Shown in pieces: positions 1 through 64,000 of a stretch of 64,000 nt of DNA. How positions within the stretch are numbered: position 1 is the stretch's first letter; each line of letters begins with the position of its first letter. This DNA comes from Archangium violaceum (GTDB lineage: Bacteria > Myxococcota > Myxococcia > Myxococcales > Myxococcaceae), in assembly GCF_016887565.1 (NCBI RefSeq), contig NZ_CP069396.1, positions 1,825,001 through 1,889,000 of the forward strand. The letters run 5' to 3'. A program made the translations under genes and the position numbers. The notes below the pieces were generated by a model. The model was given only the letters and a program-made list of their open reading frames with translations, was not told where the DNA came from and did no database searches.

Positions 1-2
1 CC

Positions 3-686
3 GTGGCCGCCGAGGCTCCCCGGGTGGCCGCGGGTGGCGTCGAGTCCGCCGTCCTCGAGGGGGTGGCGCATGCGCTCATCACCACCGTGGACGCCGCGCG
101 GCTCGTGTCCTCGGCCGCCAGTCTCCGGGCCTGGCACCCGGGCGCTCCGGGAACACCCTCGGGCGCCGCGGCCCTCATCGTCGAGCGCGCGGTGCAGCTC
201 GTGGGCGTGAAGCGCCTGGGGAGCGTGGCCCGTGGCGTCCCGGATGACTGCTCCGGCTTCGTGCGGCTCGCCTACCAGCGGGCCGGCATCGACCTGGTCA
301 GCCATGGTTTCCTCGGCGGGGAGAACGCCGTCTCCGCCATCTTCCGCCGCGCCCAGGGCCAGGGGGCCCTCCGCCAGCGCGCGCGGCCGGGAGACCTCGT
401 CTTCTTCCGCGAGACGTACGACCGCAACCGCGACGGCCTGCGCAACGACGGGATGACCCACATCGGCGTCGTCGAGACCCTCGAGCCCGACGGCACCGTC
501 ACCTTCATCCACCGGGGCAGCAAGGGCATCGCCCGCTCGCGGATGAACCTCTTCTTCCCGCGCACCCACCGCGTCGGCCAGGACGGGCCCGTTCTCAACG
601 ACTACCTGCGGGCCGCCTCTCGCGGCCAGCGCGCCTGGCTGGCCGGGGAACTCTTCGCCGGTTTCGCCTCTCCCGGACCGTTGTAG
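3..686 (+). CDS. NlpC/P60-type cell-wall hydrolase, possibly 5'-partial
   Basis: Likely a papain-like NlpC/P60 peptidase acting on peptidoglycan peptides. The motif DDCSGFVRLAY near residue 81 supplies the nucleophile Cys, and THIGVVE near residue 151 supplies the catalytic His, in the usual order and spacing. About 65 Ala/Val-rich residues precede the domain and no signal peptide is visible. The first in-frame start is a GTG two bases inside the window, so the true start may lie outside. The C-terminus is intact, and a lipoprotein gene follows 57 bp downstream on the same strand. Family assignment is firm; substrate is unknown. Confidence 0.8.
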   Translation: MAAEAPRVAAGGVESAVLEGVAHALITTVDAARLVSSAASLRAWHPGAPGTPSGAAALIVERAVQLVGVKRLGSVARGVPDDCSGFVRLAYQRAGIDLVSHGFLGGENAVSAIFRRAQGQGALRQRARPGDLVFFRETYDRNRDGLRNDGMTHIGVVETLEPDGTVTFIHRGSKGIARSRMNLFFPRTHRVGQDGPVLNDYLRAASRGQRAWLAGELFAGFASPGPL

Positions 687-743
687 GAGTCCCAGCGCGC
701 ATGTGGGTTTGAAGTTGGGCGCCGCTCCTTCGTCAGGAGGCGC

Positions 744-1160
744 ATGCGAATCGTCCTGCTACTTGGATTGCTCAGTCTCGCACCCGGTTGTGTCCTGCAT
801 ACCGGCCGGGGTCACTACCCACGGCCCGCGCCGAGTCCCGCGCCGCCGCCTCCGCCGCGCGCCATGTCCTATGACGAGGCCGTGTCGCTCGGCCTGGGGC
901 AGTGCCGCTCGCGCGGCTACCGGTGCGAGCTGAAGGAGGCCCACCTGAAGGGCCACGACGTGTGGAAGGTGAAGTTCCAGGCCTTCGCGCCCGGCGCCAG
1001 GGGCCACCTGCACCTCGACTACGACGCCTACTCCCGCGCGCTCCTCAAGGTGGACGAGAAGGTGAAGTCCAAGGGCGACGACTGGGATGACGACGATGAT
1101 GGGCGGGGGCATGGGCATGGCCGCGGCAAGAAGAAGGGCCATGCGAAGTGGGATGACTGA
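744..1160 (+). CDS. Small lipoprotein with charged His/Asp/Lys tail
   Basis: A 138-residue lipoprotein. The N-terminus is a short hydrophobic signal ending in a lipobox with Cys at residue 16 (LSLAPGC). An AGGAGG ribosome site ends three bases before the ATG. A Pro-rich linker follows, then a compact domain with the two Cys of GQCRSRGYRCEL, and a very polar tail with a run of Asp then His/Gly/Lys. The middle could be a small PepSY-like or periplasmic domain, but I cannot place it in a named family. The tail could bind metal, which is inference from composition only. It converges with the kinase gene on the opposite strand. Confidence 0.7.
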   Translation: MRIVLLLGLLSLAPGCVLHTGRGHYPRPAPSPAPPPPPRAMSYDEAVSLGLGQCRSRGYRCELKEAHLKGHDVWKVKFQAFAPGARGHLHLDYDAYSRALLKVDEKVKSKGDDWDDDDDGRGHGHGRGKKKGHAKWDD

Positions 1161-1185
1161 ATGAGCCCGGCGGGGGCGGGGACGC

Positions 1186-3831
1186 TCACTTCTTCGTCAG
1201 CGTCTTGATGGCGTCTTCCGCCTCGTCCTGGCCGCAGTTCCTCGGGCCCGACTTCTCCCGGGGCAGCTTGCTCAGCTGCTCCAGCGCTGGCAGGGCCTCC
1301 GGATTGCCCAGGCCCGCCAGCCGCCGCGCCGCGCGCGCCCGCACGGCGCAGTTCTTCGACTCGAGCGCCCCCGAGTACAGCTTCACCAGGTCGAGCCCGG
1401 CCGTGGTCTGCACCGCCTCCAGGTAGCGCAGCGCGCCCCACTGCCTCGGCGAGTGCTCCTCCTCCGCCAGCTCCTCGAAGTGCTCCCTCACCCGCTCCTT
1501 GGGGAACGTGGACAGCAGCTTGCGCAGCCCCTTGTCCCCCTCGTCCTCGCCGAAGTCCTCGGCCAGCCCGTCCAGCACCGGGTCCTCGATGGACTCGCGC
1601 GCCTCCGCGTCCAGCCCCACCAGCGCCGCGTGCTCGTCCTCGTGCCGTTTCAGCGCGTGCATCGCCCACGCGCGCACCTGTGGCACCGCCCCGTCCTTCT
1701 TCGTCTCCGCCGGCACTTCCGACAGCCGCTTCAGCGCCTCCGCGGCCTTGCCCTCTTCCACCAGCACGCGCGCCTGGTACACCGGGTCCCCGCGGCGCAC
1801 CACCTCGTACGAGCCGACGCCCAGCACCGCCACCACGCCCAGGCTCACGCCCAGCGTCTGGCCCGGGTAGGCGCGCGCGAGCGCCATCACCCGTTCCACC
1901 ACCCGCTCCACCACCGGTCGAGCCGCCTGCTCCAGCCGGTTCCAGATCGCCCGCACCGGCCGCATCACCGGGGCCAGCTGTTCCGTGAGCGGCGGGCGCA
2001 TGGACACCTCGTCCTGGCCTCCGAAGGGCAGGCCCTCCGGGGAGCGGCGGCAGCGGTGGAGGCGCAGCGGCTCTCCGTTGCCCGGCATCGGCACGCTGCC
2101 GCACGGCTCGGAGTCTCCCTCCACCCGGCCGCGCGCGAGGTTCACCGACTCGGTGAAGATGACCTCGCCCGCCTCGGCCACCTGCTCCACCGCCTTCACC
2201 ACCTCCACCGGCTCGCCCAGCACCGCGTCGCGCGTGACGAGCACCTCTCCCGTGTGGAGGCAGATGCGCACCGGCAGCCGCTCCTCCGGGCCACACTGCT
2301 GGTTGTGCCGCCACAGCCGGTCCTGCATCGCCATGCCACACAGCACCGCGTGGGTGGGCGAGGGGAAGACGGCCAGCAGCGAGTCACCCCGCTTCTGCAC
2401 CAGCTTCCCGCCGTACTCGCGCAGCTGGGGCAGCAGCAGCCCGTCATGCGTCTCCAGCATGCGCGCGTTCTGCTCGTGCGTCTGCCGGGAGGTGCGCTCG
2501 GTGTAGCCCTGCAGGTCGGTGAGCATCACCGTCAGGTTGCGCGGCGTGCCCGAGAGCGTCCCACTGCCGATGGTGGGCAGCGAGCCCGTGGCCCTCGGGC
2601 CGGGGATGTTCGTCCCACCGCGCACCTGGTTCATGACGGGCAGGGCCTCGAGGGCTTCGGGAGAGGAGCGGGTGCGTGCGCGGGAGGGAGAGATTCCCTC
2701 GATGGCCGCCAGGGCCGCGGGGGCCTTGGAGGGGCGCGTCCGCGCGCTGGAGGACGAGGCGCGGGAGGAAGACGAGGGGCGGGCGGGCACCGTCACGTCG
2801 GGTACACCGAAGGCGGCCGTGCCCGAGGCGGGGGAGGGGGCCGGCCCCGAGGCGGGCGCGGCGAAGGCGACCGTTCCGCTCCCACCCTCGGTGGGCAGCT
2901 CGGGGATGAGGAAGTCGGAGATGCTCGGGGAGGTGGAGGAGGCGCTGGCCGCCGCCACCGCCAGGCCCGTTCCGCCCTGGGTCCCAACGGCCGCCACCGC
3001 GCCGAGCATGTCCACCAGCGCGTTCGCGTTGGGCAGCCGCTGGACGGGGTCCTTGTTGAGCAGCTGCATCACCAGCGCGACGAGCGCGGGTTGGCCGATG
3101 AGCGTGGGCGCGGCCTCGATGAGGGGCAGGGGCGCCGAGGCGGCGTGCTGGGCGACGTACTGCGTGGGCCCCGGCCCGGGGAAGGGCAGCTGGCCGGAGA
3201 GCATGCGGTAGGCGAGCACTCCAAAGGAGTACAGGTCGCTGCGCGGGTCCACCGGCGCGCCCGTGGCCTGCTCGGGCGAGAGGTACTCCGGCGTGCCCAC
3301 CACCAGCCCCACCTGGCTGAGGTTGCTCGCGGTGTCCGGCTCCACCAGCCGGGCGATGCCGAAGTCCAGCAGCCGCGCCTGCTCGCCGCGCAGCCCCCGG
3401 GTGAGGAGCACGTTCTCCGGCTTCAGATCGCGGTGGATGATGCCCTTGTCGTGGATGGCCGCGAGGCCCTCGGCCAGCTGGTAGAGCAGCGGCAGCGCAC
3501 GCGAGGGCGCCATGGCCCCCGCCTGGAGCACGTCATAGAGGTTCTCTCCCTCCACGTACTCCATGACGAGACACGCGCCGACACCCGTCTCGCCATAGTC
3601 GATGACGCGCACCACCGCCGGGTGCTCCACCGCGGACAGCAGACGGGCCTCGCGCTTGAAGCGCTCGATCATGCTCGCGTGCAGCATCAGGTCCGCGTGC
3701 AGGACCTTGATGGCCACCTTGCGCCCCAGCGACACCTGCTCGCCGAGATACACCTCGCCCATACCGCCCGCTCCGAGCAGTTGGAGCACACGGAAGCGGC
3801 CATCGAGGACGAGGGTACCGGTATCGATCAC
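1186..3831 (-). CDS. Ser/Thr protein kinase fused to a class III cyclase-like domain
   Basis: An 881-residue Hanks-type kinase with GTG start. Residues 13-280 have all kinase landmarks: Gly loop GAGGMGEVYLG, VAIK with Lys42, HRDLKPEN with Asp135, DFG with Asp157, and PEYLSPEQ. A Ser/Pro/Ala-rich linker leads to a class III nucleotidyl cyclase-like domain at about 432-590. The two metal-binding Asp are present (Asp439 in MLTDLQGYT, Asp483 in RGDSLLAVF), but the usual transition-state Asn and Arg align with Glu543 and Ala547, so cyclase activity is doubtful. One membrane segment lies near 659-676, with a HEAT-like helical region after it. It probably senses a ligand or partner outside or at the membrane and phosphorylates cytoplasmic targets. 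Confidence 0.93.
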   Translation of the reverse strand: MIDTGTLVLDGRFRVLQLLGAGGMGEVYLGEQVSLGRKVAIKVLHADLMLHASMIERFKREARLLSAVEHPAVVRVIDYGETGVGACLVMEYVEGENLYDVLQAGAMAPSRALPLLYQLAEGLAAIHDKGIIHRDLKPENVLLTRGLRGEQARLLDFGIARLVEPDTASNLSQVGLVVGTPEYLSPEQATGAPVDPRSDLYSFGVLAYRMLSGQLPFPGPGPTQYVAQHAASAPLPLIEAAPTLIGQPALVALVMQLLNKDPVQRLPNANALVDMLGAVAAVGTQGGTGLAVAAASASSTSPSISDFLIPELPTEGGSGTVAFAAPASGPAPSPASGTAAFGVPDVTVPARPSSSSRASSSSARTRPSKAPAALAAIEGISPSRARTRSSPEALEALPVMNQVRGGTNIPGPRATGSLPTIGSGTLSGTPRNLTVMLTDLQGYTERTSRQTHEQNARMLETHDGLLLPQLREYGGKLVQKRGDSLLAVFPSPTHAVLCGMAMQDRLWRHNQQCGPEERLPVRICLHTGEVLVTRDAVLGEPVEVVKAVEQVAEAGEVIFTESVNLARGRVEGDSEPCGSVPMPGNGEPLRLHRCRRSPEGLPFGGQDEVSMRPPLTEQLAPVMRPVRAIWNRLEQAARPVVERVVERVMALARAYPGQTLGVSLGVVAVLGVGSYEVVRRGDPVYQARVLVEEGKAAEALKRLSEVPAETKKDGAVPQVRAWAMHALKRHEDEHAALVGLDAEARESIEDPVLDGLAEDFGEDEGDKGLRKLLSTFPKERVREHFEELAEEEHSPRQWGALRYLEAVQTTAGLDLVKLYSGALESKNCAVRARAARRLAGLGNPEALPALEQLSKLPREKSGPRNCGQDEAEDAIKTLTKK

Positions 3832-4052
3832 GGGCGCTGCATCTTCGCCGGAAACGGGGAGCGCGGGCAGGGGGCGTTGCGTGAAGCGAGGTCGCTACTC
3901 TGCCCGCCCTCCAGCCTGCGGAACAGCAAAACCCGAAGGCCTGTCTCCCAGGATGTGTCCCGAGATGACTGCTGGTGAACCCCTCGCGTGGAGAGTCCCC
4001 GTTGAGTGTGGGTACATGTGAGATCCACGTGGGGGGACGTGGAGGGCACGAC
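3832..4052. other. Intergenic, nothing recognised
   Basis: Region between the kinase gene and the acyltransferase gene, both on the minus strand. I see no gene, RNA or clear terminator here; it should contain the kinase promoter. Confidence 0.5.
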
Positions 4053-5171
4053 TCACTCGGGGCGCGCTTTGGGTTCCACCCGGGCTCCAGCACGCACGAG
4101 GCGCAGGGCGGCGGAGCGCAGTCCGAGGATGGGGCGCTCGACCCAGCGGAACAGGCCCTCTGTCACCAGGACGGTGACGAGGAGCGCGGCGCCCAGCTGC
4201 CACACCGGGGGCCGCACACCGGGAGGCGGCAACATCCAGCGCAGGATGATGAGGTGGTACAAATACAGGCCATAGGAACGCTGTCCCACCACCACGAGCG
4301 GGCGCCAGGAGAGGAGCCGGCCGAGGAGCGAGTGGGTGGTGTCGGCGCGGACCGAGAACAGCACCAGCGAGGCCGCCGCGAGGTTGGCGAGTGAGATGGC
4401 GAGCACCCACCCCGGGCCCGTGTCGCGGTGCACCGTGAGCGCCCCCACCGCGAGCAGCCCCGCGGACAGCACGGCGCTGAGGGGATGGGAGAGCCCGCGG
4501 ACGAGCGCGCCGTCCGGCCGCCTGTCGAGGAGCACCGCGCAGGCGCAGCCGAGGCTCAGTCCATCCAGCCGCGCGGCGGTGTGCATATAGATGATGGACG
4601 TGCTCCACTGCGCCGCCTGGGCCCAGAGCCGGAAGGCGGTGCTCGCGCCCACGACGGCGAGCAGTCCTCCAAGGAGGGCTCCGGAGGAGACGCGCGAGCG
4701 CAGCAGCCTCCAGAAGAGGAGGGGCCACACCAGGTAGAACTGTTCCTCGATGGAGAGCGACCAGGTGTGGCCGAGGATGCCCATGGCATTGGGGTCGAAC
4801 GCCGTCACCCAGTTGCTGGCGTACAGCATGACCGCCGCGACGCAGCGGGAGTAGGGCATGGCCCCGGCGTCGGAGCCGATGGAGGCCACCGCGAGCCCAC
4901 CGAGCAGGAGCGCGCAGAGGGAGGCCGGCATCAACCGCAGCACGCGGCGCACGTAGAAGGCGCGGAGATCCACATCGCCGTCCCGGGCGTGCTCCTTGAG
5001 CAGCAGCGTGGTGATGAGGAACCCGCTGAGCACGAAGAACACGTCCACGCCCAGGAAGCCGCCGGGCACCCTGGCCGTCACGTGGTGGAGGACCACGGCG
5101 AGCACGGCGAGCCCCCGGACGCCATCGAGCGCCGCGTAATGCTGGAATCCTGAGGAGTGCGGGTGTCCCAT
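4053..5171 (-). CDS. Membrane acyltransferase, acyltransferase-3 (OafA/YrhL) family
   Basis: A 372-residue polytopic membrane acyltransferase that would O-acylate a cell-surface or secondary-metabolite sugar. The start is taken at the ATG giving MGHPHSSGFQHYAALDGVRG, because the family signature LDGVRGLAVLAVVLHH begins about 15 residues later; longer in-frame starts only add low-complexity sequence. The catalytic-type motif GHTWSLSIEEQFYLVWP and about ten hydrophobic segments are visible. Substrate cannot be told from sequence, and the neighbours do not form an obvious polysaccharide cluster. Confidence 0.88.
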   Translation of the reverse strand: MGHPHSSGFQHYAALDGVRGLAVLAVVLHHVTARVPGGFLGVDVFFVLSGFLITTLLLKEHARDGDVDLRAFYVRRVLRLMPASLCALLLGGLAVASIGSDAGAMPYSRCVAAVMLYASNWVTAFDPNAMGILGHTWSLSIEEQFYLVWPLLFWRLLRSRVSSGALLGGLLAVVGASTAFRLWAQAAQWSTSIIYMHTAARLDGLSLGCACAVLLDRRPDGALVRGLSHPLSAVLSAGLLAVGALTVHRDTGPGWVLAISLANLAAASLVLFSVRADTTHSLLGRLLSWRPLVVVGQRSYGLYLYHLIILRWMLPPPGVRPPVWQLGAALLVTVLVTEGLFRWVERPILGLRSAALRLVRAGARVEPKARPE

Positions 5172-5257
5172 CCAGCGGGCCACTGTACTGGCGGAAGGTG
5201 TCGCTCGCGAGGCATCCGGGAGGCGGCGTCCGAGAGCTCGGCTGCTCCGCGCTCGGG

Positions 5258-5722
5258 CTAGGAGACCTGCCGGCGTTCCTCGCCGAGGCACCTGTCCGGG
5301 GGCGGGCCGTACCCCGAGCCCACCAGGCGCTTCGTGGTCCACCCCACCGCCTCGGACATGGAGGAGGTGGTGAAGTACGGGAAGGGCATGGGGATGAGGT
5401 GGAGGACGATGCTCGTCGCCAGCTGCATCACGGGCGAGGTGATGACGGCGGCGCAGCCCAGCACCTGGGCGCGTATCAGCGCGTCGTGCTCCCGGACGAA
5501 CCCGGCCAGGTTGTGGCGATGCTCGGCCGTCATCATCCGCACCTCGCGGGTGTCGAGGATGCCGACGAGCTTCTCCTTGCGCCGCAGGTAGGTGCTCAGC
5601 TGGCGGAAGTACTCCCCCTGCTGCTGGAGCGAGGGCACTCCCACGAACCTGGCCACCAGCAGGGGCCAACGCGAGTCGTCGAGGGTAATGGAGGCGGAGG
5701 AGTCCATTCCGGGGCGCGCCAT
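5258..5722 (-). CDS. STAS/SpoIIAA-like hypothetical protein
   Basis: A 154-residue soluble protein. The pattern of a short strand, then FRQLSTYLRRKEKLVGILDTREV, then a helix-rich second half ending in VGWTTKRL resembles the one-domain STAS/SpoIIAA-like proteins common in myxobacteria, but I have no signature residue that proves it. An internal Met at residue 6 (MDSSAS) is an alternative start. It sits between the acyltransferase and a divergent membrane protein gene and gives no functional hint from context. Confidence 0.6.
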   Translation of the reverse strand: MARPGMDSSASITLDDSRWPLLVARFVGVPSLQQQGEYFRQLSTYLRRKEKLVGILDTREVRMMTAEHRHNLAGFVREHDALIRAQVLGCAAVITSPVMQLATSIVLHLIPMPFPYFTTSSMSEAVGWTTKRLVGSGYGPPPDRCLGEERRQVS

Positions 5723-5872
5723 CCTGACCTGTCAGGGGCGCGTCTGCTTGAACAACGTGTCGGGGTCGTCGTCAACTGTCCGGGCGAAATCAACCGCGGG
5801 GACTTCTCCCCAGATTCTCGTTTCGTGGAACCTGGGAACGGACACCGCTGTCAGGGGGCCTCGACGCCACCC

Positions 5873-7645
5873 ATGAACGACGCCCCCCCGAAGCGCTGGT
5901 CCGACTTCCCGCGAGCCCTCTGGCTCTCCCTGCTCGCCGCCCTGGTGCTGGCCCTGCCCACGCTCGGGATGGGGTTCGCCCTGGACGACCACATCCACCT
6001 GCTCATCCTCGAGGGCCGGTGGCCCCTGGGCTCGCGCCTGGATCTCTTCCGCTTCGCGGGAGGAGACCCCGAGGGCATGCGGCGCATCGTGCAGGAGGGC
6101 CCCTATCCCTGGTGGACGCTGCCCGAGCTGAAGATCGCCTTCTGGCGCCCCCTGGCGAGCGCGCTCGGGGCGCTGGACCACCGCCTCTTCGGCCGCGAGG
6201 CGCTGGGCTACCACCTGCACTCGGTGGTCTGGTACCTCGGGCTGGTGGCCGTCTTCGGCCTCCTGCTGCGGCGCTACCTGCCCGGGGCGCTCGGGGCGCT
6301 CGCGCTGTTCCTCTTCGCCGTGGACGACGCGCACCTGATGCCCGTGGGGTGGATCGCCAACCGCAACGCCGTGGTGGCCACCACCCTGGCCCTGCTCGGC
6401 TTGTGGCTGCACCTGGAGTGGCGCGAGGCCCGCCGGCCCCGGGCCCTGCCCCTGTCCCTGCTCGCGCTCGCCGCGAGCCTGACGGCGGGAGAGACGGCCC
6501 TGGGCGTCTTCGCCTACCTGCTGGCGTATGAGCTGCTCGGCGCCCGGGGGACGGTGGCGGAGCGGCTCCGGGCCGTCGCCCCCACGGCGGTGCTCGCGGT
6601 CGCGTACCTCGGGGTCTACAAGGCGCTCGGGTATGGCGCCCAGGGCTCCTCCATGTACCTGGACCCGGTGGGCGAGCCAGGACGCTACCTGTCGGCCGCG
6701 CTCGGCCGGGTGCCCGCGCTCATCGCCGGGCTGCTGGGCGCTCCCGTGGACCTCTGGGGGTTGAGTCCGGGCAGCCGGCCCGTGCTGGTGGGCGTGGGGC
6801 TGGCGGGGCTCGCGCTGGTCGGACGGCTGCTGCGCTCGGCCTGGCCCGGCCTCTCCGAGGAGGAGCGCCGGCACTGCCGCTGGCTCGCCGCCGGTGCGGG
6901 GCTGTCCCTGCTGCCCGTGGCCTCCACCATGCCCATGGGCCGGGTGCTGCTCGTGCCGGGTCTGGGGGCCTCGGCGCTGCTGTCCGTGGTGCTGCTGCAT
7001 GCGTGGCGCTCGCGCAAGCAGCGGGGCTGGAGCGGGCGGGGCGTGGCCGTCACCGGCGGGGTGCTCGCGCTCTTCCACCTGGTGCTCGCGCCCCTGAGCT
7101 GGCCCGCGATGGCGATGATGATCCGCCAGCTCGGCACGAGCACCGAGGAGATGGCGCGGAAGGTGGGGCGCGAGGTGGACTTCGCGCGGCTGCCCTCTCA
7201 GCGGGTGGTGGTGCTCGATGCCCGGGACATCGGCGTGGCCCTGTACACCCCCGTCATGTGGGCCTTGCAGGGCCAGCCGTTCCCGCGCGCCTGGTGGCCG
7301 CTGTCGCTGACGCCGCGGTCCCCCGTCTTCACCCGCACCGGGCCGGCTTCGATCGAACTGGAGCTCCCCGAGGGACGCTTCCTCGCCAGCGACGCCGAGC
7401 AGAGCGTCCGGGGTCCGCAGCACATGCTCGGCGTGGGATCGAAGGTGACGCTGCAGGGGATGACGGTGACGGTGCTGGCCGCGGACGCCGAGGGGCCGAC
7501 CCGCCTGGGCTTCGAGTTCGATGTCCCGCTGGAGGACCCCTCGCTCGTGTTCCTGCGCTCGAGCGAGGGTGGACTGAGCCGGTTCACCCCACCACCGGTG
7601 GGGACGCGGCTCGCGCTCTCGGTGGCGGCGACTGGAGGCCCGTGA
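5873..7645 (+). CDS. Polytopic membrane protein, GT-C glycosyltransferase-like
   Basis: A 590-residue membrane protein with about ten to twelve hydrophobic segments. The start is the ATG of MNDAPPKRWSDFPRALWL, directly before the first membrane helix; upstream frame is only low-quality extension. The first external loop holds LDDHIHLLIL, like the DD/DE motif used by GT-C fold mannosyl- and arabinosyl-transferases (GT39/ArnT-like), and WIANRNAVVATTLALLGLWLH matches the TPR-free O-mannosyltransferase-like proteins of this phylum. The C-terminal 150 residues are a soluble beta-rich domain. Donor is probably a polyprenyl-phosphate sugar; acceptor unknown. Confidence 0.75.
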   Translation: MNDAPPKRWSDFPRALWLSLLAALVLALPTLGMGFALDDHIHLLILEGRWPLGSRLDLFRFAGGDPEGMRRIVQEGPYPWWTLPELKIAFWRPLASALGALDHRLFGREALGYHLHSVVWYLGLVAVFGLLLRRYLPGALGALALFLFAVDDAHLMPVGWIANRNAVVATTLALLGLWLHLEWREARRPRALPLSLLALAASLTAGETALGVFAYLLAYELLGARGTVAERLRAVAPTAVLAVAYLGVYKALGYGAQGSSMYLDPVGEPGRYLSAALGRVPALIAGLLGAPVDLWGLSPGSRPVLVGVGLAGLALVGRLLRSAWPGLSEEERRHCRWLAAGAGLSLLPVASTMPMGRVLLVPGLGASALLSVVLLHAWRSRKQRGWSGRGVAVTGGVLALFHLVLAPLSWPAMAMMIRQLGTSTEEMARKVGREVDFARLPSQRVVVLDARDIGVALYTPVMWALQGQPFPRAWWPLSLTPRSPVFTRTGPASIELELPEGRFLASDAEQSVRGPQHMLGVGSKVTLQGMTVTVLAADAEGPTRLGFEFDVPLEDPSLVFLRSSEGGLSRFTPPPVGTRLALSVAATGGP

Positions 7646-7660
7646 CGGCCGTCCGTGGCG

Positions 7661-9427
7661 CTACCGCGCCTTCTGCGCCGGCACGAACTCCTCGCGCACC
7701 GCCCTGGCCAGCAGGTCCGGCGGCAGCAGTCCCTGGTCGAGGAGGAAGTTGTTGAAGGCGAGCCGGTCGAACTTCGGGCCGAGGGCGATCTCCGTCTCGG
7801 CGCGCATCTCCAGGAGCCGGGTGTAGCCGTAGAAGTAGCTGCCGGCCTGCCCCGGTGAGCGGAAGGTGTAGCGGTCGAGCTCCTGCCGGGCCATGGGCGC
7901 GGAGAGGACGACCTCCTCGGTGAGGACGCGTCCGGCCTGCTCGCGCGTGAGCTGACCCAGGTTGAGCATGGGGTCGAGCATGGCGCGGGCCGCGCGCAGC
8001 AGGCGGAACTGCAGGGCGATCAGCTGACCCTCGAGCGGCTCGTAGGGGACCATCTCCGCCTCGGCGTAGAGCGCCCAGCCCTCGACGTTGACGGAGTTGA
8101 AGGCGAACATGCTGCGCGCCAGGGACACGCCGCGCTCCACCATGGCGGTGAACTGCAGCTCGTGGCCGGGACGGCCCTCGTGCGCGGTGAGCGTCCAGGC
8201 CGCGGCGCCGAAGGTGAAGTCGTCGTAGGCCTCGCCCTTGCCGCCGCTCGTCGGGTTGCCCAGGGGCAGCACGAACTGGCCCTGCTCGCCGGTGTTGTTG
8301 ATCAGCGCCGGCGGGTCCATGTGCGGCGCGGGCTGAGCGGCGCTCTCGGCCTCCGAGGCGATGCGCATCACCATCGGACGCTTCGGCAGGTCCACCACGC
8401 GCTGCTGGGAGATCCGCTTCTCCATCTCGGCGATGACCTCGCGGTAGTGTCCTTCGATGCGATCGCGGCCGAGCTGCTCCTTCTTCAGCAGGCGGATGAC
8501 GTCCCGGTAGTCGGTGGCGTCGAGGCCCCGGGCCTTCGCCACGAGCGGGGCGAGCACCTGCATCTGCGCGCGGACCGAGAGGTACTCGACCTGCGCGCGG
8601 CGCAGCAGTTGCTCGGGCGGGATGTCGATGCCGAACTGCTGGAGCCCGAAGGCGTAGAGCTCCGGTGGGAGGCGGAAGTCCTCGCGCGTCCGGGGCAGCA
8701 CCACCTCGCGCTCCCAGGCGACGTAGTCCGCGACCTGCTTCTCGAGCGCGGCCAGGGCGGGCTCGGCATCGGCGATCTTGTACTCGGTGAACAGCTCCCG
8801 GATGCCCTTCACGTAGGTCGGCGCGTTGGCCAGCGATTGCTCCACCTCGAGCTTCACGGGGCCCAGCAGCTTCGGGTTGGAGCGCTTCTCCTCGAAGCGC
8901 GCCTTGGCCAGCTCCGTCAGAGGCTTGCTGCCCGGCGCGAGGCCGGTGTAGCGCTGGAGGCGGGTCAGGGCCTTGGCCCGGCGGGCGGGGGCGACCTCCT
9001 CCTGTAGCAACTGTTGCAGGCCCCTGAACACCACCTCGGGGACATCGACCCAGGTGAGCAGGTAGCGCTCGTTGAGCGTGGAGCCCTGGATGTTGTCCTT
9101 GGCCGCCTTCACCAGGATGAGCAGGTCCTGACGGACGTTCGGGTCCTTCTCCGTGGCGAGGCGCTTCTCCAGCTCGGCCCGGGTCTTGGCCAGGGCGGCG
9201 CGGCTGCGCTCGCCCACGCGGGGGCCGAGGTCGAGCACCTGGTCGTCATGGGTGGCGAGGCCGAAGGCCGAGGCGAGCTCCGGGTTGAAGCGCGCGCTGG
9301 TGTCCAACAGCACCTGTGAGTGGGCATTGCTGCGCGCGACCCAGTCAGGAGTCGCGGCCTTCTGCTGGGCCGGTGCCGCGAAGGCGGTGAGGAGGAGGGC
9401 CAATCCGACGAGGAGTCGCACGCGCAT
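7661..9427 (-). CDS. Secreted DUF885 family metallopeptidase-like protein
   Basis: A 588-residue protein of the DUF885 family. It begins with a clear signal peptide (MRVRLLVGLALLLTAFAAPAQQ). The family signature, a zinc-peptidase-like HEGRPGHELQ, is present around residues 420-430, and the downstream EGWALYAEAEM motif also fits. DUF885 members are predicted periplasmic or secreted peptidases of unknown substrate. It is divergent from the giant TPR gene across about 165 bp. Confidence 0.88.
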   Translation of the reverse strand: MRVRLLVGLALLLTAFAAPAQQKAATPDWVARSNAHSQVLLDTSARFNPELASAFGLATHDDQVLDLGPRVGERSRAALAKTRAELEKRLATEKDPNVRQDLLILVKAAKDNIQGSTLNERYLLTWVDVPEVVFRGLQQLLQEEVAPARRAKALTRLQRYTGLAPGSKPLTELAKARFEEKRSNPKLLGPVKLEVEQSLANAPTYVKGIRELFTEYKIADAEPALAALEKQVADYVAWEREVVLPRTREDFRLPPELYAFGLQQFGIDIPPEQLLRRAQVEYLSVRAQMQVLAPLVAKARGLDATDYRDVIRLLKKEQLGRDRIEGHYREVIAEMEKRISQQRVVDLPKRPMVMRIASEAESAAQPAPHMDPPALINNTGEQGQFVLPLGNPTSGGKGEAYDDFTFGAAAWTLTAHEGRPGHELQFTAMVERGVSLARSMFAFNSVNVEGWALYAEAEMVPYEPLEGQLIALQFRLLRAARAMLDPMLNLGQLTREQAGRVLTEEVVLSAPMARQELDRYTFRSPGQAGSYFYGYTRLLEMRAETEIALGPKFDRLAFNNFLLDQGLLPPDLLARAVREEFVPAQKAR

Positions 9428-9592
9428 GAGGAGTCTTTCCCGGTGGAAGGGGTGACCGTAGTCCCACGAATGGGGGAGGGGGGAATTGCAGTCGGCTGTT
9501 TCTCCGCCTGCCCCCCGGGCGGGGGAATAGCAAAAATTCCGGGGGCTTAGAGCACGTGGTAGTTTCGGGTGCTCCTCAGAAGCCCCCCGCAG

Positions 9593-12500
9593 ATGGCCAC
9601 CGACAGCGACTCGCCCAAGCCCGCGTCCGAAGCGCAAGCCGCCGCCCCCGAGCTGCGCCTGTTGGATCGGCGCGCCTTCGTGGGGTTTCCGTCCCTCGAG
9701 CTGGCGCCCGGGCTGTCCATCGCCGACTTCGCGCTGCAGATTCCGGACGTCACCTTCCCCTTCAACGTCAGCGCGGGTGCCTCGCGCTACCAGCGCAAGA
9801 AGCTCCTCTTCGGCTTCCTGGAGCTGCACGTCGACGCGGACCTGGTGACGCGCAAGGTGGCCGAGCTGGCCGGGCGCGTGGCCGGACTCGAGAACCTGAA
9901 GCTGCACTTCCGCCCCGGCTACCTGGAGGGCCAGGCCTTCCTCCAGGCCCCGGAGCGCACCCCGCTCACCTTCAAGGTGGCCTTCGACGCGGATGGCGAG
10001 CGGCTCGCCCTCTACCTCTACGACGTGCGTCTGTACGGCTTCGCCTCCACGCCGTCGGTGCAGGTGCCCGGCCTCATCGCCGCCACCGTGGCCGAGCTGG
10101 GCCTGCTGCCCGAGGTGGAGGTGCGTGGCGCCACCGGCTTCTCCACCCGCGTGCTGCCCGCGCTGTGCCAGAAGTCCGCCGTCAGCCGGGGCTTCAAGAT
10201 GCCCGTGCTGGACACCGCGCGCCTCTCCTCCGTCGAGGTGAGCAGCGCGGGCCTGCGCCTGCGCTTCTCCGCGGGAGGACTGCCGCCTCCCTCGCCGCCC
10301 GACGAGGAGCTGCTGCTGGCCCTCGAGGGCGCCCGCGCCTTCTCCGACGCCGAGGCCCTCATCGCCCAGGGGAAGCTCGCCGAGGCCCGCGACGCCTACC
10401 TCCAGGCCGGTGACGCCCAGGACGCCCACCCCTTCGCCGCCGAGCGGCTGCTGTCGCTCCTCGTGGCGGATCCGCAGGCGCACGACATGGCCCTCGACGT
10501 GGCGGCCACGCTGCTGCGCCGCCGCGAGCGGAGCCCCGCCGCCCTCTGGGGCGAGGCCGTGGTGCGCGAGCGTCGCGGTGAGCACGCCCGCGCCGCCGAG
10601 CGCTACCTCGCCCTATGCGCCCTCGCGCGCCGCGCCTCCGAGGAGTCCTCCGCCTTCTTCGCCGCCGAGTCCGCCGCCCGTGCCGCGCGCGACCACGCGC
10701 CCCAGGTGGCCGTGAAGGCCCTCCACGAGGTGCTCGGCCTCAAGCCGGACCACCTGCCTTCGTTGAAGGCCCTCGCGCGCGCCTCGGACCAGAGCCGCGA
10801 CCGCGCCGGCGCCGTGCGTGCCTACCGCCGCATCGCCGCGCTCGCCAGGGACCCCGCCGAGGCCGCCGACGCGCACGTGCACCTCGCGCGCCTGTGCGCC
10901 CAGACGGAGGACGATGTCGCCGGCGCCCGCCTGCACTGCGAGGCCGCGCTGCGTCTCTCGCCGGACCAGCCGGACGCGCTGCTGCTGCTGGGCGAGCTGT
11001 GCCACCTCGGGGGCGAGCACCTGCGCGCCCTCAAGGCCCTGGACCGCCTGCGTGAAGTGGCCATGGCCCGCCACGAGCTGGACCGCGTGGGCCGCGCCAA
11101 CCTGCTCGCCGGTCGCATCTGGGAAGAGGGCCTCCAGCAGCCGGACAACGCGCTGCTGCGCTACCGCGAGGCCACGTCGCTGTTGCCCGGCGAGCCCGAG
11201 CCCCTCTTCGCCACCGCGCGCGTGGCCGAGAAGCTGGGGAAGATGCAGGAGGCGCTCGCCGGCTACCAGCAGGCGCTGGAGCTGGCCGGTCCCGCTCCCC
11301 GCTCCGAAGCCATCCGCCAGGCCGCGCACCGCAGCCACCATGCCCTGGCGCGCCTGTACCGCACGAAGCTCGGCGACCCGGCCCGCGCCCGCGAGCACCT
11401 GGAGGCCGCGCTCGCGCTGGACCCGCGCGATGGGGCCGCGCTCGACGAGCTGATTCCGTACTTCCGCGCCACCGGCCGCACCCAGGAGCTCGCCGAGGCC
11501 CTGGAGAAGGCCGCCGCCGTCCACGAGGAGCCCGGCCGCCGCGCCGCCCTCTGGGCCGAGGCCGGCGAGCTGTACCGCGGCCGCCTGCAGCAGCCCGAGA
11601 AGGCCGAGCGCCTCCTCACCTCCGCGCTGGAGGCGGACCCGGACCACAGGCCCGCGCTGGAGTCCATGCTGGCGCTCGCCGAGGCGCGCCGCGATGGTGG
11701 GCTGCTCACCCGCTGCCTCTCCTCGCTCGCGCGCCTCACTCCCGAGCCCAAGGAGCGCGCGCAGAAGTACCGCCGCCTCTCCGTGGCCGCGCGCGACCTC
11801 GCCTTCGACCTGGACCTCGCCGCCACCGCCCTCCAGGAGGTGCTGAAGGCGGAGCCGGACGACCTGCCCACCCTGGGCGAGCTGTGCGCCCTGCAGCGCA
11901 AGCGCTCGGACATGGCGGGCCTGGCCACCGCTCTCGACGATCGGGCGCGCGTGGCCGAGGCACAGGGCGACAAGCGGCTCGCGGCGGCGGCGCTGCGCGA
12001 GCTGGCCAATGTGTTGGAGGCGCGGCTCGGTCGGCTCGGCGAGGCGCTGGTGGCCCTGGAGAAGGCCGCGCGCCTGTCTCCGGACCAGGCCGTGCTGCTG
12101 GAGCTGGCGGACCTCTCGCTGCGCTGCGAGCGCCCCGAGCACGCCCGGCGCGCGCTGGAGACGCTGCTGTCCACGCTGCCGCGCACCACCGCTCCCGAGC
12201 GCCTCGCGGACATCCGCTCCCGCCTGGGCCGCGCGTGCGAGCTGATGGGGGACCGCGAGGCCGCCATCGCCGCCTACGCCCAGGCCTTCCCGCTGCGCCG
12301 CCTGGATGATGCGCTCGCCTCCCGGCTGGAGGCCCTCTATTCGGAGGCGGGTGAGACGCGTGAGCTGGCCGAGCTGTGGGCCTCGCGTGCCCAGGCCCTC
12401 GTCGCCGCCGAGCGCTCCGCCGAGGCCGCGCCCCTCTTCCTCCAGAGCGCCCGCGTCCTCCTGGAGCGCGGGGAGAAGGGCCCCGCCCTCCTGCGCCTCT

Positions 12501-15500
12501 CCTCGGCCCTCGATGCGAGCCCCTCCGGCCCGCTGGCCGCCGAGGCCCTCGACGCGCTCGCGGAGCTGGAGCTGGAGCGTGGCGAGAAGCTGGAGGCCGC
12601 CCGCCTCTTCGCGCGCAAGGCCGCGCTGGTGACGGACGCCCGCGCGGGCGCGAAGCTCCTCTTCCGTGCCTCCGTGCTCGCCATGGGCACCAGCCGCGAG
12701 GAGGCCTTCCTCGCCGAGGCCCTTGAGCGGGACGCCTCCTTCGCTCCCGCGCGCATGCGCCGGGGCGAGCTGCGGTTGCAGGCGGACGCCCGCTCGGCGC
12801 TGGAGGACTTCGAGGCCGTGCTGGCCCTGCCTCCGGCGGATCCGGACGCGCTGCGCGAGGAGGAGCTGCTGGAGCTCACCCGCCGCGCCTCCTCCGCCGC
12901 CGTGCGCGCGGGCCGAGCGGATGCCGCCCGGCGCCTGCTCGCGCAGTACTGCACCCTGGCCCCCGAGGACCTCGAGGCCCAGGTGGAGCTCGCGGGCCTG
13001 CACCGCAAGGCGGGCGCGCGCGAGCCGCTGGCCGACCTCCTCGTCATGCTGTGGCCGCGCCTCTCCGGTGAAGCGCGCCGCTCCGCGCGCCGCGAGCTGG
13101 CCGAACTGTCCCTCGCCCTCGGCCGCACCGCCGAGACCATCGACGCCCTGCGCAGCCTCCTGGCCGAGGAGCCTCACGACACCTGGGCCACGCAGGCCCT
13201 GCTGGAGCTGCTGCCCCCGCCGGGCACTGGCACTCCCCAGGAGGAGACCGAGCGCCTCTCGCTGCTGGGCACCCTCGTCTCCGCCTCCGAGGGAGATGCC
13301 CGCGCCGAGCTGCTCGCCCGCCGCGCCGCCCTCCACCGCAACGCGGGCCGCTCCCAGTCCGCGCGCGATGACTTCCTCGCGGCCACGAAGCTCTCCCGCC
13401 GGCCGGCGCCCCTGTGGCTCGCCATCGCCGCGCTCGCCCGCGAGGCGGGTGACGACGTGGACGAGCTGGCGGCGTGGCGCAACGTCGTCGCCTCCGAGCC
13501 GGAGCTCGCCGAGCGCGCCCGCGTGCGCCTCCTCGCGCTGGCCCACACGCTGGTGGAGAAGGACGCGCGTGCCCCGGCCCGCGAGGCCCTGCTCGCCGCC
13601 GCGGCGCTGCCGCTCTCCCCGGCCGAGCGCTGCGATACCTTCCTCGCCCTCGCCACGCTCGCGCGCCGCGATGGGCAGGCGGACGCCGAGGCGGAGGCGC
13701 TCGCCGAGGCCGCGCGCCAGGGCCCCGTGCCCCGCCGCGTGGAGGCCCTGTTGGACCGCGCGCGCCTGCTGGAAAGGGCGGGCAACCTGCCCGAGGCCGC
13801 CGCCAGCCTGGAGTCCGCGCTCACCCTCGCTCCGCGTCATGCCGGGGCCACCACCGCGCTGCAGCGCGTGCTGCGCGAGCTGGAGGACTGGGCGCGCCTC
13901 GCGGATCTGCTCGCCGCGGAAGCCCCGCACGCTCCGCCCGCCGAGGCCGCCGCTCTCTACGCGGAGCTGGGCACCCTCCACCTGGAGCGCCTGGAGCAGC
14001 CCGACGCCGCCGAGGCCGCGCTGCGGCAGGCCGTGCGCCTGGCTCCCGACAACCTCGACGTGCGCCGCCGGCTGGTGGCCATCGTCGCGGGCCGTGGGGA
14101 CTCCGCAGAGGCCGCGAAGCTCCTCGACGTCGGCGCGAGCGACATTCCTCCCGCCGAGGCCGCCGCCCTCCTGCGTGAGGGCATCACCCATGCCCGCGCC
14201 GCCGGGGACATGGCCCGGGCCCTCGAGCTGGCCCGCCGCGCCCATGCCCTCGTCCCGGCGCGGGACGCGCAGCTGGCCGAGCTGGCCGAGCTCCTCTTCC
14301 TCCATGGAGACGTGAAGGAGGCGCTGCCCCTGCAGGAGCAGCTCGCCGCCGCCGCGGACTTCGCCGCCGAGCCCGAGCGTGCCGAGAAGGCCTGGCTTCG
14401 CCTGGGGGCGCTCGCGGAGAAGCTCGGGGACTCGCGGCGCGCGGTGTCCGCGTACAAGCGTCTCCTCGCCGAGCGCCCGCTGAACGAGGTCGCGGTGCTC
14501 CGGCTCGCCGCGCTGCTGGAGAAGGACGAGCCTCGCGCTTCCTTCGAGGTGCTCGTCACCCACGCGCGCGCCCTGCCTCCGTCCGAGGACACGGCCAGTC
14601 GCCTCGTCACGCTGTCGGAGCGCGCCCGCGACTCCCTGGCCGACTCCTCCCTCGCCGCCTCCCTGCTGACGCGCGCGGCGGAGATGGCGGAGGAGCCGCT
14701 GCCGTTGCACCTGTCGCTCGCCAACCTCTACCGCGACGCGGGCCGCGTCCCCGAGCTGGTGGCCCAGCTCCAGGTGGTGGCCCAGCTCAGTCAGGAGGCG
14801 GGGGACCTCGACGGCGCCATCACCGCCTGCGCGGAGCACGCGCGCCTGGCCGAGGAGTCGGGCCGGGTGGACGAGTCGCTGCGCTCGCTGGAGGCGCTGC
14901 GCTTCCTCCTGGAGAAGGAGGACCGGAAGGACGAGGCCGCCACCTACGAGCGTCACCGCGCGGAGATGCTGCGCGACGCGAAGCTGGACCTGCCCGCGGC
15001 GGAGGCCGCGCTGGAGCGGGCCTTCGCGCTGTCCGAGCAGCTCGACACGGCGCGCATGGGCATCGAGCTGGCCGTGCGCCGGGAGGACACCGCCGCCGAG
15101 GCCCGCTGGCTGGAGCGCGCCCTGCCGCTGTTGCCGGGGACGAAGGAGAAGGCCACGTCGCTGCTGCGGCTCTCGAAGCTGCACCTGGACGTGCTGGGTG
15201 ACTCCGACAAGGCCGAGGGCTTCCTGCGCGAGGCGCTCCGTCAGGACCGCTCCCTTCAGGAGGCGGAGACGCTCCTGTGCGAGCTGCTCGAGCGCGAGGG
15301 CCGGGTGGCCGAGCTGGCCGCCTGGTTCGAGGACTCCGCCTCCCTCGAGGAGCAGCCCGCCCGCCGCGCGCAACTGCTGCTGCGCGCCGCCACCCTCTAC
15401 CGCGAGCACGCCGGGCGTCCGGACGCGGCGGTCATCGCGCTGCTCGCGGCACGCTCCGCGCGGCCGGATGACCTGGACCTCACCCGCCAGGCGGCGGACC

Positions 15501-18500
15501 TGCTCCACGAGATGGGGCGCGAGGAGGACGCCGCCGAGTTCGACGCCCTCCTGCTGGAGGCGAACCCCTTCCTGGAGCCCGTCTACGGCCGCCACCGTGC
15601 GTGGCTCTCCGAGACGGGAGACCTCCAGGCGCTCGCCGCGTTGATGTTGCGCCGGGCGCAGCGGCAGATGCCCGCCGAGGCCGCGGAGAGCTACCTCGCC
15701 GCCGCGAAGGCGTTCCGGGAGGCCGGTGCGCTGGAGCGCGCGCTGTTGTGCGAGGACCGGGCCTTCGAGCTCGCGCCCGCCAGCACCGAGGCCTTCCATC
15801 TGCTGCGGGCCCGTGCCACCGGGGACGTGCGCCGCCAGGCGGAGCTGCTGTCCCTGCGTGCCGCCGCCCTGGAGCCCGAGGCGGCCCTGCCGCTGCTGCG
15901 CGAGCGCGCGGACATGTTGCTGGAGGCGGGGGAGGCGCTGCTCGCCGCCGAGGCCTTCGACGACTACCTCTCCAAGGCCGGAAACGACGTGGACGCGCTC
16001 GCCGCGCGCGCGGAGCTGGCCGCCGAGGGCGGTGGCCCCACCGCGGCCCAGCCGTATGATCGGCGCCTGCTCGCCGCCGGAGGCGAGTCGCTCCCCGTCC
16101 CGGTGCGTGTGCGCACGCACCTGCGGCTCGGCCATGCCTCGCTGTCCTCGGGTGCGCTCCGCGATGCGGCGGAGTCCTTCGAGGCCGTGGTGTCGCTCGA
16201 CCCCGAGGGCACGCGTGGCCAGGAGGCGCTGTCCCTCCTCACCGAGGTGTATGGCCGCACGGGGGATTCCAAGGGCCTGTACCGGGCCTCGCTGAAGCTC
16301 GCGCGCAAGGCGGACGCCGCCACCGCCGAGGTGCTGTACCGCCGCGCCGCGGATCTCTTCGAGGACCCGAAGGAGTCCATCGACGCGCTGCTGCACCTGG
16401 CGCGCCTGCGTCCCGCGGACGCGCACATCATCGACAGGGCGGTGGTGGGCCTGCGTGCCCTGGGCCGTCCGTCGGACCTGCTCGCCGTCTACGAGGCGGG
16501 GGCACAGGCCGCCGGGGGCTCGCGTGCGGCGGAGCTGCTGCTGGCCGCCGCCGAGGTCGCCGCGAACCAGCTCGATGACCCGCGACGCGCCACGGCCCTC
16601 CGGGAGCGCGCGGCCGAGGCGGACCCGTCCAACGTGGCCGCGCTCCGGGCCCGGGTGGTGGGCCTGCGCCAGCGGGGAGACACGGCCGCGCTGCTGGAGG
16701 CGCTCGAGCGTCTGGTGCCAGCGACGGAGGACGCGGACGAGGCCTCGCTCCTGCGGTTGGAGCTGGCGTCGCTGGCCAGTGCCGCGGACCGTCAGTCCCT
16801 CGCCCGCGAGGCGCTGGAGACGGTGGTGGCGCGGGGTGCCTCCGGTGCCGGCTACGCCGAGGCGCTGGAGGCCCTGGAGTCGTTGCTCACGGACGAGCCG
16901 GGCCGCCTCGCCGAGGTGAGGCTGGCGCGGGCGGAGCTGTTGCCCAACGCGGAGCGCCGGGAGCTGCTGTTGTCGGCGGCGCGCGACTTCGAGTCCGCGA
17001 AGCGTCTTCCGGATGCGCTGCGCGCGGCCCGGGCCGCCGTCTCCATCGAGGCCGACCTGGAGTCGCTGCGGCTGGTGTCCACGCTGCACCAGATGTCCGG
17101 AGAGCCGGGACGCGCGGCGCAGGTGTTGTTGCAGGCGGCGCGCCTCGCATACTCCGCCCAGCGGCCGGCGCTGCTGCTGGAGGCGGCCGACCTGTGGGAG
17201 GCCGCGGACGAGCGCGCCGAGGCCCTCGAGGTGCTGGAGCGTCTGGCCACCGAGCCCCAGGACGTGCTGAGTCCGGCGGAGCTGGCCGAGCGCTTCCACC
17301 AGCTGGGTGCGCCCGCCCGCGCCGTGGAGGTGGGCTTCGGCCCCGCGCTCGAGTCCGGTGACCTCCTGGGAGCGCTGGCGCTCGCCGAGCGCGCCGGGGA
17401 TGCGTCCCGTGTCCGTCAGGCGCTCTGGGCGCTGGTGGAGAAGCCGGACGCGGATGCCGAGCACATCACGGACCTGGTCTCCGGCCTGCGCGAGGAGGGC
17501 GACTGGGAAGGGCTGCTGCGGCTGGCGGACCTGCTCTCGGAGTCGGACGTGGCGCTGTCCACGGAGCTGCGCGGTGAGGTGCTGCTCGCGGCCGGTGCCG
17601 AGGCCGGGCCGCGCCTGCGTGCGCTGGAGTCGCTCGCGGCCCTGCCGGGTCTCTCCGAGCGCCTGCGGAAGCTGTTGCCGGAACTGGGGAGCTGCCCCGC
17701 GGAGCTGTCCGAGGCGGTGCTGAACCTGGTCCGGGAGCTGCCCCTGGACGAGCGTGTGGAGGCGCTGTCCGAGGCGGCGGATGGCTGGCCGGAGCGGCGC
17801 GGCAAGCTGCTGCGCGAGCGCTTCCGGCTGCAGCGTGACGCGGGCCGCATGTCGGACGCGGCGGACACGCTGGGCCTGCTCATCCTGCTGGAGACGGACC
17901 CCAAGCTGCGCGCGGGTCTCCACGTGGAGCATGGCGACATGCTGATGTGGGCGGGTGACAAGGCGCGCGCGCAGGAGGCCTTCGAGAAGGCGCTCGAGGA
18001 CGCGCCGGGCACCATCCGCGCGTTGGAGTTCCTGCTGCCCATCTACGACGAGACGCGCAACCATGCGCGCTTCGTGGCGGTGGCGGAGCAGATCGCCGCC
18101 ATCCTGGCGGGCCCTGCGGCGATGGGGCTGTGGCGTGAGCGTCTGGCCGAGGCCTACGAGGCCCTGGGCCGTCTGCCGGAGGCGGCCGAGCAGCTCAAGC
18201 TGTTGCCGGAGACGCCGGAGCGGCTGGAGCGTCGCGCGAGGATCGCCGAGGCGCAGGGGCTCACGGGCGAGGCGCTGCAGTTGCGCGAGCGCCTCACGGA
18301 GGATCCGGCGGCGCTGGAGGACATCCTCCGCAAGTACCTGGACTCGCAGCTGGTGGTGTTCGCGGTGCGGCTGGCCGAGCGGCTCTACCAGTCCGGCCAG
18401 CTGTCGCCGGAGGCGAAGCGCATGGTGGCGGAGCGGCTGTCGCCGACGTACGAGGGCTCGGCGCTGGCCATCCACCTCTGGCCGGAACTGCTGCGGCAGG

Positions 18501-19135
18501 AGCCGGTGGACGCGGATGGGTGGACGCTGTACGCCGAGGCGCTGGCGGCCTGGGACGACGTGCCCCGGGAGGTGGCGCGCGTGGATGGCTTTGGCGCGGC
18601 GCTCGTGTCCAGCACGGCGAGCGCGTCGACGGCGACCCTGTACCCGGTGGCGCGGCCCGAGGGCTTCGCCCACCCGTTGCCTCCGGGCGCGGTGCCGGTG
18701 ACGGACGAGCAGATGCCCCGCCTGCACGCGGTGCTGCGGCCCACGCTGAAGGGGTTGGGGGCGGAGGACGTGCGCGTCTACTTGAACCCGACGGGTGGCG
18801 TGGAGGCGTATCTGGCCACGCCGGACCAGCTGGTGCTGGGAGCGGGCGCGCTGGCCTGCTTCGGGGTGGTGGAGCTGAGCTACCTCTGCGCGCTGGCCCT
18901 GTGCCTGGGGGCTTCTGGCGAGGCGCTCTCCCGGCCCGGTCCGGTGCCCGGCTTCGACGAGGCGGCGGTGGCGGCCTTCCGTGCGATGCCCGCGTCGCTC
19001 GCCGCGTCGCGCGTGGTGGCGCACCTGTCGCCCGAGGTTCGCGGGGGAGATCCGAGGACGGTGGACGTGGGCGCGGTGCTGCGGACCAGCACGGCGTTCC
19101 GCGAGGTGGCCCTCGCCGCGCTGGAGACCGTGTAA
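9593..19135 (+). CDS. Giant TPR-repeat protein (3180 aa)
   Basis: One uninterrupted frame of 3180 codons. After a ~200-residue N-terminal beta-rich domain (with LFGFLELHVDADLV and a conserved CQKSAVSRGF segment), almost the whole chain is helical TPR-like repeat, rich in Ala/Leu/Glu/Arg, with TPR-type signatures such as ARDAYLQAGD, AYRRIAALARDP, ALLRYREATSLLPGEPE and PDNALLRYREA. The last ~250 residues are not repeat. No signal peptide or membrane segment is seen, so it is probably cytoplasmic scaffolding. A GTG at 9569 is an alternative start. The antisense strand is also open for 2803 codons, an artefact of GC3 bias. Confidence 0.9.
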   Translation: MATDSDSPKPASEAQAAAPELRLLDRRAFVGFPSLELAPGLSIADFALQIPDVTFPFNVSAGASRYQRKKLLFGFLELHVDADLVTRKVAELAGRVAGLENLKLHFRPGYLEGQAFLQAPERTPLTFKVAFDADGERLALYLYDVRLYGFASTPSVQVPGLIAATVAELGLLPEVEVRGATGFSTRVLPALCQKSAVSRGFKMPVLDTARLSSVEVSSAGLRLRFSAGGLPPPSPPDEELLLALEGARAFSDAEALIAQGKLAEARDAYLQAGDAQDAHPFAAERLLSLLVADPQAHDMALDVAATLLRRRERSPAALWGEAVVRERRGEHARAAERYLALCALARRASEESSAFFAAESAARAARDHAPQVAVKALHEVLGLKPDHLPSLKALARASDQSRDRAGAVRAYRRIAALARDPAEAADAHVHLARLCAQTEDDVAGARLHCEAALRLSPDQPDALLLLGELCHLGGEHLRALKALDRLREVAMARHELDRVGRANLLAGRIWEEGLQQPDNALLRYREATSLLPGEPEPLFATARVAEKLGKMQEALAGYQQALELAGPAPRSEAIRQAAHRSHHALARLYRTKLGDPARAREHLEAALALDPRDGAALDELIPYFRATGRTQELAEALEKAAAVHEEPGRRAALWAEAGELYRGRLQQPEKAERLLTSALEADPDHRPALESMLALAEARRDGGLLTRCLSSLARLTPEPKERAQKYRRLSVAARDLAFDLDLAATALQEVLKAEPDDLPTLGELCALQRKRSDMAGLATALDDRARVAEAQGDKRLAAAALRELANVLEARLGRLGEALVALEKAARLSPDQAVLLELADLSLRCERPEHARRALETLLSTLPRTTAPERLADIRSRLGRACELMGDREAAIAAYAQAFPLRRLDDALASRLEALYSEAGETRELAELWASRAQALVAAERSAEAAPLFLQSARVLLERGEKGPALLRLSSALDASPSGPLAAEALDALAELELERGEKLEAARLFARKAALVTDARAGAKLLFRASVLAMGTSREEAFLAEALERDASFAPARMRRGELRLQADARSALEDFEAVLALPPADPDALREEELLELTRRASSAAVRAGRADAARRLLAQYCTLAPEDLEAQVELAGLHRKAGAREPLADLLVMLWPRLSGEARRSARRELAELSLALGRTAETIDALRSLLAEEPHDTWATQALLELLPPPGTGTPQEETERLSLLGTLVSASEGDARAELLARRAALHRNAGRSQSARDDFLAATKLSRRPAPLWLAIAALAREAGDDVDELAAWRNVVASEPELAERARVRLLALAHTLVEKDARAPAREALLAAAALPLSPAERCDTFLALATLARRDGQADAEAEALAEAARQGPVPRRVEALLDRARLLERAGNLPEAAASLESALTLAPRHAGATTALQRVLRELEDWARLADLLAAEAPHAPPAEAAALYAELGTLHLERLEQPDAAEAALRQAVRLAPDNLDVRRRLVAIVAGRGDSAEAAKLLDVGASDIPPAEAAALLREGITHARAAGDMARALELARRAHALVPARDAQLAELAELLFLHGDVKEALPLQEQLAAAADFAAEPERAEKAWLRLGALAEKLGDSRRAVSAYKRLLAERPLNEVAVLRLAALLEKDEPRASFEVLVTHARALPPSEDTASRLVTLSERARDSLADSSLAASLLTRAAEMAEEPLPLHLSLANLYRDAGRVPELVAQLQVVAQLSQEAGDLDGAITACAEHARLAEESGRVDESLRSLEALRFLLEKEDRKDEAATYERHRAEMLRDAKLDLPAAEAALERAFALSEQLDTARMGIELAVRREDTAAEARWLERALPLLPGTKEKATSLLRLSKLHLDVLGDSDKAEGFLREALRQDRSLQEAETLLCELLEREGRVAELAAWFEDSASLEEQPARRAQLLLRAATLYREHAGRPDAAVIALLAARSARPDDLDLTRQAADLLHEMGREEDAAEFDALLLEANPFLEPVYGRHRAWLSETGDLQALAALMLRRAQRQMPAEAAESYLAAAKAFREAGALERALLCEDRAFELAPASTEAFHLLRARATGDVRRQAELLSLRAAALEPEAALPLLRERADMLLEAGEALLAAEAFDDYLSKAGNDVDALAARAELAAEGGGPTAAQPYDRRLLAAGGESLPVPVRVRTHLRLGHASLSSGALRDAAESFEAVVSLDPEGTRGQEALSLLTEVYGRTGDSKGLYRASLKLARKADAATAEVLYRRAADLFEDPKESIDALLHLARLRPADAHIIDRAVVGLRALGRPSDLLAVYEAGAQAAGGSRAAELLLAAAEVAANQLDDPRRATALRERAAEADPSNVAALRARVVGLRQRGDTAALLEALERLVPATEDADEASLLRLELASLASAADRQSLAREALETVVARGASGAGYAEALEALESLLTDEPGRLAEVRLARAELLPNAERRELLLSAARDFESAKRLPDALRAARAAVSIEADLESLRLVSTLHQMSGEPGRAAQVLLQAARLAYSAQRPALLLEAADLWEAADERAEALEVLERLATEPQDVLSPAELAERFHQLGAPARAVEVGFGPALESGDLLGALALAERAGDASRVRQALWALVEKPDADAEHITDLVSGLREEGDWEGLLRLADLLSESDVALSTELRGEVLLAAGAEAGPRLRALESLAALPGLSERLRKLLPELGSCPAELSEAVLNLVRELPLDERVEALSEAADGWPERRGKLLRERFRLQRDAGRMSDAADTLGLLILLETDPKLRAGLHVEHGDMLMWAGDKARAQEAFEKALEDAPGTIRALEFLLPIYDETRNHARFVAVAEQIAAILAGPAAMGLWRERLAEAYEALGRLPEAAEQLKLLPETPERLERRARIAEAQGLTGEALQLRERLTEDPAALEDILRKYLDSQLVVFAVRLAERLYQSGQLSPEAKRMVAERLSPTYEGSALAIHLWPELLRQEPVDADGWTLYAEALAAWDDVPREVARVDGFGAALVSSTASASTATLYPVARPEGFAHPLPPGAVPVTDEQMPRLHAVLRPTLKGLGAEDVRVYLNPTGGVEAYLATPDQLVLGAGALACFGVVELSYLCALALCLGASGEALSRPGPVPGFDEAAVAAFRAMPASLAASRVVAHLSPEVRGGDPRTVDVGAVLRTSTAFREVALAALETV

Positions 19136-19149
19136 CCTGCCCGGACCCT

Positions 19150-19773
19150 ATGCTCGCATCCCGACGTCGTCTGCTCCTCGTATCGCTCCCCGTGCTCGCG
19201 GTCGCCGTCGCGTGCGTGTCCGAGACGGTGTACCCGGGGGACCTGACCATTGGGACGTTCGACTTCCAGGCCCAGGCGAACTGGGGGCTGACGGACTGCA
19301 AGCGGGACGGGGGTGACTTCAACCGGCTGGTGGACGGGGGCTTCGCGTTCTCGGGCACCTTCTCGCGCGACAGCCTGGACGGTGGGGTGTGGTTCACCAT
19401 CGATGGTTTCTCGCGCAAGGCCGTCTTCGACGCTCCGACGCAGCGGTACGTGACGACGCACCGGGCCGGGGCGCAGATTCCGAGCTGTGGCGAGGGCTGC
19501 AAGGGAGCGGAGATAGAGGAGTCGATGTCGGTGGTGGTGCTGAGCGACAGCCAGGACCGGGCCATCGGCAGCAGGTGCGCCAACCTGACGGATGGAGGAT
19601 TGCCGGATGGCTCGGTGCCGGGCCCGACGTTGAATGGCTACGACGCCGAGCGGGCCTGCGGGGAGCTGAAGGTGGTGTTCCTTCCGGGGAAGAGCGTTGA
19701 GTGCAAATGCGTGACGTCGTGCACGGCGGTGTACGGCGTGGAAGGGAAGCGGCACTTCAATGGCGGCAAGTAA
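19150..19773 (+). CDS. Lipoprotein of unknown function
   Basis: A 207-residue lipoprotein: basic start [13 protein letters not shown], hydrophobic core, and lipobox VAVAC. It has six to eight Cys in the mature part, including GCKGAEIEE and the closing CKCVTSC, which could form disulphides. It begins 14 bp after the TPR gene and its 3' end overlaps queC by 14 bp, so the three are probably cotranscribed. No family recognised. Confidence 0.75.
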
Positions 19774-20458
19774 GAAGGCGGTGGTGTTGCTGTCGGGTGG
19801 ATTGGACTCCACCACCTGCCTGGCGATGGCGAAGGCGGAGGGCTTCGAGCCGGTGTGCCTCGCGGTGTCCTACGGGCAGCGGCACGCGGTGGAACTGGAG
19901 CGGGCGCGCCGGGTGACACAGGCCATGGGCGTGAAGGACTTCCGGATCGTGACGGTGGACCTGAGGCAGGTGGGCGGCTCGGCGCTGACAGCGGACATCG
20001 AGGTGCCGAAGGACCGGCCCGAGGGGGAGATGTCGCACGGCATTCCCATCACGTACGTGCCGGCGCGCAACGCGCTCTTCCTCTCGCTGGCGTTGGGGTT
20101 GGCGGAGGTGGTGGGGGCGAGTGACATCTATATCGGTGTGAACGCGGTGGACTACAGCGGTTATCCGGACTGCCGGCCGGAGTTCATCCGGGCGTTCGAG
20201 CAGATGGCGACGCTGGCGACGAAGGCGGGGGTGGAGGGGACGCGCTTCAAGGTGCACGCGCCGCTGTCGGGGATGACGAAGGCGGACATCATCCGAGCGG
20301 GGGTGAAACTGGGCGTGGACTACGGGATGACGCACTCCTGCTACGACCCGGATGCGGAGGGACGGGCGTGCGGGCGGTGTGACAGCTGCGTGTTGCGGCG
20401 ACGTGGATTCGAGCAGGCGGGGGTAGCGGACCCCACGCCGTACGTGAAGGGAGCCTGA
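19760..20458 (+). CDS. queC: 7-cyano-7-deazaguanine synthase QueC
   Basis: QueC converts 7-carboxy-7-deazaguanine, ammonia and ATP to preQ0 in the queuosine pathway. The PP-loop SGGLDS lies at residues 12-17, SYGQRH follows, and the zinc site is formed by Cys194, Cys204, Cys207 and Cys210 (CGRCDSC). At 232 residues it has normal length. Its start overlaps the preceding lipoprotein gene by 14 bp, and the dipeptidase gene starts 3 bp after its stop. Other queuosine genes are not in the window. Confidence 0.96.
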
Positions 20459-20461
20459 GAG

Positions 20462-21076
20462 ATGGCGGGACCTGCGAGCGTGGCGTTGGGGCTGTGGCTG
20501 GCGGCGGGGAGTGGGCCGCTGGTGGACGGCACCGAGGCGGTGAAGGACCTGGTGGTGGACATGAAGTACGCCACGCCGGACAACTTCCTGAAGAAGAAGG
20601 TGTACCCGGACGGGGCGAGGTGCCTGCTATTGCCGGACGCGGCCGAGCGGCTGGCGAAGGCGGCGGAGACACTGCGCAAGCAGGGGTACCGGCTGAAGGT
20701 GTACGACTGTTACCGGCCGATCGCGGTGCAGTGGGAGATGTGGAAGATCTACCCGCACCCGGGCTACGTGGCGAACCCGAAGAAGGGGGGCAACCACAAC
20801 CGTGGGGCGGCGGTGGACCTGACGCTGGTGACGTTGGATGGCGGTGAGGTGGAGATGCCGACGCCGTTCGACTCATTCGAGAAGGCGGCGCACCACGGGT
20901 ATGCGGGAGGCACGGAGGCATCGCGCAAGCACCGGGAGATCCTCCGAGCGGCGATGGAGGGGGCGGGCTTCAAGAAGAACCAGATGGAGTGGTGGCACTA
21001 CGATCTGCCGGGAGCGACGAAGCTGCCGGTGCAGGATGTACCCTTCACGAAGCCGGAAAACACCCAGGCCAAATAA
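20462..21076 (+). CDS. D-Ala-D-Ala dipeptidase, VanX/DdpX family (M15D)
   Basis: A 204-residue zinc D,D-dipeptidase. Ligands by family comparison are His112 and Asp119 (NHNRGAAVDL) and His179 (EWWHYD), with Glu176 as general base and Arg85 in CYRP. The hydrophobic N-terminus (ASVALGLWLAAGSG) suggests export. VanX enzymes hydrolyse D-Ala-D-Ala; outside glycopeptide-resistance clusters they usually serve peptidoglycan turnover or D-Ala scavenging. No vanH/vanA-like partner is present, so resistance should not be assumed. Confidence 0.9.
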   Translation: MAGPASVALGLWLAAGSGPLVDGTEAVKDLVVDMKYATPDNFLKKKVYPDGARCLLLPDAAERLAKAAETLRKQGYRLKVYDCYRPIAVQWEMWKIYPHPGYVANPKKGGNHNRGAAVDLTLVTLDGGEVEMPTPFDSFEKAAHHGYAGGTEASRKHREILRAAMEGAGFKKNQMEWWHYDLPGATKLPVQDVPFTKPENTQAK

Positions 21077-21110
21077 CCCTCTCCCTCTGGGAGAGGGACG
21101 GGGTGAGGGT
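21077..21110. repeat. Palindromic intergenic repeat / terminator-like hairpin
   Basis: A perfect 9-bp inverted repeat, CCCTCTCCC-TCT-GGGAGAGGG (21077-21097), starts right after the dipeptidase stop codon and runs into ACGGGGTGAGGG. This is the same kind of extragenic palindrome found in many high-GC Proteobacteria. There is no T-tract, but its position between convergent queC/vanX and thrC genes suggests a role in transcript ends. Confidence 0.7.
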
Positions 21111-21141
21111 ATGTCCCCCCGTCCTCCCCACTGTTCGAACC

Positions 21142-22347
21142 TCACAGCGTGGCATCAAGCTCGAGCACGGGAAGCTTGGGCGACATGACATCCGGGTACT
21201 TGATACCGGCGCCGGTATTGAGGAGCAGCACGCGCTGGCCGGGGTCCAACCACCCATCGCGCAGGAGCATACGAGCGGCCCCGACGAGCGCGGCGCCCTC
21301 GGGGCAGATGAAGGAGCCCTCCAGGCGGCTGATGCGCTCCAGGCCCCACATCGTATCGGCGTCAGTCACGGCCACGCAGGTTCCACTCGTCTCGCGCACG
21401 GCCTGGAGAACGAGGAAGTCACCGAGCGCCTTGGGCACGCGAATCCCCTGGGCGACCGTGGAAGCATTCTCCCACTTCTCGGAGACGTCCTTGCCCTCGC
21501 GGAAGGCCTTCACGATGGGCTGGCAGCCCTCGGCCTGGACGGCGACGAGCCTGGGGAAGCGGACATCCTCGGGCAGCCAACCCATCTCGCGCATCTCCAG
21601 CAATGCCTTGTAGATGCCGATGATGCCCACGCCGCCGCCGGTGGGGTAGAGGATGACGTCCGGCAGGCTCCAGGCGAGCTGCTCGGCGATCTCATACCCC
21701 ATCGTCTTCTTGCCCTCGATGCGGTAGGGCTCCTTGAGCGTGGCGGCCTCGAACCAGCCATGAGCCTTGGCCGAGCGGCCGACGATGGCTCCGGCGTCGG
21801 TGATCTGCCCCTTGACCATGTACGCATTGGCGCCGACGGCGGTGGCCTCCAGCACGCTCATGGCGGGAGCATCGGTGGGCATCACCAGGGTGACGGACAT
21901 TCCAGCGCGAGCCCCGTAACTGGCCCATGCACCGCCAGCATTACCGTTGGTGGGCATGGCGAGCGCGGTAATACCCAGCTCCTTGGCCCTGCTGACACCG
22001 GTGGCGGCGCCGCGCGCCTTGAAGGAGGCGGTGGGATTGAGACCCTCGTCCTTGAGCCAGAGGTCGCGCAGGCCCAGCTCGGCGCCCAGGCGGGGGAGGG
22101 GGAAGAGCGGCGTCATGCCCTCGCCGAGGGTGATGATGTTCTTGGGATCCCGGACGGGCAGCAACTCGCGGTAGCGCCACAGGGAGGCGACGCGGCCGCA
22201 CAGGTCGGCGGGGCGCAGGGAGCGGGCGGCGGCCTTCAAGTCATAACGAACGAGCAGGGGGCCGCCGCAGTCGCACAGGTTCTGGACCCGGTCCGCGTCA
22301 TGGGTCTTGCGGCAGCGGGAGCATTCGAGATGGGAGAGGAAGGACAT
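21142..22347 (-). CDS. thrC: Threonine synthase
   Basis: Converts O-phosphohomoserine to threonine with PLP. The Schiff-base Lys is Lys110 in NPTASFKARGA, the phosphate-binding loop is GGGVGIIGIY, and NTGAGIKYPD closes the fold. The N-terminal CSRC and CDCGG pairs look like the zinc-ribbon-like start of this threonine synthase subfamily. Length 401 residues is typical. The galM-like gene ends 10 bp upstream, so the two are probably an operon. Confidence 0.93.
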   Translation of the reverse strand: MSFLSHLECSRCRKTHDADRVQNLCDCGGPLLVRYDLKAAARSLRPADLCGRVASLWRYRELLPVRDPKNIITLGEGMTPLFPLPRLGAELGLRDLWLKDEGLNPTASFKARGAATGVSRAKELGITALAMPTNGNAGGAWASYGARAGMSVTLVMPTDAPAMSVLEATAVGANAYMVKGQITDAGAIVGRSAKAHGWFEAATLKEPYRIEGKKTMGYEIAEQLAWSLPDVILYPTGGGVGIIGIYKALLEMREMGWLPEDVRFPRLVAVQAEGCQPIVKAFREGKDVSEKWENASTVAQGIRVPKALGDFLVLQAVRETSGTCVAVTDADTMWGLERISRLEGSFICPEGAALVGAARMLLRDGWLDPGQRVLLLNTGAGIKYPDVMSPKLPVLELDATL

Positions 22348-22357
22348 GGCCCGCCTT

Positions 22358-23194
22358 TTACCGGACGAAGCGCGCCAGGGGCTCGACGCTGATCTCGAAC
22401 TCGGAGGAGAAGGTGGCGCCGGGGGCCACGGTCAGCAGACCCTGGTGTGTCTGGAGGGCGCCACCGGGGGCGGTCCAGGGCTCCACGCAGACGAAGTCAC
22501 GGCCCTGGAGCGTCCACACCACGAGCGTGGTGAAGGAGGGGCTCCAGGCGAGCTCCACGGGGCGCAGGCCGGGCCCGCGCTCGAGCGTGGTGCCCTGGGG
22601 CGAATGGTCGATCAGGTGCATGTCCAGCTCGGGCGCGGTGAGGTCCAACCCGGAGAAGGAGACGTTGGCGCCCTGGCGGTTGTCCCAGGCGCGAGAGGCA
22701 TCGGTCTCGACGCGGGCGGAGGCCTTGTGGGCCTGGGGGACATGGAAATAGGGGTGGTAGCCGAGGTGCAGGGGCATGGGCCGGGAGTCGCGGTTCTCGG
22801 CGGAGAAGGTGAGGTGGAGCGCGGAGCCCCGGAGCGTGACGGTGAGGAGCGCCTCGAAGCGCCAGGGGAACTCGCGAAGCGTCTGCTCCGAGTGCCCGAG
22901 CGCGAGCACCACGCGTGAGGTGTCCTGGGAGCGCACCTCCCAGGGCAGGTCGCGGGCGAAGCCATGGCGGCGGATGGGGTACTCGCGGCCGTCCACCAGG
23001 TACTTGCCACCGGGGGTGACACCGGGGGCGGGGAAGAGCACGGGGATGCCGCCGCGCACGTTCTTGGTGGCATCCGCGAGGGTGCTCTCGTCGAGGTAGA
23101 GGATGGGCTCGCCCTCGACGACGAAGCGGCTGACGAGTGCACCCCGCTCGGGGACGACCTCGGCGCGAGAGCCACCATCCGTGAGGACCACCAT
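22358..23194 (-). CDS. Aldose 1-epimerase family protein
   Basis: A 278-residue galactose-mutarotase-fold protein. The ATG at 23194 has an AGGAGG eight bases upstream. Family motifs include GGIPVLFPAPG, YPIRRHGFARDLPWEV (catalytic His of the RHGFAR motif), HLGYHPYFHVP and CVEPWTAP. It looks closest to the D-hexose-6-phosphate mutarotase-like branch. Actual sugar is unknown. Upstream of thrC in the same direction. Confidence 0.88.
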   Translation of the reverse strand: MVVLTDGGSRAEVVPERGALVSRFVVEGEPILYLDESTLADATKNVRGGIPVLFPAPGVTPGGKYLVDGREYPIRRHGFARDLPWEVRSQDTSRVVLALGHSEQTLREFPWRFEALLTVTLRGSALHLTFSAENRDSRPMPLHLGYHPYFHVPQAHKASARVETDASRAWDNRQGANVSFSGLDLTAPELDMHLIDHSPQGTTLERGPGLRPVELAWSPSFTTLVVWTLQGRDFVCVEPWTAPGGALQTHQGLLTVAPGATFSSEFEISVEPLARFVR

Positions 23195-23289
23195 GTGTTC
23201 GCCTCCTGGGCCCGCGCGCCGGACGTGGCGCGGGTGCTGGCTTCTAACAGGGGAGGGCGCCTGGACACCGCGTGAAGCGGCGCACCCTG

Positions 23290-24054
23290 TCATCTTCCAT
23301 GCAGGCGGCGCACCTGGATGAGCTCGCCGACGATGGAGACGGCGATCTCCTCGGGCGTCAGCGCGCCGATGTCCACGCCCATGGGAGAGCGCATCCGCTC
23401 CACGGAGGCCTCGGGGAAGCCCGCGGCGCGCAGCCGCATGCGGAAGCGCTCGGCCTTGCGCCGGCTGCCAATCACCCCCAGGTACGCCGAGGGCTTCTCC
23501 AGCAACGCCTCCACCACCGCCTGGTCCAGCGGGTGGTCATGGGTGGTGACGCAGAAATACTGGTCCTCGCCACCGGCGAGCGCCCGCGCGTGGTCCGCCG
23601 GGTCCTTCACCAGCAGCTCGCAGTCGGGAAAGCGCTCGGGATTGGCCCACTCGGGGCGGGCATCCACCACGGTGACGCGGAAGCCTACCCGGTGGGCGAG
23701 CGCGGCCAGCTCCTTCGCCACGTGCCCCGCGCCGAACACGGTGAGCCTCGGCGGTGCCCCGTGCTTCTCCAGGAACACCTTCATCCGCCCGCCACAGCAC
23801 ATGCCCAGCTCGTGCGTGAGGTGCGTCTCGATGATGCGCGTCCGCTCCGGGGCCTGGAGCAGGGCCAGCGCGGCCTGGATGATCTGATGCTCGATGGCTC
23901 CGCCGCCCACGGTGCCCCGCAGGCTTCCATCGCCGAGCACCACCATCTTCGAGCCCGGCTTCTGCGGCGTGCTGCCGGCGCTCTCGATGACGGTGGCCAG
24001 CACGAACGGACGGCCCTCGGACAGGAGGGCTGCCATCTCCGCGTACAGGTCCAT
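23290..24054 (-). CDS. XdhC/CoxI family protein
   Basis: A 254-residue XdhC-type protein, the chaperone that loads (sulfurated) molybdenum cofactor into xanthine dehydrogenase-like enzymes. The N-terminal XdhC_CoxI region has AGSTPQKPGSKMVV, GTVGGGAIEH and the Cys pair MCCGGRM; the C-terminal Rossmann part has VFGAGHVAKELA and GVIGSRRKAER. Its ATG starts on the base after the pfkA stop codon, so translation is probably coupled. No molybdoenzyme gene lies in the window. Confidence 0.9.
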   Translation of the reverse strand: MDLYAEMAALLSEGRPFVLATVIESAGSTPQKPGSKMVVLGDGSLRGTVGGGAIEHQIIQAALALLQAPERTRIIETHLTHELGMCCGGRMKVFLEKHGAPPRLTVFGAGHVAKELAALAHRVGFRVTVVDARPEWANPERFPDCELLVKDPADHARALAGGEDQYFCVTTHDHPLDQAVVEALLEKPSAYLGVIGSRRKAERFRMRLRAAGFPEASVERMRSPMGVDIGALTPEEIAVSIVGELIQVRRLHGR

Positions 24055-25092
24055 CTACCCGAAGAAGACCTGGGCGACCTCGAAGAATTCCTGGGGCACC
24101 TTCTTGAGCTCGCGGGTGGCCTCGGACAGGTCCACGCTGATGATCTCATTGCCCCGGAGCGCGGCCATCTTGCCGAACTCGCCTCGGGCCACCATGTCGC
24201 ACGCATGGACGCCGAAGCGCGTGGCCAGCACGCGGTCGTGCGCGGTGGGCGCGCCGCCGCGCTGGATGTGGCCCAGCACGGACACGCGCGTCTCGTAGCC
24301 CGTGCGCCGCTCGATTTCATTGGCCACGATGCTGCCCACGCCGCCCAGCCGGGGCCGGCCGGCCTCGTCCAGGGCGCCCGAGGTGACCAGGTGCTCCTGC
24401 TCGTCCGCGCCCGTCTTGATGCGCGTGCCCTCGGCCACCACCACGATGGAGAACGAGCGCCCGGTGGAGTGCCGGTGCTTGATGTGCTCGGCCACCCGCA
24501 CCAGGTCGGCGGGGACCTCGGGGACGAGGATGACGTCCGCGCCGCCGGCCATGCCCGCGTAGGTGGCGATCCACCCCACGTGACGGCCCATCACCTCGCA
24601 CACGATGACGCGCTTGTGCGACTCGGCGGTGGAGTGCAGCCGGTCGATGGCCTCGGTGGCGATGGCCACCGCGGTGTCGAAGCCGAAGGTGAAGTCCGTG
24701 CCGTTGAGATCATTGTCGATCGTCTTCGGCACGCCGACGATGCGCAGGCCCTCCTGGGACATGCGGGTGGCGGCGGACAGGGTGCCCTCACCGCCAATGG
24801 CGATGACGGCATGGATGTCGTTGCGCTCCATGGCCCGCTTCACCTTCTCCAACCCATTCTCCACCTTGAACGGGTTGACGCGGGAGGTGCCCAGGATGGT
24901 GCCTCCCCGGTGGAGGATGCCGGAGGTGGTCTCGCGCGTGAGGCGGAAGTGGTTGTCCTCGAGGAGACCCTTCCAGCCGTCGCGCAGACCCATCATTTCG
25001 AAGCCATGGGCACTGGCCCGGCGGACGACGGCGCGGATGACCGCATTGAGGCCGGGGCAATCGCCCCCGCCCGTGAGAACGGCGACTTTCAT
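24055..25092 (-). CDS. pfkA: 6-phosphofructokinase
   Basis: A 345-residue PFK phosphorylating fructose 6-phosphate. It has GGGDCPGLNAVIR, GGEGTLSAA, PKTIDND with catalytic Asp, MGRHVGWIA and ERRTGYETR. At the donor-specificity positions it has Gly (GGEGT) and Lys (PKTIDND), the mixed group-III pattern. Gly suggests ATP use while Lys is typical of PPi enzymes, so the phosphoryl donor should be tested. The start has AGAAGGG nine bases upstream. It is transcribed with xdhC. The Myxococcus enzyme is known to be controlled by the Pkn4 kinase; no pkn4-like gene is adjacent here. Confidence 0.93.
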   Translation of the reverse strand: MKVAVLTGGGDCPGLNAVIRAVVRRASAHGFEMMGLRDGWKGLLEDNHFRLTRETTSGILHRGGTILGTSRVNPFKVENGLEKVKRAMERNDIHAVIAIGGEGTLSAATRMSQEGLRIVGVPKTIDNDLNGTDFTFGFDTAVAIATEAIDRLHSTAESHKRVIVCEVMGRHVGWIATYAGMAGGADVILVPEVPADLVRVAEHIKHRHSTGRSFSIVVVAEGTRIKTGADEQEHLVTSGALDEAGRPRLGGVGSIVANEIERRTGYETRVSVLGHIQRGGAPTAHDRVLATRFGVHACDMVARGEFGKMAALRGNEIISVDLSEATRELKKVPQEFFEVAQVFFG

Positions 25093-25313
25093 GAGGTGCC
25101 CTTCTAACGCACCTCGGGGACGAATCATCCGCGAAGTTGGCGTAAACCGCCCGGCAGCCACGGTGGCGGTCGGCCAGAGCTGGATGACCCGAGGTCGTTA
25201 AGGGGGCGGACGGACGGGGCCTTCCCCGGCCGCGGACCCTACCCGGCCCACGTCCGGGGCAGGGCACGATGCGATGGGTGACGTGCCGCTTTGTCGGAAG
25301 GCGCGCTTTGGCT

Positions 25314-26087
25314 ATGCTGGCTGCTCCCTTTCGCTCCGGCCACGCCTTGAACGTCCGCGTCTTCGCCAACGAGCTGGAAGCTGCCACCGCCTGTGCCGGG
25401 CTGGTGGCCGCCGCCATCCGGGAGAAGCCCTCTCTGGTCATCGGGCTGCCGACCGGACGCACCCCGCTCAACGTGTACCGGGAGATGGTGGCCCTGCACC
25501 GGCGCGGGGAGCTGGACTTCTCCCGGGTGACCACCTTCAACCTGGACGAGTTCCTCGGCCTGCCGCCGGATGACCCGGGCAGCTTCCGGGCCTACATGGA
25601 GCGACATCTCTTCCAGCACGTCAACCTGGCACCCGAGCGCATCCACTTCCTGGATGGGAGCGCGGAGCGGGCCGAGCGCGAGTGCGCCCGCTATGACGCG
25701 CAGCTGGCGATGGCGGGAGGGTTGGATCTGCTGCTGCTGGGCATCGGGTCCAACGGGCACATGGCCTTCAACGAGCCGGGGGAGAATCTGCAGTCGGCGA
25801 GCCACCGGGCGCGCCTGTCCCGGGATTCACGCCAGTCGCTGGCGTCCCTCTTCGGGGAAGACGTGTCGAGGGTGCCGCTGGCGGGGCTCACGCTGGGCAT
25901 GGGCGCGCTGCTGCAGGCGCGCCGGGTGGTGCTGCTGGCCTTCGGGGTGAACAAGGCGGCGGCGGTGACGGGCATGGTGCGTGGCCCCCTCACCACCCTG
26001 TGCCCGGCCTCGTTCCTCCAGCTCCACGGGAACGTGGAGGTCTGGGTGGACACGGCGGCCGGGCGGGGCCTGGAGGGCTCCCGCTAG
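25314..26087 (+). CDS. nagB: Glucosamine-6-phosphate deaminase
   Basis: Converts glucosamine 6-phosphate to fructose 6-phosphate and ammonia. Visible motifs are GLPTGRTPLNVYREM, TTFNLDEFLGL with the catalytic Asp, and GIGSNGHMAFNEPG with the catalytic His. I chose the ATG at 25314 (GGAAGG about 12 bases upstream); ATG 25269 or TTG 25347 are possible. About 257 residues, normal length. Divergent from pfkA, which uses its product. Its stop codon abuts the stop of the convergent VWA gene. Confidence 0.92.
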   Translation: MLAAPFRSGHALNVRVFANELEAATACAGLVAAAIREKPSLVIGLPTGRTPLNVYREMVALHRRGELDFSRVTTFNLDEFLGLPPDDPGSFRAYMERHLFQHVNLAPERIHFLDGSAERAERECARYDAQLAMAGGLDLLLLGIGSNGHMAFNEPGENLQSASHRARLSRDSRQSLASLFGEDVSRVPLAGLTLGMGALLQARRVVLLAFGVNKAAAVTGMVRGPLTTLCPASFLQLHGNVEVWVDTAAGRGLEGSR

Positions 26088-27767
26088 CTACTCGCGGGCC
26101 AGGGCGGGGGTGCGGTGCTCGCGCGCCAGCCGCAGCAGGCCGAGGAACTCGGCGCGGTCGCTCATGCCGTCCACGGCGTCCTCGGCGAGCGACTCGGCGG
26201 TGGCCAGGCTCCAGTCCCCGGCCTGGGGAGCGCCCCGGAGGATGTCCGCGGTGCCGGCCACGGCGGTGGCGAAGCGCAGGTCCGAGGAGGCCTCGCGCAG
26301 CGAGCCGCGCAGCTGCCCGCGCTCCAGGGAGAAGCGCTGCTCGGCGGCCTCGGCCCCACCGGGCTTCTTGGCGCGCACGCGCACGGTGGCCACGCTCTGG
26401 CCCTCGCCGGTGAGCTCCACCTCGTAGAGGGCGGTGACGGTGTGGCCGGCGCCAATCTCTCCCGCGTCCACCTTGTCGTTGCGGAAGTCCTTGTCGGCGA
26501 TGGCGCGGTTCTCGTAGCCCAGCAGCCGGTAGCCGCGCACGGCGGCGGGGTCGAACTCCACCTGCACCTTCACGTCCTGGGCGATGACCTCCAGGGTGCC
26601 GGCGAGCCGCTCCTGGAAGACGCGGCGGGCCTCGCGCTCGGTGTCGATGTAGAAGCAGTTGCCGTTGCCCTTGTTGGCCAGCTTCTCCATCAGGTCATCG
26701 CGGTAGTTGCCCATGCCCAGGCCGATGGTGCTCAGGGTGACGCCCTCCTTCACGTAGCCCTGGATGCTCTCGAGCATGCTCTCGGCGGTGAGGTTCTTGC
26801 CGAGGTTGGTGTCGCCGTCGGTGAGCACGACGACGCGGGAGACGGTCCTGGAGCTGGCCTTCTTCACGGCGTGCTTGTAGGCGAGCTCCAGCCCGCTGCC
26901 CATGGCGGTGCCGCCGCCAGCGGTGAGCGCGTCGATGGCGTCGAAGAGGGTGGAGCGGTCGGAGGCGGGGGTGGGGGGCAGCACGTCGCGCACGCTGCCG
27001 GCATAGGTGACGAGCGCCACGGTGTCCGACTCGTTGAGCCCGTCCACCATCAGCTTCATGGCCTTCTGCGCGAGCGGCAGCTTGTCGGGCTCGGACATGG
27101 AGCCGCTGGTGTCCACCAGGAAGACGAGGTGGGTGGGCTTGCGCTGGCTCTTGGCGAGGGTGCGGCCCTGGACGCCCACGCGCACCAGGTGGCGGCCGCG
27201 GGTGAAGGGCGAGGGAGCGCCCTCGAGGTCCACCCGGAAGTCCCCCTCCTCGGGCTTGGGGTAGCGGTAGGTGAAGTAGTTCACCCACTCCTCCACGCGC
27301 ACGGACTCGGGCGGGGGGAGGGAGCCGCCGGTGATGTAGCGGCGGAAGAGGGCGTAGGAGGCGGTGTCCACGTCCACCGCGAAGGTGGAGAAGCGGTCCT
27401 CGGAGGTGAGGGTGAAGGGATTGGGGCGCTCGGCGACGTGGGTGTTGCCGGTGGTGACGGGCTCGGCCAGCCGCGTGGCCTGCGTCTGCTTCGCGGCGGG
27501 CCTCGGGGCCGAGGCCGGTGGCGGGGCCGCGTACGAATCGCCCTCGTCGTCCTTGTTCGCGCCGAAGCTCTTCAGCGACTTGCGCTGGAGTTGACCGGTG
27601 GCCACCCCCCCGTACGCAGACGGCTCCGATCTGCCGGCGAGTGACTCCGCGCTGGCTCCGAAGAGCTTGCGGAGGTTGTTGCCGAAAAGGGTGAGGGCGC
27701 CGATGAGCACGGCGAGGACCCCCAGGGTGATGAAGGCGAGCTTCGAGAGGCCCGGGATTCGTTTCAT
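26088..27767 (-). CDS. YfbK-like von Willebrand factor A domain protein
   Basis: A 559-residue protein with one N-terminal membrane helix (LAFITLGVLAVLIGALTLF) and an external VWA domain. Order: vWF_A-type N-domain (NPFTLTSEDRFSTFAVDVDTASY), VWA with MIDAS DTSGSMS and LTDGDTNLG, then a DUF3520-like C-domain. This is the E. coli YfbK arrangement; function is unknown but it is expected to bind a partner through a metal at the MIDAS. The ATG has no good ribosome site, so the true start may be a GTG or upstream within an in-frame extension to 28028. Confidence 0.85.
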   Translation of the reverse strand: MKRIPGLSKLAFITLGVLAVLIGALTLFGNNLRKLFGASAESLAGRSEPSAYGGVATGQLQRKSLKSFGANKDDEGDSYAAPPPASAPRPAAKQTQATRLAEPVTTGNTHVAERPNPFTLTSEDRFSTFAVDVDTASYALFRRYITGGSLPPPESVRVEEWVNYFTYRYPKPEEGDFRVDLEGAPSPFTRGRHLVRVGVQGRTLAKSQRKPTHLVFLVDTSGSMSEPDKLPLAQKAMKLMVDGLNESDTVALVTYAGSVRDVLPPTPASDRSTLFDAIDALTAGGGTAMGSGLELAYKHAVKKASSRTVSRVVVLTDGDTNLGKNLTAESMLESIQGYVKEGVTLSTIGLGMGNYRDDLMEKLANKGNGNCFYIDTEREARRVFQERLAGTLEVIAQDVKVQVEFDPAAVRGYRLLGYENRAIADKDFRNDKVDAGEIGAGHTVTALYEVELTGEGQSVATVRVRAKKPGGAEAAEQRFSLERGQLRGSLREASSDLRFATAVAGTADILRGAPQAGDWSLATAESLAEDAVDGMSDRAEFLGLLRLAREHRTPALARE

Positions 27768-27897
27768 GCGAGGGGGAATCGCACGTTCCCGGAGCGTCGC
27801 GCGTCCGTCATCGGGAGGAGGTCGGTCATCCGGAGGAGGGTCGGTCAACGGGGGGATGGCGAGGTTCGCCACGGCACCCCCGAGGCCCCTGGCGCGC

Positions 27898-29097
27898 TCA
27901 CTCCTGCTGGCGCCAGGGCATCTCGAACACCTTGTCCGTCCACACCGTTCCATCCGAGAACTGGATGTTGAAGGTGAGCCTCGCGGTGTTCGAGAGGCGC
28001 TCGACCTTGACGGAGCCGCCAATCGCACAGACCTTCAGCGAAGGGCTCGTGGCGTTCCACCCGAAGAAGTTCGCGTAGGTCGAGCCGTACTCGGAGGGCT
28101 TGCTCGTGGGATTCAGCGAGGTCTGACACTCGCCTCTCGAAAGCGCGCTCGAGATCTGCGCCACGAAGGGCGTGCCCGCGGAGATCGACGCCGGTCCCCA
28201 GAACTTCATGTGTACCGAGGCGCCCTCGCCCACCAGCGCCGCCCCGGACTGCGCCCAGCCTTCCGCACCGCTCTGCGACAGGTCCGTCACGGCCGCGCGG
28301 TATTCATAGATGGTCGAACCGGTCGTGATGATCATGCTCCGGTAGAACCCGCCCTTCAGCGCCGTGTCGCTCGAGAACGCCTCGAGCGTGGGGCTCGGGA
28401 CCGGCTTGACGCACTTCCCATTCTCCCAGACCGTCCCCGCCCCGCAGACCACTCCCGGGCTGACCTCGCACTTGCCATTCGAGAACGTCGTCCCGGGGCC
28501 ACAGGCGCTGGTCCATGGACGGCACTCGTTCCCGTCCCGAATCGTTCCCTCTCCGCAGGTCATGACGGAGACGCAGGTGGTGCCGGCACTGGTCGTGTCC
28601 GTTCCGCAGACCTTCGACAGGTCCGCCCGGCACGAGTTTCCGACCTGCGTTGTTCCCGTGCCACAGCTCAGCGTGCTCGAGGGAACGCACTCCGAGCCCT
28701 GCTGCACCGTCCCCGGTCCACAGCTCAGCGTGCTCGAGGGAACGCACTCCGAGCCCTGCTGCACCGTCCCCGGTCCACAGCTCAGCGTGCTCGAGGGAAC
28801 GCACTCCGAGCCCTGCTGCACCGTCCCTGGTCCACAGCTCAGCGTGCTCGAGGGAACGCACTCCGAGCCCTGGAGAACGGTCCCTTGACCGCACGTCACC
28901 TGTGCTTGCGCCTGCGCCACACAGCGCCCATTGCGCGCCGTGGTCCCATCGCCGCAGAGGGAGGCCAGTTCTGGCACGCATTGACCGCTGTTGCTTCGGG
29001 TGCCTGTACCACAGGTCTGGCCCGGGGCGGGTTCCTGCGTGCATCCCCAGCAAAGGAGGACCGCCGCTGACAGCAGGATTCGAATGTAGGTCATCAC
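27898..29097 (-). CDS. Lipoprotein with tandem Cys repeats
   Basis: A 399-residue lipoprotein (lipobox LLCWGC). Residues ~25-240 are about ten short modules of the form C-G-x-G-T-x(5-7)-C, each with two Cys, four of them near-identical 19-residue copies of CGPGTVQQGSECVPSSTLS. The C-terminal ~160 residues form a separate beta-rich domain with VTDLSQSGAEGW and AQISSALSRGECQ. Probably a surface stalk holding a binding domain; no enzyme motif seen. Confidence 0.8.
   Translation of the reverse strand: MMTYIRILLSAAVLLCWGCTQEPAPGQTCGTGTRSNSGQCVPELASLCGDGTTARNGRCVAQAQAQVTCGQGTVLQGSECVPSSTLSCGPGTVQQGSECVPSSTLSCGPGTVQQGSECVPSSTLSCGPGTVQQGSECVPSSTLSCGTGTTQVGNSCRADLSKVCGTDTTSAGTTCVSVMTCGEGTIRDGNECRPWTSACGPGTTFSNGKCEVSPGVVCGAGTVWENGKCVKPVPSPTLEAFSSDTALKGGFYRSMIITTGSTIYEYRAAVTDLSQSGAEGWAQSGAALVGEGASVHMKFWGPASISAGTPFVAQISSALSRGECQTSLNPTSKPSEYGSTYANFFGWNATSPSLKVCAIGGSVKVERLSNTARLTFNIQFSDGTVWTDKVFEMPWRQQE
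28661..28888. repeat. Four 57-bp tandem repeats inside the Cys-repeat lipoprotein
   Basis: Copies start at 28661, 28718, 28775 and 28832. The first three are nearly identical at the base level and the last diverges at its 3' end. Each encodes 19 residues, so copy-number change keeps the reading frame. Confidence 0.9.
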
Positions 29098-29183
29098 TCC
29101 CTCGATATCGTTGGAGCTTCACCTATAGCAATCGAATGGGACGGTCAGTCCACCTTCTTCATCTGCACGAGAAGTTCCCTGGG

Positions 29184-29788
29184 TAACCGGTCACAGGTAA
29201 GGGCCTTCGGACGTCCATGGGTTGGTAGGGGCGCGGCAACCGAGCAGGCTCGAGCTGGTGGACCCGCAATTCGTCGGCCGTCCTGGGTGCCAAACCGTCT
29301 TCGATCGCGAGGGCACTGTCGCGCGCTTTCCAGCAAACCAGCCGGGTGGCTCGTATGTTCTCGCGCTGGAGCCTGGCGAAAATCGGCTGAAGTTGCCACA
29401 GCTCACGAGGACCGGGACGGGGACTGAGGCCGTCTATCGCAATGCGATTCAGTCACACCCAAACGACGGGCCGGGCAACCGGATTGCGGCGGTGTTGGGG
29501 GCTTCGTTGTTGCGGTCGTCGCTCATGAACGATTCGCGCTTTCCAGTTCCGCAGGCCGACCGGGGCCTGTATTACCGGAATGATCCGGTCTTTCTCCATG
29601 CCAAGGCGATCCATGAGCACGCCATTGCCAGGCATGCATTCTGTTTCGGCTACGACGAAGTGGAGCTCGACGCGGGTAACGGCGAGCGAGGTCCGAGGCC
29701 TTCCATGCTCGACGGGCTCCACGACACCTGGGCTCAGCTCGCCGTCGCGCCGTATGTGGAGCCGATCTCCGCCGCGATGCGCTCCTGA
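29184..29788 (+). pseudogene. Internally deleted copy of the GH64 gene
   Basis: A second copy of the GH64 gene at 32144-33331. It shares the upstream flank (29184-29260 matches 31979-32055), then lacks the start codon and first ~40 codons, keeps VDREGTVARFPANQ to NRLKLPQL, loses 639 bp that correspond to 32363-33001, and resumes at TRTGTGTEAVYRNAIQ. The 3' end departs from the parent after GNGE. The deletion is in frame, so a 188-codon frame survives, but it lacks both putative catalytic residues. Confidence 0.85.
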
Positions 29789-29876
29789 GCGCCAGGGCCC
29801 CTCCCTCCGGCCCATGTCACCAAAGCTTCATCCACAAGCCACCCATTGCTGACATGCTCGTGGCCAGAGAACTCAC
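29774..29876. repeat. 103-bp direct repeat, copy 1
   Basis: Nearly identical to 56921-57023 (a handful of substitutions), in the same orientation. It contains CAAAGCTTCATCCACAAGCC. In both places it directly follows an accessory gene. Nature unknown; it could be the tail of an insertion element. Confidence 0.85.
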
Positions 29877-29966
29877 CTGCAATCAATGTTCGAGTCGTTG
29901 ACCAGCGCGTGAGCGGGTCGGGGCGGTGCCGCCCCGACCCGTCATGCTCTCCAGGTGACCGGTGGG

Positions 29967-31317
<1,351 letters not shown>

Positions 31318-31563
31318 GGCCGTGCTCCTTCCTGGCGATGGGTGCAGGTGAGTGATTGCGGAATGACCGCGACCACTCACCTGCAATTGAGGGCAGGCTG
31401 GCCATTTGTGACGGCGCACAGGCGAAGTAGACGGGGCGGACGTGGAATTCCGGGTAGGCCTTCGCCTTGGGGAGCGCACGCTCACGGCCAGCGCCTGACG
31501 TCGTGTATCCGCGCTCGCTCGAGAATGAGCCGGGCCTTGTCTCGTGTCTCGGAGAGAGCGTGC

Positions 31564-31833
31564 TCAGCGCAGGGGGCGCTTGAAGCAGTAGGCGACCTCG
31601 CCGTCCGTGACGAGCTCCCAGCCCTGCAGGCCCGCGGCCTTGAGCTGCGCGTTGATGGCTTCGAGCCTCGATTCACCCGGGCCCCATTGAGGCTGCATGC
31701 AGTAGTAGTCCCAGCGCTGAATGCCCGTGTCCGTCTGCGCGAGCGCGGGGGGAACCCACTGCACCCGTGACGCGGCGCAGCCGGCCAGGAATGCGAGTGC
31801 GAGCAGGAGGTTGCGGCGAGCCTGGGTCTTCAT
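31564..31833 (-). CDS. Small lipoprotein with DUF4177-like domain
   Basis: An 89-residue lipoprotein (lipobox LAFLAGC). The mature part fits a DUF4177-like fold: RWDYYCMQP, then LNA-type helix ending in LQGWELVTDGEVAYCFKR. AAGGAG lies about 11 bases before the ATG. Its first 42 codons and upstream ~80 bp are duplicated at 58207-58412. Confidence 0.8.
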   Translation of the reverse strand: MKTQARRNLLLALAFLAGCAASRVQWVPPALAQTDTGIQRWDYYCMQPQWGPGESRLEAINAQLKAAGLQGWELVTDGEVAYCFKRPLR

Positions 31834-32143
31834 GGGCCTGTCTCCTTGGGCGGGCCGGGGTTTGAGGGGCCCTCCGAAGCTGAGCCTGCCCCACGTAACC
31901 GGGGCAAGCCCAGCCGCACGTGCCCTACCGGCAGTGGACGCTGTCCTTTCCGCACCGGGTGCGGTGGCTCGAGACGGGTAACCGGTCACAGATAAGGGCC
32001 TTCGGACGTCCATGGGTTGGTAGGGGCGCGGCAATCGAGCAGGCTCGAGCTGATCAAGCCGCCTTGGAGTGCAAGTACCCGAACGCGGGGGATTTCCCCC
32101 GTGAACGGTTGTTCCCTGGCAGATCAACTTCACGAGGCGTTGC
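31834..32143. other. Intergenic with duplicated flanks
   Basis: Divergent intergenic region. 31834-31914 is shared with 58332-58412, and 31979-32055 is shared with 29184-29260. The rest is the 5' flank of the GH64 gene. No RNA gene or terminator recognised. Confidence 0.7.
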
Positions 32144-33331
32144 ATGTCACTCGACAAGTCCTCTCGTCCAACCATTCCGTTCACGATCTTCAATAACAGT
32201 GGATCGAGCAAGCCGGCGTACCTCTACCTGTTCAGCAACAAGACGCTGGAGTACCTCGTCGATCGCGAGGGCACTGTCGCGCGTTTTCCAGCAAACCAGC
32301 CGGGTGGCTCGTATGGTCTCGCGCTCGAGCCTGGCGAAAATCGGCTGAAGTTGCCACAGCTCGAGGCCGTGCGGGCGTATGTCTCGTTTGGCCGAAAGCT
32401 GCAAGTCGGCACGGATGGCAAAGGTCGCCCGATAACGGTGGATGCCGGAACTCCGAACAATAATCCAAACTATGACATCGTATGGGACTTCATTGAGCTC
32501 AACTGGCTCGCGACGGCCAATGGCGGGGTCGAGAAATCCCGGTTGCACGCCAACGTGACCCAGGTGGACGCGTTCGGGCTCGCACTGCGGCTCCAGTTTA
32601 GCGGCTATGATCCTGGCGCTCCGACCCGGGAGAAGCACTTCGACATGGGGTTCGCCAGCGATACCGCCCGGGGAGAGATCTTCGACAGGCTGGAGGCGGC
32701 GGAGCCATGGCGGCGGCTGGTCGTCAAGAACCAGCGGGGGGAGCGGGTCAGGGCGCTGATGCCGGGCTTTGCGATCGCCTACGGTGACCTCTATCCCGTC
32801 GATCTCCGGTTTCCCGAAACTCAGCTCGAGCCATACATTGACGCGTGCTTGAGCTATTACAAAGACCAAGAACACTCATTGGTCCTCGAGTATGATGGCG
32901 CGGAATATCGGTGCGTCATCGATGCGGACCAGTTCACGTTCATCCGCGGCACCGACGGGCAGAGGTACACGATGGGTGTCAAGAACCTCAAGCCACCGAT
33001 CACGAGGACCGGGACGGGGACTGAGGCCGTCTATCGCAATGCGATTCAGTCATACCCAAACGATGGGCCGGGCAACCGGATTGCGGCGGTGTTGGGGGCT
33101 TCGTTGTTGCGGTCGACGCTCATGAACGACTCGCGCTTTCCGGTTCCGCAGGCCGACCGGGGCCTTTATTACCGGAATGAGCCGGTCTTTCTCTATGCCA
33201 AGGCGATCCATGAGCGCGCCATTGCCAGGCATGCATTCTGTTTCGGCTACGACGAAGTGGAGCTCGACGCGGGTAACGGCGAGGTGATCAATCCTACGTC
33301 GCTGACCCTCACGATCAACGCGGGCGCCTGA
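32144..33331 (+). CDS. Glycoside hydrolase family 64-like beta-1,3-glucanase
   Basis: A 395-residue protein matching the GH64/thaumatin-like beta-1,3-glucanase pattern: start PFTIFNNSGSSKPAYLYLF, VRAYVSFGRKLQV, WDFIELNW, NVTQVDAFGLALRL, and the closing ARHAFCFGYDEV. By comparison with laminaripentaose-producing enzymes, Glu118 and Asp142 are the likely catalytic pair, with about eight extra residues between them. No signal peptide is seen. It would attack fungal or algal beta-1,3-glucan, which suits a predatory soil bacterium. A decayed copy lies at 29184-29788. Confidence 0.8.
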   Translation: MSLDKSSRPTIPFTIFNNSGSSKPAYLYLFSNKTLEYLVDREGTVARFPANQPGGSYGLALEPGENRLKLPQLEAVRAYVSFGRKLQVGTDGKGRPITVDAGTPNNNPNYDIVWDFIELNWLATANGGVEKSRLHANVTQVDAFGLALRLQFSGYDPGAPTREKHFDMGFASDTARGEIFDRLEAAEPWRRLVVKNQRGERVRALMPGFAIAYGDLYPVDLRFPETQLEPYIDACLSYYKDQEHSLVLEYDGAEYRCVIDADQFTFIRGTDGQRYTMGVKNLKPPITRTGTGTEAVYRNAIQSYPNDGPGNRIAAVLGASLLRSTLMNDSRFPVPQADRGLYYRNEPVFLYAKAIHERAIARHAFCFGYDEVELDAGNGEVINPTSLTLTINAGA

Positions 33332-33827
33332 TGCTTGAACCTGGGCCCGACAGCGATGGTGAGCCGCAAGGGGTGGAGCGCCCGCCGATCTCCGGGAAGC
33401 GCTCGTAGGCCCGTTTAAGCACGCCCAGGTGGGCAGGGAGGACTTCGGTCAATGTCCTGGCGCGCCCCGCCTGCGCGAGTCCCTCCGTCTCCCTCACCAC
33501 CTCGGCGGCTTGCCCGCTCGCTTTCGCGGCGCGGGAGAAGCGCTCGAAGGCCCGTTCCGCTGCGGTAAGCTTTCCATCCAACGCTTCCCATTGACGCGGC
33601 TCCAAGTCATTGCGCGCCCGAAACAACAGCGCCCGGGCCTGCTCCAGGTCCGCCTTTCCGATCCGCGACTGTGGCCGCAGGTCCATCTGCCCGGACACGA
33701 GCTGGATGCGCGGGTGCGAGGGCGGCGTCGGGGCGAAGGCATGGGGCCGTGGCATCGCCGGAGCGGCGGGCGCGCTCGCGCAGGCTGCGAGAAAGAGCAG
33801 GAGGGTGCTACAAACGAGCAACCGCAT
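33315..33827 (-). CDS. Lipoprotein, helical, unknown function
   Basis: A 170-residue lipoprotein (MRLLVCSTLLLFLAAC). The mature part is mostly helix: KADLEQARALLFRARNDLEP to the end. A GTG six bases upstream of the chosen ATG is an alternative start. Its 3' end overlaps the GH64 gene by 17 bp on the opposite strand. Confidence 0.7.
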   Translation of the reverse strand: MRLLVCSTLLLFLAACASAPAAPAMPRPHAFAPTPPSHPRIQLVSGQMDLRPQSRIGKADLEQARALLFRARNDLEPRQWEALDGKLTAAERAFERFSRAAKASGQAAEVVRETEGLAQAGRARTLTEVLPAHLGVLKRAYERFPEIGGRSTPCGSPSLSGPGSSIRRPR

Positions 33828-33914
33828 GGCCACGTCGTTTCAATCAAGTGTGGAGGATTGGGTCAAGCCGGGCGTGTGCTAGAGTCTACTGGTCTACCCT
33901 GACGGCACGACAAC

Positions 33915-33943
33915 CTGGGACTGACCAGGAGCAGCAGTCCCAG
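33915..33943. repeat. 9-bp perfect inverted repeat
   Basis: CTGGGACTG at 33915-33923 pairs with CAGTCCCAG at 33935-33943 around an 11-base loop. It lies about 90 bp upstream of the minus-strand lipoprotein and could be an operator or a terminator; no T-tract. Confidence 0.45.
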
Positions 33944-34181
33944 CACCGAGTACCGGAGGAGGGCCTCGAAGGGGCTACCCGCGCCGATGACCTTGTCGGA
34001 GCGTGAACTCTAGCTCACTCGCTCCGTCGGGGGTGCCCCCGGCCCGCAGACGCGCATCGGTATCACGACGGCGGTGAAGCTGCGGTGGTCCGGCGCGTGG
34101 AGCCTGCCCGGGCTGTGCTCATCGCCCTCTCGCCCTCTCGGGGGCAGGAGGCGGGGTAGGCGGCCGGAACTCCTAGCGGGC

Positions 34182-34310
34182 TCACAGGACGGCCGGCTGC
34201 CCGGGCGTGAGCAGCCGCAGCCTCGGGTCACCCGCGAAGGCGGCGCGGACCTCGGCTTCCTCCGCCAGCGGCTCGAAGGTCCCGAAGTGCATACCTACCG
34301 CACTTTCAGC
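34182..34310 (-). pseudogene. C-terminal remnant of an MBL-fold metal-dependent hydrolase
   Basis: Reading the minus strand gives AVGMHFGTFEPLAEEAEVR, then FAGDPRLRLLTPGQPAVL and a stop. The HFGTF-x-PLAE pattern is the end of the MBL-fold hydrolases related to UlaG. The rest of the gene is gone; the next gene upstream in that direction is the SDR in another frame, so the hydrolase was cut at this junction. Confidence 0.65.
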
Positions 34311-35115
34311 GCGAGTTCTGCGCCGCGAGAATCTTCGGCGTGCGCGGACGCATCAGCCGCGCGGACAGACGCGCCACGAACTCGCGCGTGAACCAGCGAC
34401 TCGACAGCGCGGTGAGGTAGTTGCCCGTGCCGTGCACCACGTGTGACCGATTCGCGTCGAAGGCCTTGAGCCCCACGTACACCACATCCTCCGCCGACGC
34501 CTTCTTGCCGAACGCCGCCTCTTCACCCGCGCGCGCGAAGAACGGAGTGTCGGTCGCACCCGGGCACAGCGCCAGCACGCGCACGCCGCGATCGCGGTAT
34601 TCAGCCCAGAGCGCTTCGCTGAACGACAGCACGAAGGCCTTGCTCGCCGCGTAGACCGCCATGAACGGTACCGCCTGAAAGGCCGCCGTCGACGCCACCT
34701 GGATGACGCCTCCCTGGCGGCGCTCGAGGTCGGGCAGGAAGACATGCGTCAACTCGACCAGCGCCCCGATGTTGAGGTCGATCTCTTCCCGCTGAGTCTC
34801 CAGGGAGAGCGCCTCGAAAGGTCCGTAGCTCGCGAAGCCCGCGTTGTTGATCAACACATCGACCGTGAGTCCCATGCCGTGCACCGCGTCGCGCACCCGC
34901 TTCGCCGCGCCCGGCTTCGCCAGGTCTTCGGCCAGCACATCGACCTTCACGCCGTGCGCCTTCGTCAGCGACGCCGCCAGACTCCGGAGCCGCTCCTCAC
35001 CTCGTGCCACCAGCACCAGCCGCGCCCGGCGGCGTGCCAGCTCCGAGGCGAACGCCGCTCCGATGCCCGTGGAACCGCCCGTCACCACCACTGTCTTGTC
35101 CGCGAAATCGAACAT
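34306..35115 (-). CDS. Short-chain dehydrogenase/reductase
   Basis: A 269-residue classical SDR. The NADP-type binding motif is TGGSTGIG with ARRRARLVLVARG behind it, NNAG is present, and the active site is Ser in VASTAAF, YAASK with Tyr and Lys. AAGGAGG stands eight bases before the ATG. Divergently transcribed from a LysR regulator across 79 bp, which probably controls it. Substrate unknown. Confidence 0.92.
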   Translation of the reverse strand: MFDFADKTVVVTGGSTGIGAAFASELARRRARLVLVARGEERLRSLAASLTKAHGVKVDVLAEDLAKPGAAKRVRDAVHGMGLTVDVLINNAGFASYGPFEALSLETQREEIDLNIGALVELTHVFLPDLERRQGGVIQVASTAAFQAVPFMAVYAASKAFVLSFSEALWAEYRDRGVRVLALCPGATDTPFFARAGEEAAFGKKASAEDVVYVGLKAFDANRSHVVHGTGNYLTALSSRWFTREFVARLSARLMRPRTPKILAAQNSR

Positions 35116-35194
35116 GGATACCTCCTTGTGCACCCATGATGCGAGTCCGGCCATTTCTCAGGAACGGACATGGCTGGTAACCTGTTTTCCATTC
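35116..35194. promoter_or_regulatory. Divergent promoter region, likely LysR operator
   Basis: 79 bp between the SDR and LysR genes. It contains ATGG-N15-CCAT with the palindrome GGTAACC inside (about 35171-35193), which could be a LysR-type binding site. Assignment rests on position and symmetry only. Confidence 0.4.
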
Positions 35195-36085
35195 ATGCAA
35201 ACCCTCGTTCCCACCTGGGATGATCTCCGCGTCCTGCTGGCCCTGCATCGGCACCACAGCTTCCTGGCGGCCGGGCGTGCGCTGGGCGTGTCCACCTCCA
35301 CTGTGGCTCGACGCATCGAGGCGCTGGAAGCGGCGCTGGGGCGCGCGCTCGTGCACCGCGGCAGCGCGGGCACCTCGGTGGAACCCGGCGCGCTCGAGCT
35401 GGTGTTTCTCGCCGAGCAGCTCGAGCACGGGCTGGACGCCGCGCGACGGGATGAAGGGGACGCGGCCTCGAGTCTCGCGGGCACGGTGCGCATCTCGGTG
35501 GGCGAAGGCTTCGTCCGCCCGCTGACGCAGCTGCTTTCGGAACTGCGCCGCAAACACCCGGAGATGCATTTCGAGCTCGTCTCCGAGTCGCGCCTGAGCG
35601 ACCTCTCGCGCCGCGAGGCCGACATCGGAATCCGCAAAGCGCGTTCTTCGTCACCGGTGCTGGTGGAGAAGTCCGTGGGGCGGTTGCGCTTCGCGCTCTT
35701 CGCATCACAGAGCTACGTCGAGCGGAGGCTGCGCGGTGGTCAGCTCCGGGCGGGCGACTTCGAGCGGCACGACTTCGTCGGCTACGACGGTCCGCTGCGC
35801 AAGCTGCCGCAGGAGCAATGGTTGGTGGCACAGGGGGCGACGCGGTTTCCATTCCGTTCCAATTCCGACTTCGCACTGCAGACGGCAGTCGAGCTCGGCC
35901 AGGGCATCTGTCTGATGGCCGAAGCGTTGGGGCGCGAGCTCGCGAGCCTCGTGAGGCTCGACGTCGATGTGCCACTGCCCTCGGTGCCGGTGTTCCTCGT
36001 GTTTCATCGCGAGCTGCGGCAGGTGCCCCGCATCCGCGTGGTGGCGAGCGCGCTCGAAGCGGCGCTGCGTCGCGGGCTGAGCTGA
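35195..36085 (+). CDS. LysR-family transcriptional regulator
   Basis: A 296-residue LysR regulator. The N-terminal winged helix (WDDLRVLLALHRHHSFLAAG to STSTVARRIEALEAALG) is followed by a substrate-binding domain. It sits back to back with the SDR gene, the usual arrangement for a regulator and its target. Ligand unknown. Confidence 0.92.
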   Translation: MQTLVPTWDDLRVLLALHRHHSFLAAGRALGVSTSTVARRIEALEAALGRALVHRGSAGTSVEPGALELVFLAEQLEHGLDAARRDEGDAASSLAGTVRISVGEGFVRPLTQLLSELRRKHPEMHFELVSESRLSDLSRREADIGIRKARSSSPVLVEKSVGRLRFALFASQSYVERRLRGGQLRAGDFERHDFVGYDGPLRKLPQEQWLVAQGATRFPFRSNSDFALQTAVELGQGICLMAEALGRELASLVRLDVDVPLPSVPVFLVFHRELRQVPRIRVVASALEAALRRGLS

Positions 36086-36142
36086 GCTCGGGATATGCCA
36101 TCCCGCGAGCGAGCGAAATTTGCTGAACATGCCGCTCTGCCA

Positions 36143-36200
36143 CGTGTCTACCGCAACTGCTGGGGCCTGCGAGGCGACTGTTCCAAGGGTTCAACTGGAC
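36143..36200 (+). pseudogene. 58-bp remnant of a RAYT transposase gene
   Basis: This segment matches 62640-62697, inside the RAYT gene, at about 53 of 58 bases. It corresponds to the part encoding LPQLLG to FQWFNWT. Nothing else of the element is recognisable here, so it is an old fragment. Confidence 0.7.
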
Positions 36201-36340
36201 AAAGTCGTCGAGCCCGAGGCCCGGGCGTTCGAGGTCCGGTTCGCCTGAACGCCTGGAGGGCACGCGGCATGTGCCCGGGATTGTTCAACTTTTCCTGGAG
36301 GCCATTGCAGTCCGCACGCAGCGGGACTAGTCATGCCGCG

Positions 36341-36465
36341 AAACGCCGAGTCCCGCCGTCAGCGGGAGCGGGGGACCCAGGTTCGTAGGGGCGAGTCGCT
36401 CAGTACCGAGCGTAGGGCAGGTTCCCAGCCCGAGTCCGTCAGCTAACCCCGCAGGCGTCGAGGAG
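36341..36465 (+). ncRNA. c-di-AMP riboswitch (ydaO/yuaA type)
   Basis: The stretch directly before kup has the conserved ydaO-yuaA blocks in order: CGCCGAGTCCCGCC, GCGGGAGCGGGGGACCCAGG, GGGGCGAGTCG and CCGAGTCCGTCAGCTAAC, then GCAGGCGT. The kup ribosome site GAGGAG follows within a few bases, so ligand binding could hide it or end transcription early. c-di-AMP shuts off potassium uptake genes in other bacteria, which fits the kup target. Confidence 0.9.
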
Positions 36466-36472
36466 AACACCG

Positions 36473-38458
36473 ATGTCTTCCGACCCCAGCAGTCACGGGC
36501 CGGGCTCGCCAACGTCCGCGGGCTCGGCCGCTCCCGTTTCCACCCCGTCGTCCTCCCATGGCCACCGTGCTTCCGGCACGGGGCCCGAGCCGTTCGCCCG
36601 GCTGGCGCCCCTGGCCCTCGGCGCGCTCGGCATCGTCTACGGCGACATCGGCACCAGCCCGCTGTACGCGCTGCGCGACTGCTTCAGCGGTGAGCACGGC
36701 ATCGCTCCGACGCCGGAGAACGTGCTCGGCGTGCTCAGCCTGGTCTTCTGGAGCCTCATCATCGTCATCTCCGTGAAGTACCTCGGCTTCGTGATGCGGG
36801 CCGACAACCGCGGGGAGGGCGGCATCCTCGCCCTGTTGGCCCTGGTGGTACAGCGCGGAGGACGTGAGGGCAGCGGCGCGCGGCGCATTGTGCTCCTGAC
36901 GCTCGGCCTCTTCGGCGCCGCGCTGCTCTACGGCGACGGCGTCATCACCCCGGCCGTCTCGGTGCTCTCCGCCGTGGAGGGGCTCGGCGTGGCCACGCCG
37001 CTCTTCACCCCGTACGTGCTGCCCATCGCCCTGGTCATCCTGCTCGCGCTCTTCCTCGTGCAGAGCAAGGGCACCGGCGGCATCGGCCGGGTGTTCGGCC
37101 CGCTGATGGTGGTGTGGTTCACCGTCATCGCGGTGCTGGGCGCCCATGAGATGCTGCGCAACCTCTCCGTGCTCCAGGCCCTGGTGCCCACGCACGCGGT
37201 GCGCTTCTTCGCGCAGAACGGGTGGCACGGCTTCCTGGTGCTGGGCGCGGTGTTCCTCGTCGTCACCGGCGGCGAGGCGCTCTACGCGGACATGGGCCAC
37301 TTCGGCTACCGGCCCATCCGCCTGGCGTGGTTCGCGGTGGTGCTGCCGGCGCTGCTGCTCAACTACTTCGGGCAGGGCGCGCTGCTCCTGAGAGACCCGT
37401 CCGTCGCCGTCAATCCGTTCTTCCACCTCGCGCCGGACTGGGCCCTCTACCCGCTGGTGGCGCTGGCCACGGCCGCCACCGTCATCGCTTCGCAGGCGCT
37501 CATCTCCGGGGTCTTCAGCATCACCCGGCAGGCCATCCAGCTCGGTTACTGGCCCCGCCTCGAGGTGGTGCACACCTCCGCCGAGGAGCAGGGGCAGATC
37601 TATCTGCCGGGCGTCAACATCGCGCTGCTCGTGGGCGTGATGCTGGTGGTGCTGGGCTTCCGCTCCTCCGCCGCCCTCACGGCCGCGTATGGCATCGCGG
37701 TGACGGCCACGATGGGCATCACCACCTGCCTCGCCTACGTCGTGGCGCGCGAGCGCTGGGGCGTGCGGCGCGCCATCGCCGTACCGCTGGGCGCGGCCTT
37801 CCTCGCGGTGGACCTGGCCTTCTTCGGCGCCAACGTCGTCAAGGTGGCCCACGGCGGCTGGCTTCCGCTGACGATGGGCGTCGTCCTCTTCACCCTGATG
37901 ACCACGTGGAAGCGTGGGCGCGAATTGCTGGGGCAGAAGCTGCGAGTCGCCTCCCTCGGCCTGAAGGACTTGCTGGAGAGCTTCGGCGAAAACGCGCCCC
38001 ACCGCGTGCCGGGCACGGCCATCTTCATGACGGGCAACCCCGAGATTGCCCCCAGCGCGATGCTCCACAACCTGAAGCACAACAAGGTGCTGCACGAGCA
38101 GACGCTGCTGCTCACCATCACCACCGAGGACGTCCCGCACGTGCCGTCCGCCGAGCGGGTGACGGTGGAGAGCCTCCCGCTGGGCATGCGCCGCATCACC
38201 GCGCGCTATGGCTTCATGGATGACCCGTCCATTCCGGATATCCTCAAGCGCTGCCGCGAGGCGGGCCTGCCCTTCAGCGTGATGAACACCAGCTTCTTCC
38301 TCGGCCGGGAGACGATCATCATCAGCAAGCACCCGGGCATGGCGCGCTGGCGCGAGCTGCTCTTCCTCTGGATGAGCCGCAACGCCCGCTCGGCCACCGC
38401 GTTCTTCCGCATCCCGCCCAACCGCGTGGTGGAATTGGGCGCGCAGGTGGAGCTGTAG
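36473..38458 (+). CDS. kup: Kup-family potassium uptake transporter
   Basis: A 661-residue low-affinity K+/H+ symporter. After a Ser/Pro/Gly-rich N-terminal extension of ~45 residues come the family motif ALGIVYGDIGTSPLYALRDCF, RADNRGEGGILALLALV and GDGVITPAVSVLSAVEGL, with about twelve membrane helices, then a soluble C-domain. Ribosome site GAGGAG is 9 bases upstream of the ATG and inside the riboswitch 3' edge. A strong hairpin follows the stop. Confidence 0.96.
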   Translation: MSSDPSSHGPGSPTSAGSAAPVSTPSSSHGHRASGTGPEPFARLAPLALGALGIVYGDIGTSPLYALRDCFSGEHGIAPTPENVLGVLSLVFWSLIIVISVKYLGFVMRADNRGEGGILALLALVVQRGGREGSGARRIVLLTLGLFGAALLYGDGVITPAVSVLSAVEGLGVATPLFTPYVLPIALVILLALFLVQSKGTGGIGRVFGPLMVVWFTVIAVLGAHEMLRNLSVLQALVPTHAVRFFAQNGWHGFLVLGAVFLVVTGGEALYADMGHFGYRPIRLAWFAVVLPALLLNYFGQGALLLRDPSVAVNPFFHLAPDWALYPLVALATAATVIASQALISGVFSITRQAIQLGYWPRLEVVHTSAEEQGQIYLPGVNIALLVGVMLVVLGFRSSAALTAAYGIAVTATMGITTCLAYVVARERWGVRRAIAVPLGAAFLAVDLAFFGANVVKVAHGGWLPLTMGVVLFTLMTTWKRGRELLGQKLRVASLGLKDLLESFGENAPHRVPGTAIFMTGNPEIAPSAMLHNLKHNKVLHEQTLLLTITTEDVPHVPSAERVTVESLPLGMRRITARYGFMDDPSIPDILKRCREAGLPFSVMNTSFFLGRETIIISKHPGMARWRELLFLWMSRNARSATAFFRIPPNRVVELGAQVEL

Positions 38459-38470
38459 CCGCGCGCTGGC

Positions 38471-38504
38471 GCGAGGTGGCGGCAGGCACGGCCCGCCACC
38501 TCGC
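38471..38504 (+). terminator. Hairpin after kup
   Basis: Perfect 12-bp stem GCGAGGTGGCGG / CCGCCACCTCGC with a 10-base loop, starting 12 bp after the kup stop. No T-tract, as is common for GC-rich terminators. Confidence 0.6.
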
Positions 38505-38519
38505 ACGGGCCTCACGGCA

Positions 38520-38580
38520 TCAGGTCGCCGGGCGGACCTTCACGCGCATGTAGCGGCCGTCGTCCTTCTCCTTGACAGGG
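38520..38580 (-). pseudogene. 3' remnant of a gene cut at a REP-like motif
   Basis: The minus strand reads VKEKDDGRYMRVKVRPAT and a stop at 38520-38522. The good codon use stops at the GGTGTCAAAAGACTCG motif at 38583. The rest of the gene is missing. Confidence 0.45.
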
Positions 38581-38582
38581 AA

Positions 38583-38598
38583 GGTGTCAAAAGACTCG
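38583..38598 (+). repeat. REP-like motif, copy 1
   Basis: GGTGTCAAAAGACTCG. Same core as 49498, 60931, 62240 and (inverted) 63134. It marks the break point of the preceding gene remnant. Confidence 0.6.
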
Positions 38599-38611
38599 TT
38601 CCAGTGGTTGT

Positions 38612-39110
38612 AAGGCGCTGTACGAATCCTTTGAGTGATGCCTGGAGGCTACCCATGGATCCATAGGGTGAAAGTCCCGAAGCGGTAGAAGGTCGAGGCC
38701 GCATAGCTTGGATGGCACCGACAGAGGAGACCCCTGCGGTGAAGCCCATCGACAAAGCCCCGGAAAGCGGGGTGAGCGAGTGAGCGGGCCGCAACGACGA
38801 GTGAACACCCGGTAGAGGCCTCGTGATTCGTTAACTCCGGATGCCGAGCCGACTCAAAGTTCTCAAGCGGGAGACACTCGAAGCCGCCTACCTGGAGGCC
38901 CGCCGCAAAGGCGGTGCCCCTGGGGAAGACGGAGAGACGTTCGAGCGCATCGAGGAGACGGGCCGGGAGGAGTTCCTCGCGCGGATAGTCGAGGAATTAC
39001 AAACTTCCAAAGGAGGGGGGCAAAGTGCGCGTCATCTCGATTCCCTCGATACGGGATAGGACCGTGCAGGGAGCACTCCGCCTGATATTGGAACCCATCT
39101 GCGAGCCTGG
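38612..39110 (+). pseudogene. Degenerate group II intron with reverse transcriptase fragment
   Basis: The 5' part (GGGTGAAAGTCCCGAAGC and the following structured stretch) resembles the domain I region of bacterial group II introns. From 38841 the frame reads LKRETLEAAYLEARRKGGAP, the start of a group II intron RT/maturase. In the G-run near 39011-39022 the frame shifts to KVRVISIPSIRDRTVQGALR, and the RT ends at about 39105. Most of the RT, maturase domain and domains V-VI are missing. Confidence 0.7.
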
Positions 39111-39251
39111 CGGAGTCTTGTGGGAGCCTGGCGGTAGCGTGTGCCCTGGCGAGGTGTGGCTGGGGAGGGGCTGGTGGGGACGCACGGGTCGTTCCACCGG
39201 TCTGGTGGACAGCGAGCGCGGGATGCTTCTGAGCGCCAGAGGAGAGCCAGC

Positions 39252-39734
39252 TCAGGGCTCGCAGAAGCCGCCGCGCACCCACTCGTTGGCGACGTCTCTG
39301 TTGAACTTGAAGGTCACGGGCACGCGATGCTTCGCGACGGTCGCGCCAGCGTCGTCGACGGCTGAGAGCAGCGCGTGGGGCTCATACTCATCGGCCACGA
39401 TCTCGAGCCGAACCTCGTACCAGCGGCCCTCCCAGGCGATGGAGAGCTTCTTGGTCATGGCCTGGTCGCGCTGTCGCGCGGAGCGGTCCAGGACCTCCGA
39501 GGCCGTTTTCACGAAGGTCGCGAACGCCGTCGCATCGAAGGGCTTGGGGTTCTTCTTATCGCGGCCCATCACCCACGGACTGATGAGGACGGGCTCGGCG
39601 AGCCCCTGCTTGCGGATTTCCACGGCCCAGCCGTCGTCCTCCTCGTTCTTGATGACCCTGGCCGTCCAGCCGTTCTTCCGCCAGAACGTGGGCTCCATGA
39701 CCTCGGGCTCGGCAGGTGTGCGCTCGTCGCTCAT
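39252..39734 (-). CDS. Hypothetical protein
   Basis: A 160-residue soluble protein with a GAGGAA ribosome site about 9 bases before the ATG. It starts acidic (MSDERTPAEPEVMEPTFW) and has two halves: a beta-rich N-domain (GWTARVIKNEEDDGWAVEI) and a C-domain with WEGRWYEVRLEI and FKFNRDVANEWVRGGFCE. No family recognised. Codon use looks genuine although mobile remnants flank it. Confidence 0.75.
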   Translation of the reverse strand: MSDERTPAEPEVMEPTFWRKNGWTARVIKNEEDDGWAVEIRKQGLAEPVLISPWVMGRDKKNPKPFDATAFATFVKTASEVLDRSARQRDQAMTKKLSIAWEGRWYEVRLEIVADEYEPHALLSAVDDAGATVAKHRVPVTFKFNRDVANEWVRGGFCEP

Positions 39735-39789
39735 GGGTGTTCCTCATACCCTCCGATTGCCATTTGCCAGAGAAGTATCTGCCCCCTGC

Positions 39790-39925
39790 GCTACTGTGCC
39801 CCATGGGGGTGCTCGCCCCCCTTACAACCGGCGCAGCGCACGGCCTTGCTGGCCCCAGCCCTCTCCGCCTCCCTGCACCCGCGCGCCGCCGAGCAAGAGG
39901 GCCCCCATTCCGCCTATACGCAAGA
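39790..39925 (+). mobile_element. IS91-like element 3' tail, copy A
   Basis: Matches the second half of the longer copy at 48577-48848, from GTGCCCCATGGGGGTGCTCG to CATTCCGCCTATACGC. Copies here, at 41108 and at 48577 end at the same sequence, as expected for an element terminus. No coding capacity left. Confidence 0.6.
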
Positions 39926-40337
39926 GGCGCTGGTAGTTACCGGCGCGGGAGGCAGGGCCAATCAGGGCGGAGAGTTCGACCCGGGGCGGACTGGCTCACA
40001 ACCTTCACCTTTTGCCGCACCCAGCCTCCGAGCAAGGACCAAGGTTTCGCCACGCCCGGTGCAAGAGCCGGGGGGGGCACCTTGAGCGCGATGGCCACAT
40101 CCCGTCATGAGCGCCCCTGTTCGCGCAGGTGCTGGACGGCTTCGAGGTCCACCTCGCGCTGGGGAGGCCCCAACCCGGGTTCATCCCCGCCAGCGCTTCC
40201 ACTTGAATAGGGCGGGGTATGTCAGAACGAATCTGCCGGCATCTGGATTGATGTAGATAAGTGACCTACATGGGCTGACGAGCTTCACCCCACGCCCTTG
40301 CAGCTGGTCTACGTAGACAAGTTGCTCGACGAGACAC
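39926..40337. other. Remnant DNA without a recognisable gene
   Basis: About 410 bp between two IS91-like tails. Short frames here lack good starts and codon bias. I see no RNA gene or hairpin of note. Confidence 0.5.
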
Positions 40338-40527
40338 CTGGAACTGCCCACGCGGCCTGCAAAGAGGGCCCCGGCGCAGAGGCCACCCCAGCAGGTGTGG
40401 TGTTGGCTTGGCGCAGCCACCACCACCAACTCCCTGCCGCTCTCCTCAAGCAAGAGCGGCCAGGGCGGCAGTGTGCCCCATGGGGGTACTCGGCCCCCTA
40501 CACCGGCGCCGCGCACCGCCTTCTCGG
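40338..40527 (+). mobile_element. IS91-like element 3' tail, copy B (left part)
   Basis: Matches 48580-48770 in copy D. The sequence breaks off at ACCGCCTTCTCGG where the IS3-type fragment begins; the rest of the tail reappears at 41108. Confidence 0.6.
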
Positions 40528-41107
40528 TGAGTGTCAACGTAGTTGTCGCGAGAAGCTGACTCAAGCAGTAGGCTGGAGAGAAGGCACTGCCGGGGTGGTG
40601 GGCGAGGAGGGGTTGAGGCGGACAGGCCCAGTAGGAGTCCAGTCGCGAGTGTTGCCGCGCCAGCGCGCGGGGTGACGATGGCGAGCGCGCTGGTACACCT
40701 GGTCACGCTGAGCGAGCAGTTGAGCCTCGCGGCCAAAGTGTCTGTCGTCCGGAGTGACGAAGCGGATGGCGCTGTGGCGATGCTGGCAGTTGTACCAGCT
40801 GACGAAGGAGGCCACCCAGGAGCGAGCTTCCTCGAGAGAGGAGAAGGGCTTGTCGGGGAAGCTGGGAAGGTGGCCAGCATGGTGGCCCCTTTCATGGGCC
40901 CACCGTTGTCCGAGTGCAGGGTGAGGCCCTGGGGACGCCCGGCATCTTCCCAGCAGCTGCGGATGAGGGCCGCGGCCTTCTCGGTGGACTCCTCCGCGTG
41001 CACCTGCCAGCCCATGACGCGACGGCTGTACACGTCCACCACCAGGTAGAGGTAGAGGAAGGCTCCGCGCACCGGCCCCTTGAGGTAGGTAATATCCCAG
41101 CTCCACA
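40528..41107 (-). pseudogene. Dead IS3-family transposase (OrfB) fragment
   Basis: The minus strand encodes the integrase core: WDITYLKGPVRGAFLYLYLV with the first Asp, YSRRVMGW, and LHSDNGGPMKGATML with the second Asp. After MLATF about 40 codons including the catalytic Glu are deleted and the frame shifts to PDKPFSSLEEARSWVAS, then WYNCQHRHSAIRFVTP. The N-terminal third and OrfA are missing. It lies inside an IS91-like tail, so it is a nested, inactive insertion. Confidence 0.8.
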
Positions 41108-41170
41108 CCTCCTCCGCTTCCCTGCACCAGCCCGCCGCCCAGCAACAGTGCCCCCATTCCGCCTATACGC
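41108..41170 (+). mobile_element. IS91-like element 3' tail, right part of copy B
   Basis: TCCTCCGCTTCCCTGCACC to CATTCCGCCTATACGC matches the end of copy D (48785-48842) and ends about 9 bp before the stop codon of the convergent hydrolase gene. Confidence 0.6.
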
Positions 41171-41178
41171 ACTGCTAT

Positions 41179-42294
41179 TCAGGCAAGATGGTTGTTGAAG
41201 AACGACGTGAGCTTGTCCCACGGGATGAGCTTCACCCGGTCGTAGAGGTCCACGTGGCCAGCGCCAGGCACGATGTAGAGTTCCTTCGGTTCGGAGGCCT
41301 TCTTGAAGGCGTGCTCGCTGAAGATGCGTGAGTGCGCCTGGTCGCCCGTGATGAACAACACCGGGCGCGGGGAAATCCAATCAAGATGCTCGAAGGACCA
41401 GAAGAGCGACATGGCAGCGCCACTGGTGAGCGACATCGCCGTGGTCGAGCGCGGATGGTGGCCGCGCGGCGTGCGGTAATAGTCGAAGAACTCTCTATCA
41501 ATCGCCGACGAATGCTCGGTGATGACTTCAGGCGTTCCAATCACCATCGCTCGCTGTCCACCATCCACTTCCGCCCAGCGTTGCGCTGCGATTTTCTCCA
41601 GGTTCTTCCTGAGTCCGGCTTTGTCCAGGCTCTCCGCCAGCCCCTGCCGGCTAGCCTGGCCGATGTCGTACATGCTGACCGTGGCAACGGCCTTGATGCG
41701 AGGGTCGATTTCCGCAGCCGCCAAGCCAAAGCCGCCACTGCCACAAACGCCGATGACGCCGATGCGGTTCCGGTCGACCAACGGATTCGTGCCGAGGTAG
41801 TCGACGGCGGCGCTGAAATCCTCGACGAACGCCTCCGGGGAGGCGATGAAGTGTGGCTGGCCTCCGCTCTCGCCGTTGTAGGAAGCATCGAACGCGAGGG
41901 TGATGAAGCCGCGTTCGGCCATGGTCTGCGCATACAGGCCGGAGGTTTGCTCTTTCACGCCACCGTAGGGGTGACCAACGACGATCGCGGGTGCCCGCTT
42001 CTTCCGGTCCAGGTTCTTGGGTACGTACAAGTCAGCGACCAGCTTGATGCCGAGTCGGTTATTGAAGGACACCTTCTCGTGGTTCACCAGAGGGCTTCGC
42101 GGGAAGGTCTTATCCCAGACCCCGGTGTCTTGCGCGAACGCAGCGCCTCGCGCAGGATGCTCCGCAGCCTGGCAAGCGCTCGCCCCCAGCGCGGCAACGA
42201 CTCCCACCAACTTGAGAAGGTGACGTCGGCCTGCGCCCGGGCCCGCGGATTTCCTTGGCACCGCCTTTCCCGCGGCATCAGATCTCGTTTCCAT
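41179..42294 (-). CDS. Exported alpha/beta hydrolase
   Basis: A 371-residue alpha/beta hydrolase with a Tat-type signal (RRHLLKLVGVVAALGASACQA, also a possible lipobox). Nucleophile elbow GVCGSGGFG, oxyanion-side motif VVGHPYGG, acid near FITGDQAHS, and the His in PGAGHVDLYD. AGGAGA stands 8 bases before the ATG at 42294; an ATG at 42321 is possible. It belongs with the large group of YcjY/dienelactone-hydrolase-like proteins; substrate unknown. Confidence 0.87.
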   Translation of the reverse strand: METRSDAAGKAVPRKSAGPGAGRRHLLKLVGVVAALGASACQAAEHPARGAAFAQDTGVWDKTFPRSPLVNHEKVSFNNRLGIKLVADLYVPKNLDRKKRAPAIVVGHPYGGVKEQTSGLYAQTMAERGFITLAFDASYNGESGGQPHFIASPEAFVEDFSAAVDYLGTNPLVDRNRIGVIGVCGSGGFGLAAAEIDPRIKAVATVSMYDIGQASRQGLAESLDKAGLRKNLEKIAAQRWAEVDGGQRAMVIGTPEVITEHSSAIDREFFDYYRTPRGHHPRSTTAMSLTSGAAMSLFWSFEHLDWISPRPVLFITGDQAHSRIFSEHAFKKASEPKELYIVPGAGHVDLYDRVKLIPWDKLTSFFNNHLA

Positions 42295-42435
42295 CGTCGA
42301 TCTCCTGGTCATGACTTTCATCTCCGCTGTTGTGGCTGCTTCTTCCTGACCACTGCGAAGAGAACATGCACTCCGGCACGCCGATGAACCAGGAGTCTGC
42401 CGGTGAATGGGCTGCTAAGCGCAGCTTGACAGTGC

Positions 42436-42455
42436 GCGCGGCGCGAGCGCCGCGC
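42436..42455 (-). terminator. GC-rich hairpin after the LysR gene
   Basis: GCGCGGCGC and GCGCCGCGC separated by GA, about 54 bases after the stop of the minus-strand LysR gene. No T-tract. Confidence 0.35.
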
Positions 42456-42508
42456 GGACGGAGCGTACCGCGTGCTCATCGTGACCAGCCGTGGCCATCG
42501 CGAACACG

Positions 42509-43414
42509 TCATACCGCCTTGGTGGAGAGTTCCCTGGCGGCCTCCACGAAGAGGCGCAGCGGCCCCGAGCGCTGTGCGCGACTGGGATAGTACAGGAAGA
42601 AGCCCGGCACGGTGGGGGCGTACGCCTCGAGCACCCGGACGAGCCGGCCGCTGCGCAGCTCCTCTTGCACCGCCGGCTCCAGGGCATACGCCAGGCCCTG
42701 CCCTTCGGCTGCGAGCGCCACGCTGGTCGTGTGGTCGTTCGTGGCGATGCCGCCGCGCACGGGCACGCGCCAGCTCTTGCGCCCTCGCTCGAGTTCCCAG
42801 ACGTAGGCGGTCCCGGTCGTCTGGGAGCGCAGCGTGATGCACTCGTGGCGCAGCAGGTCCTCGGGCCGCTCGGGGGTGCCGTGACGCGCGAGGTAGCTCG
42901 GCGCCCCCACGACGACGAAGCGGAAGGTGTCCGTCAGGCGCACCTGCACCATGTCGCGCTCGATGGACTCGCTCAGGCGCACGCCCGCGTCGTAGCCCTC
43001 GGCCACGATGTCGACGAATCGCTCCTCGACGACGACCTCCACCTCCACGCGCGGGTGGCGCGCGCGGAAGGCGGGCACGACGGGCGTGATGAGGAAGGGC
43101 ACCGCGGCTCGCGGGACGGACAGCCTCAGCCTTCCGACGACCTCGCCGGGTTGCGCCGAGACGCCCTGGAGCGCGGCGAGCGCCTGGGCCAGTCCTGGAC
43201 CGGCCTCCTCCACCAGCCGCCGCCCCGCGTCCGTCACGGCCACGCTGCGCGTGGTGCGGTTGAGCAGCACCACGCCCAGTTGTGCCTCGAGCTGGCGCAC
43301 CGACTGACTCACCGCGGCCGAGGAGACGCCGAGCTCGCGCGCCGCCCCGCGGAAGCTCTGGAGGCGCGCCACCACCAGGAAGACGTGGAGCTGCGGGAAG
43401 AGGACCGTCTTCAT
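42509..43414 (-). CDS. LysR-family transcriptional regulator
   Basis: A 301-residue LysR regulator: N-terminal helix-turn-helix (FLVVARLQSFRGAARELGVSS, then SAAVSQSVRQLEAQLG and TTRSVAVTDAGRRL) and a C-terminal effector domain. It is divergent from the MFS exporter gene about 300 bp away and may control it, and it is upstream of the hydrolase gene on the same strand. Confidence 0.93.
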   Translation of the reverse strand: MKTVLFPQLHVFLVVARLQSFRGAARELGVSSAAVSQSVRQLEAQLGVVLLNRTTRSVAVTDAGRRLVEEAGPGLAQALAALQGVSAQPGEVVGRLRLSVPRAAVPFLITPVVPAFRARHPRVEVEVVVEERFVDIVAEGYDAGVRLSESIERDMVQVRLTDTFRFVVVGAPSYLARHGTPERPEDLLRHECITLRSQTTGTAYVWELERGRKSWRVPVRGGIATNDHTTSVALAAEGQGLAYALEPAVQEELRSGRLVRVLEAYAPTVPGFFLYYPSRAQRSGPLRLFVEAARELSTKAV

Positions 43415-43655
43415 GGACGTGGTTCCTTGGGAGCGCCGCTGTGGCCCACCTTGGCGACCCGGCGGGAGCAGCGGCGGAAGGCGAAGCGGAGCCACCATAC
43501 TATCAACCCCTCAACGGCCCGCTCGCTCCTCGCCGTCTGGTGTGGGCGGGGCCCGGCACGTACTCCCGCCGCCACGCCTTGCTGCTTCAGCGAGCACGAC
43601 CCCGAGGGCCCACTGTCAACCAGGGCTGAACGGCCCGTTCGCATTCAGCGCGTAG

Positions 43656-43674
43656 CCCCCGGCGGAGCCGGGGG
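43656..43674. repeat. 8-bp inverted repeat upstream of the MFS gene
   Basis: CCCCCGGC-GGA-GCCGGGGG, 37 bp before the MFS start. Could be a leader hairpin, or a terminator for transcripts entering from the left. Confidence 0.5.
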
Positions 43675-43710
43675 GTTACCTCTGAGCACGACTTCGAGCT
43701 GGAGCAGACG

Positions 43711-45093
43711 ATGGCAACGGGAAACGAGATGGGACGGTTCACCGGGAAGGTGACGGCGAACAGACGGTCCAACGCAGATGTCGATGCCTTGGTGCGCACG
43801 CAACAGCCCGAGAAAACCATGACCATCCAACTCGCCGGCGCGTCCGTGGCGCCGACCCCTCGCTCCGCGTCGTGGGGAGCCGTGTTCGCGCTCACCCTGT
43901 GTGTCTCGACCCTCATCGCCTCCGAGTTCATGCCGGTGAGCCTTCTGACGCCGATCGCGTCGGACCTTCATCTGAGCGAAGGCGGCGCCGGTCAGGCGAT
44001 CGCGGTGTCCGGCCTGTTCGCCGTGGTGACGAGCCTCTTCATTGCGTCCGCGGCCAAGGCCATCGACCGCCGGAAGCTGCTCCTGGGTCTCACCGGCTTG
44101 ATGCTGGCCTCGGGCCTCGTCGTCGCCCTGGCGCCGAACTTCACCGTGCTCATGATCGGACGTGCCCTGCTCGGCGTCGTCATCGGAGGCTTCTGGTCGT
44201 TGTCGGCGGCCACCGTCATGCGCCTGGTGCCCGAAGAGGACGTGCCGCGTGCGCTCGCCTTGCTGAACGGCGGCAACGCGCTGGCCACCACCGTCGCGGC
44301 GCCGCTCGGCAGCTTCCTGGGGCAGTACATCGGGTGGCGTGGTGCGTTCTTCGTGGTCGTTCCGCTCGCGGCGATCACCCTCGTGTGGCAGTTCTTCACC
44401 TTGCCTGGGATGCCCACTGAGCGAGCCGCTCCGCCCCCGAGCACGTTCGCCGTCCTTCGACGCCCCAAGGCTCTGGCGGGCATCCTGGCGGTCACCTTGC
44501 TCTTCATGGGCCAGTTCGCCCTGTTCACGTACCTGCGTCCCTTTCTGGAGACGGTGACTCGGGTCGGGGTGTCCACGCTTTCGCTGCTCCTGTTGGGCAT
44601 GGGCGCCGCGGGGCTCCTGGGCACGTATCTCATCGGATTCTTCGTGGCCAGGCGGCTGACTGCGGTGCTCATCGCCGCGCCACTCGCGATGGCGGTTATC
44701 GCGGTTGTCCTGGTCGTCCTCGGCCGGTCCCTTCCGGCCACGGCCCTCCTCCTTGCGGGTTGGGGGCTGATCGGCACGGCGGTGCCGGTCGCGTGGTGGA
44801 CGTGGCTCAGCCGCACACTGCCGCACGACGCGGAAGCTGGCGGCGGACTCATGGTTGCGGCGGTCCAGCTCGCAATCACGGCTGGCGCCTCGATCGGAGG
44901 ACAGCTGTTCGACCGCGGCGGCTACCAGAGCACGTTCGTGGCGAGCGCCGCGCTGCTCGGGGGAGCGGCGCTGCTGGCGTTCAGGGCGTCGCGGGCGGTC
45001 GGGGCTTCCGGCGGGAGGGGGGCGAGCGATTCTGGAGCACCTGGGCCTGGCCACGGCAGGTGCGGAGCTGGCCCAGGCGCGAGGGCCACATAA
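43711..45093 (+). CDS. MFS exporter, NepI/arabinose-efflux-like (3' end altered)
   Basis: A 460-residue 12-helix major facilitator of the DHA1 type. FALTLCVSTLIASEFMPVSLLTPIA opens helix 1, and FIASAAKAIDRRKLLLG is the loop 2-3 motif A region. The protein resembles purine ribonucleoside (NepI-like) or sugar exporters. Start at 43711 has GGAG 9-12 bases upstream; ATG 43819 is an alternative. The last ~30 residues are Gly/Pro-rich and come from IS91-like DNA, so the original C-terminus was replaced. Confidence 0.85.
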   Translation: MATGNEMGRFTGKVTANRRSNADVDALVRTQQPEKTMTIQLAGASVAPTPRSASWGAVFALTLCVSTLIASEFMPVSLLTPIASDLHLSEGGAGQAIAVSGLFAVVTSLFIASAAKAIDRRKLLLGLTGLMLASGLVVALAPNFTVLMIGRALLGVVIGGFWSLSAATVMRLVPEEDVPRALALLNGGNALATTVAAPLGSFLGQYIGWRGAFFVVVPLAAITLVWQFFTLPGMPTERAAPPPSTFAVLRRPKALAGILAVTLLFMGQFALFTYLRPFLETVTRVGVSTLSLLLLGMGAAGLLGTYLIGFFVARRLTAVLIAAPLAMAVIAVVLVVLGRSLPATALLLAGWGLIGTAVPVAWWTWLSRTLPHDAEAGGGLMVAAVQLAITAGASIGGQLFDRGGYQSTFVASAALLGGAALLAFRASRAVGASGGRGASDSGAPGPGHGRCGAGPGARAT

Positions 45094-45109
45094 GGCCGCG
45101 TGGTGTTGA
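45024..45109 (+). mobile_element. IS91-like transposase C-terminal remnant
   Basis: A second frame across the MFS 3' end reads AILEHLGLATAGAELAQARG to AWC and stop, which is the typical end of IS91-family Y2 transposases (ILxHLGLxT-x(n)-APARxP). Confidence 0.55.
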
Positions 45110-45578
45110 GGCTCAAGCCGCCAGGGCCAAGAGAGCCAGGCCCCTGCCGCACACCTCCTGGGAGGGCGGCCAGGGCCAGCGTGTACCCCAAGGGGCTGCG
45201 CGGCTTCTCCACCAGCCTGGCGCACTGCTCGGGCGGCCCCGTCAGCGGCCCTCCGCTTCATATCGAAGGAGGCGCGGCTTGACGGTCTATGACATGCATG
45301 CGGCTGGGGTTCCGTCCCGGAAGACGATGCAACTCGCCAACTCCATTCATTTGTCGAAAGCCCCCGCGCTCGTGGATGCTCAACGCCATGTCCTTGACGC
45401 TCACCGCCTCGCTGTGAGGGAGCCCCTCGTTGTCGAGGAGTCAGCTTGGGGCCGCTCACCGAACGAGACGCTTGTCGCGCTCGCGCGCTGAAGGAGCCCC
45501 TGGGCGACACGTCCGCTGGTGCGCATATGCTGCGCCTTCGCTTGTCATCCTGACGGAGCCTGCCATCATCGAGCGCCT
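45110..45578. other. Intergenic with decayed IS91-like tail
   Basis: The first ~130 bp resemble the non-coding tail seen at 48690-48760 (GGCGGCCAGGGC and following). The rest holds no gene I can support; 45350-45480 has a weak open frame without a ribosome site. The promoter for the outer-membrane protein gene should be near 45500. Confidence 0.5.
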
Positions 45579-46838
45579 ATGTGGTACCCCGTCGCGCTCG
45601 CGCTCCTCCTGCTCCATGGCCTTGCGGCTCCGGTGCTCGCGGCCGGGCAGCAGCCCCCGGCGGGCGCCCTGCGCGTGTTCCTCGACTGCGAGGCGTGCGA
45701 CGAGGATTTCCTGCGCTCAGAGCTCACCTTCGTGGACTACGTGCGGGACCGGGAGGTCGCCGATGTCCACGTCCTCGTGAGTACCGAGAGCACCGGCGGG
45801 GGCGGGAGCGTGTACGAACTGCGCTTCCTCGGCCGCGGCCACTTCGAGGGCATCGAGCAGGTGCTCCACTCCAGGTCCGAGCAGATGGACACGCTCGACA
45901 CCCGCCGCCGGGGCCTCGCCCGGGTGCTCGCGCTCGGGCTCGTGCGCTACGTGGCGGAGACGCCGCTCGCGGACTACCTGAAGGTCGACTTCGAGGTGCC
46001 GCGCGCAGCGGCCGAGGCGGCCACCCGCGACCCGTGGAACTTCTGGGTCTTCAACATCGGCTTCTCCGGGAGCCTGAGCGGCGAGCGCTCCGACGCTCAG
46101 ACCTCCCTGAGCGGCACCCTCAGTGGCAACCGTACGACGGAGTCGTGGAAGATCAACCTGCGCTTCGATGGCGACTACAGCAAGCAGCGCTTCGAGTTCG
46201 AGGAGGGGGGAGCCTTCACCACGGCCTCGCACTCCCTGGGCGCGTCGGCGCTCCTGGCCCGGTCCGTGTCGCGCCACTGGTCGCTGGGCCTCACAACCCA
46301 CGCTACCTCCTCCTCCTTCCACAACTACCGGCTGCGCCTCCGGGTCGCGCCGGGCATCGAGTACAACGTCTTTCCCTACTCGCAGGCCACCCAGCGCATC
46401 CTGACGCTGTTCTACACGGTGGGCCTGCAGAACCTCGCGTACCGGGAGGAGACGCTCTTCGGTCGCATCTCCGAGCGCCTGCTGGACCATCGCCTGACCA
46501 CGACGCTGGCCCTGCAGCAGCCCTGGGGCACGGCCTCCGCTTCGCTGGAGTTCGCGCAGTTCCTCACCCGGCCTGACAAGTATCGCCTCACCGGCGAGGT
46601 GAACCTCGAGATGCGCCTCTTCAAGGGGCTCTCGATGGATGTGAGCGGGAACGTGGCGCGCCGCCGGGATCAGATCAACCTGCCGCGCGGAGCCGCGACC
46701 GAGGAGGAGATCCTCGTGCGCCAGCGGGAGCTAGCCACCGACTACGAGTACGGGCTCAACCTCGGCTTCAAGTACACCTTCGGCTCCATCTTCAACAACG
46801 TCGTCAACCCGAGGCTCCGCGGCGCGGATGGGTTTTGA
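45579..46838 (+). CDS. Outer-membrane beta-barrel protein
   Basis: A 419-residue exported protein. Signal peptide MWYPVALALLLLHGLAAPVLAAG. Residues ~30-140 form a periplasmic-looking domain (VFLDCEACDEDFLRSELTFV, DVHVLVSTESTGGGGSVYEL). From ~150 the chain alternates aromatic/hydrophobic and polar residues in many short strands (WKINLRFDGDYSKQRFEFEE, SLGLTTHATSSSFHNYRLRL) and ends in Phe, the pattern of an outer-membrane barrel. Cargo unknown. Confidence 0.78.
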   Translation: MWYPVALALLLLHGLAAPVLAAGQQPPAGALRVFLDCEACDEDFLRSELTFVDYVRDREVADVHVLVSTESTGGGGSVYELRFLGRGHFEGIEQVLHSRSEQMDTLDTRRRGLARVLALGLVRYVAETPLADYLKVDFEVPRAAAEAATRDPWNFWVFNIGFSGSLSGERSDAQTSLSGTLSGNRTTESWKINLRFDGDYSKQRFEFEEGGAFTTASHSLGASALLARSVSRHWSLGLTTHATSSSFHNYRLRLRVAPGIEYNVFPYSQATQRILTLFYTVGLQNLAYREETLFGRISERLLDHRLTTTLALQQPWGTASASLEFAQFLTRPDKYRLTGEVNLEMRLFKGLSMDVSGNVARRRDQINLPRGAATEEEILVRQRELATDYEYGLNLGFKYTFGSIFNNVVNPRLRGADGF

Positions 46839-46852
46839 CACGGCTCGAGGGG

Positions 46853-46964
46853 TCTCTGGAGTGACTGTCCTGGTACGTCGAGTAGCCCCACCCGGTGACC
46901 CAGAGGCGGGCGCCCGCGAGGCCATGGGCCGTGAGCACCGAGCGGACGGTGTCGAACTGCACCC
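46853..46964 (-). pseudogene. Glycoside hydrolase fragment
   Basis: The minus strand reads VQFDTVRSVLTAHGLAGARL then WVTGWGYSTY. In clan GH-A type enzymes the equivalent is WVTEWGYSTY with a catalytic Glu, which is Gly here. Only this ~35-codon piece remains, next to the stop of the Cys-rich gene. Confidence 0.55.
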
Positions 46965-47458
46965 TAGAAGCATGGCCGGCAGAACTTCCCCGGCGTCCCG
47001 ACCTCTCCAATGCGATTGAGGTCGGCACAGACGCCGCTCAGGCAGTCCATGTCGCGTGAGCAGGCCGTCCCCTGGAACCGCTTCACGTAGCAGGTGCGGA
47101 CCCCTCCAGACTCAGCTCCGCACACCTCGTCGGCCGTGCACTTGCCGCCCGTGGTGCAGTCCTCGCCCAGCCCGGGAAGCCGCAGGCAGACCGCGCGGCT
47201 CGCGCCCGGCGGGGTGGCGCAAAGCTGGCTTGCGCACTGGCCGGAATGTTCGCACGCCTGTCCTTCTGCGCGCCCGGCCTCGCAGGTCCCGCTCAACCGG
47301 TTCATCGGGTTGAGCACGCACGTGTGCCCGGGGTTGCAGGCCGTGTCGGCCGTCTCGGGGAAGCACAGTCTTCCGACGTCCTGGAGGGGCTTGCACCGCG
47401 GCCTCAGCCGCAGGGGGGCCCGCGAGCTCACCGACACCATTGACGAGCTGTGCCGCAC
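46964..47458 (-). CDS. Cys-rich protein, possibly truncated
   Basis: A 164-residue Cys-rich protein with about 18 Cys in pairs such as CNPGHTC, CEHSGQCASQLC, CTTGGKCTADEVC and CSRDMDCLSGVC, like the Dickkopf/EGF-type modules common in myxobacterial surface proteins. It has no signal peptide, so it is probably the 3' part of a longer gene or its start is wrong. Confidence 0.5.
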   Translation of the reverse strand: MRHSSSMVSVSSRAPLRLRPRCKPLQDVGRLCFPETADTACNPGHTCVLNPMNRLSGTCEAGRAEGQACEHSGQCASQLCATPPGASRAVCLRLPGLGEDCTTGGKCTADEVCGAESGGVRTCYVKRFQGTACSRDMDCLSGVCADLNRIGEVGTPGKFCRPCF

Positions 47459-47773
47459 CCGGGACGAGGCCCGCGCCGCCTGAGGGGGCCCGGTCTGACC
47501 GCCTTCCCTGTCGGCGCACGTCCTGGGAACGGGCTCGGCAGGGAATGGGAACAGGGTGCCTCATTGCCATTCCCGCGCCGCGGCTTTCCCTCGGCATCTC
47601 CCCATCAGCGCCGCAGAGCAGTCGAGGCCCTCCCACTGCCTTTGGTGCCTCCTTCTCTTGCGGTGAACAAGCTGAAACTGGCGGCGTCAGGAAAGAGGAT
47701 CCCGGGTTCAAGCAGGACGGTGCCATCCGACGAACGAGCACGCACTCAACGCGAGAAAGGAAGAAGGAACACC
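47459..47773. other. Intergenic, nothing recognised
   Basis: About 315 bp upstream of the His-rich secreted protein. No gene or RNA seen; it should hold that gene's promoter. Confidence 0.5.
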
Positions 47774-48076
47774 ATGTCGAGTGGATGGAAGAATCGGTTT
47801 GGTTTCAGGGGGGCAATGCTCACGGTGGGGATGGTGGTCGGCTCGGCGGTCCCTGCGCTCGCCCTTGCGCATGGTGGGGCGGAGGACCAGCAGACGCAGT
47901 ACGACAAGGACACCGGCGGCTCGGGAGGCCATGACGACGAGAAGAAGAAAGTCTGCCACAACGGAAAGACCATCGAGGTGGGCGCCCCCGCGGTGGACGC
48001 CCACCTGCGTCATGGTGACAAGAAGGGCCCCTGCCCTCACGGCGGCCACGACCACGACCACGACAAGGACTACTAG
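47774..48076 (+). CDS. Small secreted His/Asp-rich protein with CHxGK...HGD motif
   Basis: A 100-residue exported protein with AAGGAA before the ATG. Signal peptide through ALALAHG. The mature part carries VCHNGKTIEVGAPAVDAHLR followed by HGDKKGPC, a motif seen in many bacterial surface proteins (CHKGKTI-x-AVxAHLxHGD-x-GxC) whose Cys/His pattern could hold a metal or disulphide. The tail is His/Asp-rich (GGHDHDHDKDY). Function unknown. Confidence 0.75.
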   Translation: MSSGWKNRFGFRGAMLTVGMVVGSAVPALALAHGGAEDQQTQYDKDTGGSGGHDDEKKKVCHNGKTIEVGAPAVDAHLRHGDKKGPCPHGGHDHDHDKDY

Positions 48077-48201
48077 GACACGGGCCTCTCCGGCTCCAAG
48101 CAGAGCCGGTGGTAGCGGTCGGCTCCTGGGACGGTCCTTCCCACGGCAGGCGCAGCGGCGCCCCGGAGGCCCCGCTCGTCGGCCACCGGGCTCCTTCAGG
48201 C

Positions 48202-48366
48202 TCAGGCCGGCGCGGTGGCGGGGGCCTCGCTGCGCTCCGCGGTGCCCTCACGCAGCTCCATTCCCAGCGCGTGCGGGTTGAAGTACGCGTAGAAGCGGCG
48301 GATGCGGTCGCCGTCCCATTCGATGATGGAGACGCCCTCGTAGGAGATGGCCGCGCCGTTGTGAGC
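48202..48366 (-). pseudogene. 3' remnant of a SnoaL-like (NTF2-fold) gene
   Basis: Minus-strand frame: NGAAISYEGVSIIEWDGDRI, then RRFYAYFNPHALG and a stop at 48202. The I-x-x-FxAYFNP ending is typical of SnoaL-like NTF2-fold proteins. The 5' part was lost next to the IS91-like copy. Confidence 0.6.
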
Positions 48367-48467
48367 CGTGCTCCCCCAAGCAGGTGCGGAGGAGGCGTAA
48401 CTGCTCGCCGGCCCCCGTCATGACGAGAGGGGCCGCGACGTGAGACCTCCGGGCCACGAACCTGGAG

Positions 48468-48848
48468 GTGCACGTGGAGAAGGAGTTGGATGTGTTCGCC
48501 TGCGTGAGGTGTGGAGGCAGGAGGCGGGTCTTGGCGTACGTGACAGCACCTGGCTGGGTGCGCGCCATTCTGGCGCACTGGGACTGCCTACGCGGCCTGT
48601 CAAGCGGGCCCCGGCGCAGGGGCCCCCCAGCAGGCGTGGTGTTGAGCCCGGCGCAGCCACGACCCACAACTCCCTGCCGCTCTCCTCAAGCCAGGGCGGC
48701 CAGGGCAGCCGTGTGCCCCATGGGGGTGCTCGCCCCCCCTACACTGGCGCCGCGCACGGCCTTGCTGGTCCCAGCCCTCTCCTCCTCCGCCTCCCCGCAC
48801 CAGCCCGCCGCCCAGCAACAGTGCCCCCATTCCGCCTATACGCGGAAG
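48468..48848 (+). mobile_element. IS91-like element remnant, copy D (transposase end plus tail)
   Basis: The frame from 48468 reads LDVFACVRCGGRRRVLAYVT then RAILAHWDCL, the zinc-finger and C-terminal part of an IS91-family Y2 transposase (CPxCGGRRRVVAxVT, ILAHLGLPT), with a frameshift after it. The ~250 bp tail that follows is the same as copies A and B and ends at CATTCCGCCTATACGC, 13 bp before the methyltransferase start. Confidence 0.7.
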
Positions 48849-48861
48849 GAGAGAGGCGGAC

Positions 48862-49325
48862 ATGACGGCTTCGAGTTCCTATGACAGCACCTCTCTGTTC
48901 AACCTGCAGGGGGAGATCAACCGCCTGGGGAACAACGTCGAGCGGATGTGGCCGAAGGAGAAGCGGAACCTGTTGGGGTTCGGGCTGGGGGCGGGAATGT
49001 TGGTGCTGGAACTCGGCAGCGGCCCGGGGTTCTTCACCGAGCGGTTGGCGACGCTGGTGCCCAACGGCTCCATCACCTGCATCGAGCCGGAGCCGGCGTT
49101 CGTCGAGTACGCGCGCGGCCATCTGAAGGACCGGGTGGGGGTCCCGCATCGCATCATCCAGGGCACCGTCGAGGACGTGGAGCTGCCGGAGGGGAGGGCT
49201 CGTTCGACTTCGCGATTGCCCGGGCCCTGTACGGGTTCGTTACGGATCCACTCGAGGTGACCCGCAAGCTGATGCGCTGTCTCAAGCCGGGGGGCCGTCT
49301 GGTGCTGACCGACCATCTGGTGTGA
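48862..49325 (+). pseudogene. Frameshifted, truncated SAM methyltransferase
   Basis: Class I SAM-dependent methyltransferase: MLVLELGSGPGFFTERLA (motif I) and ITCIEPEPAFVEYAR (motif II region). Near 49190, after VEDVELPEG, the frame shifts and continues as FDFAIARALYGFVTDPLEVT and LKPGGRLVLTDHLV, where it stops; the last third of the domain is absent. It starts with a good AGGAG site just after an IS91-like terminus. Confidence 0.75.
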
Positions 49326-49569
49326 GGGAAGCGTTCGATGAACACGCGCATGCGAAGTGAACGCGGGCGGACCACGACTCATCTGAGCGGCGAGGTAGGG
49401 GGGCTGGGCGTTTTGACAATCACTGCTCCGGGCTCACTCTCGGGTCATCCTGTGGATTCTGCTACCTGGGCGGAGCCATGGAAGGTGTCCCTGGGACGGT
49501 GTCAAAAGATTCGACCGAGAGCGGGACTCGCGCGGTTGCATGTCGGGACGGGTGGATCGCCGGGGCCCT
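49326..49569. other. Intergenic with a REP-like motif
   Basis: No gene recognised. Contains the REP-like motif at 49498-49513 and a partial copy GGTGTCC at 49483. Confidence 0.5.
49498..49513 (+). repeat. REP-like motif, copy 2
   Basis: GGTGTCAAAAGATTCG, one base different from copy 1. Confidence 0.6.
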
Positions 49570-50517
49570 TCACAGTTTGGCGCAGACGTTGTCGATCCAG
49601 AATTCCTGACCTCCGACTCTGAGCCTTTGTACCGCACCGGTCAGGATCACGATGCCCTTCTTGCCGCCGGCCACAGGCGTTGTGGAGACGGAGATGCTCA
49701 CGCCGCCGATGGGGCTTGTCACTGACGAAATATCTCCGGCGAATAGGGAGCTGCCGTTGACGGAGATATTTTCGGTTCCTCCCATGTCGAGAAACTCGAA
49801 ACTGACTTCTTTGGGGGTGAACCCAATGGCGCTGAAGTCGAACTCCAGGTTGATGTTGTTGCTGCGCATGCTTTGGCCGCTGCCGAACGGAGCCGAGTCG
49901 ATTTTCGCGACATTGAACGTCCCGCCTCCGCCCGCGAAATTGAAGTCGTGGACCGAGACCGCGATGCCGTTCGCGGTGAAGATGACATCGCCGCTGTTAT
50001 GCCCGGCGGGCGCTCCATACTCAGTACCCAGGATCAGCGGTGGCTCGAAGTCCACACAGGCATGGCCGGCGCCCGCCTTCAGACTCCGGGGACCGACTCG
50101 CTCGGTGTGCAGTGTTTCGACTTGCCCTTCCCTGCCAGCTGCAGTGTAGACGGCGACCACGTCGAGCTCCGTCTCGCTCTGGATGACGACGAATCCCTTC
50201 AGGAAATCGCCCCTCGTTGTAGCAATTTTGAAGATGTCCCGAGTGTCGATCTCCAGTGCTTCATCCGGACCGAGCCTGGCATCGTGAAACTTGGACACCG
50301 GACCCGGCTTCAACCCCGGCAACCCGACGGCGACCTTTACGCTGAAGCGGATCGTCGTGGAGGTGGGGTTGTGAACGTTGACCGCAGTGAAATAGGTTCC
50401 GGGTGCCACGACCTCGCCGTCCGATTTCCCGCAAACGAATTTCGCCGCGTACTGAAACGTCACGCGTTCCATCGGTCCGTCCGTCAAGACTTCCGTTGCA
50501 ACGGTGCTGTTTGCCAT
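49570..50517 (-). CDS. Hypothetical two-domain beta-rich protein
   Basis: A 315-residue protein; the ATG at 50517 has GGAGAGA 6-12 bases upstream (ATG 50529 also possible). N-terminal ~150 residues: FQYAAKFVCGKSDGEVVAPG, TYFTAVNVHNPTSTTIRFSV and DFLKGFVVIQSETELDVVAV, a beta-sandwich of the kind seen in myxobacterial surface proteins. C-terminal part (CVDFEPPLILGTEYGAPAG to GGQEFWIDNVCA) looks like a jelly-roll binding domain. No signal peptide, so its location is unclear. Confidence 0.75.
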   Translation of the reverse strand: MANSTVATEVLTDGPMERVTFQYAAKFVCGKSDGEVVAPGTYFTAVNVHNPTSTTIRFSVKVAVGLPGLKPGPVSKFHDARLGPDEALEIDTRDIFKIATTRGDFLKGFVVIQSETELDVVAVYTAAGREGQVETLHTERVGPRSLKAGAGHACVDFEPPLILGTEYGAPAGHNSGDVIFTANGIAVSVHDFNFAGGGGTFNVAKIDSAPFGSGQSMRSNNINLEFDFSAIGFTPKEVSFEFLDMGGTENISVNGSSLFAGDISSVTSPIGGVSISVSTTPVAGGKKGIVILTGAVQRLRVGGQEFWIDNVCAKL

Positions 50518-50529
50518 GGGTCTCTCCAT

Positions 50530-50997
50530 TGGTCGTCGGGTATGGATATAAGGATTGAGTCGAGGACTCCCCAGTGTGACGTGGGCCTACGATTGGATTC
50601 ACGAGCTGGAAGGTATCGGTCTTCTCCAACTCCTCCTCGAGGACGCTCCAGCTTCCAGGCGAGGTCCCCGAGTTGCGCGACGACGTGAGCCTCGGGGAAG
50701 GTGGTCGGCACGAAGGTGGAGAAGTAGCTCGGATTGGCCGCTGAGCGCGCGGCAGGGGAGCTGGGCCTGTGGGCACCTGGGGTTGTCCACGGCACCCGGG
50801 GATCACATCCGGCACTTCACTCCTCTGTCTTGATGAACCCCATTCCGCAGCAGCGGTCAGCTCCGGGGTTACTCCCAATTCTTCCTCCCCCAGGCAACTC
50901 AAGGGCTCTAAAGGACCCCTGATCCCTGGTTCTCTTGGGTTTCGCTCACTCGGAGGGCTGAGCTGCTTTCGGTGAGTCCCGGAGACGGACACTTGGG
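50530..50997. other. Intergenic, no gene supported
   Basis: About 470 bp with irregular codon use in all frames; probably decayed DNA plus the promoter of the hypothetical protein gene to the left. Confidence 0.5.
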
Positions 50998-51127
50998 GTC
51001 GTGCAGGATCGCGGGCAACCAGTGGCAGGAGATCGGTCACGCCAACAACGTCGTCGCGATGGCGGCGACGCCGAACAAGCTCTTCTGCGCGACGAAGGAT
51101 GACAAGCTCTGGGTACAAGCCGCGTAG
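50998..51127 (+). pseudogene. C-terminal remnant of a tectonin-like beta-propeller lectin
   Basis: The plus strand reads NQWQEIGHANNVVAMAATPN then KLFCATKDDKLWVQAA and a stop at 51125. The IGHAxNVVAMAA-x-LFxATxDxKLW pattern is one blade of the tectonin/tachylectin propellers common in myxobacteria. Earlier blades are missing. Confidence 0.65.
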
Positions 51128-51552
51128 CCGATGCGTGGGCAGCCCTATGCTCCCAGAGCGGAGCGGCTGGCCAGCAGGTAGAGCGCCGCTTCCGAGGGGC
51201 TACGGCACAAGAAGTCCGGGTCATCCGTGTGCGCGTACGACCAGGCCATGGTAGCTTCCGTGGACGAGCGCCCAGATCTCATCCACCGGGCGGTAGGGCC
51301 GCTTACTACTCTGCTCGGCGTATTCTCTCGCCCGTGCCAGTCGTGCTTCGCGCTCCAAGTGCCCTCACCCTGAAGGCTTTTTCTGGGCTGAGGAGGGATT
51401 GCCTGCCTCCATGGTGGGGCTCCTTTGTCGTCCGGGACATGAGATAGATGATGTGGCCATACGGACGGGACGGAGCCATCGCGCGTCCGCTGGGATTTTG
51501 AGCTTGCGGCCTTACCACAGAGGTTGGCAGCATAACCCTCCTGTACACGTAG
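51128..51552. other. Intergenic, mostly decayed
   Basis: A minus-strand frame here (MAWSYAHTDDPDFLCRSPSE) may be a remnant, but it has no recognisable domain. Nothing else seen. Confidence 0.4.
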
Positions 51553-51572
51553 CCGGGGCAAGCCCGGTTTTT
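51553..51572 (+). terminator. Rho-independent terminator-like hairpin
   Basis: CCGGG-GCAAG-CCCGG followed by TTTTT on the plus strand, just before the stop of the convergent acylase gene. The sequence around it (CACGTAGCCGGGGCAAGCCC) also occurs, without the T-run, at 31895 and 58391. Confidence 0.6.
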
Positions 51573-51576
51573 GGAG

Positions 51577-54015
51577 TCACTCCTTCAGGTGCAGGGCCTC
51601 GCCCAGGGCCGCCTGCTGCACCTGCTCGGACGAGAAGGGCAGCGCTACCCACTCCTTGCGCGAGTAGAGACGGGTCTGGTCCACGTAGTGGGGACTGGCC
51701 GGGTCGGCGGATTGAGAGAAGCCGAGCAGGGCGGTGGCGACCGGACCCGCGTCATCGAAGGTGACAATCTGCATATAGGTGGGGCCCTGGATGACGGGCG
51801 TGTACTCACCCTTGGCATTCGGCCCTGGCGTGGTGGCGACGTTGAAGACCCCCTCGCCGTGCAGCCCTCCATGCATGGGGATGCGCTCACCCTGGGGCGT
51901 GCCGTCGGCGGTCACGTACTGCAGGCTGCCCAGCGTGGCGTCCATCGCCACCGCGGCCTGCTGAAAAAGGCGCACCGCGTCCCCCAGCGCCGCCCTCGTC
52001 GCGGCGTTGATGACCAGCGTGTTCGGGGTCTCGACGGGCTTGCTGGCATCGAATGGCACCGCCCATACCGGATTCGTCACGCGCCGCCAGAACTCGCGGA
52101 AGACGTGCGCCCCGCGGCTATCGATGTTGTTCGTCCGGTCCCAGGCGGCGAGCGCGGCACATGCGGCCGTCACGTCCACGGTCTGCCCGCCGGAGGCCGG
52201 CCAGGCCCGACGGGTTGCCTCGTCCGCGCCATGGCAGTCGGTGAGCACCTGGTCGAGCACCAGCTCCGCCGCATAGCTGCGATTCCCGAAGAACACCGCC
52301 TGCAGCTTCTCGGGGGAGAACAGGTTGCCACCGAGCCCGTCGGCGTTGCTGAAGCGATCCTGGACCTGCACCAGCCCCATGCGCGTGCGCAGAGAGCGTT
52401 CGCTCGCCTCGGGCTGCAGTATCTGGCTCCGCATCAGCGGCGAGAAGCCGGTCAGGGGGGCCTGTGGGTTGCTGAGCCAGTAACTGTCGTTGGAGTTGGT
52501 GACGTAGTCGCGCCGGGTCAGTACGGGCATGTTGCCCGGACCGAAGGTGCCCTGCTGAGGCGAGTCCGCGTCGCTCCCCCACTCGCAGGCGGCCGTGCTG
52601 CCGTCTAGCGCCGGCAGCCCCATGCTGGCGAGCGCCTGCCGGATGGGGTTCGAGCCCATGCAGGCCGTGAACTTCTCCTGGGTGACGTGAGGCACGGTGG
52701 AGAGGTCCGCGTACAGCGCGTTGCCCTCCCGGTCGGCGGCGATGGTGTTGATGAATGACAGCCCCATGAGGGTCCTCACCTTCTGCTCGAGGTCCGCCAC
52801 GCTGGTTGCCTGGTTCATCCGCCACCACTGCTCGATGCCACGCAGATTTTCCCCGGCCGCATCGCGGATGGAGAAGGCAATGTTGTTCGTCCCCCAGGCA
52901 GGTAGCTGGTTGGAGAGCGAGCTCAGCTCCACCATGGGCCCATGGTGGGAGGTGTAGATGACGCCGGTGTGGCTCCCGCCATTCGGCAGCGCCACGGTGA
53001 CCTCGTGGCGCTCAATGGAGCGCTGCTTGGTCTCGCCGCTGGCGTTGCGATAGATGTACTTGAGCGGCTGCCCCTCGACGAGCTGGAGCTGGTAGAAGGT
53101 GAATCGCCGTGCGAAGGAGACGGTGTGGCTCCAGGCCACATCCTTGTTGAAGCCGATGTTGACGAAGGGCTGTCCCTGCTGGCCCGCTCCCATCACGTCC
53201 AGCTCGCCCGGCAGGGTGAGGTGGAACTGGTAGAAGCGCTGCACGCCCTGCCAGGGCTCATGCGGGTTGCCCAGCAGCAGGCCGCGACCATTCTCGCTCG
53301 CCTCCGCGCCAAAGGCATAGGCGTTGCTGCCACCCGTGAAGTCCCCTTCCTGGTTGACGCGTGCCAGAGCGATCAGCGGAGTCGCACTCGAAGCGAGCGT
53401 CGAGATGCGGGGGGTTGGCCCAACGCCGCCCCCCCCTGTACCCGTCGGAGGGTGCGCGCTGACGATGGCGTTGATGAAGTTGAACAGGCCGCCCCGCGTA
53501 GCGGCCTTGTTATAGACGGCCGCCAGGTCCAGCTCGGAGATCTCTCGCACCCACGGGGCGCCGGCACAGCGCGCGTCGACGTTCGCGGGCCCCGTGTCAC
53601 GCACGTAGCGGCTATAGCCTGCGGCGTAGCCACGGATGGCGGCCCGCACCTGCGCGGGCTGCGCATTCAGGAAGGCGGTGAGGCCCTCCTGCCGGTTGCG
53701 CCAGGTGTAGAAGACGTCACTGAGGATGTTGGCCTGGCTGGGCTCGAGGTAGAGCGCCCGCTTCCCGGTGGCGGTGACGATCTCCTCAGCGAGTGAGCAG
53801 AGGTTGTCCTGTGCGAACGAGTAGCCCACGCCGTAGCCGAGGCTGCCGTAATCCTCCGCCAGCACGTGGGGAATCCCGAAGGCCGTGCGCTGTACCTTGA
53901 CCGAGTAGGTGGCGCCCGGGCGGCCGCCATCGCCCGGATCGGAGCAGCCCGCGAGAGCGACTACGAGGCCGACCTTCAGCCACCGGCTCAGGGCATGTCT
54001 TCTTTGGATGTGCAT
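51577..54015 (-). CDS. Penicillin/AHL acylase family Ntn hydrolase (PvdQ/aculeacin acylase-like)
   Basis: An 812-residue lipoprotein or exported Ntn hydrolase (lipobox VVALAGC with Cys24). The autoprocessing site and catalytic Ser230 lie in DFTGGSNAYAFG, followed by the family blocks GLLLGNPHEPWQG, RFYQFHLTLPGELDVMGAG and VNIGFNKDVAWSHTVSF. These blocks are closest to PvdQ and aculeacin A acylase, which remove long acyl chains from homoserine lactones or lipopeptides. It may quench or detoxify such signals. Divergent from the rifampin phosphotransferase gene. Confidence 0.88.
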   Translation of the reverse strand: MHIQRRHALSRWLKVGLVVALAGCSDPGDGGRPGATYSVKVQRTAFGIPHVLAEDYGSLGYGVGYSFAQDNLCSLAEEIVTATGKRALYLEPSQANILSDVFYTWRNRQEGLTAFLNAQPAQVRAAIRGYAAGYSRYVRDTGPANVDARCAGAPWVREISELDLAAVYNKAATRGGLFNFINAIVSAHPPTGTGGGGVGPTPRISTLASSATPLIALARVNQEGDFTGGSNAYAFGAEASENGRGLLLGNPHEPWQGVQRFYQFHLTLPGELDVMGAGQQGQPFVNIGFNKDVAWSHTVSFARRFTFYQLQLVEGQPLKYIYRNASGETKQRSIERHEVTVALPNGGSHTGVIYTSHHGPMVELSSLSNQLPAWGTNNIAFSIRDAAGENLRGIEQWWRMNQATSVADLEQKVRTLMGLSFINTIAADREGNALYADLSTVPHVTQEKFTACMGSNPIRQALASMGLPALDGSTAACEWGSDADSPQQGTFGPGNMPVLTRRDYVTNSNDSYWLSNPQAPLTGFSPLMRSQILQPEASERSLRTRMGLVQVQDRFSNADGLGGNLFSPEKLQAVFFGNRSYAAELVLDQVLTDCHGADEATRRAWPASGGQTVDVTAACAALAAWDRTNNIDSRGAHVFREFWRRVTNPVWAVPFDASKPVETPNTLVINAATRAALGDAVRLFQQAAVAMDATLGSLQYVTADGTPQGERIPMHGGLHGEGVFNVATTPGPNAKGEYTPVIQGPTYMQIVTFDDAGPVATALLGFSQSADPASPHYVDQTRLYSRKEWVALPFSSEQVQQAALGEALHLKE

Positions 54016-54223
54016 GGAGGTTCCGTGAGGAGGATAGGAGGGCGCAAGGTACCGGGGGCGCCAGACCTCGGACGATGCGACCCGGGGCGGGGTGGACTGC
54101 CATGTGCGCGACGCATCCACGGGTGAGGACGAGCCAACCCGGGTGCCAGGGGCGAGGCGCTCCGCGCTACTCACTGCCCGACTCAGGCCTATAGTGGCGC
54201 CCTTCGCTGAGGGAGGTGAAGGG

Positions 54224-56863
54224 ATGCGTGCCTACGTGCTGGGTTTCCAGGAGGTCGACCGAACCCGAATCATGGTTGTCGGGGGGAAAGGCGCGAGCCT
54301 GGGGGAGCTTTCCAGGCTGGAAGGGATCCGCGTGCCGGATGGCTTTTGCGTTTCGACCGAAGCCTTCAAGCGGCTCCTGGGAGAAGCGCCGACGATGGGC
54401 GAATGGCTCGAGCGGTTGTCGCGTCTGAAGGCGGAAGACCGGGATGGAATCCGGGAGCTCAGCGCGGAGATCCGCACGATCATCGAAGGGATGGCCATCC
54501 CTGAAGACGTTCAGGAAGCGATCACCGGCTTCCTTTCCAGGCTTGGCGAGCAAGCTGCCTATGCCGTCCGGTCCAGCGCGACGGCGGAGGATTTGCCGAC
54601 GGCTTCCTTCGCGGGCCAGCAGGACACGTACCTGAACGTCATCGGGAAGCCGGCGATCCTGGCGCACGTCAGCCGGTGCTGGGCGTCGCTCTTCACCGAG
54701 CGGGCGGTCACCTACCGCATTCAACATGGCTTCGACCACCGCAAGGTCCACATGGCGGTGGTGGTGCAGAAGATGGTCGTCCCGCGGGCGGCCGGAACCT
54801 TGTTCACGGCCGAGCCCGTGACATCGAACCGGAAGGTGTCATCCATCGAGGCTGGCTTCGGCCTCGGTGAGGCCTTGGTCTCCGGCCTGGTGAACGCCGA
54901 TGGCTACAAGGTGCGGAACGGCCAGGTCACCGAGAAGACGGTCGCCACCAAGAAGCTGGCGACCTGGGCCTTGGCGGATGGCGGTACGCAGGAACGGGCG
55001 ATCGAGCCCGAGCGGCAGAACAGCCCCGTGCTGACGGATGAGCAGATCGTGCGGCTCGAGCGCCTGGGCAGGCGGATCGAAGGGCACTTCGGTCATCCCC
55101 AGGACATCGAATGGTGCCTGGTCGACGACGCGTTCTACATCGTCCAGAGCCGGCCCATCACGACCCTGTACCCCATCCCGGAGGTGGGTGATCGAGGCAA
55201 CCACGTCTTCGTATCCGTCGGCCATCAACAAATGATGACCGACCCCATGAAGCCCTTGGGGCTGTCCTTGTGGCAGTTGACCGCCGCTCGCCCCATGTAT
55301 GCGGCGGGTGGAAGGTTGTTCGTCGATGTCTCGAAGGAGCTGGCTTCACCGGCGAGCCGGGGCGTCGTGTTGAATGGCCTGGGCAGATCCGATCCGCTCA
55401 TCAAGGATGCCCTCATGACCCTCATCGAGCGGGGCGATTTCATCGAACCGTCGCCCGCGGATCCGCCAGCACCGGGTCCCGCTCAAGGCAAGCCAGGGAT
55501 GTCGCCTGCGGGTTCCCCCCCGCCTCTCGACGACGATCCGGCGATCGTCGCCGATTTGATCGCGCGCAGCCAGACGTCGATCGAAGAGCTGAAGCGGAAC
55601 ATCCAAACGAGATCCGGAACGGAATTACTGGATTTCATCCTGGAAGACGTTCAGCACTTGAAGAAGAGCTTGCTCGAACCGCGGAGCTTCAGCGTGCTCA
55701 TGGCCGGCATGAACGCTTCGTCTTGGATCAACGAGAAGATGATGGCGTGGTTGGGCGAGAAGAACGCCGCGGACACCCTCTCTCAATCCGTGCCGAACAA
55801 CATCACCTCGGAAATGGGGCTGGCGCTGCTGGACGTCGCGGACGCGATCCGGCCTCACCCGGAGGTGGTCGAATACCTGCGAAATGCCAAGGATGAGGGC
55901 TTCTTGGAGGGCCTGGCCCGGTTGGAGGGTGGACAGGCAGCCCACGACGCCATCTCCGCTTATCTCGACAAATTCGGCATGCGATGCGTCGGGGAAATCG
56001 ATGTGACGAGGACGCGTTGGCGCGAAAGACCCACGACCCTCGTCCCCTTGATCCTCAGCAACATCAAGACCTTCGAGCCCGGAGCCGGCAGCCGGAAGTT
56101 CGAGCAGGGGCGGCAGGAGGCCTTGAAGAAGGAACAGGAGCTCCTGGCGCGATTGAAGCAATTGCCGGATGGGGAGCAAAAAGCCGGAGAAGCGCAACGG
56201 ATGATCAGCCGGCTCCGGAACTTCATCGGCTACCGTGAGTACCCGAAATACGGCATCGTCAATCGCTACTTCCTCTATAGACAGGCCTTGCTGAAGGAAG
56301 CCGATCGGCTCGTGCGGGCCCACGTGATCCATGAAAAGGAAGACATCTACTATCTCACCTTCCAGGAACTTCGCGAAGTGGTGCGCACGAACCAGCTGGA
56401 TGGCCAGATCGTCAGCCGGCGAAAGGACGAGCACGAACGATACCGGAAGCTGACGCCACCGCGGGTCATCACGTCCGATGGTGAAATCGTCGCAGGTGCG
56501 TACAAACGAGCCGATCTCCCCGCAGGAGCCCTCGTCGGTCTACCGGTCTCCTCGGGCGTGGTGGAGGGACGAGCCCGCGTCCTCTTGGACATGGCCGACG
56601 CTGATCTGGCAGTGGGGGATATCCTGGTCACCTCCTTCACGGACCCCAGCTGGACGCCCTTGTTCGTGTCCATCAAGGGCCTGGTGACCGAGGTGGGGGG
56701 ACTGATGACCCATGGCGCGGTGATCGCCCGGGAATACGGCTTGCCGGCCGTCGTCGGAGTGGAGCAGGCGACCAGGCGGATCCAGGATGGGCAACGCATC
56801 CGCGTGCATGGAACGGAAGGGTACGTCGAGATCCTGCCCTGGCCGGGCCAGCCCGACAGGTAG
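54224..56863 (+). CDS. rph: Rifampin phosphotransferase (Rph) family enzyme
   Basis: An 879-residue three-domain enzyme like Rph, which transfers phosphate from ATP to the rifamycin C21 hydroxyl through a phosphohistidine. The start MRAYVLGFQEVDRTRIMVVG has a strong GGAGGTGA site. Order: ATP-grasp-type domain (GGKGASLGELSRL, RSSATAEDLPTASFAGQQDT, QSRPIT near 340), the middle rifamycin-binding domain, and the PEP-synthase-like His domain with MTHGAVIAREYG; the catalytic His is His830. Other PEP-utilising enzymes share two domains, but length and start favour Rph. Confidence 0.88.
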   Translation: MRAYVLGFQEVDRTRIMVVGGKGASLGELSRLEGIRVPDGFCVSTEAFKRLLGEAPTMGEWLERLSRLKAEDRDGIRELSAEIRTIIEGMAIPEDVQEAITGFLSRLGEQAAYAVRSSATAEDLPTASFAGQQDTYLNVIGKPAILAHVSRCWASLFTERAVTYRIQHGFDHRKVHMAVVVQKMVVPRAAGTLFTAEPVTSNRKVSSIEAGFGLGEALVSGLVNADGYKVRNGQVTEKTVATKKLATWALADGGTQERAIEPERQNSPVLTDEQIVRLERLGRRIEGHFGHPQDIEWCLVDDAFYIVQSRPITTLYPIPEVGDRGNHVFVSVGHQQMMTDPMKPLGLSLWQLTAARPMYAAGGRLFVDVSKELASPASRGVVLNGLGRSDPLIKDALMTLIERGDFIEPSPADPPAPGPAQGKPGMSPAGSPPPLDDDPAIVADLIARSQTSIEELKRNIQTRSGTELLDFILEDVQHLKKSLLEPRSFSVLMAGMNASSWINEKMMAWLGEKNAADTLSQSVPNNITSEMGLALLDVADAIRPHPEVVEYLRNAKDEGFLEGLARLEGGQAAHDAISAYLDKFGMRCVGEIDVTRTRWRERPTTLVPLILSNIKTFEPGAGSRKFEQGRQEALKKEQELLARLKQLPDGEQKAGEAQRMISRLRNFIGYREYPKYGIVNRYFLYRQALLKEADRLVRAHVIHEKEDIYYLTFQELREVVRTNQLDGQIVSRRKDEHERYRKLTPPRVITSDGEIVAGAYKRADLPAGALVGLPVSSGVVEGRARVLLDMADADLAVGDILVTSFTDPSWTPLFVSIKGLVTEVGGLMTHGAVIAREYGLPAVVGVEQATRRIQDGQRIRVHGTEGYVEILPWPGQPDR

Positions 56864-56920
56864 GCGGGCGGCACGTGGTCGGTCAGCCAGACGCTCCGCC
56901 AGTGGGCGCAGCTCGCCGTC

Positions 56921-57023
56921 GCGATGCGCTCCTGAGCGCCAGAGCCCCTCCCTCCGGCTCATGTCACCAAAGCTTCATCCACAAGCCACCCATTGCTGAC
57001 ATGCTCGTGGCCAGAGGACTCAC
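56921..57023. repeat. 103-bp direct repeat, copy 2
   Basis: Partner of 29774-29876. It lies between rph and the SRPBCC gene. Confidence 0.85.
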
Positions 57024-57034
57024 ACCGAGCGGCC

Positions 57035-57658
57035 ATGCAAACGAGCAACTACCACTTCACCACCCTCTGGCGGGTCGAGAGCACGGTCCAGGAGCTCTAC
57101 GAGCTCCTGGAGAACGGGCGCGAGCTGCCGCGCTGGTGGCCAGCCGTGTACCTGGAATACGTCGAGCTGGCGCCTGGGGGCGAGTACGGCCTGGGCAAGC
57201 GCTTCAAGTTCCATACGAAGGGGTGGATGCCCTACACGCTCCAGCTCACCTTCCACCGGACCGAGACGCGGTATCCGCACGGCTTCACCTTGCAAGTGAC
57301 AGGTGACCTGGAGGGGACCGGCGTCTGGAAGTTCGAGCAGCACGGCCCCTATGTGCATGTCCACCATGACTGGACGGTCCACACGAACAAGCCGCTCTTG
57401 AAAGGCCTGGAGTTCCTGCTCAGGCCCTTGTTCGAGTCCAATCATCGCTGGTGCATGAATCGCGGCGAAACAAGCCTCATCCTGGAGCTGGCGCGGCGTC
57501 ACGCCTGCAGCCCGGGGGAAGCGGCCCGTGTGCCGAATCCCCCTGGCCCTTCGTTCCCGTACAACCTGTGGCACACGCCTCCGCGCGGCGCTTATGCGTT
57601 TCATGGTGGAGACCGGGTGGCGGCGGCCGGTGGTGACGTTTCAATACATGAGAGGTGA
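57035..57658 (+). CDS. SRPBCC-family protein
   Basis: A 207-residue START/SRPBCC-like ligand-binding protein: FTTLWRVESTVQELYELLEN, ELPRWWPAVYLEYVELAPGG, VHHDWTVHTNKPLLKGLEFL and FESNHRWCMNRGE fit the polyketide cyclase/dehydrase-like group. The start is the ATG after the 103-bp repeat. Ligand unknown. Confidence 0.8.
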   Translation: MQTSNYHFTTLWRVESTVQELYELLENGRELPRWWPAVYLEYVELAPGGEYGLGKRFKFHTKGWMPYTLQLTFHRTETRYPHGFTLQVTGDLEGTGVWKFEQHGPYVHVHHDWTVHTNKPLLKGLEFLLRPLFESNHRWCMNRGETSLILELARRHACSPGEAARVPNPPGPSFPYNLWHTPPRGAYAFHGGDRVAAAGGDVSIHER

Positions 57659-57759
57659 GCAGGCAGTTCGAGGTGGAAGCTCATCTCCGTCGCACCCTCC
57701 ACATCCTTCAGGAGCACGGTGGCAGGTCGACGGCGCTGCACCGGAGCCGCTGCGCTCAT
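57601..57759 (-). CDS. Possible 52-aa ORF with strong ribosome site
   Basis: ATG at 57759 preceded by AGGAGG at good spacing. Encodes MSAAAPVQRRRPATVLLKDV and 32 more residues, with the end antisense to the SRPBCC gene. Either a real small gene or the start of a truncated one; no family seen. Confidence 0.35.
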   Translation of the reverse strand: MSAAAPVQRRRPATVLLKDVEGATEMSFHLELPAHLSCIETSPPAAATRSPP

Positions 57760-57870
57760 GATGTGTCCTCCTGGGAGATCGAGGTGTTTTGCTTGATTTC
57801 CTGGATTGACTCGAAGCAGCATATGCGGGCTCCGTGGCTCATGGAGCCCAACCTTCGACCGGAGGCGTTC

Positions 57871-58134
57871 ATGCGTCGCTTCATCCTTGTTGCCGCCCTG
57901 CTGGGCCTGACCGCATGTGGTGGGGAAGAAATGCCCCTCGAGGAGGCTCCGGCTTTGGTGAGCGAGGCGCGGGCCGGGCAGGTGGCCGAACCTGCCTCGG
58001 CCGAGGCGAACGCCATCATCTGTACCGGCAGCTCCTGGGAGTGCTACTGCAACTCGCTCAAGACGGAGGAGCGGTGCCGTACGGTCCCGAGCTGCGTCTG
58101 GGCCTTCAACAAGTGCAGCCCGACGTACGAGTAG
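57871..58134 (+). CDS. Small Cys-containing lipoprotein
   Basis: An 87-residue lipoprotein (LLGLTAC lipobox) with GGAGG about 7 bases before the ATG. The mature end has five Cys in ICTGSSWECYCNS, ERCRTVPSCVWAFNKC, probably disulphide-linked. Function unknown. Confidence 0.75.
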   Translation: MRRFILVAALLGLTACGGEEMPLEEAPALVSEARAGQVAEPASAEANAIICTGSSWECYCNSLKTEERCRTVPSCVWAFNKCSPTYE

Positions 58135-58199
58135 CTGGAGCGCATTCCCGAAGTAGGGAAGCGAGAGCCCCGTCGCGCCTGATGGCGCCCGGGGCCTTG

Positions 58200-58331
58200 C
58201 TACGAGTCCCAGCGCTGAATGCCCGTGTCCGTCTGCGCGAGCGCGGGGGGAACCCACTGCACCCGTGACGCGGCGCAGCCGGCCAGGAAGACGAGTGCGA
58301 GCAGGAGGTTGCGGCGAGCCTGGGTCTTCAT
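58200..58331 (-). pseudogene. Truncated duplicate of the DUF4177-like lipoprotein
   Basis: The first 42 codons match the gene at 31564-31833 (signal, lipobox and start of the mature chain, to QRWD), then the frame ends with Ser and TAG. The upstream flank is also duplicated. The domain is absent, so it is not expected to function. Confidence 0.85.
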
Positions 58332-58514
58332 GGGTCTGTCTCCTTGGGAGGGCCGGGGTTTGAGGGGCCCTCCGAGGCTGAGCCTGCCCCACGTAACCGG
58401 GGCAAGCCCACCTTGCAGCGGCGGGGATGTCACGCGCTCCCCGCCCCCCGTCTCGGGGAACGCGAACAGTCGGACGCACGTCGCCTCAGGGTCCGTTTCC
58501 TCGTTCGCGGCACA

Positions 58515-58658
58515 ATGGAGCCCTGTGAACCCGGCCAACCCAAGGTTCACCACGAGGTGCTCGTCTTCGGCATCCCCGGGTGGCTGCCCTTCCTCTATCT
58601 CACGGCGGCCGTGGGGCTTGGGAGCCTGGCCCGGTGGCTCAGCCAGGCCCCAAGCTGA
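58515..58658 (+). CDS. Possible 47-aa membrane peptide
   Basis: MEPCEPGQPKVHHEVLVFG then a hydrophobic stretch (WLPFLYLTAAVGLGSLARWL). No clear ribosome site. Could be chance. Confidence 0.35.
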   Translation: MEPCEPGQPKVHHEVLVFGIPGWLPFLYLTAAVGLGSLARWLSQAPS

Positions 58659-58670
58659 CGGGAGGCGCGG

Positions 58671-59204
58671 CTAGGCAGCGGCGGTGGTTACACGGACCAG
58701 GAGCGCGCTGAGTTCGACGGGCGGCTTCTGCTCGATGCGCCGGTACTTGCGGCCGTCCTGTGTCCGGTCGACGAGGCCAGCCTCGAACAGCGCTCGGCGC
58801 AGCACGGCGTGATCGCCGAACACATGCCAGCGGTTCAACAGGTCGTTGATCTCGCGTTCGGAGAGCACACTGCCGCTCGGGATGCGAGACCAGAGCACCC
58901 ACAGGCAGAGTTCCAGGTGGGGCGTCTTGGCCGGCCAGCGCAGCAAGCGCCCCTCTGCGTCGAAATGCCGAGCGACCTTCTCGACGAGCTGATGGTTAGG
59001 GGTGGGCTTTACTTCCTGGGCTGCGACCAGGCGTTGCCTGGCCTCGGAGTCGGCGCGGAAGTGCTGGTAGTTCCGGAAGCCGGCCGCACGGCACAGCATG
59101 TTGAGCAGCTCCACATGGCTCGGCTTGTGCTCGAGCTGGTCACGAAGCGAGCGAGCGAACGCCGAGAGATCGGCGACCTCGAAGGGGAGGGCGAGTCGGG
59201 ACAT
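58671..59204 (-). CDS. DUF2087 domain protein
   Basis: A 177-residue protein with a C-terminal DUF2087 region (RHFDAEGRLLRWPAKTPHLE, SEREINDLLNRWHVFGDHAV, LRRALFEAGLVDRTQDGRKY RRIE in sequence), a small winged-helix-like fold found in bacterial regulators. N-terminal half helical. Ribosome site GAGGAT. Possibly DNA-binding. Confidence 0.85.
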   Translation of the reverse strand: MSRLALPFEVADLSAFARSLRDQLEHKPSHVELLNMLCRAAGFRNYQHFRADSEARQRLVAAQEVKPTPNHQLVEKVARHFDAEGRLLRWPAKTPHLELCLWVLWSRIPSGSVLSEREINDLLNRWHVFGDHAVLRRALFEAGLVDRTQDGRKYRRIEQKPPVELSALLVRVTTAAA

Positions 59205-59402
59205 GGCTTATCCTCGTATGCGCCGTTCCAAGAAGGATGTCGCTGGTCGCCCTTACGACTCGGCACGGGGACAAGTCCGTGTGACATGAAGGTGCAGGTT
59301 TAGCTCCCCTCGCGGGGCGGCGACGCCTCGGTGAGCTGCAGACCGTGCGCCACTTTTAACACACGCGGCGCGGCGATCAACGGCTCCACTCCCTTCCTGA
59401 AC
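59205..59402. other. Intergenic with a possible minus-strand remnant
   Basis: Minus-strand frame ending at 59300 reads GVEPLIAAPRVLKVAHGLQL and TEASPPREGS; it looks coding but has no start or domain. Nothing else seen. Confidence 0.35.
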
Positions 59403-60188
59403 CTACGCCCTCGCTGCGAGCACCATCTGCCGCATGTGGTAGTCGACGGACACGGCCGGGTCGGGGCGCTCCGCGAGCTCGCGGAGCTCCGCCTCCAAGG
59501 CATCGAGCTGCACGGCGGAGTAGTGGCTCGACACGAAGGCGTCGCTGCGCCAGGTCTGGATGTTGAGGTAATGGAGCATGGCCATGCGATGGCCCGGCAA
59601 GGTCATGCGAGCCACCTGGTCGCGCACGACCTCCACGCCGGCCTCCCGCGCGAGCGCGGGGAGCGCCCGGCCCACGTGCAGGTCCTGCCCGTGCGCGCGC
59701 TGCATCGCCTCGACGATGGAGTAGTAGCGCCGCAGCGCCGGGACCGAGCCGATCATCGTGTCGAGTTCCTCGAGGGCGAGCAGACCGCCCGGAGCGAGCT
59801 GCGCCGTCCAGTCGCGAAGCACCCGCGGCCGCTCGGTGAGGTGGGTCAACAGGAAGCGCACGTAGATGAGCCCGGCGGGAGGACACGGGAAGGGCGTGCG
59901 CGTGACGTCGTGGACCGAGAACCGCACGCCCACGCCGCCGGCCGCATGCCCGAGGAACCGCTCCGACGCGTCGAGCCCGAGCGTCTCCGCCGCCCCGCTC
60001 ACCTCGTGGACGAGCCGGGTGGTGTAACCGGGGCCACACCCGAGATCGCACGCCAGGGAGGGGGCCCGCCCCAGTAGAGCGCGGACACTCTCGAGGAACG
60101 CACGTGAGCTCGGCGCGTAGAGTTCCGCGAGCTGCCAGAGGCGGTTCTCGGCACGTTCGCTGTCACCGAAGGTGTAGGGGTTGCTCAT
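59403..60188 (-). CDS. SAM-dependent methyltransferase
   Basis: A 261-residue class I methyltransferase: motif I LACDLGCGPGYTTRLV, motif II-like LGLDASERFLGHA, post-motif LAPGGLLALEELD. Start at ATG 60188 (GTG 60194 possible). Substrate unknown. Confidence 0.9.
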   Translation of the reverse strand: MSNPYTFGDSERAENRLWQLAELYAPSSRAFLESVRALLGRAPSLACDLGCGPGYTTRLVHEVSGAAETLGLDASERFLGHAAGGVGVRFSVHDVTRTPFPCPPAGLIYVRFLLTHLTERPRVLRDWTAQLAPGGLLALEELDTMIGSVPALRRYYSIVEAMQRAHGQDLHVGRALPALAREAGVEVVRDQVARMTLPGHRMAMLHYLNIQTWRSDAFVSSHYSAVQLDALEAELRELAERPDPAVSVDYHMRQMVLAARA

Positions 60189-60214
60189 GGCCACCCACGT
60201 TAGCGCAGGCCCCC

Positions 60215-60393
60215 CATGCTGGCGCGTTCCCCTTGTGGACTCGGGCTCGCACGTGCCGTCTCACAGGAGGCCCTGAGACGCCCGCGGGAGGCCGGGGCGC
60301 GCTCGGCGGTCATCTACGCGCTGCCAGAGAACCCGGCTTCGGTCTCGCTGTACACATCGCTGGGCTTTCAGCAGACCTTGCTAAGGTCCGGGC
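60215..60393 (+). pseudogene. GNAT acetyltransferase fragment
   Basis: Plus frame GLARAVSQEALRRPREAGAR, SAVIYALPENPASVSLYTSL and GFQQ is the acetyl-CoA-binding to C-terminal part of a GNAT fold (N-x-x-S-x-x-LYxxLGF). The N-terminal two thirds are missing. Confidence 0.65.
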
Positions 60394-60861
60394 ATGAGCT
60401 CGACCCGAATCAGCTGCCGTGTGAACGCGCCCCGTGCGCGCGTCTATCGCGCGCTCATTGATGCGCGCACGATCGCGACGTGGAAGGTGCCCACCGGCAT
60501 GACCAGCCACGTGCATGAGTTCGATCCCCGCGAAGGTGGCTCGTTCCGGATCTCGCTCACGTACGATGCTCCAACGGAGACCGGCAAGACGACCGCACAC
60601 ACCGACACGTACCACGGTCGCTTCGTGAAGCTCGTGCCAGACGAGCAGGTGGTCGAAGTGGTCGAGTTCGAGACGACGGATCCCTCGATGCAGGGTGAGA
60701 TGACGATCACGACCACGCTCACCGATGTGGACGGGGGCACCGAGATCCTCGCCGTGCACGATGGGCTACCGCGCGGCGTGTCGCCCGCCGACAACGAGAC
60801 GGGCTGGCGGATGTCACTCGCGAAACTCGCGGCGCTCGTCGAGGCGGGTTGCTCTTCCTGA
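60394..60861 (+). CDS. AHSA1/SRPBCC-family protein
   Basis: A 155-residue Aha1-like SRPBCC protein: APRARVYRALIDARTIATWK, FDPREGGSFRISLTYD, GRFVKLVPDEQVVEVVEFET and the C-terminal NETGWRMSLAKLAALVE. Members bind small hydrophobic ligands or act as stress proteins. Start ATG overlaps the GNAT remnant end. Confidence 0.88.
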   Translation: MSSTRISCRVNAPRARVYRALIDARTIATWKVPTGMTSHVHEFDPREGGSFRISLTYDAPTETGKTTAHTDTYHGRFVKLVPDEQVVEVVEFETTDPSMQGEMTITTTLTDVDGGTEILAVHDGLPRGVSPADNETGWRMSLAKLAALVEAGCSS

Positions 60862-60930
60862 GTGTTCATGGAACCGCCACGCGCACCGCGCCCGCGAGCC
60901 CTGGCGCTCCCCGAGACGGTGTCCCGAGAC

Positions 60931-60946
60931 GGTGTCAAAGGACTCG
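60931..60946 (+). repeat. REP-like motif, copy 3
   Basis: GGTGTCAAAGGACTCG, followed by AAACGAG; identical to 62240 over 23 bases. A partial extra copy (GAGACGGTGTCC) lies at 60913-60924. Marks the 5' break of the next reading frame. Confidence 0.65.
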
Positions 60947-60954
60947 AAACGAGC

Positions 60955-61214
60955 TCTCGTTGCCGGCGGGCGCCGGCCGGTGGGCGTGGCTCAACGTGCG
61001 TTGGAGCCAGGTGAAGTCCGTCTTCCTCGAGAAGCGTACCCAGGAGGACAGCGAGGGGGACACGGTGACGTTCTGGTGCCCCCCCTCGTGCTCTCCGCGC
61101 CCACGGGGGCCCACCCGAGTCACCTGCTACACGGAGCGCGGCCCCGCGACTTGGGTCCCGTACCCGGGGTGCGGCATGATGCGGGAGCTTCACGCTGCGG
61201 AGGTCGCCCGATGA
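60955..61214 (+). pseudogene. 5'-truncated gene of unknown function
   Basis: An open frame with good codon use: GRWAWLNVRWSQVKSVFLEK, DTVTFWCPPSCSP, TRVTCYTERGPATWVPYPGC and MMRELHAAEVAR. Four Cys suggest a zinc or disulphide site. Its TGA overlaps the next ATG (ATGA), so it was translated in an operon. The start is lost at the REP-like motif. Confidence 0.5.
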
Positions 61215-61459
61215 AGACGCTGCTCGCCGTGCTCCAACTCACCGTGCTCTCGCAGGTGCCCGCGCGGGACGCGGAGAAGCCGGCCCCGGAGCCCCCGGCC
61301 GAGAAGAAGCAGGTGTTCATCGACTTCGAGGATGACTCCATCGAATTCGACCTGCTCCCACCCGAGCCGCGCTGCACCCTGCATCGGAGGTGGGGCCCGC
61401 TGGTGCGGATCCGCGAGGACTTCGCCGACAAGGTGATGCAGTCCGTGGCCGAGATGTAG
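61211..61459 (+). CDS. Small exported protein of unknown function
   Basis: An 82-residue protein with signal peptide MKTLLAVLQLTVLSQVPA, then a Pro/Glu/Lys linker and an acidic-to-basic domain (FIDFEDDSIEFDLLPPEPRC, RRWGPLVRIREDFADKVMQS). The ATG overlaps the TGA of the truncated frame upstream and the MerB-like gene starts 12 bp downstream, so they are probably cotranscribed. The FDDDxI-type pattern is common in short myxobacterial secreted proteins; role unknown. Confidence 0.7.
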   Translation: MKTLLAVLQLTVLSQVPARDAEKPAPEPPAEKKQVFIDFEDDSIEFDLLPPEPRCTLHRRWGPLVRIREDFADKVMQSVAEM

Positions 61460-61471
61460 CGAGGGGGCACC

Positions 61472-62152
61472 GTGACGGAGAGGCTCGATCAGGACGGCCG
61501 CGTGCGGCTCGCGGTGTATGGCCATTTCATCGACACGGGGGCTCGGCCCGGAGTGGGGGACCTGTCCCAACGGCTGGGCCTGTCGCCGGAGGCGGTGAAG
61601 GACTCCTTGCGCCGCCTCGGGAGCCAGCGCGTGCTGGTTCTCGAGGAGGGCTCCACGGACATCCGGATGGCGATGCCCTTCTCGGGCGTGCCCACGGGCT
61701 ACCGCGTGGAGACGCCGCTGGGAGGCTGGTGGGCCAACTGCGCCTGGGACGCGCTGGGCATCGCCGCGATGCTCCAGGTGACCGCGCGGGTGGAGACGCG
61801 GTGCGAGGACTGTGGTGACGCGCTCACGGTGAGGGTGGAGCAGGAGCGCCTCACGAGGAGCGAGGGCGTCATCCACTTCGCCGTTCCCGCGGCGCGCTGG
61901 TGGGAAGACATCTGTTTCACGTGAGCGACGATCCTCCTCTTCCGGTCGGAAGAGCACGTACGCCGCTGGTGTGACTCCCGAGGCCGGGAGCCCGGGGCCA
62001 TCATCTCGCTGGAGCAGGGGTGGGCGCTCGCCCGTGCCTGGTATTCGGACCGGCTCCAGCCCGGCTGGCGCCGCAAGCCCGCGGCCGAGGTCGAGGCCGT
62101 CTTCCAGTCCTGCGGTCTGAGCGGACCCTTCTGGCGGCTCACCGTTCCGTGA
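61472..62152 (+). CDS. Putative selenoprotein: MerB-like organomercurial lyase with in-frame TGA (Sec151)
   Basis: A 226-codon MerB-type alkylmercury lyase frame starting at GTG 61472 (GAGGGGG upstream) and ending at TGA 62150-62152. In E. coli MerB the catalytic residues are Cys96, Asp99 and Cys159, with Cys117 structural. Here Cys90, Asp93 (NCAWD) and Cys111 line up at a constant offset of six, and TGA codon 151 falls at Cys159. After the TGA the frame continues with typical family sequence: ATILLFRSEEHVRRWC, ISLEQGWALARAWYSD and GLSGPFWRL. Codon use is unchanged. A fdhF-like hairpin follows the TGA. The N-terminal ~80 residues form a winged-helix domain (VGDLSQRLGLSPEAVKDSLR). If TGA is a stop, the product is a 150-residue inactive fragment. 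Confidence 0.75.
61937..61954 (+). promoter_or_regulatory. Putative bacterial SECIS element
   Basis: CTCTTCC-GGTC-GGAAGAG: a perfect 7-bp stem with a GGTC tetraloop. Counting the TGA as bases 1-3, the loop is at 23-26; in the E. coli fdhF SECIS the GGUC loop is at 22-25. SelB recognises the GGU of such a loop. Confidence 0.75.
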
Positions 62153-62203
62153 GGCGCTAATCCAGCAACTGGCGCAGGCCGCGAGCCAGTTTGGTTTCTT
62201 GGC

Positions 62204-63145
62204 GTGCCAGCGTTGAAACTCGCAATCGTCCCCCGAGACGGTGTCAAAGGACTCGAAACGAGGGACGCGAGCGAGAACGAGACCTGGCGTGGACGGGTGA
62301 ACCCACTGGCCTCCGAGTCTTTCCGAGGAGTTGCGGCTGGCCCGAGGGGTGCATCGACCTCGCGGATTGTACGGAGGGGAGGGGGATGGGCAAGCTCACA
62401 CTTCCACCTGCTGGTGTGGGCACGGGGTGCCGCGCTCGCTGGCTTCATGCAGTACCTGAGAGCCAACCTCTCCAAGAAGGTGGGGAGGTTGGTGGACTGG
62501 AGTGGAGGCTTCTGGGAGCGGCGCTACTCAGCGGAGCCGGTGCTGGACGACGAGGCACTGGTGGGCCGGTTGCGCTACGTGCTGGCCCATGGGGTGAAGG
62601 AAGGCCTGGTGGAGAGGAGTGCCGAGTGGCCGGGACTCACGTGTCTGCCGCAGCTGCTGGGGCCGGCGAGGCGACTGTTCCAGTGGTTCAACTGGACGAG
62701 GCGCTGGAGCAAGAGGGGGAGCGAGGGGTGGGCAGCGGGGGAGGGGAGATTCGCCGAGGAAATTGCCGAGCCAGTGGAGTTGGAGGTGGCGCCACTGCCG
62801 TGCTGGGAAGGACTGGGGGAGGAGCAGAGGCGGCGCGCGGTGCGGGGACTCGTGGAGGGGGTGGAAGCCGAGGCTCGCGCACAGGACAAGCCCGTGCTGG
62901 GAGTGGGGGCCGTGAGGGCACAGCACCCGCATACCCGGCCCGAGCACCTCAAACGGAGTGCTCGGCCGTTGGGGCATGCCTCGACGCGCCAGGCATTGAA
63001 GGAGTTGCGTGAGCAGTACCGGGCCTTCGTCGCGGCGTTCCGAGAGGCGGCGGCACGGTGGATGCGAGGGGATTTCTCGGCCAGGTTTCCGCTCTTCTCT
63101 TTTCCGCCGTGCGTCGTGCCGTGTCGCGTCACTCGAATTCTCTGA
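62204..63145 (+). pseudogene. RAYT (REP-associated tyrosine transposase), N-terminally damaged
   Basis: Y1 transposase-like protein. It keeps the HFH-type motif SSHFHLLVWA, then FMQYLRANLSKKVGRLVDW, FWERRYSAEPVLDDEALVGR, LRYVLAHGVKEGLVER, WPGLTCLPQLLG and FQWFNWTRRW. The first ~60 residues of the normal domain (including the usual start) are replaced by unrelated frame across the REP-like motif, with a probable frameshift near 62390, so activity is doubtful. The C-terminus looks complete. RAYTs move or maintain REP sequences. Confidence 0.75.
62240..62255 (+). repeat. REP-like motif, copy 4 (left end of RAYT unit)
   Basis: GGTGTCAAAGGACTCG, just upstream of the RAYT frame. Inverted partner at 63134-63149. 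Confidence 0.65.
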
Positions 63146-63149
63146 CACC
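63134..63149 (-). repeat. REP-like motif, inverted copy 5 (right end of RAYT unit)
   Basis: Reverse complement GGTGTCAGAGAATTCG. With copy 4 it frames the RAYT gene in inverted orientation. Confidence 0.55.
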
Positions 63150-63312
63150 CTCTCCGCTTTCCGTTCAGGGGTGACCTCGGTCGTGCCCTCGGGGAGAGCC
63201 GGCTCCACCGTCACGGTGGGCGGGCCGTCACTTCAAGGAGCAGCCGCCCCTCGCGCCGCTCCAGGGTGATTCCTGGCATTATCACCTTATGGGTAATGCT
63301 CGATGGTGCCCC

Positions 63313-64000
63313 TTAATTGCATTCCACCAGACGGTTTGTGCAGTGTTGATAGCCAATCAAAGTGGTGCAGCTGGTGCTTGAGTAATAGTACCACGAGCAG
63401 GGCTGGACTTTCACGTTGGTGCCGCAAGACGCGGACGTAACGTAAACACCCGGAGTGCGATAGAACCCGCTATAGTTGCCCCGCGTGCACGTCGAACCGT
63501 TACTACTGTATGACGCGGCGAGTCCTCCGGTATTGTAAGCGTAATGCTTGCTTGGGTTTGTTACTGTGATGTTCCCATTGCAATTGTAGTCCCACGAACC
63601 GCAAGCATTGGGGCTGCTATATCCAACTGCTGTGCCCGGATAGGCTCTGCTGTCACCATCACAGCAGTCAGCATTGTTTTGAGCAACGTTTCCGGTGTAG
63701 CAGCCGTAAGCACCCGCGCCATAGCCATCGCCATCGCCATCGATGTACCCAGTGGCGCTGCCGCCGCCGCAGAGCACAGTGCGTGAATTGCCACAATTGT
63801 CGGTATTGGTATACCAGCCGCAGGTCACGCCGTAGCGGCCGCAGAATGCCGCATCGGTTTCAGGCGTACAGCACACACTGGGAGGGGTGCTGCCGCAGAT
63901 CTGAGGGGAGGTGCAAGTGCCGCAGTTCGCAGTGCGCGAGGTGCCGCAATTGTCGGTATTGGTATACCAGCCGCAGTTCTTGCCGTAGCGACCGCAGAAC
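63313..64000 (-). CDS. Cys-repeat secreted protein, partial (continues beyond the window)
   Basis: A minus-strand frame open from 63313 (TAA) to the window edge, so the 5' end is missing. It contains tandem modules FCGRYGKNCGWYTNTDNCG and FCGRYGVTCGWYTNTDNCG, each with Cys spaced as in myxobacterial and Bdellovibrio surface repeats, then an acidic DGDGDGYG calcium-like stretch and a C-terminal domain with several Cys (ADCCDGDSRAYPG, CGSWDYNCNGN). GC content is clearly lower than in the neighbouring genes, which may point to transfer. Confidence 0.7.
   Translation of the reverse strand, partial: FCGRYGKNCGWYTNTDNCGTSRTANCGTCTSPQICGSTPPSVCCTPETDAAFCGRYGVTCGWYTNTDNCGNSRTVLCGGGSATGYIDGDGDGYGAGAYGCYTGNVAQNNADCCDGDSRAYPGTAVGYSSPNACGSWDYNCNGNITVTNPSKHYAYNTGGLAASYSSNGSTCTRGNYSGFYRTPGVYVTSASCGTNVKVQPCSWYYYSSTSCTTLIGYQHCTNRLVECN

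Follow-up and report, generated by a model that had tools for sequence, protein, structure and literature searches.

In MerB, Cys159 and Cys96 bind the metal and Asp99 supplies the proton for Hg–C cleavage. The reference for the hairpin described below is the SECIS of E. coli fdhF, a small stem-loop located some dozen bases past the UGA and capped by a loop of the GGUC type. MerB-type selenoproteins already appear as table rows in the accessible parts of three reviews (PMC9312934, PMC13188914 and PMC7435645), one of whose tables places an 'Organic mercuric lyase MerB2' among the selenoproteins. As far as the accessible text goes, the 2026 review names SaoL (NF040728) with a CU motif and places the SAO genes in one operon, and an earlier review lists a MerB-like selenoprotein. 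Neither the subfamily presented here nor a MerB with two selenocysteines (Sec) is described in those parts of the three reviews. The term 'MerB' is absent from the main text of PMC2398784 and PMC5029168, which the 2022 review cites for its MerB row, and the available portions of PMC12013277 and PMC8318568 hold nothing on MerB.

The window, that is, the whole stretch of DNA analysed, comprises 64,000 nucleotides from Archangium violaceum. A frame with a GTG start at 61472 (61472–62152, forward strand) is open apart from an in-frame TGA at 61922–61924, and then continues for 75 more codons to a TGA stop at 62150–62152. It would encode a MerB-family selenoprotein of 226 residues if the internal TGA is read as Sec (U151); protein database entry P0002 is a 150-residue piece that stops ahead of this TGA. 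Read through the TGA, the protein reaches 109.8 bits against Pfam MerB (PF03243, gathering cut-off 27 bits) vs 65.1 bits for the part before the TGA, so the part behind it is MerB sequence, in agreement with the sequence-only reading of this DNA, which had seen one frame of family sequence running through the TGA. When a profile of 14 family members was aligned with the solved MerB structures and positions were counted on that alignment, Cys90 (codon 61739–61741), Asp93 (61748–61750) and Cys111 (61802–61804, all on the forward strand) corresponded to MerB Cys96, Asp99 and Cys117 at an offset of 6, with the TGA on Cys159; the constant offset and the placement of the TGA proposed earlier were thus recovered, and the loci of relatives show the same columns. 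The full-length protein is predicted with high confidence to adopt the MerB fold (pLDDT 96).

Compared with MerB of plasmid R831b (PDB 3F0O and 1S6L), the window protein shares the fold and the Cys96, Asp99 and Cys117 columns, but the identity in fold alignments is only 18–21%, the score of 41.9 bits lies far below the equivalog cut-off of 193 (NF009710), and there is no mer operon. The canonical set of Cys96, Asp99, Cys117 and Cys159 is broken at its last column, where UGA stands instead of Cys; if this TGA is Sec, it would be the selenium analogue of the MerB Cys. MerB2 (PDB 5C17) has Cys at this column and Ser at the Asp99 column, whereas the window protein has TGA and Asp. SaoL is, like the window protein, MerB-like with a TGA at the same column. 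This was seen in L139 and L140. They come from the two genomes that scored above the cut-off when the SaoL model was run against 395 genomes belonging to the same phylum as G211, the Desulfobacterales genome in which locus L037 lies. Both loci have TGA at the Cys159 column, directly after Cys, and Cys, Asp and Cys at the 96, 99 and 117 columns; the window's family is therefore not the only one with Sec at the Cys159 column. The accessible review text does not assign the Sec of SaoL to a MerB column. At E ≤ 0.001 the SaoL model picks up 44 of 48 members of the window's family, the best at 4e-16, and the window protein scores 44.6 bits against its equivalog cut-off of 140. SaoL further differs in its CU motif, as opposed to TU in the window protein, in the hairpin sequence of L139 and L140, and in the SAO operon given in the accessible review text, whereas the window gene has no conserved neighbours. 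Judged by these comparisons, the window protein is not SaoL and belongs to a separate subfamily. The earlier claim of a new selenoprotein thus stands for the subfamily and falls for the principle, since reviews already list the MerB-like selenoprotein SaoL; the novelty is partial.

A protein database search returned 889 relatives. Among the 120 of these that were listed, 101 stop exactly one residue ahead of the Cys159 column, 18 pass through it (with Cys in 11, Gly in two, Trp in two, Ala in two and Arg in one) and one is irregular there. A scan of species genomes with patterns taken from upstream of the TGA gave 99 related stretches, the best 80 of which were analysed; by their titles, these 80 loci belong to 77 genomes. 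They span ten named phyla and the candidate division KSB1, with 22 loci in Actinomycetota, 14 in Chloroflexota, 13 in Acidobacteriota, nine in Verrucomicrobiota, seven each in Gemmatimonadota and Planctomycetota, two in Calditrichota and one each in Thermodesulfobacteriota, Sysuimicrobiota, Krumholzibacteriota and KSB1, while two have no phylum placement in the NCBI-name table. At the Cys159 column all 80 of these best loci have TGA, never TAA or TAG. The Cys90 column holds Cys in 79 of the 80 and TGA in one (L037), the Asp93 column Asp in all 80, and the Cys111 column Cys in 67 and Asp in 13. Ahead of the Sec position the window protein has Thr, and its relatives mostly Thr, otherwise Asn or Ser. 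The alignment of homologues proposed beforehand therefore shows Sec (TGA) or Cys at the column, with few other residues.

A tree of 121 rows, built by a quick method, has Sec, Cys and the other residues scattered among one another, with 13 changes for Sec, at least five of them forced by starred branches; long branches meet in it, and it does not show the direction of Sec/Cys change. Seven of the 121 rows have Gly, Trp, Ala or Arg at the column (P0017, P0025, P0034, P0043, P0076, P0105 and P0118). Since a single base change can turn TGA into a Trp, Gly or Arg codon, some of these relatives may be relics of Sec left after loss of decoding. Within Myxococcota, the window's phylum, MerB was found in five of 195 genomes, four with TGA and one with Cys. 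It is absent from the five other genomes of the same genus listed, which suggests that the selenoprotein gene was probably acquired horizontally. One scan of viral contigs contained no relative, and 35 plasmid records match, all below 60% identity (20 of the 35 listed).

A SECIS-like hairpin was found behind the TGA at 61937–61954 (forward strand), as the sequence-only reading had described it: a 7-bp stem, CTCTTCC/GGAAGAG (61937–61943 and 61948–61954), closes a GGTC loop (61944–61947) and begins after a gap of 12 nt from the TGA. Its stem sequence differs from that of the fdhF SECIS and lies within the Leu/Phe-Phe-Arg-Ser-Glu-Glu codons of the C-terminal part of MerB. The 14-mer CTTCCGGTCGGAAG has one copy in the window, where 0.05 would be expected with one mismatch allowed. 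Among the best 80 of 99 loci plus the window, 77 of 81 share the core CTTCCGGTCGGA unchanged and 64 of 81 the whole hairpin 14-mer, and TTCCGGTCGGA is missing in all 19 Cys-form loci examined. Codon choice in the hairpin is strongly restricted compared with the remainder of these genes: CGG encodes Arg in 78 of 80 (400 of 1223 elsewhere), TCG Ser in 80 of 81 (291 of 748), GAA Glu in 68 of 81 (259 of 910) and TTC Phe in 80 of 81 (422 of 573). By this comparison the codons are fixed beyond what the protein needs, as expected of a hairpin that is under selection as RNA.

Pairing was also assessed directly. Of 560 pair cells 94.3% were paired. Neither any of 500 shuffles nor any slid control attained the observed percentage paired, the covariation score or the number of cells with changes on both sides. 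Two other measures were unexceptional, namely pairs changed on both sides, attained in 34 of the 500 shuffles, and further pair types, attained in 73; the hairpin pair 16–33 is open in 22 of 80 loci. Among 113 Sec sites, a change of Arg to Trp (CGG to TGG) is accompanied by a silent change of TCG to TCA in six of seven cases, and TCA occurs in none of the 100 CGG or CGA sites (Fisher p 4e-9 against the TGG sites, six sites with other codons being set aside). The first change would break the closing pair and the second restores it, though all six TCA sites fall in one subfamily and may represent a single event. L096 shows an additional compensatory change, A–U for C–G. Among the 94 sites with the letters concerned, the first base of the Leu/Phe codon and the third base of the later Glu codon form C–G in 48 and T–A in 31, as against C–A in eight and T–G in seven. 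The covariance check suggested in advance therefore finds the hairpin conserved and covarying in relatives. Folded as a single sequence, the window hairpin has a z-score of −1.21, with 24 of 200 shuffles equally stable, so it is not unusually stable alone and the proof is comparative. Against synonymous recodings the gain in stability is only modest: the mean z is −1.16 (−0.37 for the window), and 23 of 81 loci rank in the best 5%. No Rfam family matches the hairpin region up to E = 10, a null result that is uninformative because the hairpin is so short.

The 13.2 Mb source genome holds the complete set of Sec genes whose presence had been posed as a check: selA (575 bits), selB (328 bits, positions 1–581 of 581), selD (379 bits, one internal TGA) and a tRNA-Sec with anticodon TCA. 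Two of the outcomes that the sequence-only reading had named as speaking against it, a genome without Sec machinery and an isolated nonsense TGA without a conserved hairpin, were checked, and neither was found. The selD gene (L135, genome positions 9518168–9519094, minus strand) is itself a selenoprotein gene, with its TGA in TELSHCAG-U-AAK, which we take to be the usual Sec/Cys site of SelD. Two tRNA-Sec-like genes (L009:6915–7013 and L010:9984–10079, at about 5182915 and 5204985 of the genome) lie 22 kb apart and share 92 identical bases to just past the 3' end, while the 5' acceptor part differs; the pair has the look of a repeat that stayed behind when an island integrated at tRNA-Sec.

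Among 50 tested genomes with the TGA form (out of 77 carriers), SelB was above the cut-off in 38. Of the other 12, one had no match at E ≤ 1e-50, and the matches in the remaining 11 were fragments or scored lower, some of them resembling EF-Tu. No SelB match at E ≤ 1e-60 was obtained in G041, which carries the TGA form and belongs to the window's phylum. Within Actinomycetota, SelB accompanies 15 of 17 genomes counted as carriers of TGA-MerB vs 163 of 279 other genomes (Fisher p 0.019). The 17 were taken from rows marked with TGA, leaving out G381, whose TGA row covers a piece of just 48 residues, and G454, whose rows are mixed; the column itself was checked for those of the 17 that were fetched as loci. 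SelB is also present in 16 of 23 genomes with only stop-free MerB matches and so is common there anyway, which makes co-occurrence with SelB a weak proof of Sec, and it was set aside as such.

The surroundings of the gene were compared by crude ORF calls of at least 70 residues around 81 loci, which are often cut by contig ends. No neighbour family recurs in more than six loci and, within 2.5 kb, none in more than two. The small gene 12 bp upstream (61211–61459, forward strand), which had been proposed as a possible part of the system, is indeed there but is CglF-like (46.6 bits, model cut-off 90) and, with no neighbour family conserved among the relatives, was rejected as a partner. MerA reached its cut-off in three of 51 genomes and not in the other 48, the source included. 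Without recurrent neighbours, with no MerA above the cut-off in the source genome and with a CglF-like gene upstream, a mercury-resistance operon is not the setting. An exact 31-nt direct repeat (60923–60953 and 62232–62262, 1309 bp start to start), with only these two copies in the window, flanks the CglF-like and selenoprotein genes and may mark how the segment moved. An ORF at the second repeat (62204–63145) matches no Pfam family at E ≤ 0.01; it presumably resembles a REP-associated transposase in part and is possibly decayed. Elsewhere in the window, Rfam matches comprise a c-di-AMP riboswitch (36334–36472), group II intron D1-D4 (38662–38799) and COG3860 RNA (59292–59345, minus strand).

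Taken together, MerB sequence on both sides of the TGA, the TGA in 80 of 80 loci, the hairpin, the Sec machinery, the predicted fold and the truncated relatives indicate that the window gene almost certainly encodes a selenoprotein in which UGA is read as Sec. Had UGA simply ended the protein, the 150-residue product would be real and the downstream part a decaying remnant, which would fit the annotation of 101 of the 120 listed relatives as ending there and the 65.1 bits that the part before the TGA reaches alone. Yet the part behind the TGA is MerB-like across ten named phyla and KSB1, its codons are fixed at the nucleotide level, the stop is never TAA or TAG in the best 80 of 99 loci, and before the last dozen aligned codons an extra stop occurs in L037 alone, as a TGA at a catalytic Cys column; termination is therefore very improbable. 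A nonsense mutation or sequencing error in a single strain, a thought invited by a gene that stands alone among the listed genomes of its genus, is refuted by the same TGA in 77 genomes and in three more genomes of the window's phylum.

What the selenoprotein does is less settled than that it is one. Our preferred reading, to which we assign a probability of roughly 0.78, is a MerB-family protein with Sec at the Cys159 column that likely cleaves carbon–metal bonds such as C–Hg. A competing possibility, tentative though not far-fetched, is that the MerB fold has been given another task, with Cys90 and Sec151 forming a metal or metalloid trap or a redox pair, or with the enzyme acting as a lyase for organometals of tin, lead or arsenic. 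The rarity of MerA, which leaves a classical mercury-resistance role unsupported and means that the substrate may not be mercury, is in line with such a task, as are the unconserved neighbours, the distance from the MerB equivalog cut-off and the naming of SaoL as an organometallic rather than a mercury lyase. Against a mere trap counts the Asp at the Asp99 column in all of the best 80 of 99 loci, since this residue, the proton donor of MerB, would not be needed for binding alone. Carbon–metal lyase activity is likely, if somewhat less firmly so than the family placement; we infer it, as we do metal binding and the substrate.

For the MerB-family selenoprotein, the following course may be proposed. 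The hairpin 12 nt past the UGA would recruit SelB with Sec-tRNA, and the ribosome would insert Sec and go on to complete a MerB fold of 226 residues. An organometal would then be bound through its metal by U151 as selenolate and Cys90 as thiolate, and Asp93 would hand a proton to the leaving carbon. With selenium absent, the product would end at 150 residues, ahead of this active-site Sec. The gene would function on its own, with no mer operon around it.

A further form of the family emerged from the SaoL-model search of the phylum of G211, in which 52 of the 395 genomes matched and loci were obtained for 30 matches. In 20 of the 30 loci TGA occupies the Cys96 as well as the Cys159 column, both of them catalytic; in four, including the two SaoL loci, it occupies the Cys159 column alone, and in six both columns hold Cys. 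The double-Sec loci are L145–L154, L156, L157, L159 and L161–L167, together with L037, a main-family locus (one of the best 80 of 99) that also has the double TGA. The 20 comprise ten loci with Glu (for example WFAQ-U-AFE ... U-STMNFFRSEEH) and ten with Asp (for example YAA-U-AVD ... F-U-KESVFFRSEEHA) at the Asp99 column, here called the Glu and Asp types, and each TGA of the 20 has its own hairpin. In the Glu type the first TGA is followed by GCUGGC-loop-GCUGGC (GCUAGC in L162), which the lowest-energy fold shows in all ten; in the Asp type it is followed by GCCCUU-CGUGC-AAGGGC or a G–U variant, which appears in the lowest-energy fold of eight of ten (not L149 or L163). The second TGA is followed in 14 of the 20 by UUCC-GGUC-GGAA as in the window and in six by the compensated UUCU-GGUC-AGAA; L037 has UUCC-GGUC-GGAA as its second hairpin and a putative first hairpin unlike either type. 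All ten Asp-type loci keep the codons CCC, TTC, GTG and GGG, for which the shares elsewhere in the genes are 37%, 58%, 38% and 30%, while the bias in the Glu type is less complete (TCG in eight of eight, CTG in nine of ten and GTC in seven of ten).

Four double-Sec proteins pass Pfam MerB (76.7, 54.9, 115.8 and 49.8 bits) and no NCBIfam cut-off. The one that was modelled (25 rows) is predicted to have the MerB fold with a pLDDT of 92.6, and its structure matches with E ≤ 0.001 were again only MerB chains, 11 in number. No neighbour family is common to more than three of 18 double-Sec loci. At L172, L174 and L183 a gene read from its translation as MerR-like or MarR-like lies directly upstream, perhaps a sign of metal-responsive control. 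L143 and L144 (AYT-U-PLINFF and HSL-U-RKMVF), with TGA at the Cys159 column only and scores below the SaoL cut-off, are perhaps further MerB subfamilies. The literature searched, in main texts and with incomplete coverage, contained no report of double-Sec MerB relatives, and this two-Sec extension seems undescribed so far.

The wider picture, on which we put even odds, is that the MerB fold would be a platform on which bacteria have swapped one, sometimes both, catalytic thiolates for selenolates. A widespread one-Sec (159) enzyme and a two-Sec (96 and 159) enzyme of Desulfobacterota, with a SECIS for each Sec, would jointly form a hidden pathway, dependent on selenium and free of mer operons, by which organometals (methylmercury) are broken down in soils and sediments and which surveys record as broken merB or miss. 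A large merB survey, according to its accessible text, filtered homologues for Cys96, Asp99, Cys117 and Cys159 and reports variants at 99 and 117 (PMC8261052). Database proteins cut at the UGA would fail a screen of the Cys159 type, and the UGA-form genes occur in Actinomycetota, Chloroflexota, Acidobacteriota, Verrucomicrobiota, Gemmatimonadota, Planctomycetota and others. Gene calling would be corrected as well, given that 101 of the 120 listed relatives (of 889 found) end before the UGA. Given the very tight binding of mercury by selenium, it would be instructive to find a catalytic selenolate that keeps turning over, and the double-Sec relatives allow Cys/Cys, Cys/Sec and Sec/Sec to be compared in one fold. 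The window subfamily is a very widespread variant of MerB-like selenoproteins, which as such were already known. If it cleaves methylmercury, part of environmental demethylation would be selenium-dependent and take place outside mer operons, and a likely selenium-dependent breaking of carbon–metal bonds may have been overlooked.
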